A DNA stretch of 64,000 nucleotides from Fodinibius salicampi (GCF_039545095.1 NZ_BAABRS010000002.1:372001-436000); one strand, 5' to 3'. Positions 1-64,000 are shown, counted from the first letter of the stretch. Numbers and translations: made by a program. Notes: generated from the sequence alone by a model not told the origin.

Positions 1-1607
1 CCAATAGACCTATTAGCCGAAAAAGTTATCAGAAAGCTTTTGAGCATGTAGAGTCGGAAAATTCCTGGTGGGCTGATTCATCTGTATCACCCGAGATACC
101 ACTTACGGATGATTTTACCCTAGGATTTTACGAGCCGGAAATACAGGGGACCTATAACCACAAATTGCCTTATGGTGAGAATAACGGCGCGGCCTGGTAT
201 GGGCGGGGCATGAATACAGAATTTAAAGGAGGATTTTATATTAATTCCCATTTTTTGGATATAACTATTCATCCCCAAATTGTGCATCAGCAGAATGAAG
301 ATTTTGAAGTGCCCCGATTTATCCCGCGGGACAGGGATGGAAATATTCGTTATGTGGCACAGGGAACGCTGCCGGAAGATACACTTGCTGAGCGCATTGA
401 CCGCCCTTTCCGTTTTGGCCCAGATAGCTATACCACCATTAACTGGGGCCATTCGTCTGTTCGTTTTCACCGGTATAATATGGAGATTGGACTGAGTTCC
501 GAGCCGCTATGGTGGGGACCGGGAGTACAATATGCACTTACGCTTAGTAATAATGCCGGTGGTGTACCCCATGCTTTTCTGGGGAACCGGGAACCAATTG
601 AGTTACCTTATAATATTGGTCAGTTTCAGTTCCGCTGGGTTTGGGGATGGCCTAAGGACTCAAAGTATTTCGATTTGAAAGAGGCCTATGCAACCCGCCC
701 GCATCAGAGTCCGGAGAAATTTCTTCGCCGTCGATTTATGAATGGGTTGAATATTGTTTACTCCCCATCATTTTTGCCCAACTTTCATATTGGAACCAGT
801 CGAATCATCCACCAATATATCCCGGAAAGTGGAATGACCGCAGGAGATTACTTGGCGATTTTTAGGTCTTTCCCAAATCCGGATGAGAAAGCATTGAGTG
901 CTGCTCGAGACGCCAGTCATTATGAGGAGATCAATCCTTTGTCTTCGGTTTACTTTCGTTGGGTTTTTCCAGAGAGTAATGCCGAGGTATATGCAGAATA
1001 TATGAAGGATTCACATAGCTGGAATTTTCGGGACTTCCTGATGGAGCCACAACACGGAAGGGCTTATACCATAGGCGCCCAAAAGATTATTAAAAGTGGT
1101 TATAGCTGGCTCGATTTTGTGAAAGTAAATGCGGAGATTAATTCGTTGATGTCAACCCGCCTTGATGATATTCGTCCCCAAACGTATCTCTATTCCCACA
1201 AAAGCGTAAAGCAGGGGCATACCCACCGGGGGCAAGTATTGGGAGCAGCAATTGGACCGGGCTCAACCAGCCAGTATATTGGGGCCGAGTCGTATTTTGA
1301 AAAGGGCAGGATAGGCTTTTTCGTGCAGCGGACGGTGGATAATAACCATTTACATTATGAATATTATCAGCGCTGGTACCAAACCGGATGGTACGGGGAT
1401 ATGTATCGCCACCGAGTGGATGTAAATATCGGTCTGGATGCAAATTATCGAATCTACGATATTATGTTGGGAGCAGGCGTGGTATGGAATAAGAAGTACA
1501 ATTACGGACGATTTGGCTACGGCGATTTTAATATCAACTGGAATAGTCGGCCCCGTGACGATCGCCTTAACATGCAGTATCAGTTTTCCGTGCGCTATCT
1601 TTTCTGA
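1..1607 (+). CDS. Capsule assembly Wzi family outer-membrane protein (5' truncated)
   Basis: The reading frame is open from base 3, so the gene begins before the window; at least 534 codons are present, ending at TGA 1605-1607. An early stretch reads AAWYGRGMNTEFKGG, followed by many alternating aromatic/polar strands and a C-terminal YLF, as expected of an outer-membrane beta-barrel. The pattern resembles the Wzi capsule-assembly family, whose characterised member is a surface barrel that holds capsular polysaccharide. Many Bacteroidota-type genomes carry such proteins without a known capsule locus, so surface-polysaccharide attachment is an inference. The signal peptide would lie outside the window. 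It converges on nadK with a 36-base gap and no obvious terminator. Confidence 0.72.
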   Translation, partial: NRPISRKSYQKAFEHVESENSWWADSSVSPEIPLTDDFTLGFYEPEIQGTYNHKLPYGENNGAAWYGRGMNTEFKGGFYINSHFLDITIHPQIVHQQNEDFEVPRFIPRDRDGNIRYVAQGTLPEDTLAERIDRPFRFGPDSYTTINWGHSSVRFHRYNMEIGLSSEPLWWGPGVQYALTLSNNAGGVPHAFLGNREPIELPYNIGQFQFRWVWGWPKDSKYFDLKEAYATRPHQSPEKFLRRRFMNGLNIVYSPSFLPNFHIGTSRIIHQYIPESGMTAGDYLAIFRSFPNPDEKALSAARDASHYEEINPLSSVYFRWVFPESNAEVYAEYMKDSHSWNFRDFLMEPQHGRAYTIGAQKIIKSGYSWLDFVKVNAEINSLMSTRLDDIRPQTYLYSHKSVKQGHTHRGQVLGAAIGPGSTSQYIGAESYFEKGRIGFFVQRTVDNNHLHYEYYQRWYQTGWYGDMYRHRVDVNIGLDANYRIYDIMLGAGVVWNKKYNYGRFGYGDFNINWNSRPRDDRLNMQYQFSVRYLF

Positions 1608-1643
1608 TCCTCGTTCCAGATCGAGTTGTGGATGGATAACTCA

Positions 1644-2513
1644 CTAATCTTCTCTCGAATCTACGCCCCACATAAGTTTGTGTCTAAGCGTATCAAAATA
1701 GCTCTGGTTGGGTAGTTCAATCAGGTCAATTGTAAAGTTAGACCGGCGGATGTACACCTCAAATGGATAGGATAGGATCTCTTTAATTTGACCATCATAG
1801 GAAAATAGTACTTCATGCTCTTGCTTCTGTACACTTACTTTTAGTGATTTATCCGAGGGAAGAACCAATGGACGGGTCGTAAGTGTATGTGGATTAATAG
1901 GTGTCAGAACCATTACATCGGAATTGGGCATGACAATAGGTCCGCTCGACGAAAGATTATAGGCCGTTGAGCCTGTGGGGGAGGCTACAATAAGTCCGTC
2001 AGCCCAATAGTTGTTAATAAACATCTCATTATACTCTGCGCTAACGTTTACCATGGAGGTAGAATCCTTTTTGGCAAAAAGGAATTCATTCAGAGCGTGG
2101 TAGATATTTCCTTCGTTATCCTCTGCTTCCAGCATATAGCGTTTGTCGATACGGTAGGTCCCCTCCTTAAGATAGTCCAGCGCTTGGTCGATATTTTCTT
2201 TCTGGGTGTAAGCCATAAATCCCAATCGTCCGCTGTTCACTCCCAGAATTGGTTTTTGGATATTTTTCATGAGCCGGGCTGTATATAGCATGGTCCCGTC
2301 CCCGCCAACCGCTATAATAATATCTGCCTGGTCAATAGCTTCTTTTTCATCTTCTACGACCATAGCAGAGGAATGCTCTTCTCCGCGATAGAGTTCCTGC
2401 AGATCAGAGCTAAAGATAATGTCAACTTCGTGCTCGTCTCCCCAATGCAGGATATCAATAAAAGAGTCCTTAACCGAGTATTTTTTAGGATTAGCTACGA
2501 CGGCAAGTTTCAT
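1644..2513 (-). CDS. nadK: NAD kinase
   Basis: A 289-residue protein that phosphorylates NAD+ to NADP+ with ATP in the cytoplasm. The family signature GGDGT is at residues 70-74, followed by GVNSGRLGFMAY, the NE pair in ALNEF, and DGLIVASPTGSTAYNLSSSG, which form the nucleotide-binding core. Length is typical of bacterial NAD kinases. It starts at ATG 2511-2513, six bases after the stop of the upstream binding-protein gene, so the two are probably cotranscribed. Nothing is missing or unusual in the motifs. Confidence 0.95.
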   Translation of the reverse strand: MKLAVVANPKKYSVKDSFIDILHWGDEHEVDIIFSSDLQELYRGEEHSSAMVVEDEKEAIDQADIIIAVGGDGTMLYTARLMKNIQKPILGVNSGRLGFMAYTQKENIDQALDYLKEGTYRIDKRYMLEAEDNEGNIYHALNEFLFAKKDSTSMVNVSAEYNEMFINNYWADGLIVASPTGSTAYNLSSSGPIVMPNSDVMVLTPINPHTLTTRPLVLPSDKSLKVSVQKQEHEVLFSYDGQIKEILSYPFEVYIRRSNFTIDLIELPNQSYFDTLRHKLMWGVDSRED

Positions 2514-2519
2514 GTCAAG

Positions 2520-4013
2520 TCAATTTAAGTTTTCAATGGGTGGAAGCAGAATATTGCGAACATCAATCCACCAGGGATAGGGAGTCTGGGTGAGATTTTT
2601 AATCTCCGAACGTGCTACTGCAATGGACTGAACGGAAAATTGCAGTATTGATGGTTGTAATGCCCACTGGCGTTCAGGGATAAGCGGCTGACGTTCCGTT
2701 ATAAACAAACCAATACCCTGATGAGGTATCCGGCTATTGCTGATAGAAAGATCAGCATTATTTTGATCCAAAAGCATTGATAAATTATTCAGCAATTGTT
2801 GAGAATATGGATGACCCGTAATACGAGCTATGTTGACCGTCCGGTAATCCAAAGAGATACTATTGCCATTATTATCTTCTTTAAAAGAAGTTTCCGTTAT
2901 CCTGTAATCCATATTTTCAAAAAGAGCAGAAGCATTACTTTGGACAATTTGACCTATGCCGGTGACAACATCATTTGGCAAATTAGAATTTGGATTGTGA
3001 TGGAGCGTAAACGTGATTTCGCCTTCTGCTAGTATTTTTTGGTATCGATTGGAATAGGAAGAGGTAAGATTACCATTTTCATTGAGCAGTTGCTGACTAA
3101 GTGTAGGTCCCAATTCCGGAAGGTAGTGGATATCTCCGCTTTGCATGTTATTCCAAAGAGTCTGTCCGTCAGTGCTGCTAATGATATCTACCCGGTTTAG
3201 GGAGATATCTGAAGAATTATAGTAGTTATCGAATTTTGAAAAAATATGGGTAGAATCATTTTGCTGTCGGGAGAACGTAAAAGGACCACTTCCAATCGGT
3301 TCAAATGAGTTATTATTACCAACCGCTTCTTTTGGATAGATGACAGCTAAAGGTGTTGCCAGTTTATGAAGAAAATCCGGATCTGTATTATTTAGGGTAA
3401 TCACAACGGTAGAGTCATTGGGCGCTTGTATCCCGGATACTCCATCAAGTTGCCTGTGGTCTGGATTGTAAAGGTTACGCTGCTCTTGGAAATAAGGTTC
3501 AAATCCACTGATATCCATGAAAAGATGGGCAGCTTTTGGAGAAACACCACTTCGGGCAGATCGCTCCAGGGCAAACTTTATATCTTTAGCCATTAGTTTG
3601 CGTCCCGTTCCGCTGCCAAAGCGATCATTGTCATGGAAATAGACGTCAGTACGCAGCCGAAAGGTGTATTTCCTGTTGTCATTCTCGACGGACCAATCCC
3701 TGGCGATTGCCGGGGTTATATTCCCTTCGCCATCAAATCGTACTAATCCCTCATATAGCAATTGAACCGCACGCATTTCGGTAGCCGAAGAAGCCTGAAG
3801 AGGATCGAGTGTAGTAATAGGTTGATATTCCCCAATAACTAGCTGCCGAAAGCTGGCATCGCGTTTAGTTGTATCTTCTTGAGTAGTGGTGTCGTGGGCG
3901 ACAGCCGTATTCGGTTCACGGTCGACAATTACCGTTTCCGGCTGTTTACAAGATGCTAAAGCCATTAGAACAATGAGAAAAGCTAAAAGCGGCTTTGCGG
4001 AAGATAAATTCAT
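2520..4013 (-). CDS. ABC transporter substrate-binding lipoprotein (family 5, peptide/nickel type)
   Basis: A 497-residue lipoprotein: hydrophobic signal peptide with lipobox LASC, predicted lipidated Cys22. The early region contains ITTLDPLQASSATEMRAVQL and YEGLVRFDGEGNITPAIARDW, typical of SBP family 5 (DppA/OppA/NikA type), which captures oligopeptides, nickel complexes or similar ligands for an ABC importer. No permease or ATPase gene is adjacent, so the partner transporter must lie elsewhere and the ligand cannot be named. The nadK gene follows within six bases. The C-terminal half is more divergent than the N-terminal half. Confidence 0.85.
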   Translation of the reverse strand: MNLSSAKPLLAFLIVLMALASCKQPETVIVDREPNTAVAHDTTTQEDTTKRDASFRQLVIGEYQPITTLDPLQASSATEMRAVQLLYEGLVRFDGEGNITPAIARDWSVENDNRKYTFRLRTDVYFHDNDRFGSGTGRKLMAKDIKFALERSARSGVSPKAAHLFMDISGFEPYFQEQRNLYNPDHRQLDGVSGIQAPNDSTVVITLNNTDPDFLHKLATPLAVIYPKEAVGNNNSFEPIGSGPFTFSRQQNDSTHIFSKFDNYYNSSDISLNRVDIISSTDGQTLWNNMQSGDIHYLPELGPTLSQQLLNENGNLTSSYSNRYQKILAEGEITFTLHHNPNSNLPNDVVTGIGQIVQSNASALFENMDYRITETSFKEDNNGNSISLDYRTVNIARITGHPYSQQLLNNLSMLLDQNNADLSISNSRIPHQGIGLFITERQPLIPERQWALQPSILQFSVQSIAVARSEIKNLTQTPYPWWIDVRNILLPPIENLN

Positions 4014-4096
4014 TATCTGGTATTTATTTATATGAATATTTGAGTAATCATTCCGTCCAGTATCCTTTTGGAAATATAGGATAATCTGGATGTATG

Positions 4097-5293
4097 CTAT
4101 GATTTATTATCTGTTCCTTTTAATCCTTTGATCCCTTTAACAGCCTTTTCACTTAGTAGGTTCGTTTCATATGAACGTATGCGTCCTATTTTACGCTGAT
4201 GTTGTTCAATAGCAATATCAATAAGCTCAAGCATTAAATCCTGCATATCTATTTCGCTTTCTTCCCAGAGATAGAAAGAGAAGGAGCCTGGAATAGTATT
4301 GATTTCATTAAAATAGACCTCTTTGGTATTCTCATTAATCAGGAAATCGAGTCGGGCTACACCACTTGCCCGAAATAGGCTGAAGATCTTACGCGAGAGT
4401 GATTGGATTTTTTGGGTGAGTTCGTTTGAAATATCGGCCGGAATTTGGCGATCGGCCGAAGCCATCCCTTTTTGTGTCCCTTCTTCATTTTGATACTTGT
4501 CTTCAAAGGACAGCGTTTCATCCTGTCCAAGGGGACGTTCACATACGCTGTGTTGCATCTCTTGGGGGGTGCCCAGTATCGAACAGTTCACTTCCAGTAG
4601 CGGGGTCACCGCTTTTTCTACCATCAGGCTATTATCAAAGCGAAAGGTTGTTTCCACTGCTTTGATCAACTCATCCCTTTTTTCAGCCCTGTTTACCCCA
4701 ATGCTGCTGCCAAGAGTAACGGGTTTAATAATCAGAGGATAGTCGAGCTGTTCAGCTCTTTCGATTATTTCTTCCTGCTTCTCTGCCCATTCCTGCTCAT
4801 AAAAATCGATACCATCGACGACCGGGATATTATGAGCACGGCATAACTCCTTGGCTTTTACTTTATCCATTCCCAGGCTGGATGCAAAAACTCCGCTGCC
4901 GGCATAGGGGATGTTGTACATTTCGCAGGTCCCTTGGAAAGATCCGTTTTCTCCCTCAGAACCGTGAAAGGCGGGTATTACCGCATGGATGGTAGAACTT
5001 TCGGGCGACTGGAACCATCCTGATTCTGTTTCCTGAAGTACCGGTTTTCCTAGTTTATTATGGGTAAAAGTGCAGGGAGAAGCCTCTTTGATAAGGGTAT
5101 CCAGATCCTGGTAGTTTTCCAGCTCGAGTAGTGGTTTTCCTGTGAGCCAGCGACCGGATTTACTCACGTAAAGGGGAATGAGATTGTAGTGACTATCCTC
5201 CAGTGCAGCGATAACCTGCATCGCCGAAAGTACAGAAACCTCATGTTCGGGAGAGACGCCGCCAAAAGCGACAACAATATTTTTATCACTCAT
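4097..5293 (-). CDS. ddl: D-alanine--D-alanine ligase
   Basis: A 398-residue ATP-grasp enzyme that joins two D-alanines for the peptidoglycan pentapeptide. The N-terminus has GGVSPEHEVS (family pattern GGxSxEHEVS). GSEGENGSFQG and the ATP-binding IIKPVTLGSSIGVNRA follow, and the C-terminal metal-binding motif is NEINTIPGSFSFYLWEES. It is somewhat longer than the usual 310-370 residues, with a Lys/Gly-rich tail. In many bacteria ddl lies beside murC/ftsQ; here it sits about 50 kb from the dcw cluster at the right of the window, apparently on its own. Confidence 0.94.
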   Translation of the reverse strand: MSDKNIVVAFGGVSPEHEVSVLSAMQVIAALEDSHYNLIPLYVSKSGRWLTGKPLLELENYQDLDTLIKEASPCTFTHNKLGKPVLQETESGWFQSPESSTIHAVIPAFHGSEGENGSFQGTCEMYNIPYAGSGVFASSLGMDKVKAKELCRAHNIPVVDGIDFYEQEWAEKQEEIIERAEQLDYPLIIKPVTLGSSIGVNRAEKRDELIKAVETTFRFDNSLMVEKAVTPLLEVNCSILGTPQEMQHSVCERPLGQDETLSFEDKYQNEEGTQKGMASADRQIPADISNELTQKIQSLSRKIFSLFRASGVARLDFLINENTKEVYFNEINTIPGSFSFYLWEESEIDMQDLMLELIDIAIEQHQRKIGRIRSYETNLLSEKAVKGIKGLKGTDNKS

Positions 5294-5372
5294 ATCTTCC
5301 TATCATCGTTGCAGTTAATTCGCTTAATGATAAGAAAAGATGATTTCAGATGTGATATTAATAGTCACAAAT

Positions 5373-7553
5373 TTAGTCGTCTTTATTCTGGGCCATATAA
5401 AAGAGCTGCATGATACGCAGTTCGCTGTAGCTGACGGTTTTGTCGAGCTTGTTATAGATAGGACGCAGCATATGAGGGGCAATTTCGTTCATGATCTCCA
5501 TCACTTCATCCTGCTTGCGCATCGAGAGAGAAGAGGCGGCAGCAATGCCCTCGGTTCTCAGGTTATGTCCCTCTTCGAGGTACGTTTTCAGATGCTTGAT
5601 GATGGTTACCTGCTTAACTCCGTGCTCTTCCGCCAGGTGTTCGATAGACTGTCCGTCATTAAAAGCTTCGCCCACCTGTTCATACTTTTTCTTTTTTGAG
5701 GATTCTTTTTTCTTCTTTTTGAGGGATTTTTTTCGCGGCTCTACCTCGTGTTTCTGGCAGTAGTCAGTAATGATTTTAAGGAAATCTTTGCCGTACTTTT
5801 TCTGCTTAATCGAACCTACCCCATATATTGGCAACATATCGTCTTTATTCTGGGGAAAGTAATAGGCCATTTCCATAAGGGTTGTATCGGGAAAGATAAC
5901 ATAGGGAGGAATGCCCTGCTGGTCGGCCATCTCTTTTCGTTTCTCACGTAAACGCTCAAAAAGATCCTGGTCATATTCGTTTTCCACATCAGAAGATGTG
6001 CGTTCGATCGCTTCATCACCTATAACAGTATCGGTACGATCCAGAACACCAAATACATTTTCTTTTCCGTTTAGTACCGCTTTTGCCTGCTCTTCAAGTT
6101 CAAGAGAGCCATAGTTTTCTTCACGACTCAGGTAACCTTGTCGGACGAGCATCCGCCCTAGTAGAATCCACTGTTCTTTCGACCATTCATTACCGATATC
6201 ATAGGTTGAAAGTTCATCATGTCCGTTTTCAAGGACCTTCTTTGATTTAGAGCCGCGCAGTACATCCGCAATATAATAGGCTCCAAACTTTTCATCAGTT
6301 CGGGCGATACAGGAAAGAAATTTTTGTGACTGTACCGTCAAGTCTTCTACCTCTGCATCTACTGAAAGACAATTGTCACACATGCCACAATCATCGTGAG
6401 GATATGTTTCACCAAAATACTTCATCAGAGGTACACGCCTGCACTTATCCGTTTCCAGAAATTTCATCAGGTCTTTGAGATGCTTTTCAGCAACTTCTTT
6501 TTCTTTGTCTTCCTTCTGGTTAATGAAGTATTGTATCTTCTGCTTGTCAGAACGGCTGTAGAGCAGCAGGCAGTCGCTTCGCAGCCCGTCACGACCCGCG
6601 CGACCTATTTGCTGGTAATAAGATTCAATATTTTTGGGCATATCGTAGTGCATAACAAAACGCACATTTGGTTTGTCAATACCCATACCAAAGGCAATAG
6701 TTGCTACGATAATGGAAATATCATCCCGAATAAACAGTTCCTGATTGCGGCCCCGTACTTTTTTTGAAAGTCCCGCATGGTAAGGCTTTACGGAGTGCCC
6801 CTCTTTTTTGAGTTCTACATAGAGTTCATCCACTTGTTTGCGGGAGAAACAGTAAATGATTCCCGACTGTTTTTTACGGGTATAGAGAAAATCCAGTGTT
6901 TGCTCAAGGGGATCATCCTTGTCTGCTACTTTGAGGAAGAGGTTCTTTCGATCAAAGCTGGCCAGGAAGGTTTCTGAATCATCCAGCTTCAGAATTTTCT
7001 TGATATCTTTTCGGACTCTCGGGGTAGCGGTAGCGGTTAGTGCCAGACAGGTTGCTTCGGGAAAATCCTTTCGTACTTCAGTTAATTGGCGGTATTCCGG
7101 ACGGAAATCGTGCCCCCATTCCGAGATACAGTGCGCTTCGTCAATAGTAAAGAGATCAATATCCTGGGTAGATAACAACTCACGGGTTTTAGGCATCAGA
7201 AGCGTTTCCGGCGCGAGATATAACATCTTCACTTCTCCGCGCTTCAGCTTGTTTACATTATGCTGGTATTCTTCGGGAGAGAGGGAACTGTTGAGGTAGA
7301 TGGCCGGAATATCGTACTGGCGCAACTGTTCTACCTGGTCCTTCATCAGGGAGATAAGGGGAGAAACTACAATCGTAAGTCCGTCGAAAATAAGGGCAGG
7401 GATTTGATAACAGAGTGATTTTCCACCTCCCGTTGGCATAATAACAAGGGCATCTTCTTTGTCCAGTACCTGGGAGATAACATCTTCCTGCAACGGACGA
7501 AAATCTTCATACCCAAAAACGTTATTTAATTTGTTACGTGCTTCTTTGATCAT
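5373..7553 (-). CDS. recQ: ATP-dependent DNA helicase RecQ
   Basis: A 726-residue 3'-5' DNA helicase. Motif I is MPTGGGKSLCYQ (about residues 39-50). The DEAH box is in TIDEAHCISEWGHDFRPEY, and the motif VI region is QQIGRAGRDG. A zinc-binding segment with CRR...CGMCDNC follows, then the winged-helix RQC region. After that comes an HRDC-like domain (GIPPYVIFPDTTLMEMAYYF...YGVGSIKQKKYG). A very lysine-rich linker leads to a C-terminal helix-turn-helix-like region (SIEHLAEEHGVKQVTIIKHL), seen in many Bacteroidota RecQ proteins. It acts in recombination repair and fork restart. Start at ATG 7551-7553. Confidence 0.95.
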   Translation of the reverse strand: MIKEARNKLNNVFGYEDFRPLQEDVISQVLDKEDALVIMPTGGGKSLCYQIPALIFDGLTIVVSPLISLMKDQVEQLRQYDIPAIYLNSSLSPEEYQHNVNKLKRGEVKMLYLAPETLLMPKTRELLSTQDIDLFTIDEAHCISEWGHDFRPEYRQLTEVRKDFPEATCLALTATATPRVRKDIKKILKLDDSETFLASFDRKNLFLKVADKDDPLEQTLDFLYTRKKQSGIIYCFSRKQVDELYVELKKEGHSVKPYHAGLSKKVRGRNQELFIRDDISIIVATIAFGMGIDKPNVRFVMHYDMPKNIESYYQQIGRAGRDGLRSDCLLLYSRSDKQKIQYFINQKEDKEKEVAEKHLKDLMKFLETDKCRRVPLMKYFGETYPHDDCGMCDNCLSVDAEVEDLTVQSQKFLSCIARTDEKFGAYYIADVLRGSKSKKVLENGHDELSTYDIGNEWSKEQWILLGRMLVRQGYLSREENYGSLELEEQAKAVLNGKENVFGVLDRTDTVIGDEAIERTSSDVENEYDQDLFERLREKRKEMADQQGIPPYVIFPDTTLMEMAYYFPQNKDDMLPIYGVGSIKQKKYGKDFLKIITDYCQKHEVEPRKKSLKKKKKESSKKKKYEQVGEAFNDGQSIEHLAEEHGVKQVTIIKHLKTYLEEGHNLRTEGIAAASSLSMRKQDEVMEIMNEIAPHMLRPIYNKLDKTVSYSELRIMQLFYMAQNKDD

Positions 7554-7580
7554 GTGATCGCGAATTGAATTGGTTAATTT

Positions 7581-7629
7581 GATTGCATTGATGCATGAGG
7601 TAATTGAATCTCAGTACATCAATACAATC
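7581..7629. repeat. Imperfect inverted repeat in the carB-recQ spacer
   Basis: Arms GATTGCATTGATG (7581-7593) and CATCAATACAATC (7617-7629) are complementary over 13 positions with one mismatch. They enclose 23 bases that add a short GAG/CTC pairing. It lies downstream of the carB stop and 27 bases upstream of the recQ start, both on the minus strand. It lacks a T-run, so it is not a standard intrinsic terminator; it could be an RNA hairpin stabilising carB mRNA or an operator for recQ. Function unknown. Confidence 0.5.
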
Positions 7630-7677
7630 AGCGGTCAAGTTTGCTAATAATTAAGTAATCAGCGTAGCCTGTATATT

Positions 7678-10515
7678 TTATTTACTAAGATACAGGTTCT
7701 TGAATTCATACGGCTTTTTAAAGTGTTCGTCGTTGAAGTTCTCCATAAAGTAAATGGTTTCGCCGGTGGATTTCATTTCGGGTCCCAGCTCTTTCTTTAC
7801 TTCCGGGAATTTATCGAATGGAAAGACCGGCTCTTTAATGGCCCATTTGTCAAGTGTGGAGGTCAGTTCTTTCTCGCTGAAATCACTGAGCTTGGCACCA
7901 AGCATAACCTTCACGGCAATCTGTGCCTCTGCCCGGCCCGTTGCCTTGGCCAGGAATGGAATTGTTCGTGTTGAACGCGGATTGGCTTCAAGGACATATA
8001 CTTTTTCATCTTTAACCGCATACTGTACATTTAAAAAGCCCTTAATATTCATGTTTTCCGCTATTTTTTCATGATACTCTCGGATTTTATCCAGAACGGC
8101 ATCGCTGAGGGAGTATGTGGGAATAACGGCGGTTGAGTCGCCCGAGTGTACACCGGCCGGCTCTATATGCTGCATGATACCAGAAATATGCATTTGTTCT
8201 CCGTCATAGACGGCATCCACATCTACCTCTACAGCGTCTTCAAGGAATTTGTCAATCAGAAAAGCGTTTTCCGGATGTGTTGCCAGTACGCGTTCGGTGT
8301 AAAACTCGAGTTCTTCCTGTTTGACAGCGATGCGCATTCCCTGTCCTCCCAGTACATAACTTGGACGGATAAGTACAGGATAACCGATGCGGTTGGCTAT
8401 CTCAATGGCACCCTCTACATCTTCGGCCGTGCCGTAGGAGGGAAACGGGATATCCAGTTTCTTGAGAAACTCCGAGAAAGATCCTCGGTCTTCGGCAAAA
8501 TTGATCATTTCGAAGTCCGTGCCGTAGATATTGATCCCCTCTTCCACAAAGCGCTTGCCGAGCTTAAGGGCTGTTTGACCTCCAACCTGGAGAATAACGC
8601 CCTCGGGCTGCTCGTGCTCGTAGATATCAAGCACACGCTCCCAGAAGACTGGTTCGAAGTAGAGTTTGTCTGCAATATCGAAATCTGTAGAAACGGTTTC
8701 GGGATTACAATTTACCATAATGGCTTCGTAGCCCATATCTTGCACTGCTTTAACGGCATGTACGCAGGAGTAGTCGAATTCGATCCCCTGACCGATACGA
8801 TTGGGTCCACTGCCGAGAATCATAACTTTCTTTCGGTCAGAAACATCACTTTCATTTTCGCCTTCGTAGGCGGAATAGTAGTAAGGTGTTTCGGCCGGGA
8901 ATTCGGCGGCACAGGTATCCACGACTTTAAATGAAGGTTTTAAGCCCAGTTCCTTACGTCGGGCACGCACTTCATTTTCTGTAACCTCCCCATTACTTTG
9001 ACTGATCATCCAGGCGATTTGTTCATCTACAAAACCTGCTTGCTTCAATTCAAAAAAGTCTTCTTTGGAGATGCTTTCCAGGGTTTGCCCCTCCGTCCGG
9101 TTTTCGAGCGATACCATATAGCGGATCTGCTGCAGGAACCAAGGGTCGACCTTGGTAATGTCAGCAATCTCTTCAACAGAAGCTCCCAACTTGAAGGCAT
9201 TGCGTATGTTGAGCATGCGATCCCAATAGGGTTTCAGCAGACGTTCACGAACCTCCTTGCGGTCAAGTTCTTCATAACCGTCGGCTCCCAGTCCGGCGCG
9301 TCCGATTTCAAGGGATTGGAATGCCTTGTTCAGCGCTTCGGGAAAGTTACGCCCGATTGACATCGCTTCTCCCACAGCTTTCATTTGTGTAGTGAGCTCC
9401 TCATCTACGTTGGGGAACTTCTCAAAGTTGAAGCGCGGAGTCTTAACAATTACGTAATCGATTGATGGCTCAAAGCAGGCCGAGGTATTCCCGGTAATGG
9501 GATTGGGAAGCTCATCCAGGTTATAGCCTACGGCGAGCTTGGTAGCAATTTTGGCAATGGGATATCCCGTTGCTTTAGATGCCAGAGCAGAAGATCGACT
9601 AACCCGTGGATTGATCTCGATAGCAACAAAACGGTCACTGCCCGGCTCAACGGCAAACTGTACGTTACATCCTCCAGCGAAAGTACCGATAGAACGCATC
9701 ATCTTAATCGCGGCATCACGTAGCATCTGGAACTGCTTGTCGGTGAGCGTCTGCGAAGGAGCTACCGTAACAGAATCTCCGGTATGGACGCCCATGGGAT
9801 CAATATTTTCGACCGTACAGATAATGACTACGTTATCATTGGGGTCGCGCAAGAGTTCAAGTTCATATTCTTTCCATCCAAAAATAGATTCTTCGATGAG
9901 TACACGGTGTACCGGACTCATTTCCAGCCCGCGGCGTACTTTACGCTCAAATTCATCTTCACTCCATACAATACCGCCTCCGGCTCCGCCCATGGTAAAG
10001 GAAGGACGAATTACAATGGGGAGTCCGCCGAGTTCTTCTGTAATTTCCTTGGCTTCCAGCATGGATTCTGCTGCACGGCTGCGGCACTGGGGAATATCAA
10101 TTTCGTCCATCAGATCACGAAATTCCTGTCGGTCTTCGGTGATATCCACGGCGTCAATATCAACACCGATTATATTGATATCCCGTTCTGTCCAGTAGTT
10201 TTCGTGTTGCAGGTCGCGGGTGAGATTCAGTCCCGTCTGTCCGCCCATTGTGGGCAGTACGGCATCGGGCTTTTCTTTTTCTACAATTTCTTTGATCGAT
10301 TCGATGGTCAGCGGCTTCAAGTAGATCTCATCTGCCATCATCGGGTCAGTCATTATTGTAGCCGGATTGGAGTTGATGAGTACTACTTCATAGCCATCAT
10401 CCATAAGTGATCGGCAGGCTTGTGAACCGGAATAGTCGAATTCACAGGCTTGGCCAATTACTATGGGTCCGGATCCGATTATAAGAATTTTTTTAATGTC
10501 GTCGCGTCGTGGCAT
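7678..10515 (-). CDS. carB: Carbamoyl-phosphate synthase large subunit, lacking the C-terminal regulatory domain
   Basis: A 945-residue synthetase subunit making carbamoyl phosphate from bicarbonate, ammonia and two ATP, feeding pyrimidine and arginine synthesis. Two homologous ATP-grasp halves are visible. The first starts KKILIIGSGPIVIGQACEFDYSG and has RPSFTMGGAGGGI; the second starts KKVMILGSGPNRIGQGIEFDYS and has RPSYVLGGQGMRI. The oligomerisation region lies between them. The protein ends just after LGPEMKSTGETIYFMENFNDEHF. That is where the roughly 130-residue MGS-like allosteric domain of the 1073-residue E. coli enzyme would start. Only 124 bases separate its stop from recQ, so the domain is absent rather than frameshifted away. 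Cotranscribed with carA (89-base spacer). Confidence 0.96.
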   Translation of the reverse strand: MPRRDDIKKILIIGSGPIVIGQACEFDYSGSQACRSLMDDGYEVVLINSNPATIMTDPMMADEIYLKPLTIESIKEIVEKEKPDAVLPTMGGQTGLNLTRDLQHENYWTERDINIIGVDIDAVDITEDRQEFRDLMDEIDIPQCRSRAAESMLEAKEITEELGGLPIVIRPSFTMGGAGGGIVWSEDEFERKVRRGLEMSPVHRVLIEESIFGWKEYELELLRDPNDNVVIICTVENIDPMGVHTGDSVTVAPSQTLTDKQFQMLRDAAIKMMRSIGTFAGGCNVQFAVEPGSDRFVAIEINPRVSRSSALASKATGYPIAKIATKLAVGYNLDELPNPITGNTSACFEPSIDYVIVKTPRFNFEKFPNVDEELTTQMKAVGEAMSIGRNFPEALNKAFQSLEIGRAGLGADGYEELDRKEVRERLLKPYWDRMLNIRNAFKLGASVEEIADITKVDPWFLQQIRYMVSLENRTEGQTLESISKEDFFELKQAGFVDEQIAWMISQSNGEVTENEVRARRKELGLKPSFKVVDTCAAEFPAETPYYYSAYEGENESDVSDRKKVMILGSGPNRIGQGIEFDYSCVHAVKAVQDMGYEAIMVNCNPETVSTDFDIADKLYFEPVFWERVLDIYEHEQPEGVILQVGGQTALKLGKRFVEEGINIYGTDFEMINFAEDRGSFSEFLKKLDIPFPSYGTAEDVEGAIEIANRIGYPVLIRPSYVLGGQGMRIAVKQEELEFYTERVLATHPENAFLIDKFLEDAVEVDVDAVYDGEQMHISGIMQHIEPAGVHSGDSTAVIPTYSLSDAVLDKIREYHEKIAENMNIKGFLNVQYAVKDEKVYVLEANPRSTRTIPFLAKATGRAEAQIAVKVMLGAKLSDFSEKELTSTLDKWAIKEPVFPFDKFPEVKKELGPEMKSTGETIYFMENFNDEHFKKPYEFKNLYLSK

Positions 10516-10604
10516 TCTGGTTTTAGGTTTCTGTCTGTTAGTAAATTATGATTTTTTAGGATCTGATATTTCGGACGTATGGCAATACGCCCTTACCCGG
10601 TGTT

Positions 10605-11723
10605 TTAAGCCATCTCTTTTTTTCCTTCTTTGATCATATCCAGGAACTGATCGAAGAGATAACGGGAATCGTGCGGCCCGGGAGAAGCTTCGGGATGGTA
10701 CTGTACCGAAATTCCGGGAAAATTCTTAAAACGAAGCCCTTCTATTGTACCGTCATTAAGATTTTTGTGTGTCACCTCAACTTTTGATTTATCCAGGGCC
10801 TCTTCATCCACAGCAAAGCCGTGGTTTTGGGTGGTGATTTCAACTAGCCCGGTATCCAGATTTTTAACCGGATGATTGGCGCCCCGGTGACCTACAAACA
10901 TTTTGGTGGTAGAAATATTCTCTGAAAGGGCCATCAACTGGTGGCCTAAACAGATACCAAATATTGGTTTTCCTGTTTTTTTGGCATAATTGACTACCTT
11001 CAGGGCATACTTGGCCGTTGCATCGGGATCGCCCGGGCCGTTACTGAAGAAAAATCCGTCCGGGTTCCATTCCTTAAGTTCTTCCGTAAAGTTGCCTTTG
11101 GCGGGAAATATACGCAGCGTACATCCTCGATCTACAAAATTATCGATAATGCTTTGCTTAATCCCGTAATCAAAAGCCGCTACTTTAAATGGTCCGTCGC
11201 TGTGTACGGTTTGAGGTTCTTGTCTGGTAACTTCCGTTGCCAGTTCAAGCCCTACCATATCTTCCCAGTTTTTGGCTTTTTCAACCAGTTTTTCCTCGTC
11301 GAGTTCGGCAGATGAAATAACGGCATTCATTACACCTTTGGAGCGGATATGCCGTACGAGTTTGCGAGTGTCAACCCCACTGATACCGACTACTTCATTG
11401 CGTTCCAGATAAGCCTGAAGATTGCCATCGGCCTGAGGGTTGCTATGCTCCCACGAAAAAGATCGTACGATGAGTCCGGCAATCATGACTTTCCGGGCCT
11501 CATCATCCCGATTCATGGTTCCGTAGTTTCCAATATGTGGATAGGTCATCATCATGAGCTGACCGTAATAGCTGGGATCGGTAAAAATTTCCTGATATCC
11601 GACCATGCTGGTGTTGAAGCACAGTTCGCCACCGGTAGTTCCTTTTTTACCGATAGCATAGCCGTGTTCAACGGTGCCGTCTGAAAGGGCTATAATTGCT
11701 TTATCTCTGTTATAGAGTGACAT
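10605..11723 (-). CDS. carA: Carbamoyl-phosphate synthase small subunit (glutamine amidotransferase)
   Basis: A 372-residue subunit that hydrolyses glutamine and channels ammonia to CarB. The N-terminal domain contains GYAIG...GELCFNTSMVGYQEI. The class-I amidotransferase domain has GICLGHQLMAL with the nucleophilic Cys and QYHPEASPGPHDSRYLFDQF with the catalytic His and Glu. I chose ATG 11721-11723 (MSLYNRDKAIIAL) over an upstream TTG because it matches the family start and lies beyond the leader terminator. A terminator hairpin 43 bases upstream and a 12-codon ORF before it suggest attenuation of the carAB operon. Confidence 0.95.
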   Translation of the reverse strand: MSLYNRDKAIIALSDGTVEHGYAIGKKGTTGGELCFNTSMVGYQEIFTDPSYYGQLMMMTYPHIGNYGTMNRDDEARKVMIAGLIVRSFSWEHSNPQADGNLQAYLERNEVVGISGVDTRKLVRHIRSKGVMNAVISSAELDEEKLVEKAKNWEDMVGLELATEVTRQEPQTVHSDGPFKVAAFDYGIKQSIIDNFVDRGCTLRIFPAKGNFTEELKEWNPDGFFFSNGPGDPDATAKYALKVVNYAKKTGKPIFGICLGHQLMALSENISTTKMFVGHRGANHPVKNLDTGLVEITTQNHGFAVDEEALDKSKVEVTHKNLNDGTIEGLRFKNFPGISVQYHPEASPGPHDSRYLFDQFLDMIKEGKKEMA

Positions 11724-11765
11724 AGTGATTGAGACTAAATCTGTTGATAGGTTCAAATTTTAGGT

Positions 11766-11802
11766 ATAAAAAAAATCCGAACACCAAATAGGTGTCGGAT
11801 TT
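11766..11802 (-). terminator. Intrinsic terminator in the carA leader (putative attenuator)
   Basis: On the minus strand, AAATCCGACACC pairs with GGTG(T)TCGGATTT around a 5-base loop (stem 11773-11802, one unpaired base). It runs directly into a T-tract (11768-11775). It lies between a short leader ORF and the carA start codon and points in the carA direction. There is no upstream gene on this strand close enough to need it, so it must act inside the carAB leader. Confidence 0.85.
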
Positions 11803-11818
11803 GAAAAACGGGAGGGGG

Positions 11819-11857
11819 TTATCGACCCACGAGGGGTAATCGATAGATGGCTTCCAT
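11819..11857 (-). CDS. Putative carAB leader peptide, 12 codons
   Basis: ATG 11855-11857 to TAA 11819-11821 encodes MEAIYRLPLVGR. It lies 17 bases before the terminator stem and has two CGA arginine codons, at positions 6 and 12. The last codons contain GGGTCGAT (11821-11828). This can pair, with two bulges, to ATCCGACACC in the 5' arm of the terminator, forming an alternative antiterminator. A ribosome at the stop codon would cover that segment and favour termination; stalling at Arg codon 6 would leave it free. This is the layout of arginine-sensing attenuation, but translation of the ORF and the effector are inferred. No Shine-Dalgarno sequence is evident. Confidence 0.5.
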   Translation of the reverse strand: MEAIYRLPLVGR

Positions 11858-11880
11858 TGTTCTGTTAAAGGGAAGCGACC
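11846..11880 (-). promoter_or_regulatory. Leader hairpin spanning the carAB leader-ORF start
   Basis: On the minus strand GGTCGCTTCC (11871-11880) and GGAAGCCATC (11846-11855) pair over ten positions with one mismatch and one G-T pair. The 15-base loop ends at the leader ORF start codon. The helix would be melted by an initiating ribosome, so it may couple leader translation to the downstream structures. Confidence 0.5.
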
Positions 11881-11888
11881 TTTTTTGC

Positions 11889-11916
11889 ACATTAAAGAAG
11901 TGGAAAAGGGAGTCAA
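11889..11916 (-). promoter_or_regulatory. Possible carAB promoter
   Basis: On the minus strand TTGACT (11911-11916) is followed after 16 bases by TAATGT (11889-11894), a good -35 but weak -10 sequence. The spacing fits a transcript beginning just ahead of the leader hairpin. Identified by eye only. Confidence 0.3.
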
Positions 11917-12213
11917 CTTAAAGTGCTAATTCCTATAGTATTAATATTTTTGTTCACTGATAATTAACTTCAGCGCAAAACTGTATAAAGATATAAATCG
12001 ATTATTCTATTATCAACGATATTTTGAGATCTCTTCTTTTTGTTTAGAGAATTATAGATAATGGGTGATAAAATGGTTCTGTGGCAATAATCTCTCTATG
12101 AGAAAGGTGTTTTTATGAGTATATCTCATGGATGGGAAAACCTGTTTTATACCGTATTTTGTTAACGTTTGTGCAGGTTATTTGTGAGTTATATCTTCTT
12201 TTCCCGTTTATCA
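11917..12213. other. AT-rich noncoding spacer
   Basis: This stretch between the carA leader and the receptor pseudogene has no convincing reading frame, RNA gene or strong hairpin. With the leader it forms a gene-poor gap of nearly 500 bases next to the decayed gene, and it may contain eroded remnants of that locus. Confidence 0.4.
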
Positions 12214-14872
12214 TTAGAAATATAGATCTAATCCCGCCATAAACGTGCGTGAATCAAGCCATGTCGACGGAGGGTCAATACCGGGCCCCATGACATTGTA
12301 TTGCGAAAATGAACTTTGGTTCGTAAGGCGTGCCGAAGGATCCACTCCTGAGTATTTGGTTATAGTCAGGAGATTATCCACACTTACGAAGATACGGGCT
12401 TCTTTCAGAATCCTGTTTCTGTTTTGAGGAAAATGATAGGAGAATGTTAGGTTGTCGAGCTTTAAATAATCACTACTCCAGGTATTGAAGTCGTCCAGAT
12501 TTTTTGGAGTGCTTTTCAATATGTTATGGGTACCTATATTTCTGTTTTCATAGAGCATTCGGGTAACTGAAATAAGGTCATGACCGAATATTCCTCTTAC
12601 CAGTAAGTCGACTTTCAAGTTCCTGAAGTGCACGCTGTGGCTCCAGCCTAAAAACGAAGTTGGAAGACCATTGCCAATTTTTTGATGGTCCATCTCATTA
12701 CTTAATATCCATTTTCCGTCATCATCTATACCTTGAAAGACGGGTCCGTAAAATTGTCCAGCAGGTTCATTCTCTTTGACTCGGATAAAACCAGTGCAAG
12801 AACACCCTCCAGCTCCGGGATATCTTATGGGGATTCCGTCCATACTGTATAGTGGATTCGACAAGGAATTATAGGATGTTCGGATCATACTGAAGTTTAA
12901 GATCGGTAGTATAGATAAAGTCTTTTCTGATGTTTGTTTAATACTGCAGTCTTACCTCCATTCCCGGTTAGTCATTTCGCCCATATTTAAATACCCGCTG
13001 GAGGCCAGATAAGGTGGAACAGGCAAATATGCATTAATAATCAAGTCGGTGCTGCGATGTAGAAAAAAATCGAAGCTGCCCCTGATTTTTTTTCGGCAGT
13101 TACAAAATTAAATCCACCGTTCCACATTTCCGTAGATTCCCACTTTAGGTCTGGGTTTTCACTCTGCACTTGCGAGTAGGAAGGAAGATATTGCCCATCC
13201 GAAAAGTAGTAGCCACGTGGTTCATAGATGGCCTTAGACCAACTGTTGTTTTGGGCACGTTCCCTGCTATGCCATAGCCTCCCCGGATTAACCATGAATC
13301 GGCAAATGAAAAGTTCAGCAGGTTGTCAAGGTCAAAGCCAGCTTGAAAATACGGAAAAAGGCCCCATTTATTTTCTTCGCCCAAGTAGGATGAGCCCTCA
13401 TAACGAAGTCCCATATCCAGATACCAAGTATCATTACTGATACGGGTAGTTCCCCAAAAAGCGGTCAGCTGATGATCATTTTCATCAACTTCCTGTGGTC
13501 CCCCCATATTCGTAACATTTTTATCTTCTATAACCGTATAACTATCCGCAGCAGACAGGTTTCGGGCTTCTTTAAATACATGTCTGTAGTATAGGTTCTG
13601 AGCTGAAAATCCCATATCTGCATTAAGCGTGATGCTCTCATGGAGTGGGGCATTCCAGTTAAAATGAATATCTGCCATCCGATTTGTTTTAGTATCTGTT
13701 TCTGTTCGGCTATAACCGTTTGAATCGTAGCCGCGAAAAAAGCTGTCAGCCGGGTAGAATTCACCTCTGAAAAGTTCTTCCCTTGTTTCTGATAGAAGGA
13801 GGTGTGCCGAAAGTCCTTTTAGTTTTGAATCAAATTGGTAAGTACCAGTGAAGGTTCCCGAGGCCAGTCGGTCGTTTCCGTCGTGTTGGTTCTGTTCCAG
13901 TATAGCCAGTGGATTATAGTAGTCATATACCGGTTGTTGGTAATATCCTCCGAACTGAGGGTTATCTATTTCGCGAGGCACAGTTGGGTTAAAAGATATT
14001 GCATATTGAAAGGCCTCTCTGAAACCGATTTTAGATTGCTTACTGCTTCTTGAAAGATTAAGGCCGAGATCTAGCTGCTCATTCAGAAGCGTACTTCCGA
14101 GACGGATTCTTCCGTTGAGCTTATCGTATCCCTTATTTAGGGCGATTTCCTCTATATTCCTCGTATTCAGGGCTCCCCGATAGTGTAAGGCATTGGTACC
14201 ACCTGATATAGAAAGGCTGTTAACTGTCGAAAGTGTTGTCTGAGTTATAATCTCTATCCAGTCGTTGTTCTCTGGGCTGGGCCTGTTGTAGGAGCCAAAT
14301 ATTTTTTCTTGCTGCAAAAGATAATTTATGGCATCTAACACATTGTATGAACGTCCAGGTTGCTCCATAGCTAAATAACTGCGAAAACGGATGGTCGGTT
14401 TGCTTGCCTGAGCCGGTTGTGTATGAATATGTATTACACCACGGGCACCCCTCAGTCCCCACTGGGCCACCGAAGCATTTTTTGCAACCTTGATGGAAGC
14501 GATATCACGGGGATCTACCAGTGAAAAAGGGATATCTGGCACACCATCTACGATATAGAGGGGCTGCTCGTTATTAAGCAAGGTATTGAATCCGCGAAGG
14601 CGAACATCAAATTGTCTGTTGGGATCGGAGCCTGGATGACTAATAAGTAGGCCCGGTAGGCGGCCCTGGAGAAGTTTCAGTGGATTATCAAGGTGACCGT
14701 TAAAATCGGTTTCTAAGTTGTAATACCAATTCTGATCGAGAAGTGTGTCTTTTTGGGTTGGAACTACCGAAAGGGAGTCTTTATTTGGTTGTGCATAGCC
14801 GGTTAGAGTGGTTGACAAAATACATCCCAGCAATCCCGTTGCGATTATGAAAGAGTTTATTGCTTTCCCCAT
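12214..14872 (-). pseudogene. SusC/RagA-type TonB-dependent receptor, multiply frameshifted
   Basis: The N-terminal part (ATG 14870-14872, signal peptide, then plug domain) has the family signature LRGFNTLLNNEQPLYIVDGVP in two overlapping parts. It runs to about 13250. Homology then jumps frame at an A4 run (13249-13252), again at an A8 run (13086-13093), and again near 12957 where a G appears lost. There is an in-frame TAA at 12938-12940 and a further frame change near 12880. The C-terminal barrel resumes with RVKENEPAGQFYGPVFQGID and ends GLDLYF. Intact, it would be about 890 residues importing a glycan or other ligand with a SusD partner. No SusD gene is adjacent. Neighbouring genes are intact, so this is decay rather than poor sequence. 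Confidence 0.88.
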
Positions 14873-14887
14873 TTTTATAAATTCTTG

Positions 14888-14908
14888 AGCACCTTCTTTT
14901 GAGGTGCT
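14888..14908 (-). other. Small hairpin upstream of the receptor pseudogene
   Basis: AGCACCT (14888-14894) and AGGTGCT (14902-14908) form a perfect 7-base stem with a 7-base loop, 16 bases upstream of the pseudogene start. The rest of the 14873-15165 spacer shows nothing recognisable. Confidence 0.3.
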
Positions 14909-15165
14909 GAAGTTATATAAAGGAGTAACATGATATATAATCAAATAAAATCATTTTTTCATAGGAAGGGAATAGTCGTACCTCCTTAGATATAGAATAA
15001 ATCACTGTAATATTTAGAGTTTACCGGCTCTTAATCATACATGGAACTGGTCTCTAAAGTTACTTTTTGATCGGTGGAAAATAGAAATATGGGGTCCAAA
15101 AGCAGTATGCGGGAGGAGGAAGGGTATTTTTGGAATCCGAAGAGTTCCCTTATCAGTAAGGCGTA

Positions 15166-16062
15166 TTACCACAAGAGCATCTTCATACAGAAAACACTTC
15201 CCCCGCTTTTCAGAAACTCATAGGTGCTGACCTCATGAACTGCAAAGCCGGCGTCCCGTAATTTCTTGTTGACGTCTGTACAACCCTGTTGGATAATAAC
15301 ATTACGTCCGTCTGGACAGGAAGCATTACATGCAAACAGCTCTACTGCTTCATATTTGGATGCCTCTATAACCTCATCAAAAAGATTGTGGATAAGGTTA
15401 AGTCCCTCTTCTGTGAATGCATCAGGATAGATAAGAGCAGTATGTTCATCCAATACACAGAAACAGGTATCCAGATGGTAGAACGATTCATCTACAAGTT
15501 CGAGTGTAATAACCGGTACCTCAAAAGTTTCACAAATGGCTTCATAGGCTTTGTGTGAGGAGCGGAATCCGTATCCACCCCAAAGCAGGCGTCTGCCCGT
15601 ATGCCAGATTGCATCACCGCATCCTTCAAAATCCTCAATTTTATTTTCATCCAGAAAATGTACTTCATAGCCGTTTTGTCGATACCACTGCTCGATGTAG
15701 GGGACTTCCTTTTTTCGCTGATCGGCATGCATAATACTCATAATTGCATGACGATTGCCTTCCTTATCTATATAGGGCAGGCTCTGGTTGGCGCAAAAAA
15801 CCATATCAGGGAGTCCGTCCTGGTCTTCAATAATCCGCACTTCAATTCCGATCTGATCAAAAAGATTGCGTACGAGTTCCCATTCGTTGTGCGCCTGTAT
15901 GGTATCAACTTTACCTACCTGGTCGGCCATATGGGGATTGATAACATAATCCACAGTATAGTGCAGGGGACGTACCATCAGTACCTTCGTGGGGAGGGGC
16001 ATGGATGGAATATCGTCGATACCGAAATCAAGTTGATCCGCTGCTGTAATGAGTTGCGCCAT
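15166..16062 (-). CDS. Dimethylarginine dimethylaminohydrolase/amidinotransferase-family hydrolase
   Basis: A 298-residue protein of the guanidino-group-modifying fold, which includes DDAH, arginine deiminase and amidinotransferases. Visible landmarks are LPDMVFCANQ near residue 85, FEGCGDAIWH in the middle, and FYHLDTCFCVL with the expected catalytic His. The C-terminal GGSVFCMKM contains the predicted nucleophile Cys292, almost at the end as in this family. Such enzymes hydrolyse arginine or methylated arginine to citrulline plus an amine or ammonia. Which substrate applies cannot be read from sequence. It is flanked by the pseudogene spacer and an SDR gene and appears monocistronic. Confidence 0.82.
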   Translation of the reverse strand: MAQLITAADQLDFGIDDIPSMPLPTKVLMVRPLHYTVDYVINPHMADQVGKVDTIQAHNEWELVRNLFDQIGIEVRIIEDQDGLPDMVFCANQSLPYIDKEGNRHAIMSIMHADQRKKEVPYIEQWYRQNGYEVHFLDENKIEDFEGCGDAIWHTGRRLLWGGYGFRSSHKAYEAICETFEVPVITLELVDESFYHLDTCFCVLDEHTALIYPDAFTEEGLNLIHNLFDEVIEASKYEAVELFACNASCPDGRNVIIQQGCTDVNKKLRDAGFAVHEVSTYEFLKSGGSVFCMKMLLW

Positions 16063-16210
16063 AGTCTATATGGGTTAAGGGATATTGATGAAAAGATATC
16101 CTTAATTTCAAAAGTCAGATCTCAAAGATAAGCAATTGTCTGAAAGAATAAACTCCTCTAAAGAAATTAAAATATCGGATTATAGACAGATGCTATTTAT
16201 TGAGCTGGTA

Positions 16211-17005
16211 TTAAGTGACTTCTGAATTACGGAGCACTTTTTTGAGTAAGCCTGGAACCCAGCGCTTTAAATAGATTCCAGCTATCTCTTTTCCCCCGAT
16301 GTATATTTCGTCTTTTCCTTTCGTAATTTTTGGCAGTACTTTTTCTGCAAAGTCATTCGGGGACATTCCTCTCTTTTGTCCCGTACCCATTTGGTTATGT
16401 TTGGTGCCGTCTCCTTCCAGGGCATTTTTTGTAACATCCGTTTTAATAAATCCCGGGCAGACCAGTGAAATTTGAATGTTATCTTCACAGACTTCTTGGC
16501 GCAGGCAATCAAAATAGCCGTGCAGAGCATGTTTCGATGCCGCATAACTCGACCGCAGTCGGGTTCCGAACTTTCCCATGACACTGCTGGTAACAACAAT
16601 ATGTCCGGTTTTTCGCTCAATCATTGACGGAAGAACGGCTTTAGTGAGTGCAACTGATCCCATGAAGTTAATATCCATCACTTTTTGTGTTACCTCCAGC
16701 TTAGTATCTATGGCTCTGGAACGCTGACTAATACCCCCGTTATTAAAGAGGTAGTCGATATGGCCATAGATGTTTAGGGCTTCTTGGGCTTTTGAAGCAA
16801 GTCCGTCTATTTTTTCCAGATCCAGGGTAAGGATATGAATATCTGAGGCATCACCGGAACAATTTTCTTTCACCTCTTTGAGAGCTCCCCCCCGACGGGA
16901 TGAAAGAATAAGTTTTGCTCCGCGTTTGTGCAGGGCATAAGTAAGTGCTTCACCAATGCCGGAAGAAGCCCCGGTAATCCAGATAACCTTATTTTTAAAT
17001 GCCAT
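16211..17005 (-). CDS. SDR family oxidoreductase
   Basis: A 264-residue classical short-chain dehydrogenase/reductase. The cofactor loop TGASSGIGEA is at residues 11-20 and NNGG at 88-91. The catalytic Ser lies in VVTSSVMG, and YAASK gives Tyr154/Lys158. Arg37-Arg38 after the second beta strand (SSRRGG) suggests NADP(H) preference. The C-terminal segment resembles DHRS7-like members that act on lipid or steroid-like substrates, but the substrate is unknown. It is divergent from the following response-regulator gene. Confidence 0.9.
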   Translation of the reverse strand: MAFKNKVIWITGASSGIGEALTYALHKRGAKLILSSRRGGALKEVKENCSGDASDIHILTLDLEKIDGLASKAQEALNIYGHIDYLFNNGGISQRSRAIDTKLEVTQKVMDINFMGSVALTKAVLPSMIERKTGHIVVTSSVMGKFGTRLRSSYAASKHALHGYFDCLRQEVCEDNIQISLVCPGFIKTDVTKNALEGDGTKHNQMGTGQKRGMSPNDFAEKVLPKITKGKDEIYIGGKEIAGIYLKRWVPGLLKKVLRNSEVT

Positions 17006-17197
17006 ATCGTTGCAATTATGTATGTAAATAGTTGAATGTAGACTGAAAATGCGGAAAGGAGGTCAGCTTGACAAGGTTTGATTTTTGGTTTATTCAGATA
17101 CTCGTTAAAGTTTGCTATTTTAACAGTAAAACGATTTTGGAAGGAATTCTGTTTTGCTCTGAATCATATACATACGTAATAAGCAAAAACTATTATT

Positions 17198-17899
17198 GTG
17201 AAGCCAAAGCATAGCATACTATTAGTTGAAGACGAAGAGGAGTCGGCCGAGATGCTGGCTAATTTCCTTGAGATGAATGATTATAAGGTGTTGGTAGCCC
17301 ATGAGGGCAATAAGGCATTGGAGCTTATCGAAGAGTATGCCGGGGAAATACATTTGGCTATTCTGGATATTATGGTTCCTAATGTAAACGGAAAAGAAAT
17401 TTGTGGTCATATTCGCAGGCATCCGGTGTTAAATGATATCCCGGTTATCTTTCTTACCGCAAAAGATGAAGAAGAAGATGAAATAAAAGGATTGGAGCTT
17501 GGAGCCGATGATTATATATCCAAGCCAGCAAGTCTTAACTTGGTCAAAGCACATGTAGAGACACTTTTGCGCCGGCAAAACCCACAGAAGGCGAATTGGC
17601 TGCAGTACGGGGATACCTATCTGGATACCGATGCCAAAGAGCTCTATGTGGATAATGAAAAGATAGAACTCACTTCAACAGAGTATACGTTGATTGAACT
17701 CTTTTATAAAAATCCCAAGCGTGTTTATACCCGCCAGGAAATTTTAGAGCATATTACGGAAGAAGATCATTTTGTGTTCGACCGAACAGTAGATGTGCAT
17801 GTAAAAAATCTGCGTCTTAAAATGGGCGATGCAGGAGAAGTTATTAAAACATATCGTGGTATTGGATATGGATTGAATCGCGAGATCGTCAAGGTATAA
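17198..17899 (+). CDS. OmpR/PhoB-family response regulator
   Basis: A 233-residue two-domain regulator. The receiver domain has acidic residues ED at 11-12, phospho-acceptor Asp57 (AILDIMVPN), a Thr in FLTAKD and the conserved Lys in ISKP. The C-terminal half is a winged helix (ELTSTEYTLIELFYKNPKRVYTRQEIL...FDRTVDVHVKNLRLKMG) that binds DNA. Start is GTG 17198-17200; no in-frame ATG gives a better receiver domain. The kinase gene follows after 39 bases, so the pair is cotranscribed. Confidence 0.95.
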   Translation: MKPKHSILLVEDEEESAEMLANFLEMNDYKVLVAHEGNKALELIEEYAGEIHLAILDIMVPNVNGKEICGHIRRHPVLNDIPVIFLTAKDEEEDEIKGLELGADDYISKPASLNLVKAHVETLLRRQNPQKANWLQYGDTYLDTDAKELYVDNEKIELTSTEYTLIELFYKNPKRVYTRQEILEHITEEDHFVFDRTVDVHVKNLRLKMGDAGEVIKTYRGIGYGLNREIVKV

Positions 17900-17938
17900 T
17901 ACGGATCTCCCTTTGAGAAAGAAAAAACAGGTTTATCT

Positions 17939-19342
17939 ATGAAAATCCGGTCGAAACTGGCTTGGACATTTATTCTGCTGCTCATTTTTGGAATTACGTC
18001 TATCAGCAGTTATTCCATTTTGTTTATTCGCGATTATTTGCTTGAAGAGGGACGGGTAGAGATGGAGCAGGATACCCGCTGGCTTGCCGTTACGGTTTCA
18101 AATCTGGTAAAAGACGGTGATTTTGAGCGCCGGTTTAATGATGCCGCCCGCACTTCGGGATACCAAATTGCACTGTATGATTCTACGGGCCGTTTAACGT
18201 ATGCATATACCGGCGGTGACACAACTTTTGTACCGGATCAAAACCTATCTGCGGGTATTATGGAAAGTTTGTCGGCTCGTGATAACCTCCCGCTTATGCC
18301 CCGAAATCCTGATTCTGAGCTCTTAACCAGCTATGTGGTCTTACCGGATCCGGATAGATCCGGTGCACTGCACTATCTGCAGGCCGCACAACTTAAAGAT
18401 GAGATTTATGCTCCCATCAAAACTATTCGATGGATTATTTATTACGGGATGTTTATTTCAATTGGATTAGTAGTGGTGGTTAGTATTTGGATATCGCGGT
18501 ATTTGACGAAGCCTATTACACAAATTAAAAATGCCGCTCAGGATATTGCCGATGGGGATGTAGGTCGGGAAATCGATATTCAAAGAAGTGACGAGTTTGG
18601 AACATTGGCCACATCGCTAAACCAGATGGCTTTTAAGTTGCGGGAAGATACAAAGCAAATTAAGCAATACGCTAAAAAACAGCGGCAGTTGTTTGCTGAC
18701 ATTACCCATGAAATTCGCAATCCCCTACATACTATTTCAGGGGCACTTGAGATGTTAGAACTGAAAGATCTGCCCTCTGATAAAAAGGAGAAGTATTTAA
18801 ACTCGGCTAAAAAGCAAACCGAGAGAATATCCCGCTTATTTAAAGATTTAAAAACACTGCAGAGATATGATTCTGATGAACATTTTGTGGAGATGCAGCG
18901 ATTTGACCTTTCGCTTATTGCCAGGCATATGGTTGACTGGCATGGGGATAGAGCGGACGAGAAGGATATCCGGTTGGAGGTTGATCAGCATGAATGTCGG
19001 GCAATAGGGGACCCGGCCAAAATAGAACAGGTTGTTGATAATTTGATTTCTAATGCACTAAAGTACACATCCGAAGGGAGCGTCACGCTTCGCTATACTG
19101 CAGAAGGAGAGAGGATTAAGATTGAAGTGAGGGATACCGGTATTGGGATCTCGGATGAACATTTAGATCGGCTTTTTGACCGGTTTTACCGTACAGATAA
19201 GGCCCGTTCCCGAGATAAAGGGGGAACCGGCTTGGGCTTGGCTGTCGTTAAGGGGATTTTAAACGCGCATGATACCGAAATTCATGTGGAAAGTACGGTC
19301 AATGAAGGGACTTGTTTTTGGTTTTATCTCCCCCCCGGATGA
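17939..19342 (+). CDS. Sensor histidine kinase with HAMP domain
   Basis: A 467-residue membrane kinase. TM1 is at about residues 9-30, a periplasmic sensor of about 130 residues follows, and TM2 is at about 164-186. HAMP comes next (KPITQIKNAAQDIADGDVG), then the dimerisation/H-box FADITHEIRNPLHTISGALEML with His257. The ATPase domain has the N-box DNLISNALKY, G1 DTGIGIS and G2 GTGLGLAV. It pairs with the preceding response regulator. The signal is unknown. The heme operon follows in the same direction after 180 bases, so a link to heme or envelope stress is possible but unproven. Confidence 0.95.
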   Translation: MKIRSKLAWTFILLLIFGITSISSYSILFIRDYLLEEGRVEMEQDTRWLAVTVSNLVKDGDFERRFNDAARTSGYQIALYDSTGRLTYAYTGGDTTFVPDQNLSAGIMESLSARDNLPLMPRNPDSELLTSYVVLPDPDRSGALHYLQAAQLKDEIYAPIKTIRWIIYYGMFISIGLVVVVSIWISRYLTKPITQIKNAAQDIADGDVGREIDIQRSDEFGTLATSLNQMAFKLREDTKQIKQYAKKQRQLFADITHEIRNPLHTISGALEMLELKDLPSDKKEKYLNSAKKQTERISRLFKDLKTLQRYDSDEHFVEMQRFDLSLIARHMVDWHGDRADEKDIRLEVDQHECRAIGDPAKIEQVVDNLISNALKYTSEGSVTLRYTAEGERIKIEVRDTGIGISDEHLDRLFDRFYRTDKARSRDKGGTGLGLAVVKGILNAHDTEIHVESTVNEGTCFWFYLPPG

Positions 19343-19366
19343 TAACTTTACATTTATTTGTAATGA

Positions 19367-19381
19367 ATAGATTCGTTCTAA
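19367..19381 (-). promoter_or_regulatory. Putative Fur/DtxR-like operator upstream of the heme operon
   Basis: The minus strand reads TTAGAACGAATCTAT. It differs at two positions from TTAGAACTAATCTAA between the protoporphyrinogen oxidase and Fe-binding-protein genes. The TTAGA...TCTA half-sites are palindromic. It lies 142 bases before hemH, in the only sizeable gap ahead of the operon. A small hairpin (TGGCAT/ATGCCA, 19483-19500) lies nearer the start codon. Confidence 0.45.
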
Positions 19382-19522
19382 ATAAAATATAGCGGCCTTT
19401 CTTCAAATTACCTTCACAAAGGATGGGTTTCTTTACCATGAAATAAGCTATAGCAGATAGAAATTACCGTGGAACCGAAATCTGGCATCTAGAAATGCCA
19501 ATAGAAACAAATTGATCAGCAA

Positions 19523-20647
19523 ATGGCAGAAGAAGAAAAACGAATTGGTGTAGTACTTATGAACCTAGGTGGTCCCACAGCAGACTACGCCGTACGGCCC
19601 TTTTTGTACAACCTTTTTCGTGACGAAGACATTATCAAGCTGGGGGGTGGTAGGTTTCAGGATTTCTTTGCAAAAATCATTTCAAAATTTCGTGCGCCCA
19701 ACGTGCAGGAAGATTACGAAGAGATCAACGGTTGCCCAAAAGGCTGCATGGGCAACAAACACTGTCTGAATCGCAAAAACAGTATTACTTCAACTTGCTG
19801 CTCCCCGATTAATAGCCTTACGGAAAAACAGCGCCGGGCGTTAGAAAAATATTTTAAGAATGAAATGCCCGATCAGTTTGTAAAGGTATATACCTGCATG
19901 CGCTATTGGTTGCCATTTGCGGAAACAACTATGGAGGATATGGTCGAAGATGGTATCACTCATGCGGTAATGGTGCCCCTGTATCCGCAGTTTTCGTGGA
20001 CGACTACGGGCAGTAGTTTTAGAGATTGGGAAACCAAGCGCGGTGAAAAATTTGGAGAGAATGCTCCCTGGAAAGAATTTCATGTTAAGAATTACCATCT
20101 GGATGAAAATTACCTGGATGCGATGAATGATCGTATTGATGAAGCACTGGAAGAGATGGATGAGGAGACACGCAACAAAACGCACTTTATTTTTAGTGCA
20201 CATGGTACTCCACTACTCGAAGTAAGGAGTGGCGATCCATATACGACGGAAATTAACCAGACGATGGAAGCTATTATGGAAAAACGTGGCTACGATCATG
20301 AATATTGGTTAGGCTATCAATCGAAAGTGGGCCCACAGAAATGGACGCAGCCGAATACTGTGGATTTGGTTGAGCGACATATTGAGTATGGAATTAAAAA
20401 CTTTTTGCTGATTCCCATCGCTTTTGTGACTGATCACGTGGAAACGCTCTTTGAGCTGGGTATTGAGCTTGTGGAAGACCTGGAAGAGGAAGGATATGAG
20501 TTTGAAAATCTAAAGGTCATGCCGGGTATTAATGACCATCCCCAATATATACAGGCATTAGCTGATCAGGTTTTAAGCAAGTTGGACTATGAGATCGAAG
20601 TTGAAAACAAAGTAAAGTCTGAATCTCAAAAAATTTCAGCTGAATAG
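19523..20647 (+). CDS. hemH: Ferrochelatase with a cysteine-rich insertion
   Basis: A 374-residue enzyme that inserts Fe2+ into protoporphyrin IX. Conserved landmarks are VVLMNLGGP near the start, FSAHGTP with His227 and TDHVETLFEL with Glu307, the usual metal-insertion residues. Where most ferrochelatases read IGGGSP, this one reads ING, then an extra segment of roughly 22 residues, then CSP. The segment adds Cys71, Cys75, Cys81, Cys92 and Cys93 (C-x3-C-x5-C-x10-CC). Some ferrochelatases bind a [2Fe-2S] cluster through four cysteines; a cluster here is inferred. First gene of the heme operon; hemA starts on the base after its stop. Confidence 0.95.
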   Translation: MAEEEKRIGVVLMNLGGPTADYAVRPFLYNLFRDEDIIKLGGGRFQDFFAKIISKFRAPNVQEDYEEINGCPKGCMGNKHCLNRKNSITSTCCSPINSLTEKQRRALEKYFKNEMPDQFVKVYTCMRYWLPFAETTMEDMVEDGITHAVMVPLYPQFSWTTTGSSFRDWETKRGEKFGENAPWKEFHVKNYHLDENYLDAMNDRIDEALEEMDEETRNKTHFIFSAHGTPLLEVRSGDPYTTEINQTMEAIMEKRGYDHEYWLGYQSKVGPQKWTQPNTVDLVERHIEYGIKNFLLIPIAFVTDHVETLFELGIELVEDLEEEGYEFENLKVMPGINDHPQYIQALADQVLSKLDYEIEVENKVKSESQKISAE

Positions 20648-21913
20648 ATGTCCATTGAGAATCCTAAAATATCGGATTTTTCTGCCGTTGGCGTAAACCA
20701 CTGGGAGGCTACCATAGGTATCCGTGAACAATTTTGCCTGGGTAGTACAAAGACAAAGGAACTCATTCAGGGAGCCAAAAGAGAAGGCATTAAGAGCCTT
20801 ATCGTGGTTTCAACCTGTAACAGAACCGAAATCTTTGCACAGGATGCTTCACCCCAGGAGCTTATACGGTTGATTGTAACCTACTCGGGGGCAACGTTGG
20901 AAGAATTCCATAACTATGGATTCGAAAAAGTAGGAGAAGCAGCGGTCGAACATCTCTTTCAGGTAACGGTGGGACTAGATTCCCAGATACTCGGCGACCT
21001 GCAAATTGTAAAACAGGTCAAGGAGGCCTATGATCTGGCCAGTGATTTGGATGCAGTGGATGGCGAATTGCATCGGTTGATGCAACATGTATTCAGAGCA
21101 CACAAGCGGTCCCGAAACGAGACTTCTCTTGGTGAGGGAGCCGCAACAACGGCCTATGCTGCCGTTAAGTTTGCTATCAAGACTTTTGATAACCTGCGTG
21201 ATAAAAATGTATTGCTGGTTGGTACCGGGAAAATCGGCAAAGTAACCTGCAAGAATTTGATCAATCTGGGAGTCCAAAAACTTACGCTCATTAATCGTAC
21301 GAGGGAGCGTGCAGAATTTGTTGCAGACAAGTTCGACCTCGAGGTAGCTGGAATGGATAAGCTGGCAGATGAAATAGCGGAAGCAGATCTTGTTATTGTT
21401 GCAACCGGAGCAAAAGAACCGGTGGTTACGCTGGATGACATGAAGCCCTCGCTGCTTGATCCGAAGTTTAAGGTGATGGTAGACCTGTCGGTACCTCGAA
21501 ACATTGATCCGCAGATTGGCGAAATGGAGTTTATCGATTTGGCCAATATGGACTTTTTGACTGATGTGACAGATGAAGCATATCGAAAACGCGAAGAAAA
21601 TATCCCTCTTGTTAAGAAAATAATCGAAGATGAACTCACGGATTATAAGAATTGGTTGAGCAAGCAGAAAGTGGTGCCAACGATCAAGGCACTTACGAAT
21701 AAATTTGATACCATCCGCGAAGACGAATTCGAGTTCTTCAAGAATAAGATTTCTGATACGGATCGGGATAAAGTGGAGAATCTTACCAGGCGCATTGTGA
21801 ATAAAATTGCCGCTTATTCAATTGAACATCTTCGGGATCATCATGAATCGGAGCAGGTAACTCAGGTCGTTAACGATATGTTCAAGCTTGAACACCAACC
21901 CGAGGATGAATAA
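20648..21913 (+). CDS. hemA: Glutamyl-tRNA reductase
   Basis: A 421-residue NADPH-dependent enzyme reducing glutamyl-tRNA to glutamate-1-semialdehyde, the first committed step of the C5 heme pathway. The nucleophile is Cys57 in VVSTCNRTEIF. VGLDSQILGDLQIVKQVK follows in the catalytic domain, and a nucleotide-binding fold starts at VLLVGTGKIGKVTCKNL. A helical C-terminal dimerisation domain ends the protein. Length fits the family. The ATG directly abuts the hemH stop and its end overlaps hemC by eight bases, indicating translational coupling. HemA is commonly the controlled step in C5-pathway organisms. Confidence 0.97.
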   Translation: MSIENPKISDFSAVGVNHWEATIGIREQFCLGSTKTKELIQGAKREGIKSLIVVSTCNRTEIFAQDASPQELIRLIVTYSGATLEEFHNYGFEKVGEAAVEHLFQVTVGLDSQILGDLQIVKQVKEAYDLASDLDAVDGELHRLMQHVFRAHKRSRNETSLGEGAATTAYAAVKFAIKTFDNLRDKNVLLVGTGKIGKVTCKNLINLGVQKLTLINRTRERAEFVADKFDLEVAGMDKLADEIAEADLVIVATGAKEPVVTLDDMKPSLLDPKFKVMVDLSVPRNIDPQIGEMEFIDLANMDFLTDVTDEAYRKREENIPLVKKIIEDELTDYKNWLSKQKVVPTIKALTNKFDTIREDEFEFFKNKISDTDRDKVENLTRRIVNKIAAYSIEHLRDHHESEQVTQVVNDMFKLEHQPEDE

Positions 21914-22835
21914 GACAAAAGAAAGAACAATTCGTATTGGTACCCGCGACAGTCAGCTGGCAACCTGGCAGGCAAAGCAGGTGGCTCAGGAACTGCAAAA
22001 GCTTGGGCATAATACCGAGCTTGTTTTTGTTAAATCAGAAGGAGATTTGGATTTAACTACACCATTGACCGAAATGGGAGGCAAGGGGGTGTTTACCAAG
22101 GCACTGGACAGTGCCCAGCTTAACGATGAAATTGATATTGCGGTGCACTCTTTTAAAGATTTGCCAACAGAAAACCCGCTTCCGCTAAAAGTAGCGGCTA
22201 TTATGGAGCGAGCAGACGCTCGCGATTCGCTGGTAGCGCCCGATGGTACCGAATTTCTGGACGATCCTGATTATAAGGCCACTATTGCCACCAGCAGTAA
22301 CCGGCGGCGTGCGCAGTGGCTGCATTCCTATCCGAATCATGAGATTGTAAATATACGCGGGAATGTGAATACCCGTTTGAAGAAGGTGGAAAGAAATGAT
22401 TGGGATGGCGCTATTTTCGCAGCGGCGGGCCTCGAGCGTATCGATCTTGGCCATCATATTAGTGCATACCTGGATTGGATGGTTTCAGCGGCTGCTCAGG
22501 GAGCAATGGCCGTGATGATCCGTGAAGGAGATACGAAGATGGAAGAGATCGTCTCACAGCTAAATCATGATGAAACGGCTATTTGTACAACCATAGAGCG
22601 TGATTTTTTGCACGATATGGAGGCTGGATGCAGCGCCCCGGTGGGAGCTTATGCCTTTATAGAGAATGAAGAAGTACATTTTAAGGCAGTGGCACTTACG
22701 CTTGATGGCCGTGAAAAATATGATTATGAAGATAGCGTATCGGTGGGGGAAGCTGGGGAGCTTGGTCATTCTGCGGCTCAAACCTTATTGAGTGAAGGAG
22801 CGATTAAGGTTATCGAAGAAATGAAGAAACGGTAA
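21906..22835 (+). CDS. hemC: Porphobilinogen deaminase (hydroxymethylbilane synthase)
   Basis: A 309-residue enzyme polymerising four porphobilinogens to hydroxymethylbilane. IRIGTRDSQLA near the N-terminus and VHSFKDLPT are typical. The dipyrromethane cofactor attaches to Cys242 in MEAGCSAPVGAY, the same number as in E. coli. I chose ATG 21906-21908 (MNKTKERTIRIG) over an upstream TTG because it overlaps the hemA stop as ATGAATAA, typical of coupled genes. A 210-base spacer holding a palindromic element follows. Confidence 0.97.
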   Translation: MNKTKERTIRIGTRDSQLATWQAKQVAQELQKLGHNTELVFVKSEGDLDLTTPLTEMGGKGVFTKALDSAQLNDEIDIAVHSFKDLPTENPLPLKVAAIMERADARDSLVAPDGTEFLDDPDYKATIATSSNRRRAQWLHSYPNHEIVNIRGNVNTRLKKVERNDWDGAIFAAAGLERIDLGHHISAYLDWMVSAAAQGAMAVMIREGDTKMEEIVSQLNHDETAICTTIERDFLHDMEAGCSAPVGAYAFIENEEVHFKAVALTLDGREKYDYEDSVSVGEAGELGHSAAQTLLSEGAIKVIEEMKKR

Positions 22836-22950
22836 TTTCTTCTAATGCCTTATCTAGACCTAAGGGCAAGAGCTTTAGCAGATTGAATGCCTAAGATTGT
22901 TCATCTTACATTCGGATGAAAAGATAGGTTTTAACGAACTAAGATTTTAT

Positions 22951-23028
22951 GTTATTCTGAATTTATTTCAGGATCTGTTGTAAGTGATTAGCTTAATATT
23001 TCAGATACTGAAGTAAATTTAGCATGAC
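22951..23028. repeat. REP-like inverted repeat between hemC and hemD
   Basis: Arms at 22951-22977 and 23002-23028 are imperfect inverted copies. The second, reversed, reads GTCATGCTAAATTTACTTCA against GTTATTCTGAATTTATTTCA in the first; the TCATGCTgAA...TTCAG style recalls dispersed intergenic palindromes. It would fold into a long hairpin in the heme-operon transcript. No T-run follows, so termination is unlikely. It may mark mRNA processing or be a mobile palindromic element. Confidence 0.6.
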
Positions 23029-23045
23029 ACCATAATTAGTGATCA

Positions 23046-23786
23046 ATGCGACAAGACAAACGAAATATTTTAGTTACGCGACCTTTATCCGCACGGCAAA
23101 TTGAATATGCCCGTATATTGGGATTGGAGGCGATTATTGAACCTGCTCTTGAATTTAATTTTCCGGAATATTGGGATGGAGTGCTGAAGGTTATTACAGA
23201 ACATTCGAAGTCGGACTGGATTTTTACCAGTACCAATGGTGTAAAGGCATTGGAAGAATTGATGGATGCCGGACTGCAGGTACGTCCTGAGGTACAGCTT
23301 TTTGCAGTAGGTTCTAAAACACAAGAGGCATTGCAGGAATTGGGACTGGAAGCCAAAATTCCCCGAACTGAAGACAGCAAGCATTTGGCTGAGTTAATTA
23401 TTGAAGAAGGCAAAATTAATTCAGTAATATATTTTCATGGTAATCTCAGTCGTGATGAAATGACTGAGCGGCTGGAAAAGAATGGTATTGAAGTTATTGA
23501 ACTGGAAGTTTATGAAACGGTTATAAATCCCGTCCAAATGCCCGAAAAAACGATAAGCGCTATCCTGTTTTATAGTCCCAGTGCAGTTAAAGGATTTGCA
23601 CAGGGTGAAGGCTTTGAGAAGGAGTTGCCTCCGCTTTTTGCTATTGGTCCTACCACCGGTAAGGCTTTAAAGGAACACACCGATCAGCATATAGAGATTG
23701 CCAGACAACCCGATACCGAAGTACTTCTCCGTACCACATCAGACTACATTTTTAATCAGGTCGAACATTCTCCTTCAAAGAAGTAG
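23046..23786 (+). CDS. hemD: Uroporphyrinogen-III synthase
   Basis: A 246-residue enzyme that cyclises hydroxymethylbilane with inversion of ring D. The family is poorly conserved. Recognisable segments are NILVTRPL at the N-terminus, WIFTSTNGVKAL, FAVGSKTQEALQELG, VIYFHGN, VYETV and ILFYSPSAVKGF, followed by FAIGPTTGKAL. Both alternating Rossmann-like lobes are present. Operon position between hemC and hemE supports the assignment. A divergent second HemD-like protein is encoded at 48033-48764. Confidence 0.9.
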   Translation: MRQDKRNILVTRPLSARQIEYARILGLEAIIEPALEFNFPEYWDGVLKVITEHSKSDWIFTSTNGVKALEELMDAGLQVRPEVQLFAVGSKTQEALQELGLEAKIPRTEDSKHLAELIIEEGKINSVIYFHGNLSRDEMTERLEKNGIEVIELEVYETVINPVQMPEKTISAILFYSPSAVKGFAQGEGFEKELPPLFAIGPTTGKALKEHTDQHIEIARQPDTEVLLRTTSDYIFNQVEHSPSKK

Positions 23787-23856
23787 GAGAAATGTTGATT
23801 CTCAACTTAAGCTAACAGGGAATACTGTTCCCGTTTCAAGTAAGAAAAATTTTTGT

Positions 23857-24906
23857 ATGAGCCACAATTTTCCAGAGCTAAAAAATGATTTATTGCTACG
23901 CACACTCAACGGAGAAGAAGTTGAACGACCACCGGTATGGATGATGCGCCAGGCAGGCCGTTATTTACCCCAGTACATGAAGCTCAGAAAAAAATATACT
24001 TTTTTTGAGCGGGTAGAAACTCCTGAACTGGCATGCGAGATTACCATCCAGCCCATAGATGAACTCGAGCCGGATGCGGCTATCATCTTTTCGGATATCC
24101 TGACTATCCCTCAAGCTCTGGGTATCGATGTGGATTTGGTTAAAGACGTGGGACCGGTGATGGATAATCCCATCCGGAGCGTAGATGATGCTTTTGCTAT
24201 TTTTGCGGAGGATGTGCCCGAAAAGCTCAATCACGTGATGGAAGCCATTACACTTACCCGCAAAGAACTCAATGGACGTGTGCCATTAATTGGTTTTGCC
24301 GGTGCACCGTGGACGCTTTTCTGTTATATGGTACAGGGACAGGGATCGAAGAATTTTGCAAAAGCTAAAGCGTTTATGTATCAGCACCCTGATGCAGCCC
24401 AACACGTGATGAAAGAGTTAACAAAGGCTACCATCGATTATTTAAAAGCACAGATTGAGGCTGGCGCGCAGGTAGTGCAACTATTTGATTCATGGTCCGG
24501 ATTATTGAGTCCCGAAGATTTTAATAAGTGGGCCATGCCATACCTAATGGAGATTTGTGATGCGATTGATGAGGTCCCGGTAATTTTGTTTGCCAAGGGC
24601 AGCTGGTATGCACTGGAGCGCCTCAGCTTTAAAAGCAATGCCTCGGCGCTGGGTCTGGATTGGACGATAACACCGGAGTATGGCCGTGAGGCTACCCGAG
24701 GAAATACTGTATTGCAGGGTAACTTTGATCCCTCAAAACTAATGATGCCACGAGAAGAGATACGTCGCCAAACCAAACGTATGATCGACCGTTTTGGAAC
24801 ACAGAAGTATATTGCGAATTTAGGGCATGGAATATTACCGAATATCGCCGTAGATAATGCCCGTACTTTTGTAGATACGGTAAAAGAATATTCAGCCACA
24901 GATTAA
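23857..24906 (+). CDS. hemE: Uroporphyrinogen decarboxylase
   Basis: A 349-residue enzyme removing four acetate carboxyls to give coproporphyrinogen III. The signature PPVWMMRQAGRYLPQY is near the N-terminus. IIFSDILTIPQALG and GFAGAPWTLFCYMVQG follow, and the C-terminal part contains LGLDWTITPEYGR, LQGNFDP and NLGHGILPN. I chose ATG 23857-23859 (MSHNFPEL) since the in-frame upstream extension has no family resemblance and overlaps hemD. No cofactor is needed. It sits between hemD and hemF. Confidence 0.97.
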   Translation: MSHNFPELKNDLLLRTLNGEEVERPPVWMMRQAGRYLPQYMKLRKKYTFFERVETPELACEITIQPIDELEPDAAIIFSDILTIPQALGIDVDLVKDVGPVMDNPIRSVDDAFAIFAEDVPEKLNHVMEAITLTRKELNGRVPLIGFAGAPWTLFCYMVQGQGSKNFAKAKAFMYQHPDAAQHVMKELTKATIDYLKAQIEAGAQVVQLFDSWSGLLSPEDFNKWAMPYLMEICDAIDEVPVILFAKGSWYALERLSFKSNASALGLDWTITPEYGREATRGNTVLQGNFDPSKLMMPREEIRRQTKRMIDRFGTQKYIANLGHGILPNIAVDNARTFVDTVKEYSATD

Positions 24907-24945
24907 TGCAGGTGTCAACCAATATAATCTGTAGCTAAAACAATT

Positions 24946-25893
24946 ATGAAAGAAAAGAATATCAAAAACCGATTCGAAGATTACATCTGTAACTTGCAAG
25001 ATGAAATCTGTGATCGATTGGAGCAGATCGATGGAAAGGCACGGTTCCGCCACGACGATTGGGAGCGAGATGGCGGAGGCGGAGGACACACCCGTATTAT
25101 TGAAAAAGGCGATTACTTTGAAAAAGGGGGAGTGAATATATCCTCTGTACATGGAGAATTGCCCGAGCTCATTCGAAAACGTTTTGAGGTAGAACAGGGC
25201 TGGTTTTGGGCAGGTGGGATTTCACTGGTTATTCATCCCCAAAACCCAATGGTGCCGACGGTACACGCGAATTTTCGTTATTTTGAACTGTACGATGATG
25301 CCGGGATGAGTGAAATACGGGATCGCTGGTTTGGCGGCGGTGCAGATTTGACTCCTTATTATCTTTGGGATGAAGATGCCGTACATTTTCATCGAGTCCT
25401 GAAAACGGCCTGTGATAAACATGGCAAGGAATTATATCCCAAGTTTAAAAAAGAGTGTGACGAGTATTTTTATAACGATCACCGCTCGGAGGGACGTGGT
25501 ATTGGTGGATTGTTTTTTGATTACCTGCGTCCTACTAAAGAACGATCTGCGGGAGAGTGGTATAAATTTACAACAGAAGTGGGCACTGCTTTCCTGGATA
25601 GCTATGTGCCCATTGTTGAACGAAGAAAGGATGAGCCTTATAATGAGCGGCAGCGCTATTTTCAGGAAATCCGGCGTGGCAGATATGTGGAGTTTAATTT
25701 GATCCATGATCGTGGTACCTTGTTCGGTCTGAAAACCGACGGGCGAACGGAGTCAATTTTGATGAGTTTGCCACCGCGCGTTCGATGGGATTATGATTTC
25801 GAAATAGAAGAAGGAAGCCGTGAAGCGTATCTTCTTGATCGCTTAAAAAATCCCATTGACTGGATTGCATATGGTGAGAACGAGAATTTTTAA
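24946..25893 (+). CDS. hemF: Oxygen-dependent coproporphyrinogen-III oxidase
   Basis: A 315-residue enzyme that oxidatively decarboxylates coproporphyrinogen III to protoporphyrinogen IX using O2. Family segments are GGGGHTRIIEKGDYFEKGGV and WFGGGADLTPYYLWDEDAVH. LIHDRGTLFGLKTDGRTESI and MSLPPRVRWDY follow near the C-terminus. The O2-dependent enzyme rather than HemN/HemZ suggests aerobic growth. With the FAD-type oxidase at 34265-35629 it indicates the protoporphyrin-dependent branch rather than the coproheme branch. Confidence 0.97.
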   Translation: MKEKNIKNRFEDYICNLQDEICDRLEQIDGKARFRHDDWERDGGGGGHTRIIEKGDYFEKGGVNISSVHGELPELIRKRFEVEQGWFWAGGISLVIHPQNPMVPTVHANFRYFELYDDAGMSEIRDRWFGGGADLTPYYLWDEDAVHFHRVLKTACDKHGKELYPKFKKECDEYFYNDHRSEGRGIGGLFFDYLRPTKERSAGEWYKFTTEVGTAFLDSYVPIVERRKDEPYNERQRYFQEIRRGRYVEFNLIHDRGTLFGLKTDGRTESILMSLPPRVRWDYDFEIEEGSREAYLLDRLKNPIDWIAYGENENF

Positions 25894-25954
25894 ATGTGAA
25901 TAAAAATAAGTTGGATCGTAACGCGATACGACCCAACAGTTATTATTTATAATT

Positions 25955-26950
25955 ATGACACACGGACAATTTCCATATATTCGGGGACGAAGATTGCGTG
26001 CGAGTGCGGCTATCCGCGAAATGGTGGCCGAGCACAATCTTAAACCCGCTGATTTTATCGCTCCCGTTTTTGTAATGGAGGGGAAAGGTAAGAAGGTGGA
26101 AATTCCTTCTATGCCGGATTACTATCGTTATACACTGGATCTGTTGATGGATGAAATCCGGGAGCTCAAAGAAGTGGGTATCCGGTCGGTATTAGTGTTT
26201 GCGAAGGTGCCCGATGAGTTGAAAGATAACAAAGGAACTGAGGCGCTTAATCCCGATGGACTGATGCAACGGGCGGTACGAGCAATCAAAGATGAGTTTC
26301 CTCAAATGTTGGTAATGACCGATATTGCGATGGATCCGTATTCGAGTTACGGTCATGATGGCATTGTTGAAGATGGTGAAATCCTAAATGATGAATCCGT
26401 TGAAGTGTTATCAAAGATGGCGGTAAGTCATGCCAAAGCAGGAGCTGATATGGTCGCGCCATCTGATATGATGGATGGCCGCATCGGGGCCATGCGTAAA
26501 GCATTGGATCAGGAAGGATTTGAACACACTGGAATTATGGCCTATAGCGCCAAATATGCTTCCAGCTATTACGGACCTTTCCGCGATGCCCTGGATTCTG
26601 CACCCGGGTTTGGGGATAAGAAGACCTATCAAATGGATCCGGCTAATGTCAGGGAGGCAATTAAAGAAGCAAAACTGGACGAACAGGAAGGCGCTGATAT
26701 CGTGATGGTCAAGCCCGGATTACCCTATATGGATGTAATTCGGGCCGTTAAGGAGAACATTGGGGTACCAGTTTCTGTATATAATGTTTCAGGTGAATAT
26801 GCTATGTTAAAGGCTGCTGCTGAAAAAGGGTGGCTTAATGAAGAAGAAGCAATGATGGAAGCACTTGTTGGCTTTAAACGGGCTGGTGCTGATTTAATAG
26901 CTACGTATTTTGCCAAGGTAGCTTCAAAGATATTGAATAATAAAAAATAA
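25955..26950 (+). CDS. hemB: Delta-aminolevulinic acid dehydratase (porphobilinogen synthase), cysteine-free metal site
   Basis: A 331-residue enzyme condensing two aminolevulinates to porphobilinogen. Schiff-base lysines are Lys200 (YSAKYASSYYGPFRDA) and Lys253 (MVKPGLPY). The metal-site loop reads TDIAMDPYSSYGHDG. The cysteine triad of zinc-dependent enzymes (DTCFC...C) is replaced by Asp-rich residues, as in magnesium/potassium-stimulated forms. The RxxR-rich N-terminus RGRRLRASAAIREMV is typical. A palindromic element follows before hemL. Confidence 0.97.
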   Translation: MTHGQFPYIRGRRLRASAAIREMVAEHNLKPADFIAPVFVMEGKGKKVEIPSMPDYYRYTLDLLMDEIRELKEVGIRSVLVFAKVPDELKDNKGTEALNPDGLMQRAVRAIKDEFPQMLVMTDIAMDPYSSYGHDGIVEDGEILNDESVEVLSKMAVSHAKAGADMVAPSDMMDGRIGAMRKALDQEGFEHTGIMAYSAKYASSYYGPFRDALDSAPGFGDKKTYQMDPANVREAIKEAKLDEQEGADIVMVKPGLPYMDVIRAVKENIGVPVSVYNVSGEYAMLKAAAEKGWLNEEEAMMEALVGFKRAGADLIATYFAKVASKILNNKK

Positions 26951-27022
26951 TCATCTCGACCGTAAGGGAGAGATCTTTGTTAGTAGAAATAGAACACGGA
27001 TTTTCACTACGTTCGAAATGAC
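26951..27022. repeat. REP-like inverted repeat between hemB and hemL
   Basis: The left arm begins TCATCTCGACCGTAAGGGAG (26951-26970). The right arm, reversed, begins GTCATTTCGAACGTAGTGA (27004-27022). They are imperfect inverted copies around an AT-rich centre. This GTCATTTCGAxCGTAG style is common among dispersed intergenic palindromes of Bacteroidota-like genomes (from memory, not searched). It differs from the element between hemC and hemD. Confidence 0.6.
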
Positions 27023-27041
27023 AGAGAATTTATTTTAGAAT

Positions 27042-28337
27042 ATGTTAGAAACAAGTAAAGAATTATTTGAACGAGCTAAGCAATCCATTCCCGGTGGAGT
27101 AAACTCTCCCGCACGCGCTTTTAACTCCGTAGGCGGATCACCGGTATTTATGGAAAAAGCTGAAGGATCGATTCTCACTGATGTAGATGGTAAAGAATAT
27201 ATAGATTATGTGGGGTCTTGGGGACCAATGATTCTGGGACATGCTTATGAGCCAGTTATCGAAGCGGTTCAGGAAACAGCAGCCAAATCAACTTCATTTG
27301 GGGCGCCGACTGAACTGGAAGTTAAAATGGCGGAGTTGGTTAAGCGTATGGTACCGGGCGTGGATAAGATTCGCATGGTAAATTCCGGGACCGAAGCATG
27401 CATGAGCGCTATCCGTGTGGCCCGGGGATATACCGGGCGAGATAAAGTGATCAAGTTTCAAGGGAACTATCACGGTCATGGGGATTCCTTCCTTATTAAC
27501 GCCGGTAGCGGCGCTCTCACACTCGGTACTCCCAGTAGCCCGGGGGTAACCGAAGGAACTGCAAATGATACATTAACAGCGGACTATAACGATTTAAATT
27601 CAGTAAAGCAGCTGCTGAATGAATTTGAAGATGAGGTCGCTGCTATTATTGTAGAGCCTGTAGCCGGAAATATGGGGTGCATTCCTCCCCAGAAGGGATT
27701 TTTGAGCGGGCTCCGTGAACTTTGTAATGGCCATGATGTTGTGCTTATCTTTGATGAAGTAATGACCGGTTTCCGTGTAGCTCAGGGGGGTGCCCAGCAA
27801 CGTTATGGAGTTACCGCTGATTTGGTCACCTATGGCAAAATAATTGGTGCCGGTTTACCGGTCGGGGCTTTTGGCGGAAAGGAAGAGATCATGCAAGTAG
27901 TGTCACCCGACGGGCCTGTTTACCAGGCTGGTACGCTTTCTGGTAATCCGCTGGCGATGATTGCCGGTTACACGCTTTTGTCTGAATTACATGAAAACCC
28001 TGTACATTATGATGAATTGGAGGAAAAGACTACCTATCTGTATACCGGATTATCCGAAGTTTTTACTGACTATGATGTGCCGGTACATTTAAATCGTGTT
28101 GGTTCTATGCTGGGCTTTTTCTTTACGGAAGAAGAAGTTGTTAATTTTGAGACGGCAAATACCACAGATCAAGAATTGTTTAAAGCCTTTTTCCATGCCA
28201 TGCTTAAGAATGGTATTTATTTACCTCCTTCTCCCTTCGAGTCGCTGTTTTTAGCAAATTCACTGACAAAAGAGATGCTGGATCAAACACTGGATGCTGC
28301 TGGTGCATCGATAGAGCAAGCTCTTAATAAGATATAA
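27042..28337 (+). CDS. hemL: Glutamate-1-semialdehyde 2,1-aminomutase
   Basis: A 431-residue PLP enzyme converting glutamate-1-semialdehyde to 5-aminolevulinate, the partner of HemA. The N-terminus has IPGGVNSPARAF. The PLP pocket includes NSGTEACMSAIRVAR and LIFDEVMTGFR, and the Schiff-base lysine is Lys266 in TYGKIIGAGLPVGAFGG. YQAGTLSGNPLAM follows. Length is normal. It completes the set needed for 5-aminolevulinate formation, though placed at the distal end of the operon. A small membrane protein gene follows after 11 bases. Confidence 0.97.
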   Translation: MLETSKELFERAKQSIPGGVNSPARAFNSVGGSPVFMEKAEGSILTDVDGKEYIDYVGSWGPMILGHAYEPVIEAVQETAAKSTSFGAPTELEVKMAELVKRMVPGVDKIRMVNSGTEACMSAIRVARGYTGRDKVIKFQGNYHGHGDSFLINAGSGALTLGTPSSPGVTEGTANDTLTADYNDLNSVKQLLNEFEDEVAAIIVEPVAGNMGCIPPQKGFLSGLRELCNGHDVVLIFDEVMTGFRVAQGGAQQRYGVTADLVTYGKIIGAGLPVGAFGGKEEIMQVVSPDGPVYQAGTLSGNPLAMIAGYTLLSELHENPVHYDELEEKTTYLYTGLSEVFTDYDVPVHLNRVGSMLGFFFTEEEVVNFETANTTDQELFKAFFHAMLKNGIYLPPSPFESLFLANSLTKEMLDQTLDAAGASIEQALNKI

Positions 28338-28348
28338 GTATCGGATAT

Positions 28349-28666
28349 ATGGGAGAATTTATTGAAAAAATGAAAGAAAGATGGGGAGTGGAAACGCTGG
28401 GAAGTGTTTTGATAATCCTGGTTATTTTTTCTATAACAGGGATATCGGTGCTCTTTGTTAGAAGTGCCGCCTTTAGCTGGTTGGGGATAGATGGGGAGAC
28501 TCCTCTTTGGATTGAAATCGTGGCTTGGATCATCATTGTCTTTCCTGCCTACCAGCTACTTTTTTTATTTTATGGCTTTATACTGGGACAGTTTGAATTT
28601 GTATGGAATTTTGAAAAGAAAAGCCTCCTCCGTATAAAAAGCTTGTTTATCAGAGAGAAGAGCTAG
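28349..28666 (+). CDS. Small two-helix membrane protein (possibly DUF6787-like)
   Basis: A 105-residue protein with two predicted transmembrane helices, about residues 19-36 (VLIILVIFSITGISVLFV) and 52-75 (WIEIVAWIIIVFPAYQLLFL plus flanking residues). The ends are charged: MKERWGV at the N-terminus and FEKKSLLRIKSLFIREKS at the C-terminus. The WGVETLGSVLIILVIF pattern resembles small Bacteroidota membrane proteins grouped as DUF6787; that match is from memory. It is the last gene of the heme operon and overlaps the convergent next gene by four bases. Function unknown. Confidence 0.6.
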   Translation: MGEFIEKMKERWGVETLGSVLIILVIFSITGISVLFVRSAAFSWLGIDGETPLWIEIVAWIIIVFPAYQLLFLFYGFILGQFEFVWNFEKKSLLRIKSLFIREKS

Positions 28667-29025
28667 TCCTCCATTTTTTCAAGCTTTTTCTGTTTCTTAC
28701 GGGCAAGAGAATCTACGACTAAGCTATAAGAATCCTTGATCCATTCTTTAATAAGCTCATCATCAAGATCTTCATTGAGATATATAGTGTTCCAGTGCCG
28801 TTTATCCATATATGCAGCCGGTTGAACTTCCTCATAAAGATCCCGAAGCATAGCTGCTTTAACCGGATCACATTTAATTTCTATGCTTTCAAAATTGTCT
28901 GTGTCGGTTATGGCAAAAACCTCATCCATAACATTAATAGCTAAAATGTTATTATCATCGAAGGGATAATCTTCTGATGTACCGTTGAATGATAGACAAA
29001 ACTTTTTAAAATCCTTTAACTTCAT
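28663..29025 (-). CDS. MmcQ/YjbR family protein
   Basis: A 120-residue protein of the MmcQ/YjbR fold, described as DNA-binding-like but of uncertain role. Recognisable are FCLSFNGTSEDYPFDDN, the VFAITD strand, IEIKCDPVKAAMLRD and AAYMDKRHWNTIYL, followed by two C-terminal helices and a lysine-rich tail. Length is normal. It is read convergently with the heme operon, sharing four bases at the stop codons. Confidence 0.85.
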   Translation of the reverse strand: MKLKDFKKFCLSFNGTSEDYPFDDNNILAINVMDEVFAITDTDNFESIEIKCDPVKAAMLRDLYEEVQPAAYMDKRHWNTIYLNEDLDDELIKEWIKDSYSLVVDSLARKKQKKLEKMED

Positions 29026-29084
29026 GAAGGTAATTATATGTGATAGATTATTGGCGTTAGCTAATTTTTGTAGTAAAAAATGAG

Positions 29085-29600
29085 TTAGTTGTTAACCATT
29101 TTGTAGTCATTTATAAATTCATTAATCAACCCTTTTGCAGATTCATTAATGACATCTAGCTGATCATATGATACAAGTCCCAAAGTTGCAGTCTCCCAAG
29201 TGTTTGCAGTTGTTTGAAGATCCCTGTTTAGACTTAGTTTTACCGGCTGGTAGAAATATACATTAATAGCAAAGGGAATAAGTCCCCGTCCGGCATTCAT
29301 AGCATTAATATGAACGTAAAGAAGAGGAAATTGATCCGATTCCTTGAGCTTTTTTTCAGAGATAACCGTTATATTGTTATCATTCAGCAATTGTTCTCCC
29401 ATTTTCTGCAAAGAGGATATATCAATTTCTTCAGCTTCTATGAGCGAAGATGGTGCTTCATAATTAACAGAAAAACCCATCGACTGTATCCCTTTAAGAG
29501 AGCTACGTTCCCTGTCAACTTCATTCTGGGCCTGTAAAAGCATGGGGAAAAGTCCCAAAAAAAGCATGATCAATATCCTATGTGTGTATTTTTTAAGCAT
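29085..29600 (-). CDS. Secreted protein of unknown function
   Basis: A 171-residue protein with a clear signal peptide (LIMLFLGLFPMLLQAQ, cleavage likely after AQA/LQA) and a mature part of mixed alpha/beta character. I chose ATG 29598-29600 rather than an upstream TTG. The mature region contains SMGFSVNYEAPSSLI and FPLLYVHINAMNAG, then FAINVYFYQPVKLSLNRD and an ending amphipathic helix. I do not recognise the family. The short-strand layout resembles periplasmic proteins that pair a variable N-terminal domain with a regular C-terminal sheet. Possibly an envelope protein. Confidence 0.65.
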   Translation of the reverse strand: MLKKYTHRILIMLFLGLFPMLLQAQNEVDRERSSLKGIQSMGFSVNYEAPSSLIEAEEIDISSLQKMGEQLLNDNNITVISEKKLKESDQFPLLYVHINAMNAGRGLIPFAINVYFYQPVKLSLNRDLQTTANTWETATLGLVSYDQLDVINESAKGLINEFINDYKMVNN

Positions 29601-29775
29601 GCTGGTGAACAAACAGGCTGATTTATTACAGTATATTGCAAAACTGTGCCAGAGAATATCTTACAAGCAGCAGTCAGGGCTTTTGAGAGCACTTTTATAA
29701 TTAATGTAAAGATATAATAATGAATGGGAACTGCAAGTATAAGTTTATAGTCTGTAATATTGTAATACTACGTTT

Positions 29776-30150
29776 TTAAAAACCTTTCCAGACAGCTATG
29801 GCAAGGAGTAGCCACGAGAGGATAAAGCATATGCCACCTACAGGTGTAATAGCACCGAGCCAGCGTAATCCCATGGTTGACAACAGGTATAAACTTCCCG
29901 AAAAGATGATGATTCCGGCCACCATTAAAATACCTGACCAGTATAGCAGGCTGGAATTGGGTAGGTATTGCGCCGTTATACCTACAATGAATAATCCAAT
30001 AGCATGGTAGAAGTGGTATTGGACACCTGTTTTGAAAATTTCCATCATCTCTTCGGAGAGTATACTCTTTAGACCATGAGCTCCAAATGCCCCTATCATA
30101 ACCCCCAAAGCCATAATGATAGATCCCAGTATTAAAAATAGTTTTTGCAT
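29776..30150 (-). CDS. DUF423 family membrane protein
   Basis: A 124-residue protein with four predicted transmembrane helices. Family hallmarks are GAFGAHGLKSILS near residue 20, TGVQYHFYHAIGLF, and GITPVGG-like spacing here as GAITPVGGICFILSW. The family (E. coli YgdD type) is widespread and of unknown function in the inner membrane. A longer frame over the same bases has no such pattern and was discarded. Confidence 0.9.
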   Translation of the reverse strand: MQKLFLILGSIIMALGVMIGAFGAHGLKSILSEEMMEIFKTGVQYHFYHAIGLFIVGITAQYLPNSSLLYWSGILMVAGIIIFSGSLYLLSTMGLRWLGAITPVGGICFILSWLLLAIAVWKGF

Positions 30151-30263
30151 AGCTTATTTTTTGCAACTAAAACTGATACTTAACTTGGCCGTTACATAAA
30201 TTACTGTCGTAAAAATACCCGATGTAAATGAAGAAATAATGAATGCGACAGGTGGGCGGATAT

Positions 30264-30920
30264 TTATCCTTTAAATCCTACTTCTTTATGTGTGCCATCG
30301 CAGAACGGTTTGGCAGACGACTGGCCACAGCGGCACAGCGCTATATTTTTTGTACTACTTACCGGTTGGGCTGTAATAGAAAATACTTGGTACTCACCTT
30401 CAATTAAGGCAGGTCCGTTTTTCATCAACTTTATAATGAGTGGATTTTCACTGTCTTCCTTTTCTTCTGTAGGTGATTCCAGTTTTTCGGGATCAAAAGC
30501 CGCAGGCGCTTCAAAAAGTATATCCCGGTGTGAATTATCACAGAGCGGCTTGTTGTCAGACTGTCCGCAACGGCATAATGCCATACGAGTATCTTTGAGT
30601 ACCGTTTCTCCTTCGGCATTTCGTACTTCTATATTTCCCCGAAAGTAAACCGGTCCATCGGGTGAGATAATAATGGCATTCTGAGGTTCCGGTTGTTCTT
30701 CCGAATCAGCATCGCGGTATTTTAAAGCCCCGGTGGGACAGCTCTGTACTACCCGCTTAATCTGGGTTATAGTTGCATTTTCAGGTTGGATCCAGGGCCT
30801 TTTATCAGGATTAAAAACGGAGGGAAGGTTTTTTACACATTCAGCAGCATGGATACACCGTTCCTGGTCGTATTCAACAGTAATATCATCCGTTTCGTAA
30901 TTGTGAATATTTAATTTCAT
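30264..30920 (-). CDS. Ferredoxin-like/double-CDGSH iron-sulfur fusion protein
   Basis: A 218-residue cytoplasmic protein with three Fe-S modules. Residues 15-70 resemble the single-cluster ferredoxin-like domain (Cys22, Cys28, Cys61 with CPTGAL). Then come two CDGSH-type sites: CRCGQSDNKPLCDNSH (Cys117, Cys119, Cys128, His132) and CRCGQSSAKPFCDGTH (Cys197, Cys199, Cys208, His212). CDGSH sites bind redox-active, labile [2Fe-2S] clusters through three Cys and one His. A role in Fe-S or redox sensing is plausible, and the surroundings are rich in heme and iron genes, but the exact function is unknown. Confidence 0.9.
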   Translation of the reverse strand: MKLNIHNYETDDITVEYDQERCIHAAECVKNLPSVFNPDKRPWIQPENATITQIKRVVQSCPTGALKYRDADSEEQPEPQNAIIISPDGPVYFRGNIEVRNAEGETVLKDTRMALCRCGQSDNKPLCDNSHRDILFEAPAAFDPEKLESPTEEKEDSENPLIIKLMKNGPALIEGEYQVFSITAQPVSSTKNIALCRCGQSSAKPFCDGTHKEVGFKG

Positions 30921-30996
30921 GGAAGCTTTGCTATTTCAGAATTGATAAGATTACCTTAATCATGGTTAGTTACTATACAATACAAAGCAATTACTT

Positions 30997-31812
30997 TCAA
31001 AAGTCCATTGGGTTAGGATACTTAAATTTATAGTTGAGAACTTGTTTTAGTTTCTGGTTGGAAACGACTTTATAGCCTTCCTCTTCATCTTCTGCGTATT
31101 GTGGTGGTGGTAAATCCCGCTCTCTGGCTACAGCCGGATAATACATTCTTTTAGGGGGATGGGCATCTGAAACACCATTAAAGACGTCGTTGCGGATATC
31201 CCGATCAATAATTTCCCGAATAATTCCTATACAATCATCCCGATGAATTAAGTTAACAGGAGCATTCCCTTTTTTGAGATTCTTACGTCCCGACAAATGA
31301 GTAACCGGGTGACGATCGTAGCCATAAAGTCCTCCGAACCTAATAATAGTCGTATCAAATGCGGGTTGCTGCTGTAAAAGCTTTTCGGCTGTTAAGAGAG
31401 CATTTCCGGAGTTTCGGGCTGCTTTGCCCGGCTGGGCATCTTCTTCGGTAACAATGCCTGGTTTGGGAGGGTAGACTGAAGTAGAGCTTACAAAGATAAG
31501 ATGAGATATCGTTGAGTCTTCTAGCTGTTTTATAATAGCTTTTATCTGTTGTTCATGGAAGGTCTCGACGTTATCTCGTTTACGTCCCGGAGGGATATTC
31601 AGGATTAGCAGATCTGAATCCCAAAAGCTTTGATTTGCTTCTTTATTTATTTCAGGATTGAAATTAATTAAGTAGGGGGTAATATTTTTGCCCTTGAGAA
31701 GTGCTAGTTTATCGGATCTGGTAGTCGATCCTTTAATCATATTGTCTTTGTCGCGAAGCTGCTCTCCAAGAGGAAGGCCCAGCCACCCACATCCTAAAAT
31801 GCTAATTACCAT
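30997..31812 (-). CDS. NAD(P)-dependent epimerase/dehydratase-like protein (YeeZ type)
   Basis: A 271-residue extended-SDR-like protein. The N-terminal nucleotide-binding loop ILGCGWLGLPLGEQL is of the GxGxxG type. The middle contains LIFVSSTSVYPP and FGGLYGYDRHPV, and NLIHRDDCIGII is the typical extended-SDR position near the binding pocket. The usual catalytic YxxxK is not obvious: the Tyr in STSVYPP is followed by KPG. It may therefore be a non-canonical or binding-only member, as YeeZ-like proteins often are. Substrate unknown. Confidence 0.8.
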   Translation of the reverse strand: MVISILGCGWLGLPLGEQLRDKDNMIKGSTTRSDKLALLKGKNITPYLINFNPEINKEANQSFWDSDLLILNIPPGRKRDNVETFHEQQIKAIIKQLEDSTISHLIFVSSTSVYPPKPGIVTEEDAQPGKAARNSGNALLTAEKLLQQQPAFDTTIIRFGGLYGYDRHPVTHLSGRKNLKKGNAPVNLIHRDDCIGIIREIIDRDIRNDVFNGVSDAHPPKRMYYPAVARERDLPPPQYAEDEEEGYKVVSNQKLKQVLNYKFKYPNPMDF

Positions 31813-31968
31813 AATAGATAGGTCTTAAAAATGGTTTGTCCGGAAAGGACATTTGCTATTAAGATTTGTTAGTGCAAGGAACATCTGAAATATAATTAAG
31901 TATCATAAAGTAACGAATTGCTATCACAGCTATTAATGTTAACTAATAATTTTTAACAGTCAAATACT

Positions 31969-32421
31969 ATGAAACATACTATTTTATCAGTCATTGTATT
32001 GTCCTTTGCGTTGCTATTTTCGGCTTGCTCCGAAAATTCTCAGGAAGAGGCTAGTCAGATGCAGGAAAACGCGGAGCAGACAACCGAGGACGCTATGAAT
32101 TCCATGCAGGATCAAATGGACTCAATGAGTGAGGAATTTGTGAGCGAACTGGAGCAACTGGAGCAAGAGCTTGATAAAGAGATGGCACAGATTGAGGAAG
32201 CCATTAATGATCAATCAGAAGAGATCGAGCCCGAAGTTGAAGAACGATGGAATAATCTGAAGGAACAGAGAGAGCAGCTTAATGCCACTTACGAAGAGGT
32301 GAAATCCGGTTCAATTGAGAACCTTGAATCCATAAAAAGTGATTTGAAAGATCAATACTCAAGCTTTAAAGAAGATCTCCAGGAATTAAAAGCAGATTTG
32401 GGGATAGAAAAGTCTCAATAG
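31969..32421 (+). CDS. Coiled-coil lipoprotein
   Basis: A 150-residue protein with signal peptide and lipobox FSAC (lipidated Cys20). Almost all of the mature part is highly charged, Glu/Gln-rich helix: repeated SMQDQMDSMSEEF and LEQLEQELDKEMAQIEEAI patterns indicate a long coiled coil. No enzymatic domain is visible. Such proteins act as envelope spacers or in stress tolerance, but nothing specific can be assigned. It is followed by a strong terminator and appears monocistronic. Confidence 0.8.
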   Translation: MKHTILSVIVLSFALLFSACSENSQEEASQMQENAEQTTEDAMNSMQDQMDSMSEEFVSELEQLEQELDKEMAQIEEAINDQSEEIEPEVEERWNNLKEQREQLNATYEEVKSGSIENLESIKSDLKDQYSSFKEDLQELKADLGIEKSQ

Positions 32422-32449
32422 CTAATAGTTTTTTCTTAGTGAATGGAGT

Positions 32450-32479
32450 AAAAGGCCCGATTTCATGATCGGGCCTTTT
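32450..32479 (+). terminator. Bidirectional intrinsic terminator
   Basis: A perfect 12-base stem, AAAAGGCCCGAT (32450-32461) with ATCGGGCCTTTT (32468-32479), loop TTCATG. The T-run serves the coiled-coil lipoprotein gene; the A-run serves pruA from the other side. Confidence 0.9.
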
Positions 32480-32527
32480 GTATAAATATTCAGTTGAAAA
32501 ATAATGTACTGCAGATCTTTCAGGGAT

Positions 32528-34159
32528 TTACTCTTCATCCATATAAGGATAGGTCCAATCTTTGGCCGGTACGGTTGTTTCTTTTATGGATCGAACCGAT
32601 ATCCAGCGCATTAGGTTGGCAGCACTGCCGGCTTTGTCGTTGGTTCCGGATTTTCGGGCACCTCCAAAAGGTTGCTGGTTGACAATAGCTGCGGTCGGTT
32701 TATCATTGATGTAAAAATTACCGGCGGCCTGACGCAGATAATCGGCCATCTTCTTAAGCGCATAGCGCTCTTGGGCAAATATAGCACCAGTTAATGCATA
32801 TGGGGAGGTATTATCGCAGAGTTCCAGCGTTTCCTCGAATTTTTCATCTTCATAGACATAAACGGTAAGTACCGGACCAAAAATTTCTTCCTCCATAGTC
32901 TTAAATTTTGGATCATGGGCCAGCACTAACGTCGGTTCTACAAAGTATCCTTCGGAGTCATCATAATTACCGCCATAGAGAATTTCACCGTCGTCCGACT
33001 CTTTCACGTAGTCGATATACGAAGTGATATTGTCGAATGCTTTCTGGTCGATTACTGCCCCCATAAAGTTAGTGAAGTCTTCTACATCGCCATAGTTTAC
33101 ATCCTTAACTTCATCGAGGAATTTGTCACGAAATTCATCCCATATCGAGTCGGGGATATACATGCGGGAGGCCGCCGAGCATTTTTGACCTTGGTATTCA
33201 TAAGCGGCCCGAATAGCAGCAATAACTACGGCATCGACATCCGCTGATTCATGAGCAAAGATGAAATCTTTACCGCCTGTTTCACCAACAATGCGTGGAT
33301 ACGTATTATATTTTTCGATATTCTCAGCAATACTTTTCCAAAGGTATTGGAAAGTATTGGTAGATCCGGTGAAATGTAATCCCGATAGGTGTTCACTTTT
33401 AATAACCGGATCGCCCACGTCTGCACCGCTACCTGGCAGAAAGTTAATGACCCCATCAGGCATTCCTGCTTCTTTCAATACTTTCATTATAAAGTAGCTG
33501 GAATAAATAGAGGAAGTTGCGGGCTTCCAGAGGGAAACGTTACCGCAGAGGGCAGGAGCCAGCGGCAAATTTCCGGCTATGGCCGTAAAGTTAAAGGGGG
33601 TAACTGCAAACACAAAACCTTCGAGTGGGCGGTATTCCATGCGGTTCCACATGCCCTCTGGAGAGTAGGGCTGCTTTTCATAGATTTCCTGCAGGTAATA
33701 GGCATTAAATCGCAGGAAATCAGCAAATTCTCCTACTGCTTCAATTTCGGACTGATGCGGGGTTTTGGACTGCCCCAACATGGTAGAGGCGTTCATGGTG
33801 TATCGGTAAGGACCGGTAACAAGGTCAGCAGCCTTTAAGTAGATGGAGGCGCGTTCTTCCCACGGCATGTCAGCCCATTGTTTGCGTGCTTCCAAGGCTG
33901 CCTCTATAGCCATATCCACCTCTTTTTGGCCACATAAATGAACGGTTCCTAACTTGTGGCTGTGGTTGTGAGGCATTACCACATCCTCTTGTCGATCAGT
34001 TTTTACTTCCTTGCCGCCGATAATGGCCGGAATTTGAATTTCTTGATTCTTTAAACGATTGATCTCTTCACGTAACTCTTCGCGTTCGGGAGTGCCTGGG
34101 GCGTACGAGTTATATGACTCGTTCTCCGGTTCCCGAATTTCAAAAAATGCATTAGACAT
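32528..34159 (-). CDS. pruA: L-glutamate gamma-semialdehyde (1-pyrroline-5-carboxylate) dehydrogenase
   Basis: A 543-residue aldehyde dehydrogenase oxidising glutamate semialdehyde to glutamate with NAD+, the second step of proline catabolism. GFVFAVTPFNFTAIAGNLPL and HFTGSTNTFQYLW are the cofactor-binding segments. The general base is Glu293 in VGETGGKDF and the nucleophile Cys327 in YQGQKCSAASRMY. The 543-residue, single-function form resembles the mitochondrial ALDH4A1 type rather than the bifunctional PutA. Proline dehydrogenase is not in the window. It lies downstream of the protoporphyrinogen oxidase gene with a 105-base gap. Confidence 0.95.
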   Translation of the reverse strand: MSNAFFEIREPENESYNSYAPGTPEREELREEINRLKNQEIQIPAIIGGKEVKTDRQEDVVMPHNHSHKLGTVHLCGQKEVDMAIEAALEARKQWADMPWEERASIYLKAADLVTGPYRYTMNASTMLGQSKTPHQSEIEAVGEFADFLRFNAYYLQEIYEKQPYSPEGMWNRMEYRPLEGFVFAVTPFNFTAIAGNLPLAPALCGNVSLWKPATSSIYSSYFIMKVLKEAGMPDGVINFLPGSGADVGDPVIKSEHLSGLHFTGSTNTFQYLWKSIAENIEKYNTYPRIVGETGGKDFIFAHESADVDAVVIAAIRAAYEYQGQKCSAASRMYIPDSIWDEFRDKFLDEVKDVNYGDVEDFTNFMGAVIDQKAFDNITSYIDYVKESDDGEILYGGNYDDSEGYFVEPTLVLAHDPKFKTMEEEIFGPVLTVYVYEDEKFEETLELCDNTSPYALTGAIFAQERYALKKMADYLRQAAGNFYINDKPTAAIVNQQPFGGARKSGTNDKAGSAANLMRWISVRSIKETTVPAKDWTYPYMDEE

Positions 34160-34264
34160 AATTCTGTGTTGCTTTGTTTTCGGATTTTCTTGACTGCGGA
34201 ATACTTATTTTTTCAATATTGTAAGGTATAAAAAATTTTACAGAATTGATGGCATGGTCATTCA

Positions 34265-35629
34265 TCAACTGGAAAGTGATTCAAGAAATGTTTCGGTCTT
34301 TTTAGCAGTTTTGAATCCGGATAGAATACAATCAGGTACGGAAACTCCGCCTCGGAAATTACCATCCAGAAAAAGACCGTTATGCTTTTTTTCGATCTCT
34401 TCGATCTGCTTTAAATACTGGTCGTATCCTACCTCATACTGAGGGATATTTTTTTTCCAATAGCGATGATGAGTAAAAATCGGATCGCCTGAAATATTAA
34501 GCAATTCCCCTATTTCATCCATAATAATAGATTGAAGCTCCTGCTTAGGCTTGGAAGCCAGCCCGGGATTTCGGGCACCTCCAATAAAACAAGTCAACAG
34601 CTCATGATCCTTGGGTACCCGATTCGGGAAGAGGGTGGATGAAAAAAGTACACCCAGAGTCCGGCGATCTTCCACTTCGGGAATAAGCATTCCAAAGCCG
34701 TCCAATGGGTGTTCGATTTGACTAGATCTGAATCCCAGTGCGATTACGCTTATTGGAGCATAAGGAAGCTCGTTTAGTTCGTCGGGTATCGATATATTGA
34801 AGATCGAAGAAAGGCTGTGGGCAGGTAGGGTTGAAATGATAACATCGTGGGTCTGAGTAAAAGGCATACCCTTAGTATTGCCACCTACTTCCCAATGGGA
34901 ATCTTTATTAGTAATAGAGGTTATTTCAGTCTCTATATCAATGGTCCCGGAAATAGCTCCGGCCATAGCTTTTGGGAGCGTTTGGTTGCCTTCTTTGAAA
35001 GAGATGAGCGACCGTTTTATTGATGAATTCTTCCGATCTCGCTTGATAGCTCCTTTGAGGAGACTGCCATGCTCCTGCTCCATTTCCCAGAGTGGGGCAA
35101 AGGTGTGCTTAACGGACAATTTTTTTGGATCTCCTGCATAAATACCAGATACGAAAGGATTAATGGCATAATCCAGCGGTTCGGAACCAAGTCGGCGGCT
35201 AATAAAGGAAGCGATTGATTCGTCCGATTGCTCTTGCTTTGCCACAAAAGGTTCTTTAAGAAGTCGGAACTTAGCGTTTAAGGAGAGTAGGCTTGTTTTT
35301 AGAAAATCAGAAACAGATAAAGGGAGAGGGATTGGACGATTATTCTTAACAACATAACGTTTTTTAGCAATATTGTTGGCTTCTACTATTATGTCATTAA
35401 GTCCTAGACTGTCAAGAAGCTCCCATAATTCCGGCGATTTAATCATTAATGTATTGGGACCTTCTTCAACTAACCAGTCATTAATAGAAGCAGTTTTAAT
35501 AGCTCCCCCTACTACGGCCTCTTTTTCGTAAACCGTTACGTTAATATTCTTTTGTGATAAAGCATATGCGGTACTAAGTCCCGATATGCCAGCTCCCAAA
35601 ATACCAACCGTTGAATTTTTTTTAGTCAT
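34265..35629 (-). CDS. hemG: Protoporphyrinogen oxidase, FAD (HemY) type
   Basis: A 454-residue flavoprotein oxidising protoporphyrinogen IX to protoporphyrin IX. The FAD-binding dinucleotide fold is GILGAGISGLSTAYAL, then VYEKEAVVGGAIKT, and EEGPNTLMI is a recognised substrate-side segment. The C-terminal LDGNFRGGVSVPDCILSG is the second FAD contact typical of this family. The FAD-type enzyme is called HemY or HemG in different annotations. It lies outside the heme operon but carries the shared operator-like motif 34 bases upstream. It is divergent from the Fe-binding lipoprotein gene. Confidence 0.94.
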   Translation of the reverse strand: MTKKNSTVGILGAGISGLSTAYALSQKNINVTVYEKEAVVGGAIKTASINDWLVEEGPNTLMIKSPELWELLDSLGLNDIIVEANNIAKKRYVVKNNRPIPLPLSVSDFLKTSLLSLNAKFRLLKEPFVAKQEQSDESIASFISRRLGSEPLDYAINPFVSGIYAGDPKKLSVKHTFAPLWEMEQEHGSLLKGAIKRDRKNSSIKRSLISFKEGNQTLPKAMAGAISGTIDIETEITSITNKDSHWEVGGNTKGMPFTQTHDVIISTLPAHSLSSIFNISIPDELNELPYAPISVIALGFRSSQIEHPLDGFGMLIPEVEDRRTLGVLFSSTLFPNRVPKDHELLTCFIGGARNPGLASKPKQELQSIIMDEIGELLNISGDPIFTHHRYWKKNIPQYEVGYDQYLKQIEEIEKKHNGLFLDGNFRGGVSVPDCILSGFKTAKKTETFLESLSS

Positions 35630-35662
35630 TGTGTAAGAAAATCTATACTTTTGGCATCTTAA

Positions 35663-35677
35663 TTAGAACTAATCTAA
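35663..35677 (+). promoter_or_regulatory. Putative Fur/DtxR-like operator between hemG and the Fe-binding lipoprotein gene
   Basis: TTAGAACTAATCTAA has 5-base inverted half-sites TTAGA/TCTAA. It sits in the 116-base divergent spacer, 34 bases from the hemG start and 69 from the binding-protein start. Close variants precede hemH and the DUF4856/imelysin operon. Confidence 0.5.
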
Positions 35678-35745
35678 ATTAATGCATGCCTGTTTTTGTC
35701 AATCAAAACCAGGATAAGTTTATTAATAATAGGCATTACATATAA

Positions 35746-36834
35746 ATGAACAGTGAAGAACAGACAATGAATATGATGAATTATTTTTCAACAACAATAT
35801 TAGTAGTACTATCTGCAGTTATACTAACTGCTTGTGGTGGATCAACTGATAGTGACGAGCTGATAGTATATTCGGGACGAAGCCAAGCATTAGTGGATCC
35901 CTTGGTGGATGATTTTAAAGAACAGACGGGTATAGATATAAAGGTTCGATACGGCAATGATGCAGAACTGCTTGCAGTAATGAGCGAAGAGGGAGACCAA
36001 AGTCCCGCTGATGTCTATTGGGCCAATACTACCGGTGCACTGGCAAATGCATCCCAGCAGGAGATGTTGACGACCTTGCCAGATTCACTGATTTCAAAAC
36101 CAGCAGCATACAGATCTTCTTCCGGGAAGTGGGTTCCTGTGACAGTCCGATTTCGAGTATTAGCTTATAATCCTGCAAATGTTGATACATCCGATCTTCC
36201 CGGCTCGGTGCTTGATTTACCCGAAATGGAAGAGCTCCAGGGACGTGTTGGATGGACGCCTACCTACTCCAGCTTTTACGATTTTATCACGGCATTACGA
36301 CTTACTGAAAGTGATGAAGTTGCTAAGAATTGGCTCAATAATATGCAATCGCTAGATCCCAAAGCCTACAGCTCAAATACGCCGATGGTACAGGCAATTT
36401 TAGCGGGAGAAATTGATATGGGGCTTACAAATCACTACTACGTAATCCAGACAAAATACGGCGGTAAGGAAGGATATTTTGAGGATCATGAGCACTATGG
36501 TGAAGCAGAGCCAGATCCCAATGCCAGTATTGAGACCTATCACTTTGCAAAAGGTGATATTGGTAACTTGGCATTGGTAACGGGAGCGTCTCAACTTCAG
36601 ACAGCGGATAGTCCGGAGCTAGCCCAAAGATTCTTGAGTTTTTTGCTGTCAAAACAGGCACAGGAGTATGCCGCCGAATCGGTTAATGAATATCCGGTGA
36701 TGGATAATGTGGCACTTCCCGATTATATGCTGGAAGCGGATGAAGCTCTACAGTTGAGTCCCGATTATGACTTTGAACAGTTACAGCAGCTCGAAGGTAC
36801 GCTGAATCTTCTTCGTGAGGTTGGAATAATTTAA
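35746..36834 (+). CDS. Fe(3+) ABC transporter substrate-binding lipoprotein
   Basis: A 362-residue lipoprotein (lipobox LTAC, Cys30 when counted from ATG 35746; ATG codons at residues 8-11 are alternatives). It matches the FbpA/FutA type: LIVYSGRSQALVDPLVDDF, ADVYWANTTGAL, VAVRFR-like VTVRFRVLAYNP, and MGLTNHYYV with the two adjacent tyrosines that bind ferric iron. HFAKGDIGNLALVTGAS follows. No permease or ATPase genes are nearby, so it either pairs with a transporter encoded elsewhere or acts alone. The upstream operator-like motif and the terminator just after it suggest a single-gene iron-responsive unit. Confidence 0.9.
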   Translation: MNSEEQTMNMMNYFSTTILVVLSAVILTACGGSTDSDELIVYSGRSQALVDPLVDDFKEQTGIDIKVRYGNDAELLAVMSEEGDQSPADVYWANTTGALANASQQEMLTTLPDSLISKPAAYRSSSGKWVPVTVRFRVLAYNPANVDTSDLPGSVLDLPEMEELQGRVGWTPTYSSFYDFITALRLTESDEVAKNWLNNMQSLDPKAYSSNTPMVQAILAGEIDMGLTNHYYVIQTKYGGKEGYFEDHEHYGEAEPDPNASIETYHFAKGDIGNLALVTGASQLQTADSPELAQRFLSFLLSKQAQEYAAESVNEYPVMDNVALPDYMLEADEALQLSPDYDFEQLQQLEGTLNLLREVGII

Positions 36835-36859
36835 AGTTGACAAGAGATTTAATTAGTAA

Positions 36860-36895
36860 AGCCCTGTCCGTTTTTTCGGCAGGGCTTTTTTATTT
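36860..36895 (+). terminator. Intrinsic terminator after the Fe-binding lipoprotein gene
   Basis: AGCCCTG (36860-36866) pairs with CAGGGCT (36880-36886), extended inward by CCG/CGG around a T6 loop and followed by a T-run to about 36895. Confidence 0.88.
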
Positions 36896-36937
36896 TTAGA
36901 GGCTTTGCAAAGCCTCCTTTATATATGTATAGGTCAC

Positions 36938-38179
36938 TTAAAGACGAGGGTTAACTACATTGTTATAAATAGAGCCAAAGCTGAATTCAAGTCCAAAACG
37001 CACCTCGTACGAATAAGAAGTAAGCCGTTGACGAAGGTTAAGCAGCTGCTCTTCGTCTGTGATGTCTCCTGCAGGTATGGAAAGCTGATTATTGATCCAT
37101 GCATATTCACCAGAGATATAAAACGAGAGTCCGCGAAAGACTCGAAAGTCAAGCTGAACTTCTGTATCGAGTCGATTTTTGTTAAAATCATGAAGAAAAG
37201 CAGAGGCATTTATGTTTGCTTCAAATTCTCCCCAGGGCTGAGTGAATTCAATATCAGAACTCAGCTGTTGTCGCATTAGCCGTTCAGAGTTTTTACCATA
37301 AATTGTGATATCATTGTAATCATAATACCCACCAGTTAACCTGTACATAAATGTAATTTGTCGTTCTGTGAATTCACGGTAGGGAAAAACACTGTATTCT
37401 ACAGCGGGACTTCCTTCGATACGCAGATCATAATTGTTCCGGGTAGAATGACCTACTCTTGTGAAAATGCCCGCCGACCAATGGTCACTCAGACTTTTAA
37501 CTAATAACAGATCGGCGCCACGACTTTCTCTTATAAAGGTTCTGGTTTCTTCGTCGTCCTCAAAGGTTTGACGCTCGTAAAACTGACTTACATCAAATTC
37601 AAATTTCCATTCCGGTGTTATTCGCTCAGCACTTATACGGCCCCTGAGCCCGAACTCTTTCTCAGATTCCTCCCCTTCAATGTCAGTATCAGCCCGTATA
37701 TCAAACACCCAGTAATTCCAACTGTCACTTTCTGCGTCTGACTGGGAACTCCCTTCTGTAGCCTCATAATTAATATTCAGCTCATCAGCGATAGGCCGAT
37801 CAATCAGGTAGAAAAACAGGCCTCTTTTAATGTATCGGTTAAGGCCAATGCGCTCCTCATCCTGAGTATCTGATTCTGCGGCAAAGTAAGTAAGGGTTCG
37901 ATCCACTCCCTTAAACTCATTGCCACCAATAAATTTTAGAGTGTATTCCTCTCCGCCACTACCTGTTCGCTGATTTGTTATCAGAAGATGAACATCGGCA
38001 TCTTCTTGATTTCGTACGTAGTTGACAAAATTAATTTCGTCTCGAACGTAACCTTCATCGCATGCCCGGCGACAATCCAGATATACATCAATCGTTTTTG
38101 TAGAATCTTGAGCAAGTAATGTTTCGGGTACAAAAAAGAGGAGTAGCGCAAAAAGAGGATATAGATATGCTTTATGCAT
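36938..38179 (-). CDS. Outer-membrane beta-barrel protein of unknown function
   Basis: A 413-residue exported protein (signal peptide ending ETLLAQ). The N-terminal region contains DVYLDCRRACDEGYVRDEI, NFVNYVRNQEDADVHLLIT and TGSGGEEYTLKFIGG. This layout recurs in hypothetical proteins of Bacteroidota and related phyla. The remainder alternates aromatic/polar strands consistent with a barrel of about 14-16 strands (ITFMYRLTGGYYDYNDI; ISGEYAWINNQLS). The C-terminus NPRL lacks the usual final aromatic residue. Function unknown; it sits between the Fe-binding-protein terminator and the FecA-like receptor operon. Confidence 0.7.
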   Translation of the reverse strand: MHKAYLYPLFALLLFFVPETLLAQDSTKTIDVYLDCRRACDEGYVRDEINFVNYVRNQEDADVHLLITNQRTGSGGEEYTLKFIGGNEFKGVDRTLTYFAAESDTQDEERIGLNRYIKRGLFFYLIDRPIADELNINYEATEGSSQSDAESDSWNYWVFDIRADTDIEGEESEKEFGLRGRISAERITPEWKFEFDVSQFYERQTFEDDEETRTFIRESRGADLLLVKSLSDHWSAGIFTRVGHSTRNNYDLRIEGSPAVEYSVFPYREFTERQITFMYRLTGGYYDYNDITIYGKNSERLMRQQLSSDIEFTQPWGEFEANINASAFLHDFNKNRLDTEVQLDFRVFRGLSFYISGEYAWINNQLSIPAGDITDEEQLLNLRQRLTSYSYEVRFGLEFSFGSIYNNVVNPRL

Positions 38180-38440
38180 TATTTTTTAAAACTATTTAGA
38201 GACATCATAATCTCTGTTTCAAGATTTCTATTTTTACCCCGCAAACGGATACAAGTATAAAGAAAAGACTTAATAAAATTTTGTAATAAGATTTAAAGAA
38301 AACCAATACAGTAAAAATCCTTACCTATGTGGGGTGCTTAATTAGTATAAGAGCGCAATATGTACTAAACATGAATGAAATCTGTACTAAAACTGAAGAT
38401 TTGAATTGTTCAGGGTCAGTTATATTCCCTATATGTATTA

Positions 38441-40927
38441 TTAAATTTGAATCCCCAGAGAAATATAGAAGTTGCGAACTTTGGCAGGAATGATGCCCGG
38501 TCCCGGATAGCCGGTAGCGCGACGCGTAAAATATTTTTCATCAGTAAGATTATTTACCCCGGCTTCCAGGTTAAGACGATCAAAGTGGTATTGAGCCGAA
38601 AAATCCATCACTTGATAAGCAGGAATGATGCCCTCAATAGCTGTTGGAGTGCGGTGGGCATTGGAAGCATCCGAAAAATGTTCAGCCACGTAGGTATATT
38701 GATAAGAAGCCTCAAAGCCCGCTTTAGAGAAGGTAAGACCTGTTTTAAGATTAAAGGGAGGAACAAGTTCTACTTCGTTGCCCTCAATGCCATTTTCATT
38801 GGAATTCGTATATGTAGCATTTATAACCGCCAGATTGGTAAACAGGGAAAGGCGCGCATCCCGGGTAGAACCAAAGAGTGAAAGTAAATCTACTTCCGTA
38901 AACGATTCGATACCGTAAATTTTGGCATCGGCGATATTGGTACGATAGCGAAAAGTACGGTCAACGAGGCCATTAAATTTAGGATTTGGCTCAGTGCGTA
39001 ATACGGTGCCAATGCGATCCTCATATGAAAGGTGGAAACCGGTAATATCATAGCTAAAGAGATCATCAATTTGACCCCGAATACCCAGATCCAAATTAAA
39101 CCCCCGTTCGTCTTGCATGTTCGGGTCCACTTCAAGATTGCCTACATCCACTCGGATATCATTAAAATTAATAGCCCGATAATTCTGCGAGTAGTTAGCA
39201 TAGAGTTCGAGCTGGCTGTCATGACGATAACTTGAGCCCACACCAAAAAACAGGAACGAGCGCTCCCGGCTTCGCTCTTCTTCAATACGTTCATCCATAA
39301 GAATGTTACCCGCCAGATCTTTGACTATATTGCGATAGTAGCCGTCAGCTTCGGTGTTGATATATTCAAACCTTGCACCGGGAGTTATGCTAAATTTAGG
39401 AGTGATATTGAAAATATTTTCAACAAATATAGAGCGGTTTTGACTAGGCAGGTCAAAATCTGATCCTTTTAAATTATCCGGATTTAAATACCGGAATTCC
39501 GGTTTGCTTCCATCGGATCCGTTTCCCTGCCGTCGGTGCGTATAACCATTGTAGATCCTTGTGCCGACCAAAAAGACCGAAAGTTCGTTGAGTAGGGGAT
39601 AGCGATGTATAAGGCGCATTTCGTTACCCCAATTTTGGAAGTCGTCTTTTAACAGATCACGCTCACCTCCCTGATCAAGCCGGTCAATTCGCTGAAGGTT
39701 GCCGAGGGCATCACGTCCTGCAACTAACCCAAAAAAGCGACTATTAATTCGAGTCTTGCTATTGAAAATATAATCGGCGTCCAAGGCAAATAGATTCCAG
39801 TTGACTTTAAACCAGTTTCGCTCCCGATGTGACTGGCTGGGATCGTTACGGAATTGGGCGTCGGTTAGTCCACCGGGTTGATGCGCCAGATAATACATAT
39901 GGGTGTATTCGGGTGTAATAGTAAAATCAGGTGTTATATCAATATCAAAAGAAAGGTAAGCCGTATGTTGGTCAAGTTCGGAATTGGGACGCCAGCCGTT
40001 ACTGGTTTTGTACTGGTAAAACCCATAATAATTTATGTCGGCCGTAGAGCCACCTGCACTATTGAAAGAATTGAAAAGTCCGAATGAACCATAGGATTGT
40101 GTGCTTTTAAGTTGAAAGGGGGTGTTCTGGGGACCATCCTTAAACTCAAAATTGAGCATGCCTCCAAACTGCGTTCCATACTGAAGGGAAGCAGCTCCAC
40201 GTATGATTTCAATCCGTTCAAGCGCCTGAACGGGCGGCGTATAATAACTTTCGGGATAGCCGAGTGCATCGGCGGCAATATCGTATCCATTTTGGCGGGT
40301 ATTAAAATTGGAGTTACGCTTTGGACTCAGACCCCGTCCGCCCACGCTGGTTTGAATTCCGGCATCATCGCTTTGCCAGATATTAAGTCCCGGTACTTTG
40401 GCATAGACCTGCCGGCTGTTGTTGCTGGCCTTGTTCAGGGTCATGTCTTCAATTACAAGGACTTCATTCTTTTTACTTTCATTGATGGAAACCCCTTCAA
40501 CTGATTGAAGCCGTGTAATGCCACTCGTGGATTCATTCTCTCCTCCTACAATGACTTCCTCGAGCATATTTCCCAGCATTTTAAGCTGGAAGTCTTGAAT
40601 TATATCAGAATTTTTAAGAATAACTTCCCTGCTTTGGGTTCTTTTCCCTGGGTAATAGACGATAACTTGATATTGACCGGCTGCCAAATTCTTAATTTCG
40701 TAATAACCTTTTTTATTGGTTGTGGTTTTAGATTGATATTGAATCGGCAAGGTATGTTCGTTGTTATCCTGTTTGTTATCAGCAAGATAAATATCAGCAT
40801 TAACAATGGGATTTCCACTGTTATCTGTTACTGTACCGGACAGGGTATAGTTTTGAGCCATGACGCTACTGGTACAGAAACATATGAGCAGAGAGACTAA
40901 TAAGGGAAAAAATGTGCTGTACTTCAT
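38441..40927 (-). CDS. TonB-dependent siderophore-type receptor (FecA-like)
   Basis: An 828-residue outer-membrane receptor. It has a signal peptide ending SSVMAQ, a carboxypeptidase-regulatory-like domain (about residues 27-115, LSGTVTDNSGNPIVNADIYL), then the plug (VYAKVPGLNIWQSDDAG; VGGRGLSPKRNSNFNTRQNG; ALERIEIIRGAASLQYGTQF). A 22-strand barrel follows, ending FYISLGIQI. The architecture resembles ferric-dicitrate or ferric-siderophore receptors. ATG 40925-40927 shares its A with the upstream TAA stop, indicating translational coupling; an earlier in-frame start is unlikely. It is the last gene of the DUF4856-imelysin-carboxylase-like operon. Confidence 0.92.
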   Translation of the reverse strand: MKYSTFFPLLVSLLICFCTSSVMAQNYTLSGTVTDNSGNPIVNADIYLADNKQDNNEHTLPIQYQSKTTTNKKGYYEIKNLAAGQYQVIVYYPGKRTQSREVILKNSDIIQDFQLKMLGNMLEEVIVGGENESTSGITRLQSVEGVSINESKKNEVLVIEDMTLNKASNNSRQVYAKVPGLNIWQSDDAGIQTSVGGRGLSPKRNSNFNTRQNGYDIAADALGYPESYYTPPVQALERIEIIRGAASLQYGTQFGGMLNFEFKDGPQNTPFQLKSTQSYGSFGLFNSFNSAGGSTADINYYGFYQYKTSNGWRPNSELDQHTAYLSFDIDITPDFTITPEYTHMYYLAHQPGGLTDAQFRNDPSQSHRERNWFKVNWNLFALDADYIFNSKTRINSRFFGLVAGRDALGNLQRIDRLDQGGERDLLKDDFQNWGNEMRLIHRYPLLNELSVFLVGTRIYNGYTHRRQGNGSDGSKPEFRYLNPDNLKGSDFDLPSQNRSIFVENIFNITPKFSITPGARFEYINTEADGYYRNIVKDLAGNILMDERIEEERSRERSFLFFGVGSSYRHDSQLELYANYSQNYRAINFNDIRVDVGNLEVDPNMQDERGFNLDLGIRGQIDDLFSYDITGFHLSYEDRIGTVLRTEPNPKFNGLVDRTFRYRTNIADAKIYGIESFTEVDLLSLFGSTRDARLSLFTNLAVINATYTNSNENGIEGNEVELVPPFNLKTGLTFSKAGFEASYQYTYVAEHFSDASNAHRTPTAIEGIIPAYQVMDFSAQYHFDRLNLEAGVNNLTDEKYFTRRATGYPGPGIIPAKVRNFYISLGIQI

Positions 40928-42333
40928 TATTGCAGACTTCTGAACCAATTTTGTTGATTTTCGTTAAATGGAAGGATCCAGTCTTTATGGGTAAATCCGC
41001 GATCCTGATTCGTTAGGTCTACATCAGAATTAATCATCGGTTGACTGCGTCGACCATTGAGCGTCACATAGCTTTCGGCAGTAATTTTGATATCATTAAT
41101 GCCTTGTTTCTGATATTCATCTTCGAGGTAATGGGCAAATTGTAGAATCATATCGGGCTGAGTAGACATCATTTTTTCCTGGTTGGGTGTCAGGTATTTA
41201 TAATTTCGTACCTGCCATTGACGGTCGGTAGCAGGATCGGTAACGTTAAAAGTAATGTGTCCCGCTTTTTCCATTAGCATAACGCGCCACGAAAAACGAT
41301 ATCCCTGCTCCGTCCAGAACAGGTGGCCGGGATAAAGGGCAAAACGTAACGGAACTAAAAGCTGCAGTATGAAGTGAATAATCAAAATCCCGCCAATAAC
41401 ATTTGTACTGTTTTTACTAAGCTGAAATTCTTCACTTTTTTTGGGAGTCGGTTCAGAATTGGGAACAGAAAAGGGCAGAAGCTTCCTTAAACCGGAAATG
41501 GCCCCAATAATTTTTTGGTGGAAATCGGCGGAGAAGAAAATGAGCGTACACAAGATCATGATAAAGGGAAACATGCCGATCTGGAACAGGAAATAGGTCA
41601 TCATATGGAAGATGATGACTGTTATGTAAGCGAAAATCCGTGTAGGCTTCCAGAGCAGAAAGAAGGCAATCGTTAGGTCATAAACCGCTCCGGCCCAGCT
41701 GAAAATGTAAGCGGTAGAAGTGTATTCCAGCAGGGGACCGATAATCGGGAGATCGGCGTTGGCAGGGAGCCAGATTCGCATGGGCATGGCGTTAACCAGC
41801 CAGTCTGGATTGAGTTTGGCCGCCCCGGCAAAAAAGTAAACAAGTCCCAGTTGCAGTTTAAAGATGTTAACCGTCCAGGCCGGTACGTATTCTTTGCGTA
41901 GGGATGGCTTGCGGAGTACATCGAGTGAGAAGCTGTGGTGGGCCGGGACCCACATCAGCAAAAAACTAATAATGCTTACAAAATAATAGTGGTTGAGATA
42001 GTTGGTTTTGTCAATGAGCTCGACATAGGTAAAGCACAGAAAAAAAAGGATGATTCCAAAGCGGTAATAGTAGCCCAGCATGACCGACAGGGCTGCGAGT
42101 CCCATTACAAAAAAGAGCAGGTACATCCCCGTTTCGCCCAGCGGGGTGACCCAGTCGAAGCCATAGTAGGTGAAAAAATAGTCTGGTTCTACATAAAGCT
42201 CATAAATCCACCCTTTAAGTGTAAAGCGGATGATGCTCACCAGCATGATGAATCCGAAGAGGAATCGGAAAACCGCCAGGGGTGCGATTGATACTTGCGG
42301 CGTAATATACTTTTTTACCGATTCGGGAATCAT
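40927..42333 (-). CDS. Vitamin K-dependent gamma-carboxylase-like (HTTM domain) membrane protein
   Basis: A 468-residue protein with at least eight predicted transmembrane helices in the N-terminal two thirds and a soluble C-terminal region. It follows the HTTM/gamma-glutamyl carboxylase pattern: LIDKTNYLNHYYF (compare the carboxylase DKTxxxNHxY pattern), WVPAHHSFSLD and YFFAGAAKLNPDWL. Lys173 lies where the human enzyme's catalytic lysine is, and EQGYRFSWRVMLMEK matches its C-terminal half. Activity is unproven: carboxylation, quinone epoxidation or a transport-linked role are all possible. It lies between the imelysin-like and receptor genes with near-zero spacing, implying a shared iron-related job. 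Confidence 0.85.
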   Translation of the reverse strand: MIPESVKKYITPQVSIAPLAVFRFLFGFIMLVSIIRFTLKGWIYELYVEPDYFFTYYGFDWVTPLGETGMYLLFFVMGLAALSVMLGYYYRFGIILFFLCFTYVELIDKTNYLNHYYFVSIISFLLMWVPAHHSFSLDVLRKPSLRKEYVPAWTVNIFKLQLGLVYFFAGAAKLNPDWLVNAMPMRIWLPANADLPIIGPLLEYTSTAYIFSWAGAVYDLTIAFFLLWKPTRIFAYITVIIFHMMTYFLFQIGMFPFIMILCTLIFFSADFHQKIIGAISGLRKLLPFSVPNSEPTPKKSEEFQLSKNSTNVIGGILIIHFILQLLVPLRFALYPGHLFWTEQGYRFSWRVMLMEKAGHITFNVTDPATDRQWQVRNYKYLTPNQEKMMSTQPDMILQFAHYLEDEYQKQGINDIKITAESYVTLNGRRSQPMINSDVDLTNQDRGFTHKDWILPFNENQQNWFRSLQ

Positions 42334-42339
42334 TAGGAG

Positions 42340-43467
42340 TTAGTCACCGTCGTTGTCTTGGTATGTAATTGTAATACCCAGTGCTGAAGTCATATCAGCT
42401 TTCAGCATTGAAACGAGGGCGTGAAGTTCTTCAAAAGAAGTTAACACCGCTTCATTATTATTTTCGATTTGTTGCGAAAGCGGATCGCTGAGCTGTTCAA
42501 GTGCCGACTGAGCATCTCCAATCTGCGACTTGATATCACTAGTAAGCTCTTCCGTATCAAAATCTACCCTATTATTAATAGAGACAAGGTTGTCATCCAA
42601 GCCTTTGCCACCAGCCCCTGCAAAAATTTGCTCTATTTGATTTAGGTTTGCAATCGCCAGTTCCACTGAATATCCACCATAATAGGCTTCAACGGCTTTT
42701 GGGCGTGGATTACCGGCACTGCGTACTCCTGCAGGGATTCCTATTTTGCCGTCGCGCAGGAATCGCTCGTAATGGCGCACATAGTGATTAATAAGCATAC
42801 CTAGTGAGCTTCCCGCATCAGTACCGGCGTTTTCCTGGCTTAAAAACATTCCGATATAGTCGCCGCCAGAGGACTGCCATTCGCTGGTGGCCGTATCGAT
42901 TTTATCTTTTACAAAAGTGATATTGTCGAGCAGGTAAGTCATGCGATTTTCGGCCTCGGCATCGGTTGTATACATGGCCAGAATTTCTTCATTGCTCTCG
43001 CCCACGCCGTGGAGTAAGTATCCCAGGGTGGGGAGTCCCGCTATATCCTGGTTATCGATACCACCAAAAGAATAATCACCGGAAGAGATATTGTCATTTA
43101 TTTCATTGTCGTCAACCGGATAGGTGTTGATAGATGATCGCAGCAGAATGGATTCTGCCGGGCCAAATTGAAAAGGGCTGACATCCTGCCAGGCTATTCG
43201 AGCGTCTTTTAAAGCTACTTGTAGATTTTCCAGTTGTTCAAGGGTGCGTTCGTTTTCAAAATCTTGAGCTGCAACCTGTAATTCCTTGACAGCGGTTTGT
43301 ATTTCCTCAAAGGCAGGTAGAATAATATTGTTACCGTAGTTGTTGAGCATCTCGGACCGGTCGGAATTATCTTGTTCATCCGGAGATGTACTGTTACTAC
43401 ATGCTGCAAATGATAGCGAGAGCATCAGTATAGCGGAAAAATAAGTGATTCTTGAGTGTATCATCAT
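42340..43467 (-). CDS. Imelysin-like (peptidase M75 family) lipoprotein
   Basis: A 375-residue lipoprotein (lipobox FAAC, Cys23) with the all-helical two-domain layout of imelysin/IrpA-like proteins, which bind iron or act in iron uptake. Recognisable segments are ARIAWQDVSPFQFGPAESI, GLPTLGYLLHGVG and LGMLINHYVRHYERFLRDGKIGIPAG. The family's GxHxxE metal motif is not intact: the equivalent position reads GLPTLGYLL. Metal binding, if any, must use other residues. It lies 6 bases upstream of the carboxylase-like gene and 78 bases downstream of the DUF4856 gene, in the same operon. Confidence 0.88.
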   Translation of the reverse strand: MMIHSRITYFSAILMLSLSFAACSNSTSPDEQDNSDRSEMLNNYGNNIILPAFEEIQTAVKELQVAAQDFENERTLEQLENLQVALKDARIAWQDVSPFQFGPAESILLRSSINTYPVDDNEINDNISSGDYSFGGIDNQDIAGLPTLGYLLHGVGESNEEILAMYTTDAEAENRMTYLLDNITFVKDKIDTATSEWQSSGGDYIGMFLSQENAGTDAGSSLGMLINHYVRHYERFLRDGKIGIPAGVRSAGNPRPKAVEAYYGGYSVELAIANLNQIEQIFAGAGGKGLDDNLVSINNRVDFDTEELTSDIKSQIGDAQSALEQLSDPLSQQIENNNEAVLTSFEELHALVSMLKADMTSALGITITYQDNDGD

Positions 43468-43545
43468 AGGGAATGAATGTTTTAAATGAACCGAACCTTG
43501 CCGAAATTATTTACCGGCAAAATTCGGATCAATATTCAATAAATC

Positions 43546-44712
43546 TTACAGTTGATCTTGAACGGATTCGAGATCGGGGTAGGTATCTACGAGTGTGGAT
43601 TTAGCGTTATTAAGTCCCTCTGGAGTAACATTCCAGAAGTTGCCATTTTCTCCGAAATCGCTATTCAGAATTTGGTCGATTTGGTCTAGCGTAATGGTTT
43701 TATTGGGACTGTACTTAAGTGCGTTGACAAACGCCCAGGCTTCTGAAAGTGCATGAAATGCTTCGCCCTGGTTGCCGTCATTCCAATGTGAAAGTGTACT
43801 GTTTATATAATGTACGGCGGTAGCTGCGGCCAGCAACTCCAGATTTTCATATAATACATCAACTTGTTCATCAAGTTCGCCTTGGTTGTCATTGACAATG
43901 GCAGTGCGCCCATGAATAAAGGCTTCCATAATAGTATCGTTGAATCCAAGCTGTTCATCAGATCCATTGGAGTATTTGCTCCAGAATCGAAGTTCATCGG
44001 AGCGAGAATCTGCCCAGTCGGATTCAAAGTCAGCGGGAGCGTTAAAATAACCGAATGCTTCATCAAAGTGATGTTCTTTGGTGGTGTAATTGGCACCTTC
44101 TTCGGTTTCACTGTTTTCAACGTTGGGGCCAATTTTACTATCGGTCAGGTATTCGTTGAAAATTTGATTATATAAGACAGCGCCCATCAGCCCTTTTTCT
44201 ACGAGTTGGGTAAATTCGCGTCCTTTCTCGTCAACTAATATATCATTACCGCTATTCTCGCGTTCCAAGAGTCCGGCAATTCCATCCTTTGCGCGAATAC
44301 GGGCGCTGCCGTTTTCGCTGGCATCGGCAGCATCGGCAAAAATATCTTCAAACAGATTGTTATCCAGATCAGGGCCAAAGGTTTTGTTTTTGAGTTGTTT
44401 TTCAGACTCAAAAGAGAAATTGCCACCGCCATCTCCGCCGGTATTTTCAAACATATCGAGGAGTGCTTGTTCGGAAATGGTTTCACCGTTGTGTGCCGTT
44501 GCGATGTATGCTTTCATTTCTTCAACCATATTCAGACGGTCGGTTTGACCAGGGTAGGCGACGGTTGATTCACCGTTACGGGTGAATTCATAGGTTTCGG
44601 GAGGAGTAATGGAAGGGTCATCAGTATCACTATTACTAACATCACAGGAAGATATTAGCAGGCTAAGTACCAGGGCTGGGAATAATAATTGGGTCAGCGT
44701 TAAACGATGCAT
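43546..44712 (-). CDS. DUF4856 family lipoprotein
   Basis: A 388-residue lipoprotein (lipobox ISSC, Cys23). The early region has YEFTRNGESTVAYPGQTDRLNMVEEMKAYI and, further on, TTKEHHFDEAFGYFNAP, then AFIHGRTAIVNDNQ and TAVHYINSTLSHWNDG. These histidine/aspartate-bearing helices typify DUF4856, which usually accompanies imelysin-like genes in Bacteroidota. It is first in the four-gene operon, and an operator-like palindrome lies 16 bases upstream. A periplasm- or surface-facing iron or heme-handling role is inferred from context. Confidence 0.86.
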   Translation of the reverse strand: MHRLTLTQLLFPALVLSLLISSCDVSNSDTDDPSITPPETYEFTRNGESTVAYPGQTDRLNMVEEMKAYIATAHNGETISEQALLDMFENTGGDGGGNFSFESEKQLKNKTFGPDLDNNLFEDIFADAADASENGSARIRAKDGIAGLLERENSGNDILVDEKGREFTQLVEKGLMGAVLYNQIFNEYLTDSKIGPNVENSETEEGANYTTKEHHFDEAFGYFNAPADFESDWADSRSDELRFWSKYSNGSDEQLGFNDTIMEAFIHGRTAIVNDNQGELDEQVDVLYENLELLAAATAVHYINSTLSHWNDGNQGEAFHALSEAWAFVNALKYSPNKTITLDQIDQILNSDFGENGNFWNVTPEGLNNAKSTLVDTYPDLESVQDQL

Positions 44713-44727
44713 TTTTATAATTTTTAT

Positions 44728-44742
44728 TTAAATTAAATCTAA
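44728..44742 (-). promoter_or_regulatory. Putative Fur/DtxR-like operator upstream of the DUF4856/imelysin operon
   Basis: The minus strand reads TTAGATTTAATTTAA, preceded by CTAA. It aligns with the hemG-region site over TAATTAGAnnTAATyTAA. It lies 16 bases before the start codon of the first gene. Confidence 0.42.
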
Positions 44743-44840
44743 TTAGCAGGGAGGGAAAATAATAACTGTGTAGATTAATTCTAAATAAAAATATTTTTTT
44801 ATCTCTCTTCTTTTAGTTGTGCTTTTAGGCTCTAAAACGA

Positions 44841-46334
44841 TTATCTGAAAGAGAAAACATCCATAAGCTGGTTCAGCAATCCATTGCCTACTATTGATAA
44901 CTTATCTTGTCGGCCCAGTGATAAGAAACGCAACAATTTTCTTAGTTCTACAAGTAGATAGGGGGGATCCGTAACAAGCGTATCATTTGAGATGATATAT
45001 TCCCAGTCAAGGGGTTTGTCAAATGTAATACCGTTACTCTCCATTGTTTGTTTATATAGATGAGCAACCAGACCATAGCCTATGGTTGTGGGGTGGATAC
45101 CATCCAAACTAAAGAGGCCACCTTTATAAACCTTTCCGGTATCTCGATCAATGCGCAGGTAGTCTGTGCTGAATTTAGGATCGTCCTCATCAGTGACAAG
45201 ATGCTCAGTCATGGGATGGTCCTTCATGGCATCACGAAAACTATCTGGATATCTTATTTTCATCCGACCACCGAGCCGCCGGCGGGCAATGCCACTTAGA
45301 TATTTGTTTAAAGGGACCGTTATCCATCCGTATTCTTTGGCTACCTGTCGTATGATTTGGTTGTATTCATCCACATGCTGGTCGAGTTTTATGGCCTGTT
45401 CTTTTGTTAGATGAGGGTGTTTATCGGGATCAAAATCTTTATCCCATATCCAAAAGCGAGTATAGTAATCGAAATATCCCGAATGGCCTCTGCGGGATTT
45501 GTCGGAGTTAACACCCCTTGAAACGGGGGGTATAGTTACATAAGGGATCGTCTGGGTAATAATACTCTGTGCTCCTACCTTACTTACTTTTTCAGCAAGT
45601 GTTCGATATTCCTGCTCAAAGTGTTCGGGGCGATATACCGTATACTGTCGTTCTGAAGGAAAGCTTTTCAGATCCTTTTCTTCAGAGAGAATAAATTTGA
45701 GGTCTGAAACAGCACCAATAATATTATTATGTCCCATCGTGACGATGAGGTTTTCAATCCCACCATTGTCTTGCAGGTGCTGAATATTATTGATCTGTGT
45801 GGCATGGGAAAACTTTTTGCCCAGCGTGGGGTTCAGTACCAGTCCCGCAGTAACATACATGGCGTGATCCGGTAACATGTCAAAAATAGAATAGGTATCG
45901 GGACGGGTCTTGACAAATCGGCTACTCAAATTTTCGGTGACCATCCAGGCGTCATTCATGGCGAATCCCCATACCGATTGGTTATGGTAGGGTTCTTTTT
46001 GTTTGATATTATTAAGTGGTTTAAGTTCCCCCTCCCAATATCGTTTGATGCGTCTTAGGGTGGAATAAACGTGTGACAGGGCGGGAAGGTACTCATTCCA
46101 CTCTATGGTATCTCCATATTTATCAGAAAGTCCCCGTACCAAAATTTCTAAATTTAAAGGGATGCCAGCTTGGGCCGTGAAGAGTGGTTGGGTAAAGTCC
46201 GGGGAAGGTTCCCAGCAGTTTCGCAAGAAATTGGGAAAATTAAGATCTGTGCGATAGACACCACCGTTTTGGAAGCCTTGGCTGAGGCTGTCTCCAATTA
46301 CTGCCAACTTGTGTTTCGGTTTTGAATTATTCAC
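44841..46334 (-). CDS. SGNH/GDSL-family hydrolase
   Basis: A 497-residue protein with the block-I motif GDSLSQG (Ser16) right at the N-terminus, IVTMGHNNIIG as the oxyanion/Asn block and LDGIHPTTIGYG with the catalytic Asp-x-x-His pair. No signal peptide is seen, so it may be cytoplasmic. It is longer than most GDSL esterases; the middle contains VSKVGAQSIITQTIPYVTIPP. Substrate (lipid, acyl or carbohydrate ester) cannot be inferred. Divergent from the AhpD-like gene. Confidence 0.86.
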   Translation of the reverse strand: MNNSKPKHKLAVIGDSLSQGFQNGGVYRTDLNFPNFLRNCWEPSPDFTQPLFTAQAGIPLNLEILVRGLSDKYGDTIEWNEYLPALSHVYSTLRRIKRYWEGELKPLNNIKQKEPYHNQSVWGFAMNDAWMVTENLSSRFVKTRPDTYSIFDMLPDHAMYVTAGLVLNPTLGKKFSHATQINNIQHLQDNGGIENLIVTMGHNNIIGAVSDLKFILSEEKDLKSFPSERQYTVYRPEHFEQEYRTLAEKVSKVGAQSIITQTIPYVTIPPVSRGVNSDKSRRGHSGYFDYYTRFWIWDKDFDPDKHPHLTKEQAIKLDQHVDEYNQIIRQVAKEYGWITVPLNKYLSGIARRRLGGRMKIRYPDSFRDAMKDHPMTEHLVTDEDDPKFSTDYLRIDRDTGKVYKGGLFSLDGIHPTTIGYGLVAHLYKQTMESNGITFDKPLDWEYIISNDTLVTDPPYLLVELRKLLRFLSLGRQDKLSIVGNGLLNQLMDVFSFR

Positions 46335-46441
46335 TTATAAATTAGGAGAGCTTTTTAAATCTGTAATCGAATTTGCAGTTCGAGTTCCTGAGAATATATA
46401 GTATCTTTGAGAGCATTTTCCAACTTGAAGGTAGTGAATAG

Positions 46442-46819
46442 ATGGTCAAAAAAGAAAATAACCGATTAGATGATTTTCGCAAAGCCCGAGCCGAGGGGAA
46501 TGAAAAGGTAATGGAAGCCAATCACCTTGGACTCAAACGCTTTTTTAATCTTGATACCAATGCCTATAAGGATGGGGCCCTGCCAGGTAAGACAAAAGAG
46601 CTGCTGGGATTAACCGCCTCTGCAGTACTGCGTTGCAATGATTGTATTGATTACCATCTGGAACAGTGCACCAAGGCTGGTTATACAAAAAAAGAAATAG
46701 TAGATGCGATGAATGTTGCCCTTGTCGTAGGCGGCAGTATAGTAATCCCACATTTACGTCACGCCATGGAAACACTTGAATTGTTGGACCAGGAAGGGAG
46801 TCTAAAAGAGAAAGGGTAA
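46442..46819 (+). CDS. Carboxymuconolactone decarboxylase (AhpD-like) family protein
   Basis: A 125-residue all-helical protein. The redox pair CNDC (Cys65, Cys68) is followed by His72 (IDYHLEQCTKAGYTKKEI), the AhpD-type pattern ExxxxxxCxxCxxxH. Such proteins act as alkylhydroperoxidases or related thiol-redox enzymes. DAMNVALVVGGSIVIPHLRHAMETL completes the domain. It is seven bases upstream of the barrel-protein gene and may share a transcript with it. Confidence 0.88.
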   Translation: MVKKENNRLDDFRKARAEGNEKVMEANHLGLKRFFNLDTNAYKDGALPGKTKELLGLTASAVLRCNDCIDYHLEQCTKAGYTKKEIVDAMNVALVVGGSIVIPHLRHAMETLELLDQEGSLKEKG

Positions 46820-46826
46820 TAAATGT

Positions 46827-47984
46827 ATGGTCGTACGCTTTTTCGTTATCGTAAGCCTGTTTGTGTTGATGGGTATACATCTGGCACAAGGACAACAAGC
46901 CGATTCTCTTGAAGGATCGGATGCCATTGTTAGTGCCTTAGTGCCGGCAGTGGGATACACATCCAGTGCGGGTTTAATTGGGGGACTTGCGTACAATCGA
47001 TATAACTATTTGGGTGACATCAAACCTTTTAAAAGCTATCTAAAATCTTCTGCCTTGGTTTCGGTAAAGGGATTAGTAGAAATTAATGGCAGTTATGACC
47101 GGACAAGAAACTTCGGAAAGCCAATTCGATCTGTGACGAGCATATACTTCCGTCGGTTTCCAAAGGATAATTTTTTTGAAAAGGGCAATGAATCAAGCTT
47201 TAATTCCGAACGTTGGGAGGAAGGATATTATCATTTTGAATCTATTTCTTTTGGCTTGGATATTGATTTACGTCGCCCGATATTCAATGAAGGTGAAAAG
47301 AAAAAGCGCCTGGACTTGATGGGAGGTATTGAAACCAGTTATTACATACCCTATATCAACAAGGAACCCTCTTCTTTTTCAGAGGCTGATCCTCTTGGCC
47401 GGCAGGGTGGGTGGCTTAATTTTGTAAAGGCCGGGTTGGATTGGGAAAACAGAGATCGTGAATTTGATCCACGCCGCGGCAATAAGGCTATCTTCGAATT
47501 ACGCTATGCCCCAGAGCTTATTAGTAAATATGGCATGGGGAGTATTTATCTGGATATGAGGCAGTATTTTCAACTCTTCAATCAGGTTAAAATTGCAAAC
47601 CGGTTGGAGGCGCGTCATGCATTCGGGGATGTACCTTATTGGGAGCTTTCGACGATGGCTGATGACGCCAGTAATGTATTGCGGGGATATGCCATGAATC
47701 GCTTCAGGGGCAATTCTTCTGTTGCCTATACATTAGAGCTTCGAAGTTGGGTAGTCCGATTCCCGGATTTTTATAAAATGAAATTAGGTCTTCAGCTTTT
47801 TACAGATACAGGGAGGGTTTTTACTGAAGAAAATGACCTTAATGATTTATTAAAAGGATATAAAAAAACAGTAGGGTTCGGAGGGGCATTGTCTGTGTTG
47901 AGTCCAGATTTTGTATTACGGGGAGATATTGGATTTTCTGAGGAGGGATCCAGGATTTATGTGGGGGTAGGATATCTTTTTTAG
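46827..47984 (+). CDS. BamA/TamA-like surface-antigen beta-barrel protein
   Basis: A 385-residue exported barrel. The signal peptide VIVSLFVLMGIHLAQG ends near residue 22. The strands repeat, with LRGYAMNRFRGNSSVAYTLELR resembling the RGF/Y-x-x-x-RF-G core of the Omp85 family and YVGVGYLF ending in the required aromatic. POTRA domains are absent, so the protein is barrel-only and its partner is unknown. The start could also be four bases earlier in another frame; ATG 46827 gives the best signal peptide. Confidence 0.78.
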   Translation: MVVRFFVIVSLFVLMGIHLAQGQQADSLEGSDAIVSALVPAVGYTSSAGLIGGLAYNRYNYLGDIKPFKSYLKSSALVSVKGLVEINGSYDRTRNFGKPIRSVTSIYFRRFPKDNFFEKGNESSFNSERWEEGYYHFESISFGLDIDLRRPIFNEGEKKKRLDLMGGIETSYYIPYINKEPSSFSEADPLGRQGGWLNFVKAGLDWENRDREFDPRRGNKAIFELRYAPELISKYGMGSIYLDMRQYFQLFNQVKIANRLEARHAFGDVPYWELSTMADDASNVLRGYAMNRFRGNSSVAYTLELRSWVVRFPDFYKMKLGLQLFTDTGRVFTEENDLNDLLKGYKKTVGFGGALSVLSPDFVLRGDIGFSEEGSRIYVGVGYLF

Positions 47985-48032
47985 TACTATAATTAATAAT
48001 CTAAATATCAAAAAAATCTAGCGACAGCTAAT

Positions 48033-48764
48033 ATGAATCAGGTTGTATTACTAACGGCTGCCACCGAAGATACCGAGCAGGTTAGAAAAACTTTAGGCGA
48101 AAACGATATTTCAGTTCTTCATTGCCCGTTGGAGCACTACGAACTTATTGAGGAGAATGATACCATAACCGAAACTTTATATGAACTGGACCAGTTCGAA
48201 AATATTGTCCATGGTAGCAAACGTAATGCTCAGTTTTTTATTGAGACGGTCAAAAAACATGGTGTACTTGAAGAGGCCCGTCAACAATTGAATTTAGCTC
48301 TTGATCAGGTTACGGCTGATTATCTGGAGGAAGAAGGTATTCCAGCTATTCATCCTCATGCAGAAGGTAAGGCCATTAACCTGATGGAATTTATGCTTAG
48401 GGTGCGACGTATAGGAGACACCCTTTATCCTTGCGGAGATAAAACGGCCGAAGACTTACCGGGGTTATTGAGGGAGCTTGATATCCCGGTGCAGGAGCTG
48501 GTGTTATTTACGTTGGAAGGACCAGGAGAAAGCAAGCTTGAAGAATTTCGAAAAAGCGTCAGCGAGCAAGAACCTACCTCAGTTATATTTCATTCCCGAA
48601 GATCGGTTAACCGAATATTGGCAGCTTTTCCAGACCTGCATTTTCAAAGTATGCATATCGTGACAGGAGATAAGGCAGTAACTGAAAAACTGGAAAAGGA
48701 AGGAATTCAAACCGATGAACAGGCAGAAGGGAGTTGGAGGTCAATCATTGAAACAATTCAGTGA
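48033..48764 (+). CDS. Second uroporphyrinogen-III synthase-like protein
   Basis: A 243-residue protein of HemD fold: VVLLTAATEDTEQVR, IVHGSKRNAQFFIETVKK, then VTADYLEEEGIPAIHPH, LYPCGDKTAEDLPGLLRE, VQELVLFTLEGPG, SVIFHSRRSVNRIL and IVTGDKAVTEKLEKEG. It matches the layout of the HemD encoded at 23046-23786 only weakly. Whether it is active, specialised or only HemD-like is unknown. It lies alone between the BamA-like and mutS2 genes, away from the heme operon. Confidence 0.72.
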   Translation: MNQVVLLTAATEDTEQVRKTLGENDISVLHCPLEHYELIEENDTITETLYELDQFENIVHGSKRNAQFFIETVKKHGVLEEARQQLNLALDQVTADYLEEEGIPAIHPHAEGKAINLMEFMLRVRRIGDTLYPCGDKTAEDLPGLLRELDIPVQELVLFTLEGPGESKLEEFRKSVSEQEPTSVIFHSRRSVNRILAAFPDLHFQSMHIVTGDKAVTEKLEKEGIQTDEQAEGSWRSIIETIQ

Positions 48765-48812
48765 GTTCTAATCATTGATTCGTTGGATACCGGAAGCTAA
48801 AAAGATATTAAG

Positions 48813-51215
48813 TTATTTGAATGTAACGATAGTACAGCCAGCCCCGCCTTGTTGGATAGGAGCCATTTCATAACTTTGGACTTCTTTGCGATTATCCAGG
48901 TATTCATGTACAAGTCCTTTTAAAATTCCTTCCCCTTTCCCATGGATGATGTGAACCTGATTTCGTCCTGAGGCGAGAGCATTATCCAAATAATGCTGTA
49001 CTTCTTTTATGGCTTCTCGTCCCCGCATGCCCCGAATTTCTAACTGGGGTTTCACTACTTTGTAACGGTCGCCGTCTACAAAATTAACTTTAACTTTTTG
49101 ATTCTTTTTTTTCTTAGAAGCATCTTCTACCTTAATCAGGTTCTTGTATTTTGTTTTAAGTCGAAGTCCTCCGGCGGAGACTACTGCCTGTTTCCCGCTA
49201 ATTTCCTTTAGCTCTCCCGTGGTATTTGCGTCTTGCAATCGTACCCGGTCGCCTACCTTTGGTCGTTCTTCGGAGTCCTGAAATGGTTGCGCTTCTTCTG
49301 CTTCTATAGATTCCAGTTCGTCATCTACCTGCTCCCTGAATTCTTCAACATCTTTTCGTGCCTGTTTGATTGTCTCTTTGTCTTTTTCCCCTTTTTGTAC
49401 AATCCGTTCTACCGCCTCTTCAATTTTTTTATTGGCGGAGTCCATAATATGTTTGGCCTCCTGGAGGGCTTTTTCGCGGATTTCCTTCTTCTCTTTCTCA
49501 ATAGCTGATCTCTTTTCTTCATAACGATGTCGTTCTTTCTCAGTGCCGGCTTTCAGCTCGTCATATTTCTGTTTCAGTTCTTCGGCCTCCTGCGTTTTGG
49601 CCTCCAGTTCAGAAATTAGTGTTTCCATTTCGCCTTTGGCCTCCCCCAGTAGATTCCGGGCACGGCTAAGCAGCGTATCCTGCAGCTGCATGCGTTCCGC
49701 TATTTCAAAAGCGTAACTGCTACCCGGTATGCCCTTTTTAAAGCGGTAAGTAGGAGAAAGCGTATCCTGGTCAAATTCCATTGATCCGTTAACGGCCTGA
49801 GGATGATCATGGGCAAAAAGTTTCAGTGATCCGTGATGAGTGGTTACCAGTACTTTGGCATTTTGTTCAATAAGCTGCTCGATTAAAGACTGAAACAGCG
49901 CTCCTCCTTCTTCGGGATCGGTCCCGGCTGCGGCCTCATCAATAAGAATCAGGCTGTGTTCATCCGCATGATCAAGAGTATGTTTCATCCATTCAAGACG
50001 CGATGAAAAGGTACTTAGGTCGTTCTCAATAGATTGGTCGTCACCCATATCTACAAAGATATTACTAAAGACAGGAATTTCGGAACTGTCCCGCGCAGGA
50101 ATGGCAAAGCCACACTGCATCATAAGGCTACAGAGAGCTAGCGTTTTTAGGGCTACGGATTTACCGCCGGCATTGGGGCCCGTAATGACCAGGCAGCACT
50201 CATCTTTTTCCAGTTCCATATCCAGTGGGACAATTTTCTCCTGCTGGTTTTTGGGAAGTCCATTATTTTTTAACAATAGCAGCGGATTGTAGGCTTCCTT
50301 TAAATAGAGATGATTATTTTCTGAGAGGACCGGAACGAATCCATCCAAATCTATACTAAGCTGTGCCTTGGCTGCAATAATGTCTATAGTACCAAGTACT
50401 TCCAGGTTTTGCCGGAGATGTTCCCGATGCCGACGAACGGTAGCAGTAAGTTCTTTAAGGATACGTTCGATTTCCCGCTGTTCTTCTGACTCCAACTGAC
50501 GAATTTCGTTATTTATATTCAGCGCTTCCACTGGTTCCAGGTAAACGGTTTGGCCCGAGGATGAGACATCATGAACAAATCCTTTTACCTTGCGTTTGTA
50601 TTCCGCTTGTACAGGGATAACCATGCGGCCGTTGCGGATAGTGGGACCTTCATCAGAGGCACGACCCTGCTTGGAAACGCGGCTCATTGCGCGATTAATA
50701 GTATTGCGAAGATCATTGCGTTTATTATTTAACCGTTTGCGAATAGATTGTAGCTGTGGACTAGCATCACTGCGAAGCTCTCCGTTTTCATTTAGGACAT
50801 CTTGAAGAGCATTCTCCAATTCTTTTAGTGGTATGAGTCCAATTGAAACTTCTTTGAGCTCAGGATAGTAATCTTCTCGGTTATTCAAGTATGATTTAAT
50901 ACGCCGGGCAGTAACAGAAACTTCAAGTATTTCCATAAAAACGGGGAGGGGAAGTACGCTATTTTCGGCGCGCGACTTCTTTAGCTGCTCCCGAATATCA
51001 TGGAGGTTATTCAATGGAAATGCCGAATCATTTTGAAGCAGATCCATCATTTCCTTGGTTTGTTTGAGAAGCCGCTGTATAAGTTGTGGATCCGAAAAGG
51101 GGGTCATCGAAGAAAGCTGCTCACGAGCCATAGGAGAGCGCGTATTCTCAATTGCGGAAGATCGAATTCGTTCAAAGCCAATCTTTTCTGTTAATTGTTG
51201 GGGAAATAGATGCAT
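48813..51215 (-). CDS. mutS2: Endonuclease MutS2
   Basis: An 800-residue MutS2: core and lever helices, then the ATPase domain with Walker A GPNAGGKSVALKTLAL, ...SLILIDEAAAGTDPEEGGAL as Walker B, and TTHHGSLKLFA. A long charged coiled coil follows (residues about 520-640), then the C-terminal Smr endonuclease domain (LEIRGMRGREAIKEVQHYL; VHIIHGKGEGILKG). MutS2 proteins act on recombination intermediates or stalled/collided ribosomes in different species. Gene is downstream of ftsZ in the same direction, separated by 308 bases of hairpin-rich spacer. Confidence 0.96.
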   Translation of the reverse strand: MHLFPQQLTEKIGFERIRSSAIENTRSPMAREQLSSMTPFSDPQLIQRLLKQTKEMMDLLQNDSAFPLNNLHDIREQLKKSRAENSVLPLPVFMEILEVSVTARRIKSYLNNREDYYPELKEVSIGLIPLKELENALQDVLNENGELRSDASPQLQSIRKRLNNKRNDLRNTINRAMSRVSKQGRASDEGPTIRNGRMVIPVQAEYKRKVKGFVHDVSSSGQTVYLEPVEALNINNEIRQLESEEQREIERILKELTATVRRHREHLRQNLEVLGTIDIIAAKAQLSIDLDGFVPVLSENNHLYLKEAYNPLLLLKNNGLPKNQQEKIVPLDMELEKDECCLVITGPNAGGKSVALKTLALCSLMMQCGFAIPARDSSEIPVFSNIFVDMGDDQSIENDLSTFSSRLEWMKHTLDHADEHSLILIDEAAAGTDPEEGGALFQSLIEQLIEQNAKVLVTTHHGSLKLFAHDHPQAVNGSMEFDQDTLSPTYRFKKGIPGSSYAFEIAERMQLQDTLLSRARNLLGEAKGEMETLISELEAKTQEAEELKQKYDELKAGTEKERHRYEEKRSAIEKEKKEIREKALQEAKHIMDSANKKIEEAVERIVQKGEKDKETIKQARKDVEEFREQVDDELESIEAEEAQPFQDSEERPKVGDRVRLQDANTTGELKEISGKQAVVSAGGLRLKTKYKNLIKVEDASKKKKNQKVKVNFVDGDRYKVVKPQLEIRGMRGREAIKEVQHYLDNALASGRNQVHIIHGKGEGILKGLVHEYLDNRKEVQSYEMAPIQQGGAGCTIVTFK

Positions 51216-51380
51216 GAAAAGCTGTGGATATTATTATTTTCTTAGTCCTAAAAAGAGATCTGTTAAGATTCGTTAAATAGGTACTTTTGTCTTAAATATA
51301 AGCTTATTTAGCCGAAATGATGAATTCTAACCTGGGAGAAAGGAAGTAATCCCGAAGAAACAGGTTTTTATATAATAAAG

Positions 51381-51410
51381 AAAGGGAGTCCCGATCAAAG
51401 GACTCCCTTT
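51381..51410 (-). terminator. Terminator-like hairpin after ftsZ
   Basis: AAAGGGAGTC (51381-51390) pairs perfectly with GACTCCCTTT (51401-51410), loop ten bases. On the minus strand the stem ends in TTTCTTTATT, a moderate U-run, so it probably ends the dcw transcript before mutS2. Confidence 0.75.
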
Positions 51411-51424
51411 ATAGTTTAGCAATC

Positions 51425-51471
51425 TATCCCGCATTAGATACGGGATGGGGAAAACTGATTAAAAAATCAGT
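51425..51471 (-). repeat. Two further hairpins in the ftsZ-mutS2 spacer
   Basis: ATCCCG (51426-51431) with CGGGAT (51441-51446), and ACTGATT (51454-51460) with AATCAGT (51465-51471) around an A4 loop, lie between the ftsZ stop and the terminator hairpin. The rest of 51216-51523 shows no gene or motif. Confidence 0.5.
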
Positions 51472-51523
51472 TGTGGGAGTTAAAAAAATATAGCAATCTA
51501 AAAAGGATCACGATCAGCCTTGT

Positions 51524-52861
51524 TTAATCCATAATTTTACGGAGAAAAGCCGGCTGATCAGAATCCGTTTTATCGATTCGTTCACGGCGGTTATTTAGTA
51601 ATTCGTCACCTTGTTTCTGTTCACTTGCCTTTTGTTCATCTTGCTCCTGCTCTTCCTTTTTATTAAGAGAGTGCACATTTTTGAGTCCCCGGCGGTGGAT
51701 AGCCGGCTGATCCATGTGTTTTAAATTTTTCTCTCCCTTATAGAAAGGTTCATTGGTAGAGGAGTAACGGCTTTGCCCTGTAACATCACTTGCTTTAGGG
51801 ATATCCATTTTGCTTGATTTTTTATTTTGGGAAGACTGATTGGCTTCCTTCTTATTAGGAGCAACCCGAGCTTCATTACGATTTTCGGCCAGATCAAATC
51901 CTGTGGCAATAACCGTAACGCGCAGTTCGTCATCAAAACTCTCGTCGAGTACGGTACCCAGAATGATCTCTGCATCTTCACCGGCCTCTTGCTGAATGAT
52001 GCTGGTAGCCGTAGTGGTTTCTTTCATCCCGAGATTAGCTCCGGATGAAATATTAACCAATACATTGCGGGCTCCCCGAATACTTACGCCATCGAGTAGG
52101 GGAGAGTTGATTGCTTCACGTGCAGCAATCTCGGCGCGATCTTCTCCCGTAGCATTCGCGGCACCCATGATGGCGGCTCCACCGTCGAGCATGGTGGTGC
52201 GTACATCTGCAAAGTCGAGGTTAATAAGCCCCGGCATCAGAATAAGATCTGAAATACCTCGGGTAGCGTTATAGAGCACTTGGTTGGCTTCTTCAAAAGC
52301 CTCCAACAGTGTCGTATCCTCATCGGCAATATCCATCAGGCGCTCGTTCGGAATAACGATAACAGTATCGCTATTCTTTTTGAGCTCTGTGATGCCTTCA
52401 TGGGCATACTTCATCCGCTTGGGCCCTTCACACTCAAAGGGGGTTGTGATAATACCCACCGTAAGTATACCTTTACGTTTGGCAATTCCAGATACAACAG
52501 GAGCACCTCCTGTACCTGTACCGCCACCCATGCCGGCTGTAACAAAGATCATATCGGCTCCTTCGATAGCCTCTTCTATTTCGTGTCTGTTTTCTTCTAC
52601 CGCTTCACGACCGATTTCCGGTCGTGCACCGGCTCCCAGTCCGTTTGTGAGATTTGCTCCCACTTGGATGGTAACATCTGCCATGCTATTCTTGAGGGCC
52701 TGTGCATCGGTATTCAGCGCAATATATTCTACGCTGGTCAGACCTTTATGAATCATGTTGTTGACGGCATTACCTCCGCCGCCACCAACACCTATGACTT
52801 TTATCTTCGCATTGTCTTGACTGTCGATGTCAAAACTGAAACGAGAATTAAGATTACTCAT
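51524..52861 (-). CDS. ftsZ: Cell division protein FtsZ
   Basis: A 445-residue tubulin-like GTPase forming the division ring. IKVIGVGGGGGNAVNNMI and the signature GGGTGTGGAP form the nucleotide pocket; the T7 region includes NLDFADVRTTM. A variable Lys/Glu/Gln-rich linker of about 110 residues follows. The conserved C-terminal peptide DQPAFLRKIM binds FtsA and related anchors. The first residues before the core are a normal short N-terminus. Last gene of the dcw cluster, 59 bases after ftsA. Confidence 0.98.
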   Translation of the reverse strand: MSNLNSRFSFDIDSQDNAKIKVIGVGGGGGNAVNNMIHKGLTSVEYIALNTDAQALKNSMADVTIQVGANLTNGLGAGARPEIGREAVEENRHEIEEAIEGADMIFVTAGMGGGTGTGGAPVVSGIAKRKGILTVGIITTPFECEGPKRMKYAHEGITELKKNSDTVIVIPNERLMDIADEDTTLLEAFEEANQVLYNATRGISDLILMPGLINLDFADVRTTMLDGGAAIMGAANATGEDRAEIAAREAINSPLLDGVSIRGARNVLVNISSGANLGMKETTTATSIIQQEAGEDAEIILGTVLDESFDDELRVTVIATGFDLAENRNEARVAPNKKEANQSSQNKKSSKMDIPKASDVTGQSRYSSTNEPFYKGEKNLKHMDQPAIHRRGLKNVHSLNKKEEQEQDEQKASEQKQGDELLNNRRERIDKTDSDQPAFLRKIMD

Positions 52862-52920
52862 AATTGACTCCTTGTTTAGATTGCTTTTATTTATTTTTGC
52901 TACTTGATTGCTATGCTATT

Positions 52921-54198
52921 TTAAAGTTCTTTAAACCAGCTTTTCATTCTGTCAGCTAGTCGTTCCATGACCTTTTCTACACTCGATCCTTTGGTAGAAG
53001 AAGGTATGATTGCCTCATTTTGAGGTCCGCTACCGGTTTTGATGGCGTGCATAACAAGCCCCACACCGGTTGCGTAAATGGGGTTGTTTACTTCTTCAGT
53101 AAGTCCCCCGCTGAGCCCTATAGGTTTTCCAATTTTTGCATCCATCCCCAATACTTCATTGGCCAGGGGACATACATTTTTGATGAGTGATCCGCCGCCG
53201 CTCAGTACCACGCCAGCACTGAGAGAATCGGCATAACCACTTCGTTTTACTTCAATGGCCACAATTTCCAGGATCTCTTCCATTCGAGCCTGTATTATCT
53301 TGCCCAGAATACTTTTGGTAATTTCTTTGGGAGGACGTCCCGCAATGCCGGGAACGGTAATGGCTTCGTCTTCTTCAATAAGATCGATATAAGCTTCACC
53401 ATGATTGCGCTTCAACTTTTCCGCCTGATCTTCGAGCACACTCAATCCCATCCGGATATCGTCGGTGACTTTTTTGCCGGCGATTGCTATGACAGCGGTA
53501 TGTCGGATGGTATTATCACGGAAGATCGCTACGTCTGTTGTTCCTCCGCCAATATCCACCAGTACCACACCCGCTTCTTTCTCTTCTTCATCTAGCACGG
53601 CATAAGAAGAGGCCAGAGGTTCCAAAATAATATCTGCAACTTGGTACCCCGCGCGTTCTACACAGCGATAGATATTTTTAGCAGCGGAAACCAGTCCCGT
53701 AATGATGTGGACTTCCGCCTCCATGCGCATACCGCTCATGCCTACCGGATCGCTGATGCCATCCTGCCCGTCTACTACAAATTCCTGGGGGATTACATGA
53801 ATAATCTCCTGATCGGTAGGAAGCATGATTTGCTGGCAGTCTTCGAGCAGTCGTTCGACATCATCCACCGTAATTTCATTATCCCGGTTGTTAATGGTAA
53901 TAACGCCCTTGCTACGCATGCTACGGATATGGTCGCCGGCAATGCCGACATTAACCGAATTGACTTCAATTCCGGAAGCCAATTGAGCCTGTTCAATGGC
54001 TGTTTGAATAGCGTTAACCGTTTTGTCAATATTGACGACTACCCCGCGATTAAGTCCCTCGCTGGGAGCTCGTCCCACACCCAGAATATGAATGCGATCC
54101 TGGGGATCAATAGAGGCCACGATTGCACATACTTTGGTAGTGCCTATATCTAATCCAACAACAATTCTGTCTTCTTTTTCTTCCATAATTTTAGTCAC
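52921..54198 (-). CDS. ftsA: Cell division protein FtsA
   Basis: A 425-residue actin-like protein that anchors FtsZ to the membrane. IVVGLDIGTTKVCAIVASI and VLVDIGGGTTDVAIF are the phosphate-binding loops, and AGVVLSGGGSLI is the adenosine region. The 1C domain appears as VNVGIAGDHIRSMRS. The last 15 residues (MERLADRMKSWFKEL) form the membrane-targeting amphipathic helix. Usual length and position between ftsQ and ftsZ. Confidence 0.98.
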   Translation of the reverse strand: MTKIMEEKEDRIVVGLDIGTTKVCAIVASIDPQDRIHILGVGRAPSEGLNRGVVVNIDKTVNAIQTAIEQAQLASGIEVNSVNVGIAGDHIRSMRSKGVITINNRDNEITVDDVERLLEDCQQIMLPTDQEIIHVIPQEFVVDGQDGISDPVGMSGMRMEAEVHIITGLVSAAKNIYRCVERAGYQVADIILEPLASSYAVLDEEEKEAGVVLVDIGGGTTDVAIFRDNTIRHTAVIAIAGKKVTDDIRMGLSVLEDQAEKLKRNHGEAYIDLIEEDEAITVPGIAGRPPKEITKSILGKIIQARMEEILEIVAIEVKRSGYADSLSAGVVLSGGGSLIKNVCPLANEVLGMDAKIGKPIGLSGGLTEEVNNPIYATGVGLVMHAIKTGSGPQNEAIIPSSTKGSSVEKVMERLADRMKSWFKEL

Positions 54199-54217
54199 GT
54201 ACTTGTTATATGATCAT

Positions 54218-54970
54218 TCATTGTTCACGCGTTACGATCTGTCCCTCAAACCTTAGGTCAATTGATCGCATTTGTTCCATTCCTTTCTGTTTGATGACTT
54301 CGCCGTAAAAGGCTTCCCAGTTTCGAAGCCGGGTGCCGAAGCTATCTTTTCCAAAGGTTACTTTTACTCCATTATCATTTGTTAGTGCAACAATACCATT
54401 ATCGGTCCATGCCACTTCACTAATGGTGGCATTACTAACGGGTCTGTTTTGAAGTTCCGTGAGAAAATCTGCGGCAGCTTTAAATTGCGATTGTTTCAAC
54501 GTATCTCCCGGAGATTTGCTCCTGAAACCGTAGAGCAGTGGAACATCCACTGTTTCTCCCAGAGTAAATGGAAGCAGTGTGCCTTCCTTATCGATATACA
54601 TTTCTTGATTGCCGTCAACCAGCATGGCGATGGGTTGCCGCTCTGAAATCCGTATAGTGATATTTCCATTAGGCTCTACGTCTACAGCCGCTCTTTCTAC
54701 GTAAGGGATTTCTTCAAACTGGGTGATAATATTCATCACATTCAGGCTATCGGGACTGATTCCGGTAGGTACTTCTACTTCACGCAGTTTTTCCTCCGAT
54801 ACCAGTTTATGGTCTTCAAAACGGACTTCCTGAACCGTCATCATAGAGCTCCAGTAGAAGCCTGCGGATATGGCAAGTCCGAGTATCAGTATAGCCCCAC
54901 CTACCCAAGGGAGAGGATTATTTCTCTTTTGGGTTGAGTGCTCCTCGTTATGTGAATTTTTTTTGCTCAT
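54218..54970 (-). CDS. ftsQ: Cell division protein FtsQ/DivIB
   Basis: A 250-residue protein with a short cytoplasmic tail, one transmembrane helix (WVGGAILILGLAISAGFYW, about residues 23-41) and a periplasmic POTRA domain (VQEVRFEDHKLVSEEKL). A second beta domain (VERAAVDVEPNGNITIRISE; FGTRLRNWEAFYGEVIKQ) follows. FtsQ links FtsA/FtsZ to the septal peptidoglycan machinery. The family is poorly conserved; the call rests on architecture and its position between murC and ftsA. Confidence 0.9.
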   Translation of the reverse strand: MSKKNSHNEEHSTQKRNNPLPWVGGAILILGLAISAGFYWSSMMTVQEVRFEDHKLVSEEKLREVEVPTGISPDSLNVMNIITQFEEIPYVERAAVDVEPNGNITIRISERQPIAMLVDGNQEMYIDKEGTLLPFTLGETVDVPLLYGFRSKSPGDTLKQSQFKAAADFLTELQNRPVSNATISEVAWTDNGIVALTNDNGVKVTFGKDSFGTRLRNWEAFYGEVIKQKGMEQMRSIDLRFEGQIVTREQ

Positions 54971-55061
54971 TCAGTTGGTAACGGTTATTTATTTTCTTAA
55001 AAGTTCCTCTGGTAAAAGATTCCCCTAAGAGATAATTTTATTTCAGTTGGTTCAAATAGTT

Positions 55062-56495
55062 TTAGTTGTTTTGATTCAATTTTGAAATTCCATTTTCTAA
55101 ATCCTTTATAAAAGCTTCTCCATATTTATAGATATCTCCGGCTCCCATTGTTATTACCACATCACCGGGCTGTACGATCTCTTTCAGTTGGTTCGGCAGC
55201 TCTTCCTTATCTTCCAGGTAATAAACCTGGCGGTGACCATATTCTCTAGCTGCATCTGCAATAAGTTTGCCCGTAACACCTTCAATAGGTTCTTCCCGGG
55301 AAGGGTAAACATCGGTGATAACACACACCTCCGCGTCAAAGAACGAGAGTCCGAACTCTTCATATAATTCCTGTGTGCGAGAGTACAGGTGAGGTTGAAA
55401 TACAGCAACAAGGCGACGCTTTTCCCATCCCTTGCGGGCGGCATCCAGAGTGGCCTGTACCTCAGTAGGATGGTGAGCATAGTCGTCTATGACCATAACC
55501 CCGTCTTTGTCTGCTTTTAACTGAAATCGGCGGAATACACCTTCAAAACGTTCCAGTCCGCTCTTTATATTTTTAAAATCTATATCAAGTTCCAGTCCAA
55601 CGGCAACAGCTGCGAGGGCATTTTTTACATTATGTTCACCCGGGGCCCGAAGCTCTATTCGGCCAAGTTCCTCTCCTTCATTGATGACGGTAAAGGTGCT
55701 GTTAAAATGATCTACGTCAATATTTATAGCTCGAATCTTTGCCTGAGGCGTTAAACCGTAGGTAATGGTGCGGCGGTCGATGTCCGGAATAATACTTCGG
55801 ACATTAGGATCATCGAGGCAGAGTGCGACGGCTCCGTAAAAGGGCACTTTGTTTGCAAATTCTACGAAAGCTTCTTTTACATCTTCGAGATTGTCATATA
55901 TATCCAGATGTTCGGCTTCAATATTGGTAATTATGGCCAGTGAAGGGTGGAGGCGCAAGAAGGTGCGGTCAAATTCATCCGCTTCTACTATGATAATATC
56001 GCCTTTACCTACTACCGCATTGGTTTCAGAAAAGCTATGGACTTTACCGCCCACAATGATGGTCGGATCAAAGTTACCGTCCTGAATAACGTGGCCGATC
56101 ATGGTGGTGGTTGTCGTTTTACCATGAGTGCCGGCTACACCGACGCCATATTTCATACGCATCAGTTCTGCCAGCATTTCAGCCCGCTTGATAACAGGGA
56201 TACCTTTTTCCAGGGCAGCACGGGTCTCAATATTTTCACCGGCTTGGACAGCGCTGGTATATACGACTACATCAGCTCCTTCAATATTCTGCTCATTATG
56301 GCCAATTGAAATATTTGCTCCAAGATCTTGAAGTCGTTCAATAGTCTCACCCATTTTAGCATCCGATCCAGAGACGATATAGTCTTTCTGAAGGAGAATC
56401 TCGGCCATACCGCTCATACCTATTCCACCGATACCAACCATGTGAATATGGCGGGTGCGTCCAAATATGGGTTGTGTTTGTATTTGATTACTCAT
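55062..56495 (-). CDS. murC: UDP-N-acetylmuramate--L-alanine ligase
   Basis: A 477-residue cytoplasmic ligase adding L-alanine to UDP-MurNAc. HMVGIGGIGMSGMAEILL is the Rossmann-like nucleotide loop, GVAGTHGKTTTTTMIGH the ATP P-loop, and IVEADEFDRTFL and DDYAHHPTEV follow. I chose ATG 56493-56495 (MSNQIQ) over an earlier GTG, because the 30-residue extension is not MurC-like and overlaps palindromic DNA. It lies downstream of murG and 91 bases ahead of ftsQ; murB and ddl are absent from the usual space. Confidence 0.96.
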   Translation of the reverse strand: MSNQIQTQPIFGRTRHIHMVGIGGIGMSGMAEILLQKDYIVSGSDAKMGETIERLQDLGANISIGHNEQNIEGADVVVYTSAVQAGENIETRAALEKGIPVIKRAEMLAELMRMKYGVGVAGTHGKTTTTTMIGHVIQDGNFDPTIIVGGKVHSFSETNAVVGKGDIIIVEADEFDRTFLRLHPSLAIITNIEAEHLDIYDNLEDVKEAFVEFANKVPFYGAVALCLDDPNVRSIIPDIDRRTITYGLTPQAKIRAINIDVDHFNSTFTVINEGEELGRIELRAPGEHNVKNALAAVAVGLELDIDFKNIKSGLERFEGVFRRFQLKADKDGVMVIDDYAHHPTEVQATLDAARKGWEKRRLVAVFQPHLYSRTQELYEEFGLSFFDAEVCVITDVYPSREEPIEGVTGKLIADAAREYGHRQVYYLEDKEELPNQLKEIVQPGDVVITMGAGDIYKYGEAFIKDLENGISKLNQNN

Positions 56496-56560
56496 TTTTG
56501 ATCGTTTTTCAAGACTACATGTCATCCTTTTTACCAGTTGGCCCTGCGGAATGCCTCGAA

Positions 56561-56644
56561 GTGGCCCGACATCGTCGGATTCCACAAGGGCTGGCGGATC
56601 AGGATCTTCAATATATTTTATAGGTGCTGAAATAAGTTCAGCAC
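56561..56644 (-). repeat. Palindromic spacer between murG and murC
   Basis: Two hairpins lie in the 159-base spacer. The first has GTGG/CCAC and CCGAC/GTCGG arms with small bulges (56561-56585). The second has GTGCTGAA (56624-56631) and TTCAGCAC (56637-56644), perfect over eight bases. The second recalls the TGCTGAA-type element between hemC and hemD. It has no T-run, so termination is not obvious. Confidence 0.5.
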
Positions 56645-56654
56645 TACATTTGGG

Positions 56655-57821
56655 TTATATTTTTTTTGTTGTCAGTTTTAAGATTTCTTTAGCAATATTT
56701 TTAGCGGCATCCGGCCTTGCCAGTTTGAGTGCTGCTTGCTGCATTTCTTTAAGTCGGTTTCGATCCGTTATTAAACGATTTACCAAATCAGTGAGGGTAT
56801 TATTGAGATTTTCATCTTTGACCAATTTCGCAGCTCCTTCCTTTACCATTGACTGTGCATTTTTTGTTTGATGGTCGCCGGCCACATTAGGCGAAGGGAC
56901 CAATATACTAGCGCTTCCGGTTAGGGCCAGCTCCGAGCACGATAAAGCTCCGGCCCGACTAACAACTAAGTCGGCTGCTGCATAAGCTTCCGGCATGTTA
57001 TATAGAAAATCTGTAAGCAGCAGATTTTTAAATTTCTTGGGTTGAATATTCTCTCGCAGCCGGTCATAGTAACGGCTGCCGCATTGCCAAATAATTTGTA
57101 GTTCCATATCGTCATGGAGTGTTGCAATATGTTCGGACATTGCCTTATTAATTTTTTTAGCTCCACCGCTGCCACCTAAAACCAAGAGTACCGGATGTTC
57201 CGGTTCGAATCCGAATTCTTTTCGTGCCTTCAGCGGATCCACGTTAGAAAGCGATTTTCTTGTGGGGTTCCCCGCTTCTATAACGGTGGTTTCTTTCGGG
57301 AAAAACTTTCTGGCATCCTTAAAAGCTGTAAAAACAAGTTCTGCTTTTTTACCAAGCAGGCGATTAGTGACGCCGGGAAAGCTGTTTTGTTCCTGTATAA
57401 CTACGGGAATGCCCATTTGGGCCGCCACCCAGCAGACGGGGCCTGCCGCATAACCTCCGCAGGATATCACTACATCAGGATTAAAGTTTCTCAGGATACT
57501 TAGGCTCTGAAAGAGGCTTGTGCCCAGTTTCACAGGGAAAAGCAAATTTTTAAGCGTCCATCTCCTGTGAAAACCGCTAATCCAAATATCGGTAATATCG
57601 TAGCCGGCGCGGGGCACAGCTTCCCACTCCATGTGGTTTTTAGTTCCCACAAAAAGGATTTCAATATCTTCATACTCTTCCTGCAGCGCATCTGCTATGG
57701 CAATAGCAGGATACACATGACCACCAGTACCTCCTGCTGCTATAAGTACGTTGATCGTACCTATAACAGCGGAGTCTGGTCCGTCGTGTGATGATACATC
57801 CGTTGAAAAGTTATTATGCAT
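56655..57821 (-). CDS. murG: Undecaprenyldiphospho-muramoylpentapeptide beta-N-acetylglucosaminyltransferase
   Basis: A 388-residue GT-B glycosyltransferase that converts lipid I to lipid II at the inner membrane. INVLIAAGGTGGHVYPAIAIADAL is the lipid I side loop. VLLVLGGSGGAKKINKAM, the C-terminal TDFLYNMPEAYAAADLVVSRAGALSCSELAL and VPSPNVAGDHQTKNAQ mark the UDP-GlcNAc domain. The start lies within the last codons of ftsW, overlapping eight bases (ATGCATAA). Length is slightly above the E. coli enzyme because of an extended N-terminus. Confidence 0.97.
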   Translation of the reverse strand: MHNNFSTDVSSHDGPDSAVIGTINVLIAAGGTGGHVYPAIAIADALQEEYEDIEILFVGTKNHMEWEAVPRAGYDITDIWISGFHRRWTLKNLLFPVKLGTSLFQSLSILRNFNPDVVISCGGYAAGPVCWVAAQMGIPVVIQEQNSFPGVTNRLLGKKAELVFTAFKDARKFFPKETTVIEAGNPTRKSLSNVDPLKARKEFGFEPEHPVLLVLGGSGGAKKINKAMSEHIATLHDDMELQIIWQCGSRYYDRLRENIQPKKFKNLLLTDFLYNMPEAYAAADLVVSRAGALSCSELALTGSASILVPSPNVAGDHQTKNAQSMVKEGAAKLVKDENLNNTLTDLVNRLITDRNRLKEMQQAALKLARPDAAKNIAKEILKLTTKKI

Positions 57822-59004
57822 AGAACACGGCTTTTTTAGCGCTACTGTGTTTTGAAATATTCATTAAGATGCCAATCATGATACCTGCAAAAAGGGTACT
57901 GCTTCCGCCATAGCTTACAAAAGGCATAGGCAGTCCCGTGACCGGAAGTAACCCACTGGCAACACCGGCATTTACAAATCCATATAGTACAATTGTGAGT
58001 GTACAACCTGTTGCCATGAGTACCCCCAATACATCGGGTGCATTCTTACTTATTTTGGCAATGCCCCGGAAAAGTATAACTCCGAAAATAAGGAGTACGG
58101 CTGCTGAGCCGACAATGCCATATTCTTCGGCGATAATCGCAAAAATAAAATCGTTATAAGGGGCGGGGAGAAAATCCCGCTGGGTACTTTTACCGATACC
58201 AACCCCGAAAATTTCGCCCTGGGCAATAGCCATATGTGCCTGTTGGGCCTGGTACCCGCTTCCCACATTAAATTCCTCGCTGTTTATTTCTACAATTTGC
58301 TCAACATACTGATCGATGCGGCTCTGGCGCTCTGGTGATTGCCAAATTAGGATAGATGAACCCAGCAGTCCGATGATAACCAGGGTACCAAGCTGTAACA
58401 CGCTTACTCGTCCGACAAACATCACGAGCATTGAAATACCTAAAAGGATAGCAGCGCTGCTGAAATCCTCTATACCGATCAGTACGCAGGTGATGATTAC
58501 CCAAACCATCAGGGGTAAGAAAGTTCGTTTAAAGTCTTTGATGTAATCCTGTTTGTTATCGATCAGCACTGCCAAATGAATAAGTAGTGCAACGGTCGCA
58601 AAAGATGACGGCTGGAATGAGAATCCGCCGATATCCAGATATCGCCTGGCCCCAAAAACCTCATTACCGGATATGGCAACGATAATTAGCAATATCCAGC
58701 TGGTGATTACAGCCAGGCGGCTGAATTTGGCAACAGCATGATAATTTATTTTTGAGATAAACAGCATTGCGAGGAAAGCAATACCTAGTTTAATGATATG
58801 TCCGAATACCAGGCTGCCGGCCGTTGTTTGATTGCTTTCCGCAAAATAGGCGATTGCTGAATACACTGCGAGCGTACCAAAAATCATTAGGATGATTACC
58901 GATACAAGAAGGATACGATCGCTACCCTGGGTAGGAGTATCCATCTCATCAGGACCAGTGCCCATGATTGAGGAAATACTTTTATTTGGCGTAGTGTATA
59001 GCAT
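57814..59004 (-). CDS. ftsW: Lipid II polymerase FtsW (SEDS family)
   Basis: A 396-residue SEDS-family polymerase with about ten transmembrane helices. GDRILLVS-like SDRILLVSVIILMIFG begins the first helix. The hallmark segments FLPAPYNDFIFAIIAEEYGIVGS and GLPMPFVSYGGSSTLF are present. Together with its cognate class B PBP it polymerises septal peptidoglycan. The gene lies between murD and murG, the normal dcw order. A palindromic spacer separates it from murD. Confidence 0.96.
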   Translation of the reverse strand: MLYTTPNKSISSIMGTGPDEMDTPTQGSDRILLVSVIILMIFGTLAVYSAIAYFAESNQTTAGSLVFGHIIKLGIAFLAMLFISKINYHAVAKFSRLAVITSWILLIIVAISGNEVFGARRYLDIGGFSFQPSSFATVALLIHLAVLIDNKQDYIKDFKRTFLPLMVWVIITCVLIGIEDFSSAAILLGISMLVMFVGRVSVLQLGTLVIIGLLGSSILIWQSPERQSRIDQYVEQIVEINSEEFNVGSGYQAQQAHMAIAQGEIFGVGIGKSTQRDFLPAPYNDFIFAIIAEEYGIVGSAAVLLIFGVILFRGIAKISKNAPDVLGVLMATGCTLTIVLYGFVNAGVASGLLPVTGLPMPFVSYGGSSTLFAGIMIGILMNISKHSSAKKAVFYA

Positions 59005-59021
59005 AATGTTTTTTTTCAGTC

Positions 59022-59069
59022 TTCAGTTTTCAGCTATCAGAGTAGTAATTCTGACAGCTGAAAACTGAA
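59022..59069. repeat. Long palindrome between murD and ftsW
   Basis: TTCAGTTTTCAGCT (59022-59035) and AGCTGAAAACTGAA (59056-59069) are perfectly complementary over 14 bases. After one A/C mismatch an inner TCAGA/TCTGA pairs, leaving an 8-base loop. This is a much stronger hairpin than chance, and it is embedded in the dcw transcript. It has no T-run on the minus strand. It resembles dispersed AGCTGAAAACTGA-type elements. Confidence 0.7.
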
Positions 59070-59082
59070 AGCTGATTACTTT

Positions 59083-60447
59083 CTAAAGTCGATTTACTGC
59101 TTTTTTAAATTCGTTGCCACGGTGTTTATAGTTGTCATACATATCAAACGAGGAGCAGGCGGGGCTCAATAATACGGCTTCTCCGCGCTTGGCTCCCTGC
59201 TTTGCCGTTCTGACGGCTTCATTCATATTTTCAGCTGTTTTAAAATGAGGAACGACCGTTTTAAGTTGCTCTTCAATCAGAGGTTTCGCTTCTCCAATCG
59301 CTATAATTGTATGTACCTTATTACGGATTTGATCCACAAGTTCGCTGTAATCATTTCCTTTGTCTCTTCCGCCCATAATTAGTGTTAAAGGCACGTTAAA
59401 GCTATCCAGTGCATACCATACCGCATTGATGTTTGTCGCCTTGCTGTCATTGACATAGCTGACACCGTTGACAGTTCGCACTTGTTCCAATCGATGTTCA
59501 ACTCCTTCGAATGTGCTCAGGCTTTCGCGAATAACATCACTTTTAATTTCAGATGCCCGCGCGGCCAGTGCCGTAGCGAGGCCGTTATTTAAATTATGTT
59601 TACCAGAAAGCTTTACATCAGTTGTAGGCATTAGAACCTCTTCCTGTTGATTGAATTTTAGAATTATATTTTGATTTCGAACAAAAGCTCCATTTCCATT
59701 GACGATTTCCTGTTGATCGGAAAAGGCCAACAGTTTTGGATGACGTTCTTTTTTTTTAAGGGATTCAACATGCTTCCTGATTGTTGAATCTTCATAATTG
59801 TAGATAAACCAGTCATCAGCTGATTGATTCTCTGTAATGCGAAATTTTGAGGCCGCATAACTAGAGAAATCCTGATTGTAGCGATCCAGATGATCAGGAG
59901 TAATGTTTAGTATTATGCTGATATGCGGCTTGAAAGTATCAATATGATCAAGCTGAAAACTGCTGACCTCCAGCAGAATGTCATCTACCGCATCGGTGGT
60001 CACCGCCTCTGAAAAGGCATAACCGATATTCCCGGCTGTTTCATGGCTAATATTACCCAACGACCAGGTGTGGTCTAGCCAGCTGGTAACGGTTGTTTTG
60101 CCATTACTCCCGGTTACTGCGGTAATGGACGCATCAGTAAACCAGCTGGCGGTTTCTATTTCAGAAAATACTTTTTTGCCGGACTCGAGGTAATATTGCA
60201 CGACTGTCGCTTCTGTAGGTACGCCCGGACTTAATACCGCGAAATCTCCTTTTTGGGCCTGTTTAGTATGACCTTTTTCTTCAAAAGGGATATTATGATT
60301 CTCCAGCTGCCTTTTGATTGAAGGAGTAATCGTACCATGGTCGGTCACGAATACCGATGCCCCTTTCTGCTGCAATAAAACGGCAGCAGCAAAGCCACTG
60401 CGGGCAGCTCCTATCACAACGATATGTTTGTCAGTTACATCTATCAT
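59083..60447 (-). CDS. murD: UDP-N-acetylmuramoyl-L-alanine--D-glutamate ligase
   Basis: A 454-residue cytoplasmic ligase adding D-glutamate. HIVVIGAARSGFAAAVLL begins the N-terminal domain, TAVTGSNGKTTVTSWLDH is the P-loop, and LEVSSFQLD and ILNITPDHLDRY follow. YVNDSKATNINAVWYALD and GGRDKGNDY mark the C-terminal domain. I chose ATG 60445-60447 (MIDVTDKHIV), because it overlaps the mraY stop as ATGA and matches the usual MurD start; an upstream alternative has no family resemblance. Confidence 0.96.
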   Translation of the reverse strand: MIDVTDKHIVVIGAARSGFAAAVLLQQKGASVFVTDHGTITPSIKRQLENHNIPFEEKGHTKQAQKGDFAVLSPGVPTEATVVQYYLESGKKVFSEIETASWFTDASITAVTGSNGKTTVTSWLDHTWSLGNISHETAGNIGYAFSEAVTTDAVDDILLEVSSFQLDHIDTFKPHISIILNITPDHLDRYNQDFSSYAASKFRITENQSADDWFIYNYEDSTIRKHVESLKKKERHPKLLAFSDQQEIVNGNGAFVRNQNIILKFNQQEEVLMPTTDVKLSGKHNLNNGLATALAARASEIKSDVIRESLSTFEGVEHRLEQVRTVNGVSYVNDSKATNINAVWYALDSFNVPLTLIMGGRDKGNDYSELVDQIRNKVHTIIAIGEAKPLIEEQLKTVVPHFKTAENMNEAVRTAKQGAKRGEAVLLSPACSSFDMYDNYKHRGNEFKKAVNRL

Positions 60448-61580
60448 CGCAGTTTTAGGGTTAAGAGGCTTAGAATTCCAAGGAGAACGGCAATGATCCA
60501 AAAGCGAACTACAATTTTTGATTCCGGCCATCCCTTTTTCTCAAAATGGTGATGGATTGGGGTCATCAGAAAAACCCGGCGCCCTTCTCCGTATTTTCGC
60601 CGCGTATATTTGAAATAGGTTGTTTGGATGATGACTGATATCGTTTCGATAAAAAAGATGCCGCAAACAATCGGCAGTAAAAGTTCTTTATGGAGCATGA
60701 GACCAAGGGCACCAAAAGCGCCCCCGAGGGCCAACGATCCAGTATCCCCCATGAATACGGAGGCAGGGTGCGTGTTATACCAAAGAAAGCCCATGCATCC
60801 TCCCACAAGTGAAGCACAAAAAATGGTCAGTTCTCCAGAACCGGGTAGATACATAATATTCAGAAAGCTGGAAAAGTCTGTTCGACCGGATACGTATGCA
60901 AAAATTCCTAGAATAAGTCCCGCTATGGCAGAAGTACCGGCAGCAAGTCCATCAAGGCCATCAGTTAGGTTTGTTGCATTGCTTACAGCCGTTATCACAA
61001 ATACAACCATAGGTATGTAGATGACCCAACCAAGTGCTTCTCCCAGAATAGCGTAATCAATATTTACGCTTTTAAGAAAAGGGACGGTGCTTAGTGTATT
61101 GAAATCCTGAAATTCCGGCCAGAAATAGAGTGTACATCCCAAAAGAAGACCTACTGTAATCTGACCGGCTACTTTAAGGCGGCCGCTTAAACCCGACTTA
61201 TCTTTCTTAACTACTTTTATATAATCATCAACAAAGCCTACTACGCCCAGGATTAAGGTGACCAGAATAATCATCCAGGTATAAATACTATCCATAGGCA
61301 TCCATAACAGGGCGGGAATCAAAATCGCTAACAGGATAATAAGTCCCCCCATGGTGGGTGTGTGTGCTTTGCCAAGGTGATTATCGAGTCCGATATCCTC
61401 TCGAATAACTTCGCGAAGTTGCATGTGCTCCAGCCATTTGATGATTTGTCTTCCAATCATGATGCTGATAAACAACGCCATAGCCGCAGCGATAGCCGCT
61501 CGTGTAGTAATAAACTCAAAGGCCCCAAATCCAGGGGGTTCGTAATTAATTTCCAGCCAGCTGATGAGTTCGTATAACAT
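60444..61580 (-). CDS. mraY: Phospho-N-acetylmuramoyl-pentapeptide-transferase
   Basis: A 378-residue integral membrane enzyme with about ten helices. It transfers phospho-MurNAc-pentapeptide to undecaprenyl phosphate. Signatures are AHTPTMGGLIIL near the N-terminus, GVVGFVDDYIKV as GVVGFVDDYIKVVKKDKSGL, NLTDGLDGLAAG and FMGDTGSLALGG, and HHHFEKKGWPESKIVVRFW at the C-terminus. Start ATG 61578-61580 shares one base with the murE stop (TAATG), so translation is coupled. The murD start overlaps the mraY end by four bases. Confidence 0.97.
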   Translation of the reverse strand: MLYELISWLEINYEPPGFGAFEFITTRAAIAAAMALFISIMIGRQIIKWLEHMQLREVIREDIGLDNHLGKAHTPTMGGLIILLAILIPALLWMPMDSIYTWMIILVTLILGVVGFVDDYIKVVKKDKSGLSGRLKVAGQITVGLLLGCTLYFWPEFQDFNTLSTVPFLKSVNIDYAILGEALGWVIYIPMVVFVITAVSNATNLTDGLDGLAAGTSAIAGLILGIFAYVSGRTDFSSFLNIMYLPGSGELTIFCASLVGGCMGFLWYNTHPASVFMGDTGSLALGGAFGALGLMLHKELLLPIVCGIFFIETISVIIQTTYFKYTRRKYGEGRRVFLMTPIHHHFEKKGWPESKIVVRFWIIAVLLGILSLLTLKLR

Positions 61581-63058
61581 TAGCCCCCCGTATTTTTAGC
61601 GTTCGACTTACGGTTGTCTAATGCATCAAGAGCAATTTCTTTGTCATCAAAGTGATGTCGTTCTCCTTTTACTTCCTGGTAGGTTTCATGTCCCTTGCCA
61701 GCTATCAGGATAATAGCATCTTTGTCAGCGTTCGTTACAGCTTTGACAATTGCTTTACGCCGATCGGTGATGCGCTCAATATTTTCCGGATTTTTAAATC
61801 CACTTAAAACTTCCTCAATAATAGCATCCGGATCTTCGTCCCGGGGATTGTCAGAAGTCAGGATTACTTTGTTGGCATATTTTTCTGCAATGGCGGCCAT
61901 TTTAGGTCGCTTTGAATGATCCCGATTTCCTCCGCATCCGAATACTACGTGGAGAGTTTCCTGCTCGGTTTTAATATCGCTCAGCGTACGAAGTACATTT
62001 TCTAATGCGTCGGGAGTGTGAGCATAGTCTACTAAAACCAAGGGCTGAGTTTTTTCCTTACGCGGGAGTCGTTCAAGTCGTCCCGGTGCTCCATTAGCTT
62101 TGCCAAGTGCTTCGGCAATGGCTTCTTTCTTAAAGCCAAATGATCGACATATCAGGAAAGCTTCCGTTATGTTATAAGCATTAAAAGTACCCATCAAAGA
62201 GCTTTCAATAAGTATTTTCCCTATGCGGATAACAAGGCCTTCCGTGTTGTTGGACAATACCTGGCATTCTACCTCCAGAGCTTTATTGAAGCTAAAGCGA
62301 ATAATTTCAGCCTGGCATTCTTCGATCATATGAATGGCGTACTCATCATCACCGTTGATGATGGCTTTAGCTTGCGGATTTAATGAGATAAAAAGCTTGG
62401 CCTTGGCTTGTGCATAATTGTTCAGATCTTGGTGGTAATCGAGATGATCATGGCTTAGATTCGTAAAAGCAGCGATATCAAAATCAATACCGTTTACCCG
62501 CTGTTGATCAAGCGCGTGCGAGGAAACTTCCATTATCAAATGCGTGGCGCCAGCTTCCTTTGCCTGCTGCATATCTTTGGCCAGCTCCACCGGATCGGAA
62601 GTGGTGAGATTGCTATCCATTGTTTGGCCTCCTACCCATTTCCCCGTAGTCCCCAAGAGGGCAGGGGTTACATTTAGTTGCTGGAGTATTTGGTAGGTTA
62701 ATGTGGCTACTGTTGTCTTGCCGTTAGTACCGGTAATACCAATGATCTTCATTTTCTGAGCGGGATTGCCGGCAAAAGCCTGAGCAAGGGGACCTAAAAG
62801 GCCTCGTGTATCTGCGACCTGTATTATGCAAACTTCTTCTTCAGTTGAAACTGGTTCTTGAATGATAACAACGGAAGCTCCTCGTGCAACGGCCTCTTTG
62901 ACGTACTCATGTCCATCCGCCTGGATACCTCGAATAGCAATAAATACATCGTCCGGGCTTACTTTCCGTGAGTCGTGCTGAAGCACACCAATATCATTCG
63001 GCTCCGGACCGGAGACGTTTGTGGGATTACAAAGCGATATGAGTTCGTTAAAATTCAA
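61580..63058 (-). CDS. murE: UDP-N-acetylmuramoyl-L-alanyl-D-glutamate--2,6-diaminopimelate ligase
   Basis: A 492-residue ligase. GITGTNGKTTVATLTYQIL is the P-loop, TTSDPVELAKDM and EVSSHALDQQRV the UDP-MurNAc region, and VDYAHTPDALENVL follows. DNPRDEDPDAI has the DNPR motif associated with meso-diaminopimelate rather than lysine. This suggests a Gram-negative type wall. The C-terminal GKGHETYQ is typical. It lies between ftsI and mraY. Confidence 0.96.
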   Translation of the reverse strand: MNFNELISLCNPTNVSGPEPNDIGVLQHDSRKVSPDDVFIAIRGIQADGHEYVKEAVARGASVVIIQEPVSTEEEVCIIQVADTRGLLGPLAQAFAGNPAQKMKIIGITGTNGKTTVATLTYQILQQLNVTPALLGTTGKWVGGQTMDSNLTTSDPVELAKDMQQAKEAGATHLIMEVSSHALDQQRVNGIDFDIAAFTNLSHDHLDYHQDLNNYAQAKAKLFISLNPQAKAIINGDDEYAIHMIEECQAEIIRFSFNKALEVECQVLSNNTEGLVIRIGKILIESSLMGTFNAYNITEAFLICRSFGFKKEAIAEALGKANGAPGRLERLPRKEKTQPLVLVDYAHTPDALENVLRTLSDIKTEQETLHVVFGCGGNRDHSKRPKMAAIAEKYANKVILTSDNPRDEDPDAIIEEVLSGFKNPENIERITDRRKAIVKAVTNADKDAIILIAGKGHETYQEVKGERHHFDDKEIALDALDNRKSNAKNTGG

Positions 63059-63084
63059 GTCCAGTATTTAGCTTCAGTAGTTTG

Positions 63085-64000
63085 CTATTTGCTTACAAGA
63101 TTATTGAGAGATTTTGCTTTTCCCCGGATCGTAATCGTGCGTCCTTTCTGCATTTGATCACCAGGACGAGGAAATTGAGTATATACAGTTCCCGATCCGA
63201 TTCGCTTAACTTCGTAGCCACGACCGGCGATTAGACGGCTTGCATTGCGCATGCTCATTCCTCCAACATCCGGGATGATGGAATATCCATCCGGAAGTTC
63301 AGTCGTATCAACTTCAGCTGTTTGATTAGAGAGCTGAAGAGTGATCTGATCCGTTGGAGAAAGACCCGTTCCTGCAGTGGGAGTTTGGGTAGCAATCCAA
63401 TCGCCACTCCCTTCTATATTAAATGGGATATCCTGTTTGTTGAGCAGGGTAGCAGCTTCTTGCTTTGTAAGTCCTGTTAAGTCCGGGGCCATAGCCCAGG
63501 TTTCGGTGGCAATCTCTTGGTCTAAAATTTGTTTTTCGATATCGTTATCGAGTCCTGCAATGCGATTGGCCGCCTGCTGGAAAATAGGCCCGGCTGTATG
63601 CCCGCCATAAGGGGGATATGTATCTGGATTATCTAATAAGACCAGAGTTACATATTTAGGGTCATTAGCCGGGAAAAAACCGACAAAAGATGACCGGTAA
63701 GAGTTGGTATAGCGACCATTGACGAGCTTTTGGGCTGTTCCTGTTTTTCCCGCAATAGAGAGTCCCTCCACTTGGGCAAGATCTGCCGTACCGGAGTCAG
63801 AGACTACACGCTGAAAAACCGGGAAAAGCTTATTAATTGTTTCTTCTTTAGCGATCTGACGAACCGTAACCTGATCCTGCTTCCATACTGTGCTGCCTTC
63901 GCTGTTAACAACCTTATCAACAATATAGGGGCGCATCATCTTGCCCTTGTTTGCAAAAGCGGCATAAGCCTGTGCTATTTGGAGGGGCGTAACCTGAACC
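63085..64000 (-). CDS. ftsI: Penicillin-binding protein (FtsI type) with PASTA domains, 5' truncated
   Basis: The gene runs off the right edge; about 305 C-terminal residues are present, beginning VQVTPLQIAQAYAAFANKGK. The class B transpeptidase KTG motif is in LSIAGKTGTAQKLVNG and FVGFFPANDP follows. Two PASTA repeats complete the protein (APDLTGLTKQEAATLLNK and IPDVGGMSMRNASRLIAG). The serine of SxxK lies outside the window. Class B PBPs with PASTA domains act with FtsW at the septum. It precedes murE by 26 bases, the standard dcw order. Confidence 0.93.
   Translation of the reverse strand, partial: VQVTPLQIAQAYAAFANKGKMMRPYIVDKVVNSEGSTVWKQDQVTVRQIAKEETINKLFPVFQRVVSDSGTADLAQVEGLSIAGKTGTAQKLVNGRYTNSYRSSFVGFFPANDPKYVTLVLLDNPDTYPPYGGHTAGPIFQQAANRIAGLDNDIEKQILDQEIATETWAMAPDLTGLTKQEAATLLNKQDIPFNIEGSGDWIATQTPTAGTGLSPTDQITLQLSNQTAEVDTTELPDGYSIIPDVGGMSMRNASRLIAGRGYEVKRIGSGTVYTQFPRPGDQMQKGRTITIRGKAKSLNNLVSK

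Follow-up and report, generated by a model that had tools for sequence, protein, structure and literature searches.

A stretch of 64,000 nucleotides of the Fodinibius salicampi genome (below, the window) carries at positions 40927..42333, on the minus strand, an ORF that on sequence evidence is homologous to the vitamin K-dependent carboxylase (VKGC/GGCX). Our best explanation, to which we assign as a whole a probability of about one half, is that the product is an inner-membrane protein with nine helices, an enzyme from the superfamily of vitamin K-dependent carboxylases whose clade is devoted to one iron-uptake operon of four genes under a Fur-type switch, and that it serves iron uptake as a carboxylase dependent on menaquinol, probably through modification of a partner in the envelope. 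In humans, the vitamin K enzyme GGCX activates blood-clotting proteins; we know of no natural job established for the bacterial homologues of VKGC.

The ORF encodes 468 aa from an ATG start, and its assignment draws on Pfam, phmmer, an AlphaFold2 model and PDB matches. Against a Pfam cut-off of 27.7 in each case, we saw scores of 285.9 bits for the HTTM domain (PF05090, residues 15-270) and of 195.5 bits for the lumenal domain of VKGC (PF22777, residues 311-458); in phmmer, human GGCX matched residues 16-467 with E 3.7e-49. With such scores the family match is far beyond chance. The three motifs on which an earlier, sequence-only reading of this DNA had based a carboxylase assignment, LIDKTNYLNHYYF, AGAAKLNPDWL (with K173) and EQGYRFSWRVMLMEK, were all found in the ORF, in agreement with Pfam and phmmer. 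No other HTTM gene is present in the F. salicampi genome.

Furthermore, structure prediction, which that reading had suggested as a check, recovered the GGCX fold in the model (built from 31 relatives; mean pLDDT 88.8). All 16 significant PDB matches were to human GGCX (Foldseek; best E 2.3e-23, TM 0.84), and VIA-align superposed the model on GGCX over 433 residues with Z 33.0 and rmsd 2.9, while the next or unrelated families gave Z of at most 8.2. The protein is thus predicted to resemble human GGCX (9bvk, 9l6q, 9wfc and others) in fold and in its combination of HTTM and lumenal domains, and the catalytic domain should face the periplasm, as its orientation in GGCX would imply.

In GGCX, cryo-EM identified K218 as the catalytic base, N159, H160 and Y395 as the residues holding the glutamate side chain, and F286, F294, F299, H160, V210, M401 and W223 as the lining of the quinone pocket (PMC12589487). 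We mapped these residues by aligning 138 operon VKGCs (defined by the survey described below) and 20 other VKGCs onto GGCX. Lys173 (codon at 41815..41817, minus strand) corresponds to the catalytic base; this residue, whose lack of conservation in the family the sequence-only reading had named as a refutation, is Lys in 138/138 operon and 20/20 other rows. Asn114-His115 (codons at 41989..41994, minus strand) correspond to the Glu-pocket pair Asn159-His160, again in 138/138 operon VKGCs. Invariant positions across the operon set are the equivalents of K218, N159, H160, W223 and A214, as well as those of F286, H287, F299, W399 and M402; Lys218, Asn159, His160, Trp223, Phe286, His287 and Phe299 are residues that VKGC and human GGCX have in common. 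The Y395 position is occupied by Tyr in 109 and by Phe in 29 operon VKGCs, and the M401 position by Val in all of them.

Several other parts of GGCX, which unlike VKGC is not the product of an iron operon, have no counterpart here. In the operon clade K217 is changed to Ala, N158 to Leu and R436 to Met or Gln (Met in the query), and the C99-C450 disulphide is lost, with both cysteines changed. In the structure alignment VKGC runs out close to GGCX residue 509-517 and therefore lacks both the arch and PBD-2, the lobe that binds the propeptide. Since K217, N158, R436, the disulphide, PBD-2 and the arch are not kept, substrate recognition must differ from that of GGCX. As judged from alignment and model, the chemistry site of VKGC is kept and the mode of substrate recognition is not.

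VKGC is the third gene of an operon ordered DUF4856 lipoprotein - imelysin lipoprotein - VKGC - TonB receptor, all on the minus strand: the DUF4856 gene occupies 43546..44712 (PF16148, 182.4 bits), the imelysin gene 42340..43467 (PF09375, 96.8 bits; IPPA/PA4372 type by motif and tail) and the TonB-dependent receptor gene 38441..40927 (CarboxypepD_reg, plug and barrel in Pfam). An imelysin lipoprotein and a TonB receptor thus occur together, as in imelysin-based iron-uptake operons. The sequence-only reading was correct, by Pfam, in naming the imelysin (M75) and DUF4856 proteins, and the coordinates bear out the six bases that it counted between imelysin and VKGC (ends at 42340 and 42333). Its label ‘FecA-like’ for the receptor is a loose one: the receptor is TonB-dependent, but it scored 69 bits against the FecA equivalog cut-off of 1100. 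As for translational coupling of VKGC and receptor, the VKGC stop codon TAA and the receptor ATG at 40927 share one base (TAATG), and this overlap makes the coupling plausible from sequence rather than demonstrated.

We examined the conservation of this arrangement in 296 genomes sampled evenly from the phylum-level group; 69 of them had the VKGC lumenal domain, and 18-kb neighbourhoods were taken around every match (80 VKGC ORFs). All four genes in the order given above were found at 56 of the 80 loci; VKGC with at least two partners (at least three genes) was found at 62, and 18 had no partners. In this sample 46 of the 50 genomes with DUF4856 also had VKGC (Fisher p 9e-32). A second collection, of named genomes, had the complete operon at 72 of 80 loci, though this collection is biased to close relatives of the query and overlaps the even sample in part; its genera with the operon include Fodinibius, Pontibacter, Mucilaginibacter, Flavobacterium, Spirosoma, Hymenobacter, Riemerella and Tenacibaculum, among others. 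Across operon loci the median gap between imelysin and VKGC is 3 bases, and VKGC and receptor ORFs overlap at 115 of 141 loci (longest ORF taken). In the tree, the VKGCs of operon loci fall into a single group (SH-aLRT 99), separate from those linked to ribF and from other solo VKGCs; the human sequence sits on a very long branch of unsure placement. The link with iron genes, first suggested from this one locus, therefore holds across Balneolota, Rhodothermota and Bacteroidota. Some loci have lost partners (VKGC alone in L077, with DUF4856 only in L161, with the receptor only in L135), and no single partner is common to every VKGC locus.

To look for iron control we built a PWM from seven of the Fur boxes listed in Table 5 of a study of Riemerella anatipestifer (PMC5609570). 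Only three places stand out in the 64-kb window, where the best score elsewhere is about 12.2. Two are Fur-box-like sites at the operon head: the inverted repeat ATTTAGAATTAATCTACAC (44768..44786, minus strand; 17.9 bits) and AATTAGATTTAATTTAAAT (44726..44744, minus strand; 17.9-18.0 bits); the third, at 35661-35679, precedes a binding-protein gene at 35746. Of 130 operons, 111 had a score of at least 13.5 ahead of the DUF4856 gene, compared with 18 of 410 other upstream regions of the same loci. A strict Fur pattern occurs no more than five times in the whole genome (3.94 Mb), which encodes one Fur protein; one place is the operon head, and the other four lie before three TonB receptor genes, one of them with HmuY, and before an ABC permease gene.

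Published expression data point the same way. In Riemerella anatipestifer at low iron, RAYM_09779 (receptor) is up 2.11-fold, RAYM_09784 (annotated vitamin K-dependent gamma-carboxylase) 2.64-fold, RAYM_09789 (imelysin) 3.07-fold and RAYM_09794 (hypothetical) 2.41-fold, according to Table 4 of the same study (PMC5609570). The receptor, VKGC, imelysin and next gene are listed together there, the combination seen in F. salicampi; from the gene order in R. columbina (L151), RAYM_09794 would be DUF4856. The authors class RAYM_09779-09794 as Fur-regulated; the low-iron response persists in the fur mutant, and the effect of fur at high iron is small, 1.36-1.93 (PMC5609570). With the Fur-box-like sites, these data support the iron-operon setting that the first reading had claimed, and iron control of the operon by a Fur-type switch is a supported prediction.

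The same reading had proposed the imelysin or the DUF4856 lipoprotein as a glutamate-rich target of VKGC. This proposal was not supported: neither DUF4856 nor the imelysin or the receptor showed us a patch rich in glutamate or glutamates specific to VKGC, the VKGC-free controls for glutamate columns being few and distant (15 receptors, 32 imelysins, 7 DUF4856). Moreover, this imelysin type also occurs without VKGC, next to the di-haem protein DHOR, and some VKGC loci have lost one or both lipoproteins. In the imelysin the GxHxxE motif is replaced by GLPTLGY, and the C-terminus reads ...DNDGD; the final Asp-Gly-Asp (42343..42351, minus strand) is an exact DGD end in 136 of 137 operon imelysins. 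We considered the DGD tail as a VKGC-specific target and rejected it, as it also ends IPPA (3pf0), in whose crystal it is disordered, and the imelysins of VKGC-free DHOR operons. Being present without VKGC, it is a hallmark of the imelysin family and not a mark of VKGC. The DUF4856 protein showed a weak, distant likeness to FEA1-related lipoproteins (NF038033; 31.4 bits, below the cut-off of 250); its AlphaFold2 model is all-helical (pLDDT 91.6), and comparison with the PDB gave no significant match, the best being E 0.6 in Foldseek and Z 7.9 in VIA, the latter typical of unrelated helical bundles.

Among the closest known systems are imelysin - DHOR (DUF1111) - imelysin iron operons such as PA4370-PA4373 (PMC3143127), which share with this arrangement the IPPA-type imelysin with degenerate GxHxxE and DGD tail, as well as Fur control, predicted here from Fur-box-like sites. 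Unlike them, our operon is headed by DUF4856 and has VKGC after the imelysin. A search for an EfeB/DHOR peroxidase partner gave no DHOR match in this genome; a few of the related operons do have DHOR, for example the hybrid operon imelysin-DHOR-imelysin-VKGC-receptor of locus L098. With VKGC and DHOR both present there, we rejected the idea that VKGC is a simple DHOR replacement.

Under the preferred explanation one could picture the following sequence of events. At iron limitation VKGC would bind menaquinol, the presumed cofactor given that the F. salicampi genome encodes MenA and MenB. Lys173 would deprotonate the menaquinol, and reaction with O2 would yield a strong base, with quinone epoxide as by-product. 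His115 and Asn114 would hold a glutamate side chain of the envelope partner, which would be carboxylated with CO2 to malonate-like gamma-carboxyglutamate; this residue could then provide the partner with a site for binding hard metals, or with a matured surface over which iron from the receptor is passed on. By gene position, the nearest candidate partners would be the receptor and the imelysin. For Bacteroidota and Balneolota in general we suggest tentatively, and would not put it as high as an even chance, that an envelope iron-uptake protein carries gamma-carboxyglutamate or a similar malonate-like residue, made under Fur control by an enzyme whose cofactor is menaquinol; carboxylation of proteins as in clotting factors would then be put to use in acquiring iron. 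VKOR, which usually recycles the epoxide, was found in 16 of 69 VKGC genomes and in 56 of 227 other genomes (p 0.87, no enrichment), and the lack of a link speaks against an animal-type vitamin K cycle for bacterial VKGC; a cell that respires and has a large pool of menaquinol may have no need of VKOR-type recycling.

The main rival to partner carboxylation is that VKGC acts as a quinol epoxidase or oxygenase with no protein carboxylation at all, the quinol/O2 chemistry being used otherwise, e.g. to produce an oxidant or a strong base for some other reaction. It would fit an enzyme in which the quinol pocket and Lys base are invariant but N158 and R436 (parts of the Glu-backbone site) and the propeptide lobe are not, and it gains from the missing VKOR link and from the fact that the DHOR di-haem peroxidase, a redox protein, adjoins the same imelysin type in VKGC-free operons. 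Another bacterial VKGC homologue, that of Leptospira, was reported to epoxidise vitamin K with no detectable carboxylase activity. However, the glutamate side chain is held in GGCX by N159 and H160, and these positions are invariant too, and the L098 hybrid operon shows that VKGC is not just a stand-in for DHOR; we consider this rival unlikely, at perhaps one chance in a handful. Carboxylation of a small molecule, e.g. an iron ligand, in place of a protein would agree with the absence of the GGCX substrate exosite, with our finding no conserved protein target site and with the unassigned ligand of the receptor. Such a role is distinctly less likely still, as we recognised no ligand-biosynthesis gene in the operon, whose conserved genes are those of binding and transport proteins.

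One could also suppose that VKGC has no catalytic role and acts in the membrane as a scaffold or chaperone of the lipoproteins or the receptor, given the tight gene coupling and the recognition parts that differ from GGCX; strict conservation of the catalytic-pocket residues in 138 sequences, Lys173 included, makes this improbable. The sequence-only reading had offered a second idea, the weaker of its two, that quinol aids ferric reduction. The iron operon and the quinol pocket do occur in combination here, and electrons from VKGC-bound quinol might reduce ferric iron directly; but we saw no positive evidence for it, the conserved pocket is of the quinol-oxygenase kind, nothing in VKGC points to a haem, flavin or metal site, and the residues kept invariant serve the oxygenase/base mechanism of GGCX, with no outward electron transfer. 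We regard this as very improbable.

In the papers that our literature search covered, nobody describes the operon as a system; ‘HTTM domain-containing protein’ gave no literature match, and DUF4856 was absent among the matches listed. Already known are the VKGC enzyme family, its automatic annotation and, as table entries, the Riemerella genes; we saw no function proposed for them there, and Table 5 gives no Fur box for them (PMC5609570). That the operon is fixed and iron-controlled, and that candidate partners can be named in it, makes the role of a bacterial VKGC directly testable and offers a candidate role for widespread unexplained lipoproteins, DUF4856 and the IPPA-type imelysins. If partner carboxylation is true, the reach of gamma-carboxyglutamate would come to include the iron biology of bacteria, and the chemistry of animal clotting could be older and broader than assumed.

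VKGC homologues are also found on plasmids. There were no iron neighbours in two annotated loci (Paracoccus, Bernardetia), the Persicobacter record being unannotated there, and a plasmid homologue carries the annotation peptidyl-glutamic acid carboxylation.

Homologues of the vitamin K-dependent carboxylase (VKGC) were also seen in other gene arrangements. One locus (L098:8657-12596) carries a hybrid operon, in the order imelysin, di-haem oxidoreductase (DHOR), imelysin, VKGC and TonB receptor. At L077:8915-10285 an operon-clade VKGC is the only gene left between those that border the whole operon in another locus, L060; apparently, the three partner genes were lost and the enzyme was retained. 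In two further loci a solo VKGC gene lies immediately 3′ of a gene for a Glu/Asp-rich lipoprotein (L106:6907-7632 and L107:7220-7936); with 27% acidic residues, poly-Asp at the C-terminus and a weak match to DUF4382, this lipoprotein could possibly be a carboxylation substrate. Members of another VKGC clade, found in Flavobacteriia-type genomes (L067, L083, L087, L100 and relatives), are located directly 3′ of a gene identified by eye as ribF-like (riboflavin kinase/FAD synthetase).

The C-terminal DGD is almost invariant in IPPA-type imelysins, with VKGC present or absent (L191:7914-8972, L192:8302-9435, L194, L197 and PDB 3pf0); the text of the structure paper of 2011 makes no mention of it.

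Outside the operon, a Fur-box-like site (window 35661-35679, 18.5 bits) precedes a gene for a solute-binding lipoprotein (35746-36834, plus strand). As a similar site accompanies an ABC permease gene elsewhere in the same genome (L227), the two genes are suggested to encode a split iron ABC transporter. The top genome-wide match to the Fur-box pattern is followed by HmuY and TonB-receptor genes (L226:4480-7437).

Downstream of the window's TonB-receptor gene lies a gene for a 413-aa protein (36938-38179, minus strand); searches of Pfam and NCBIfam gave no matches to it, and phmmer found it in only 3 of 79 loci, the window included.
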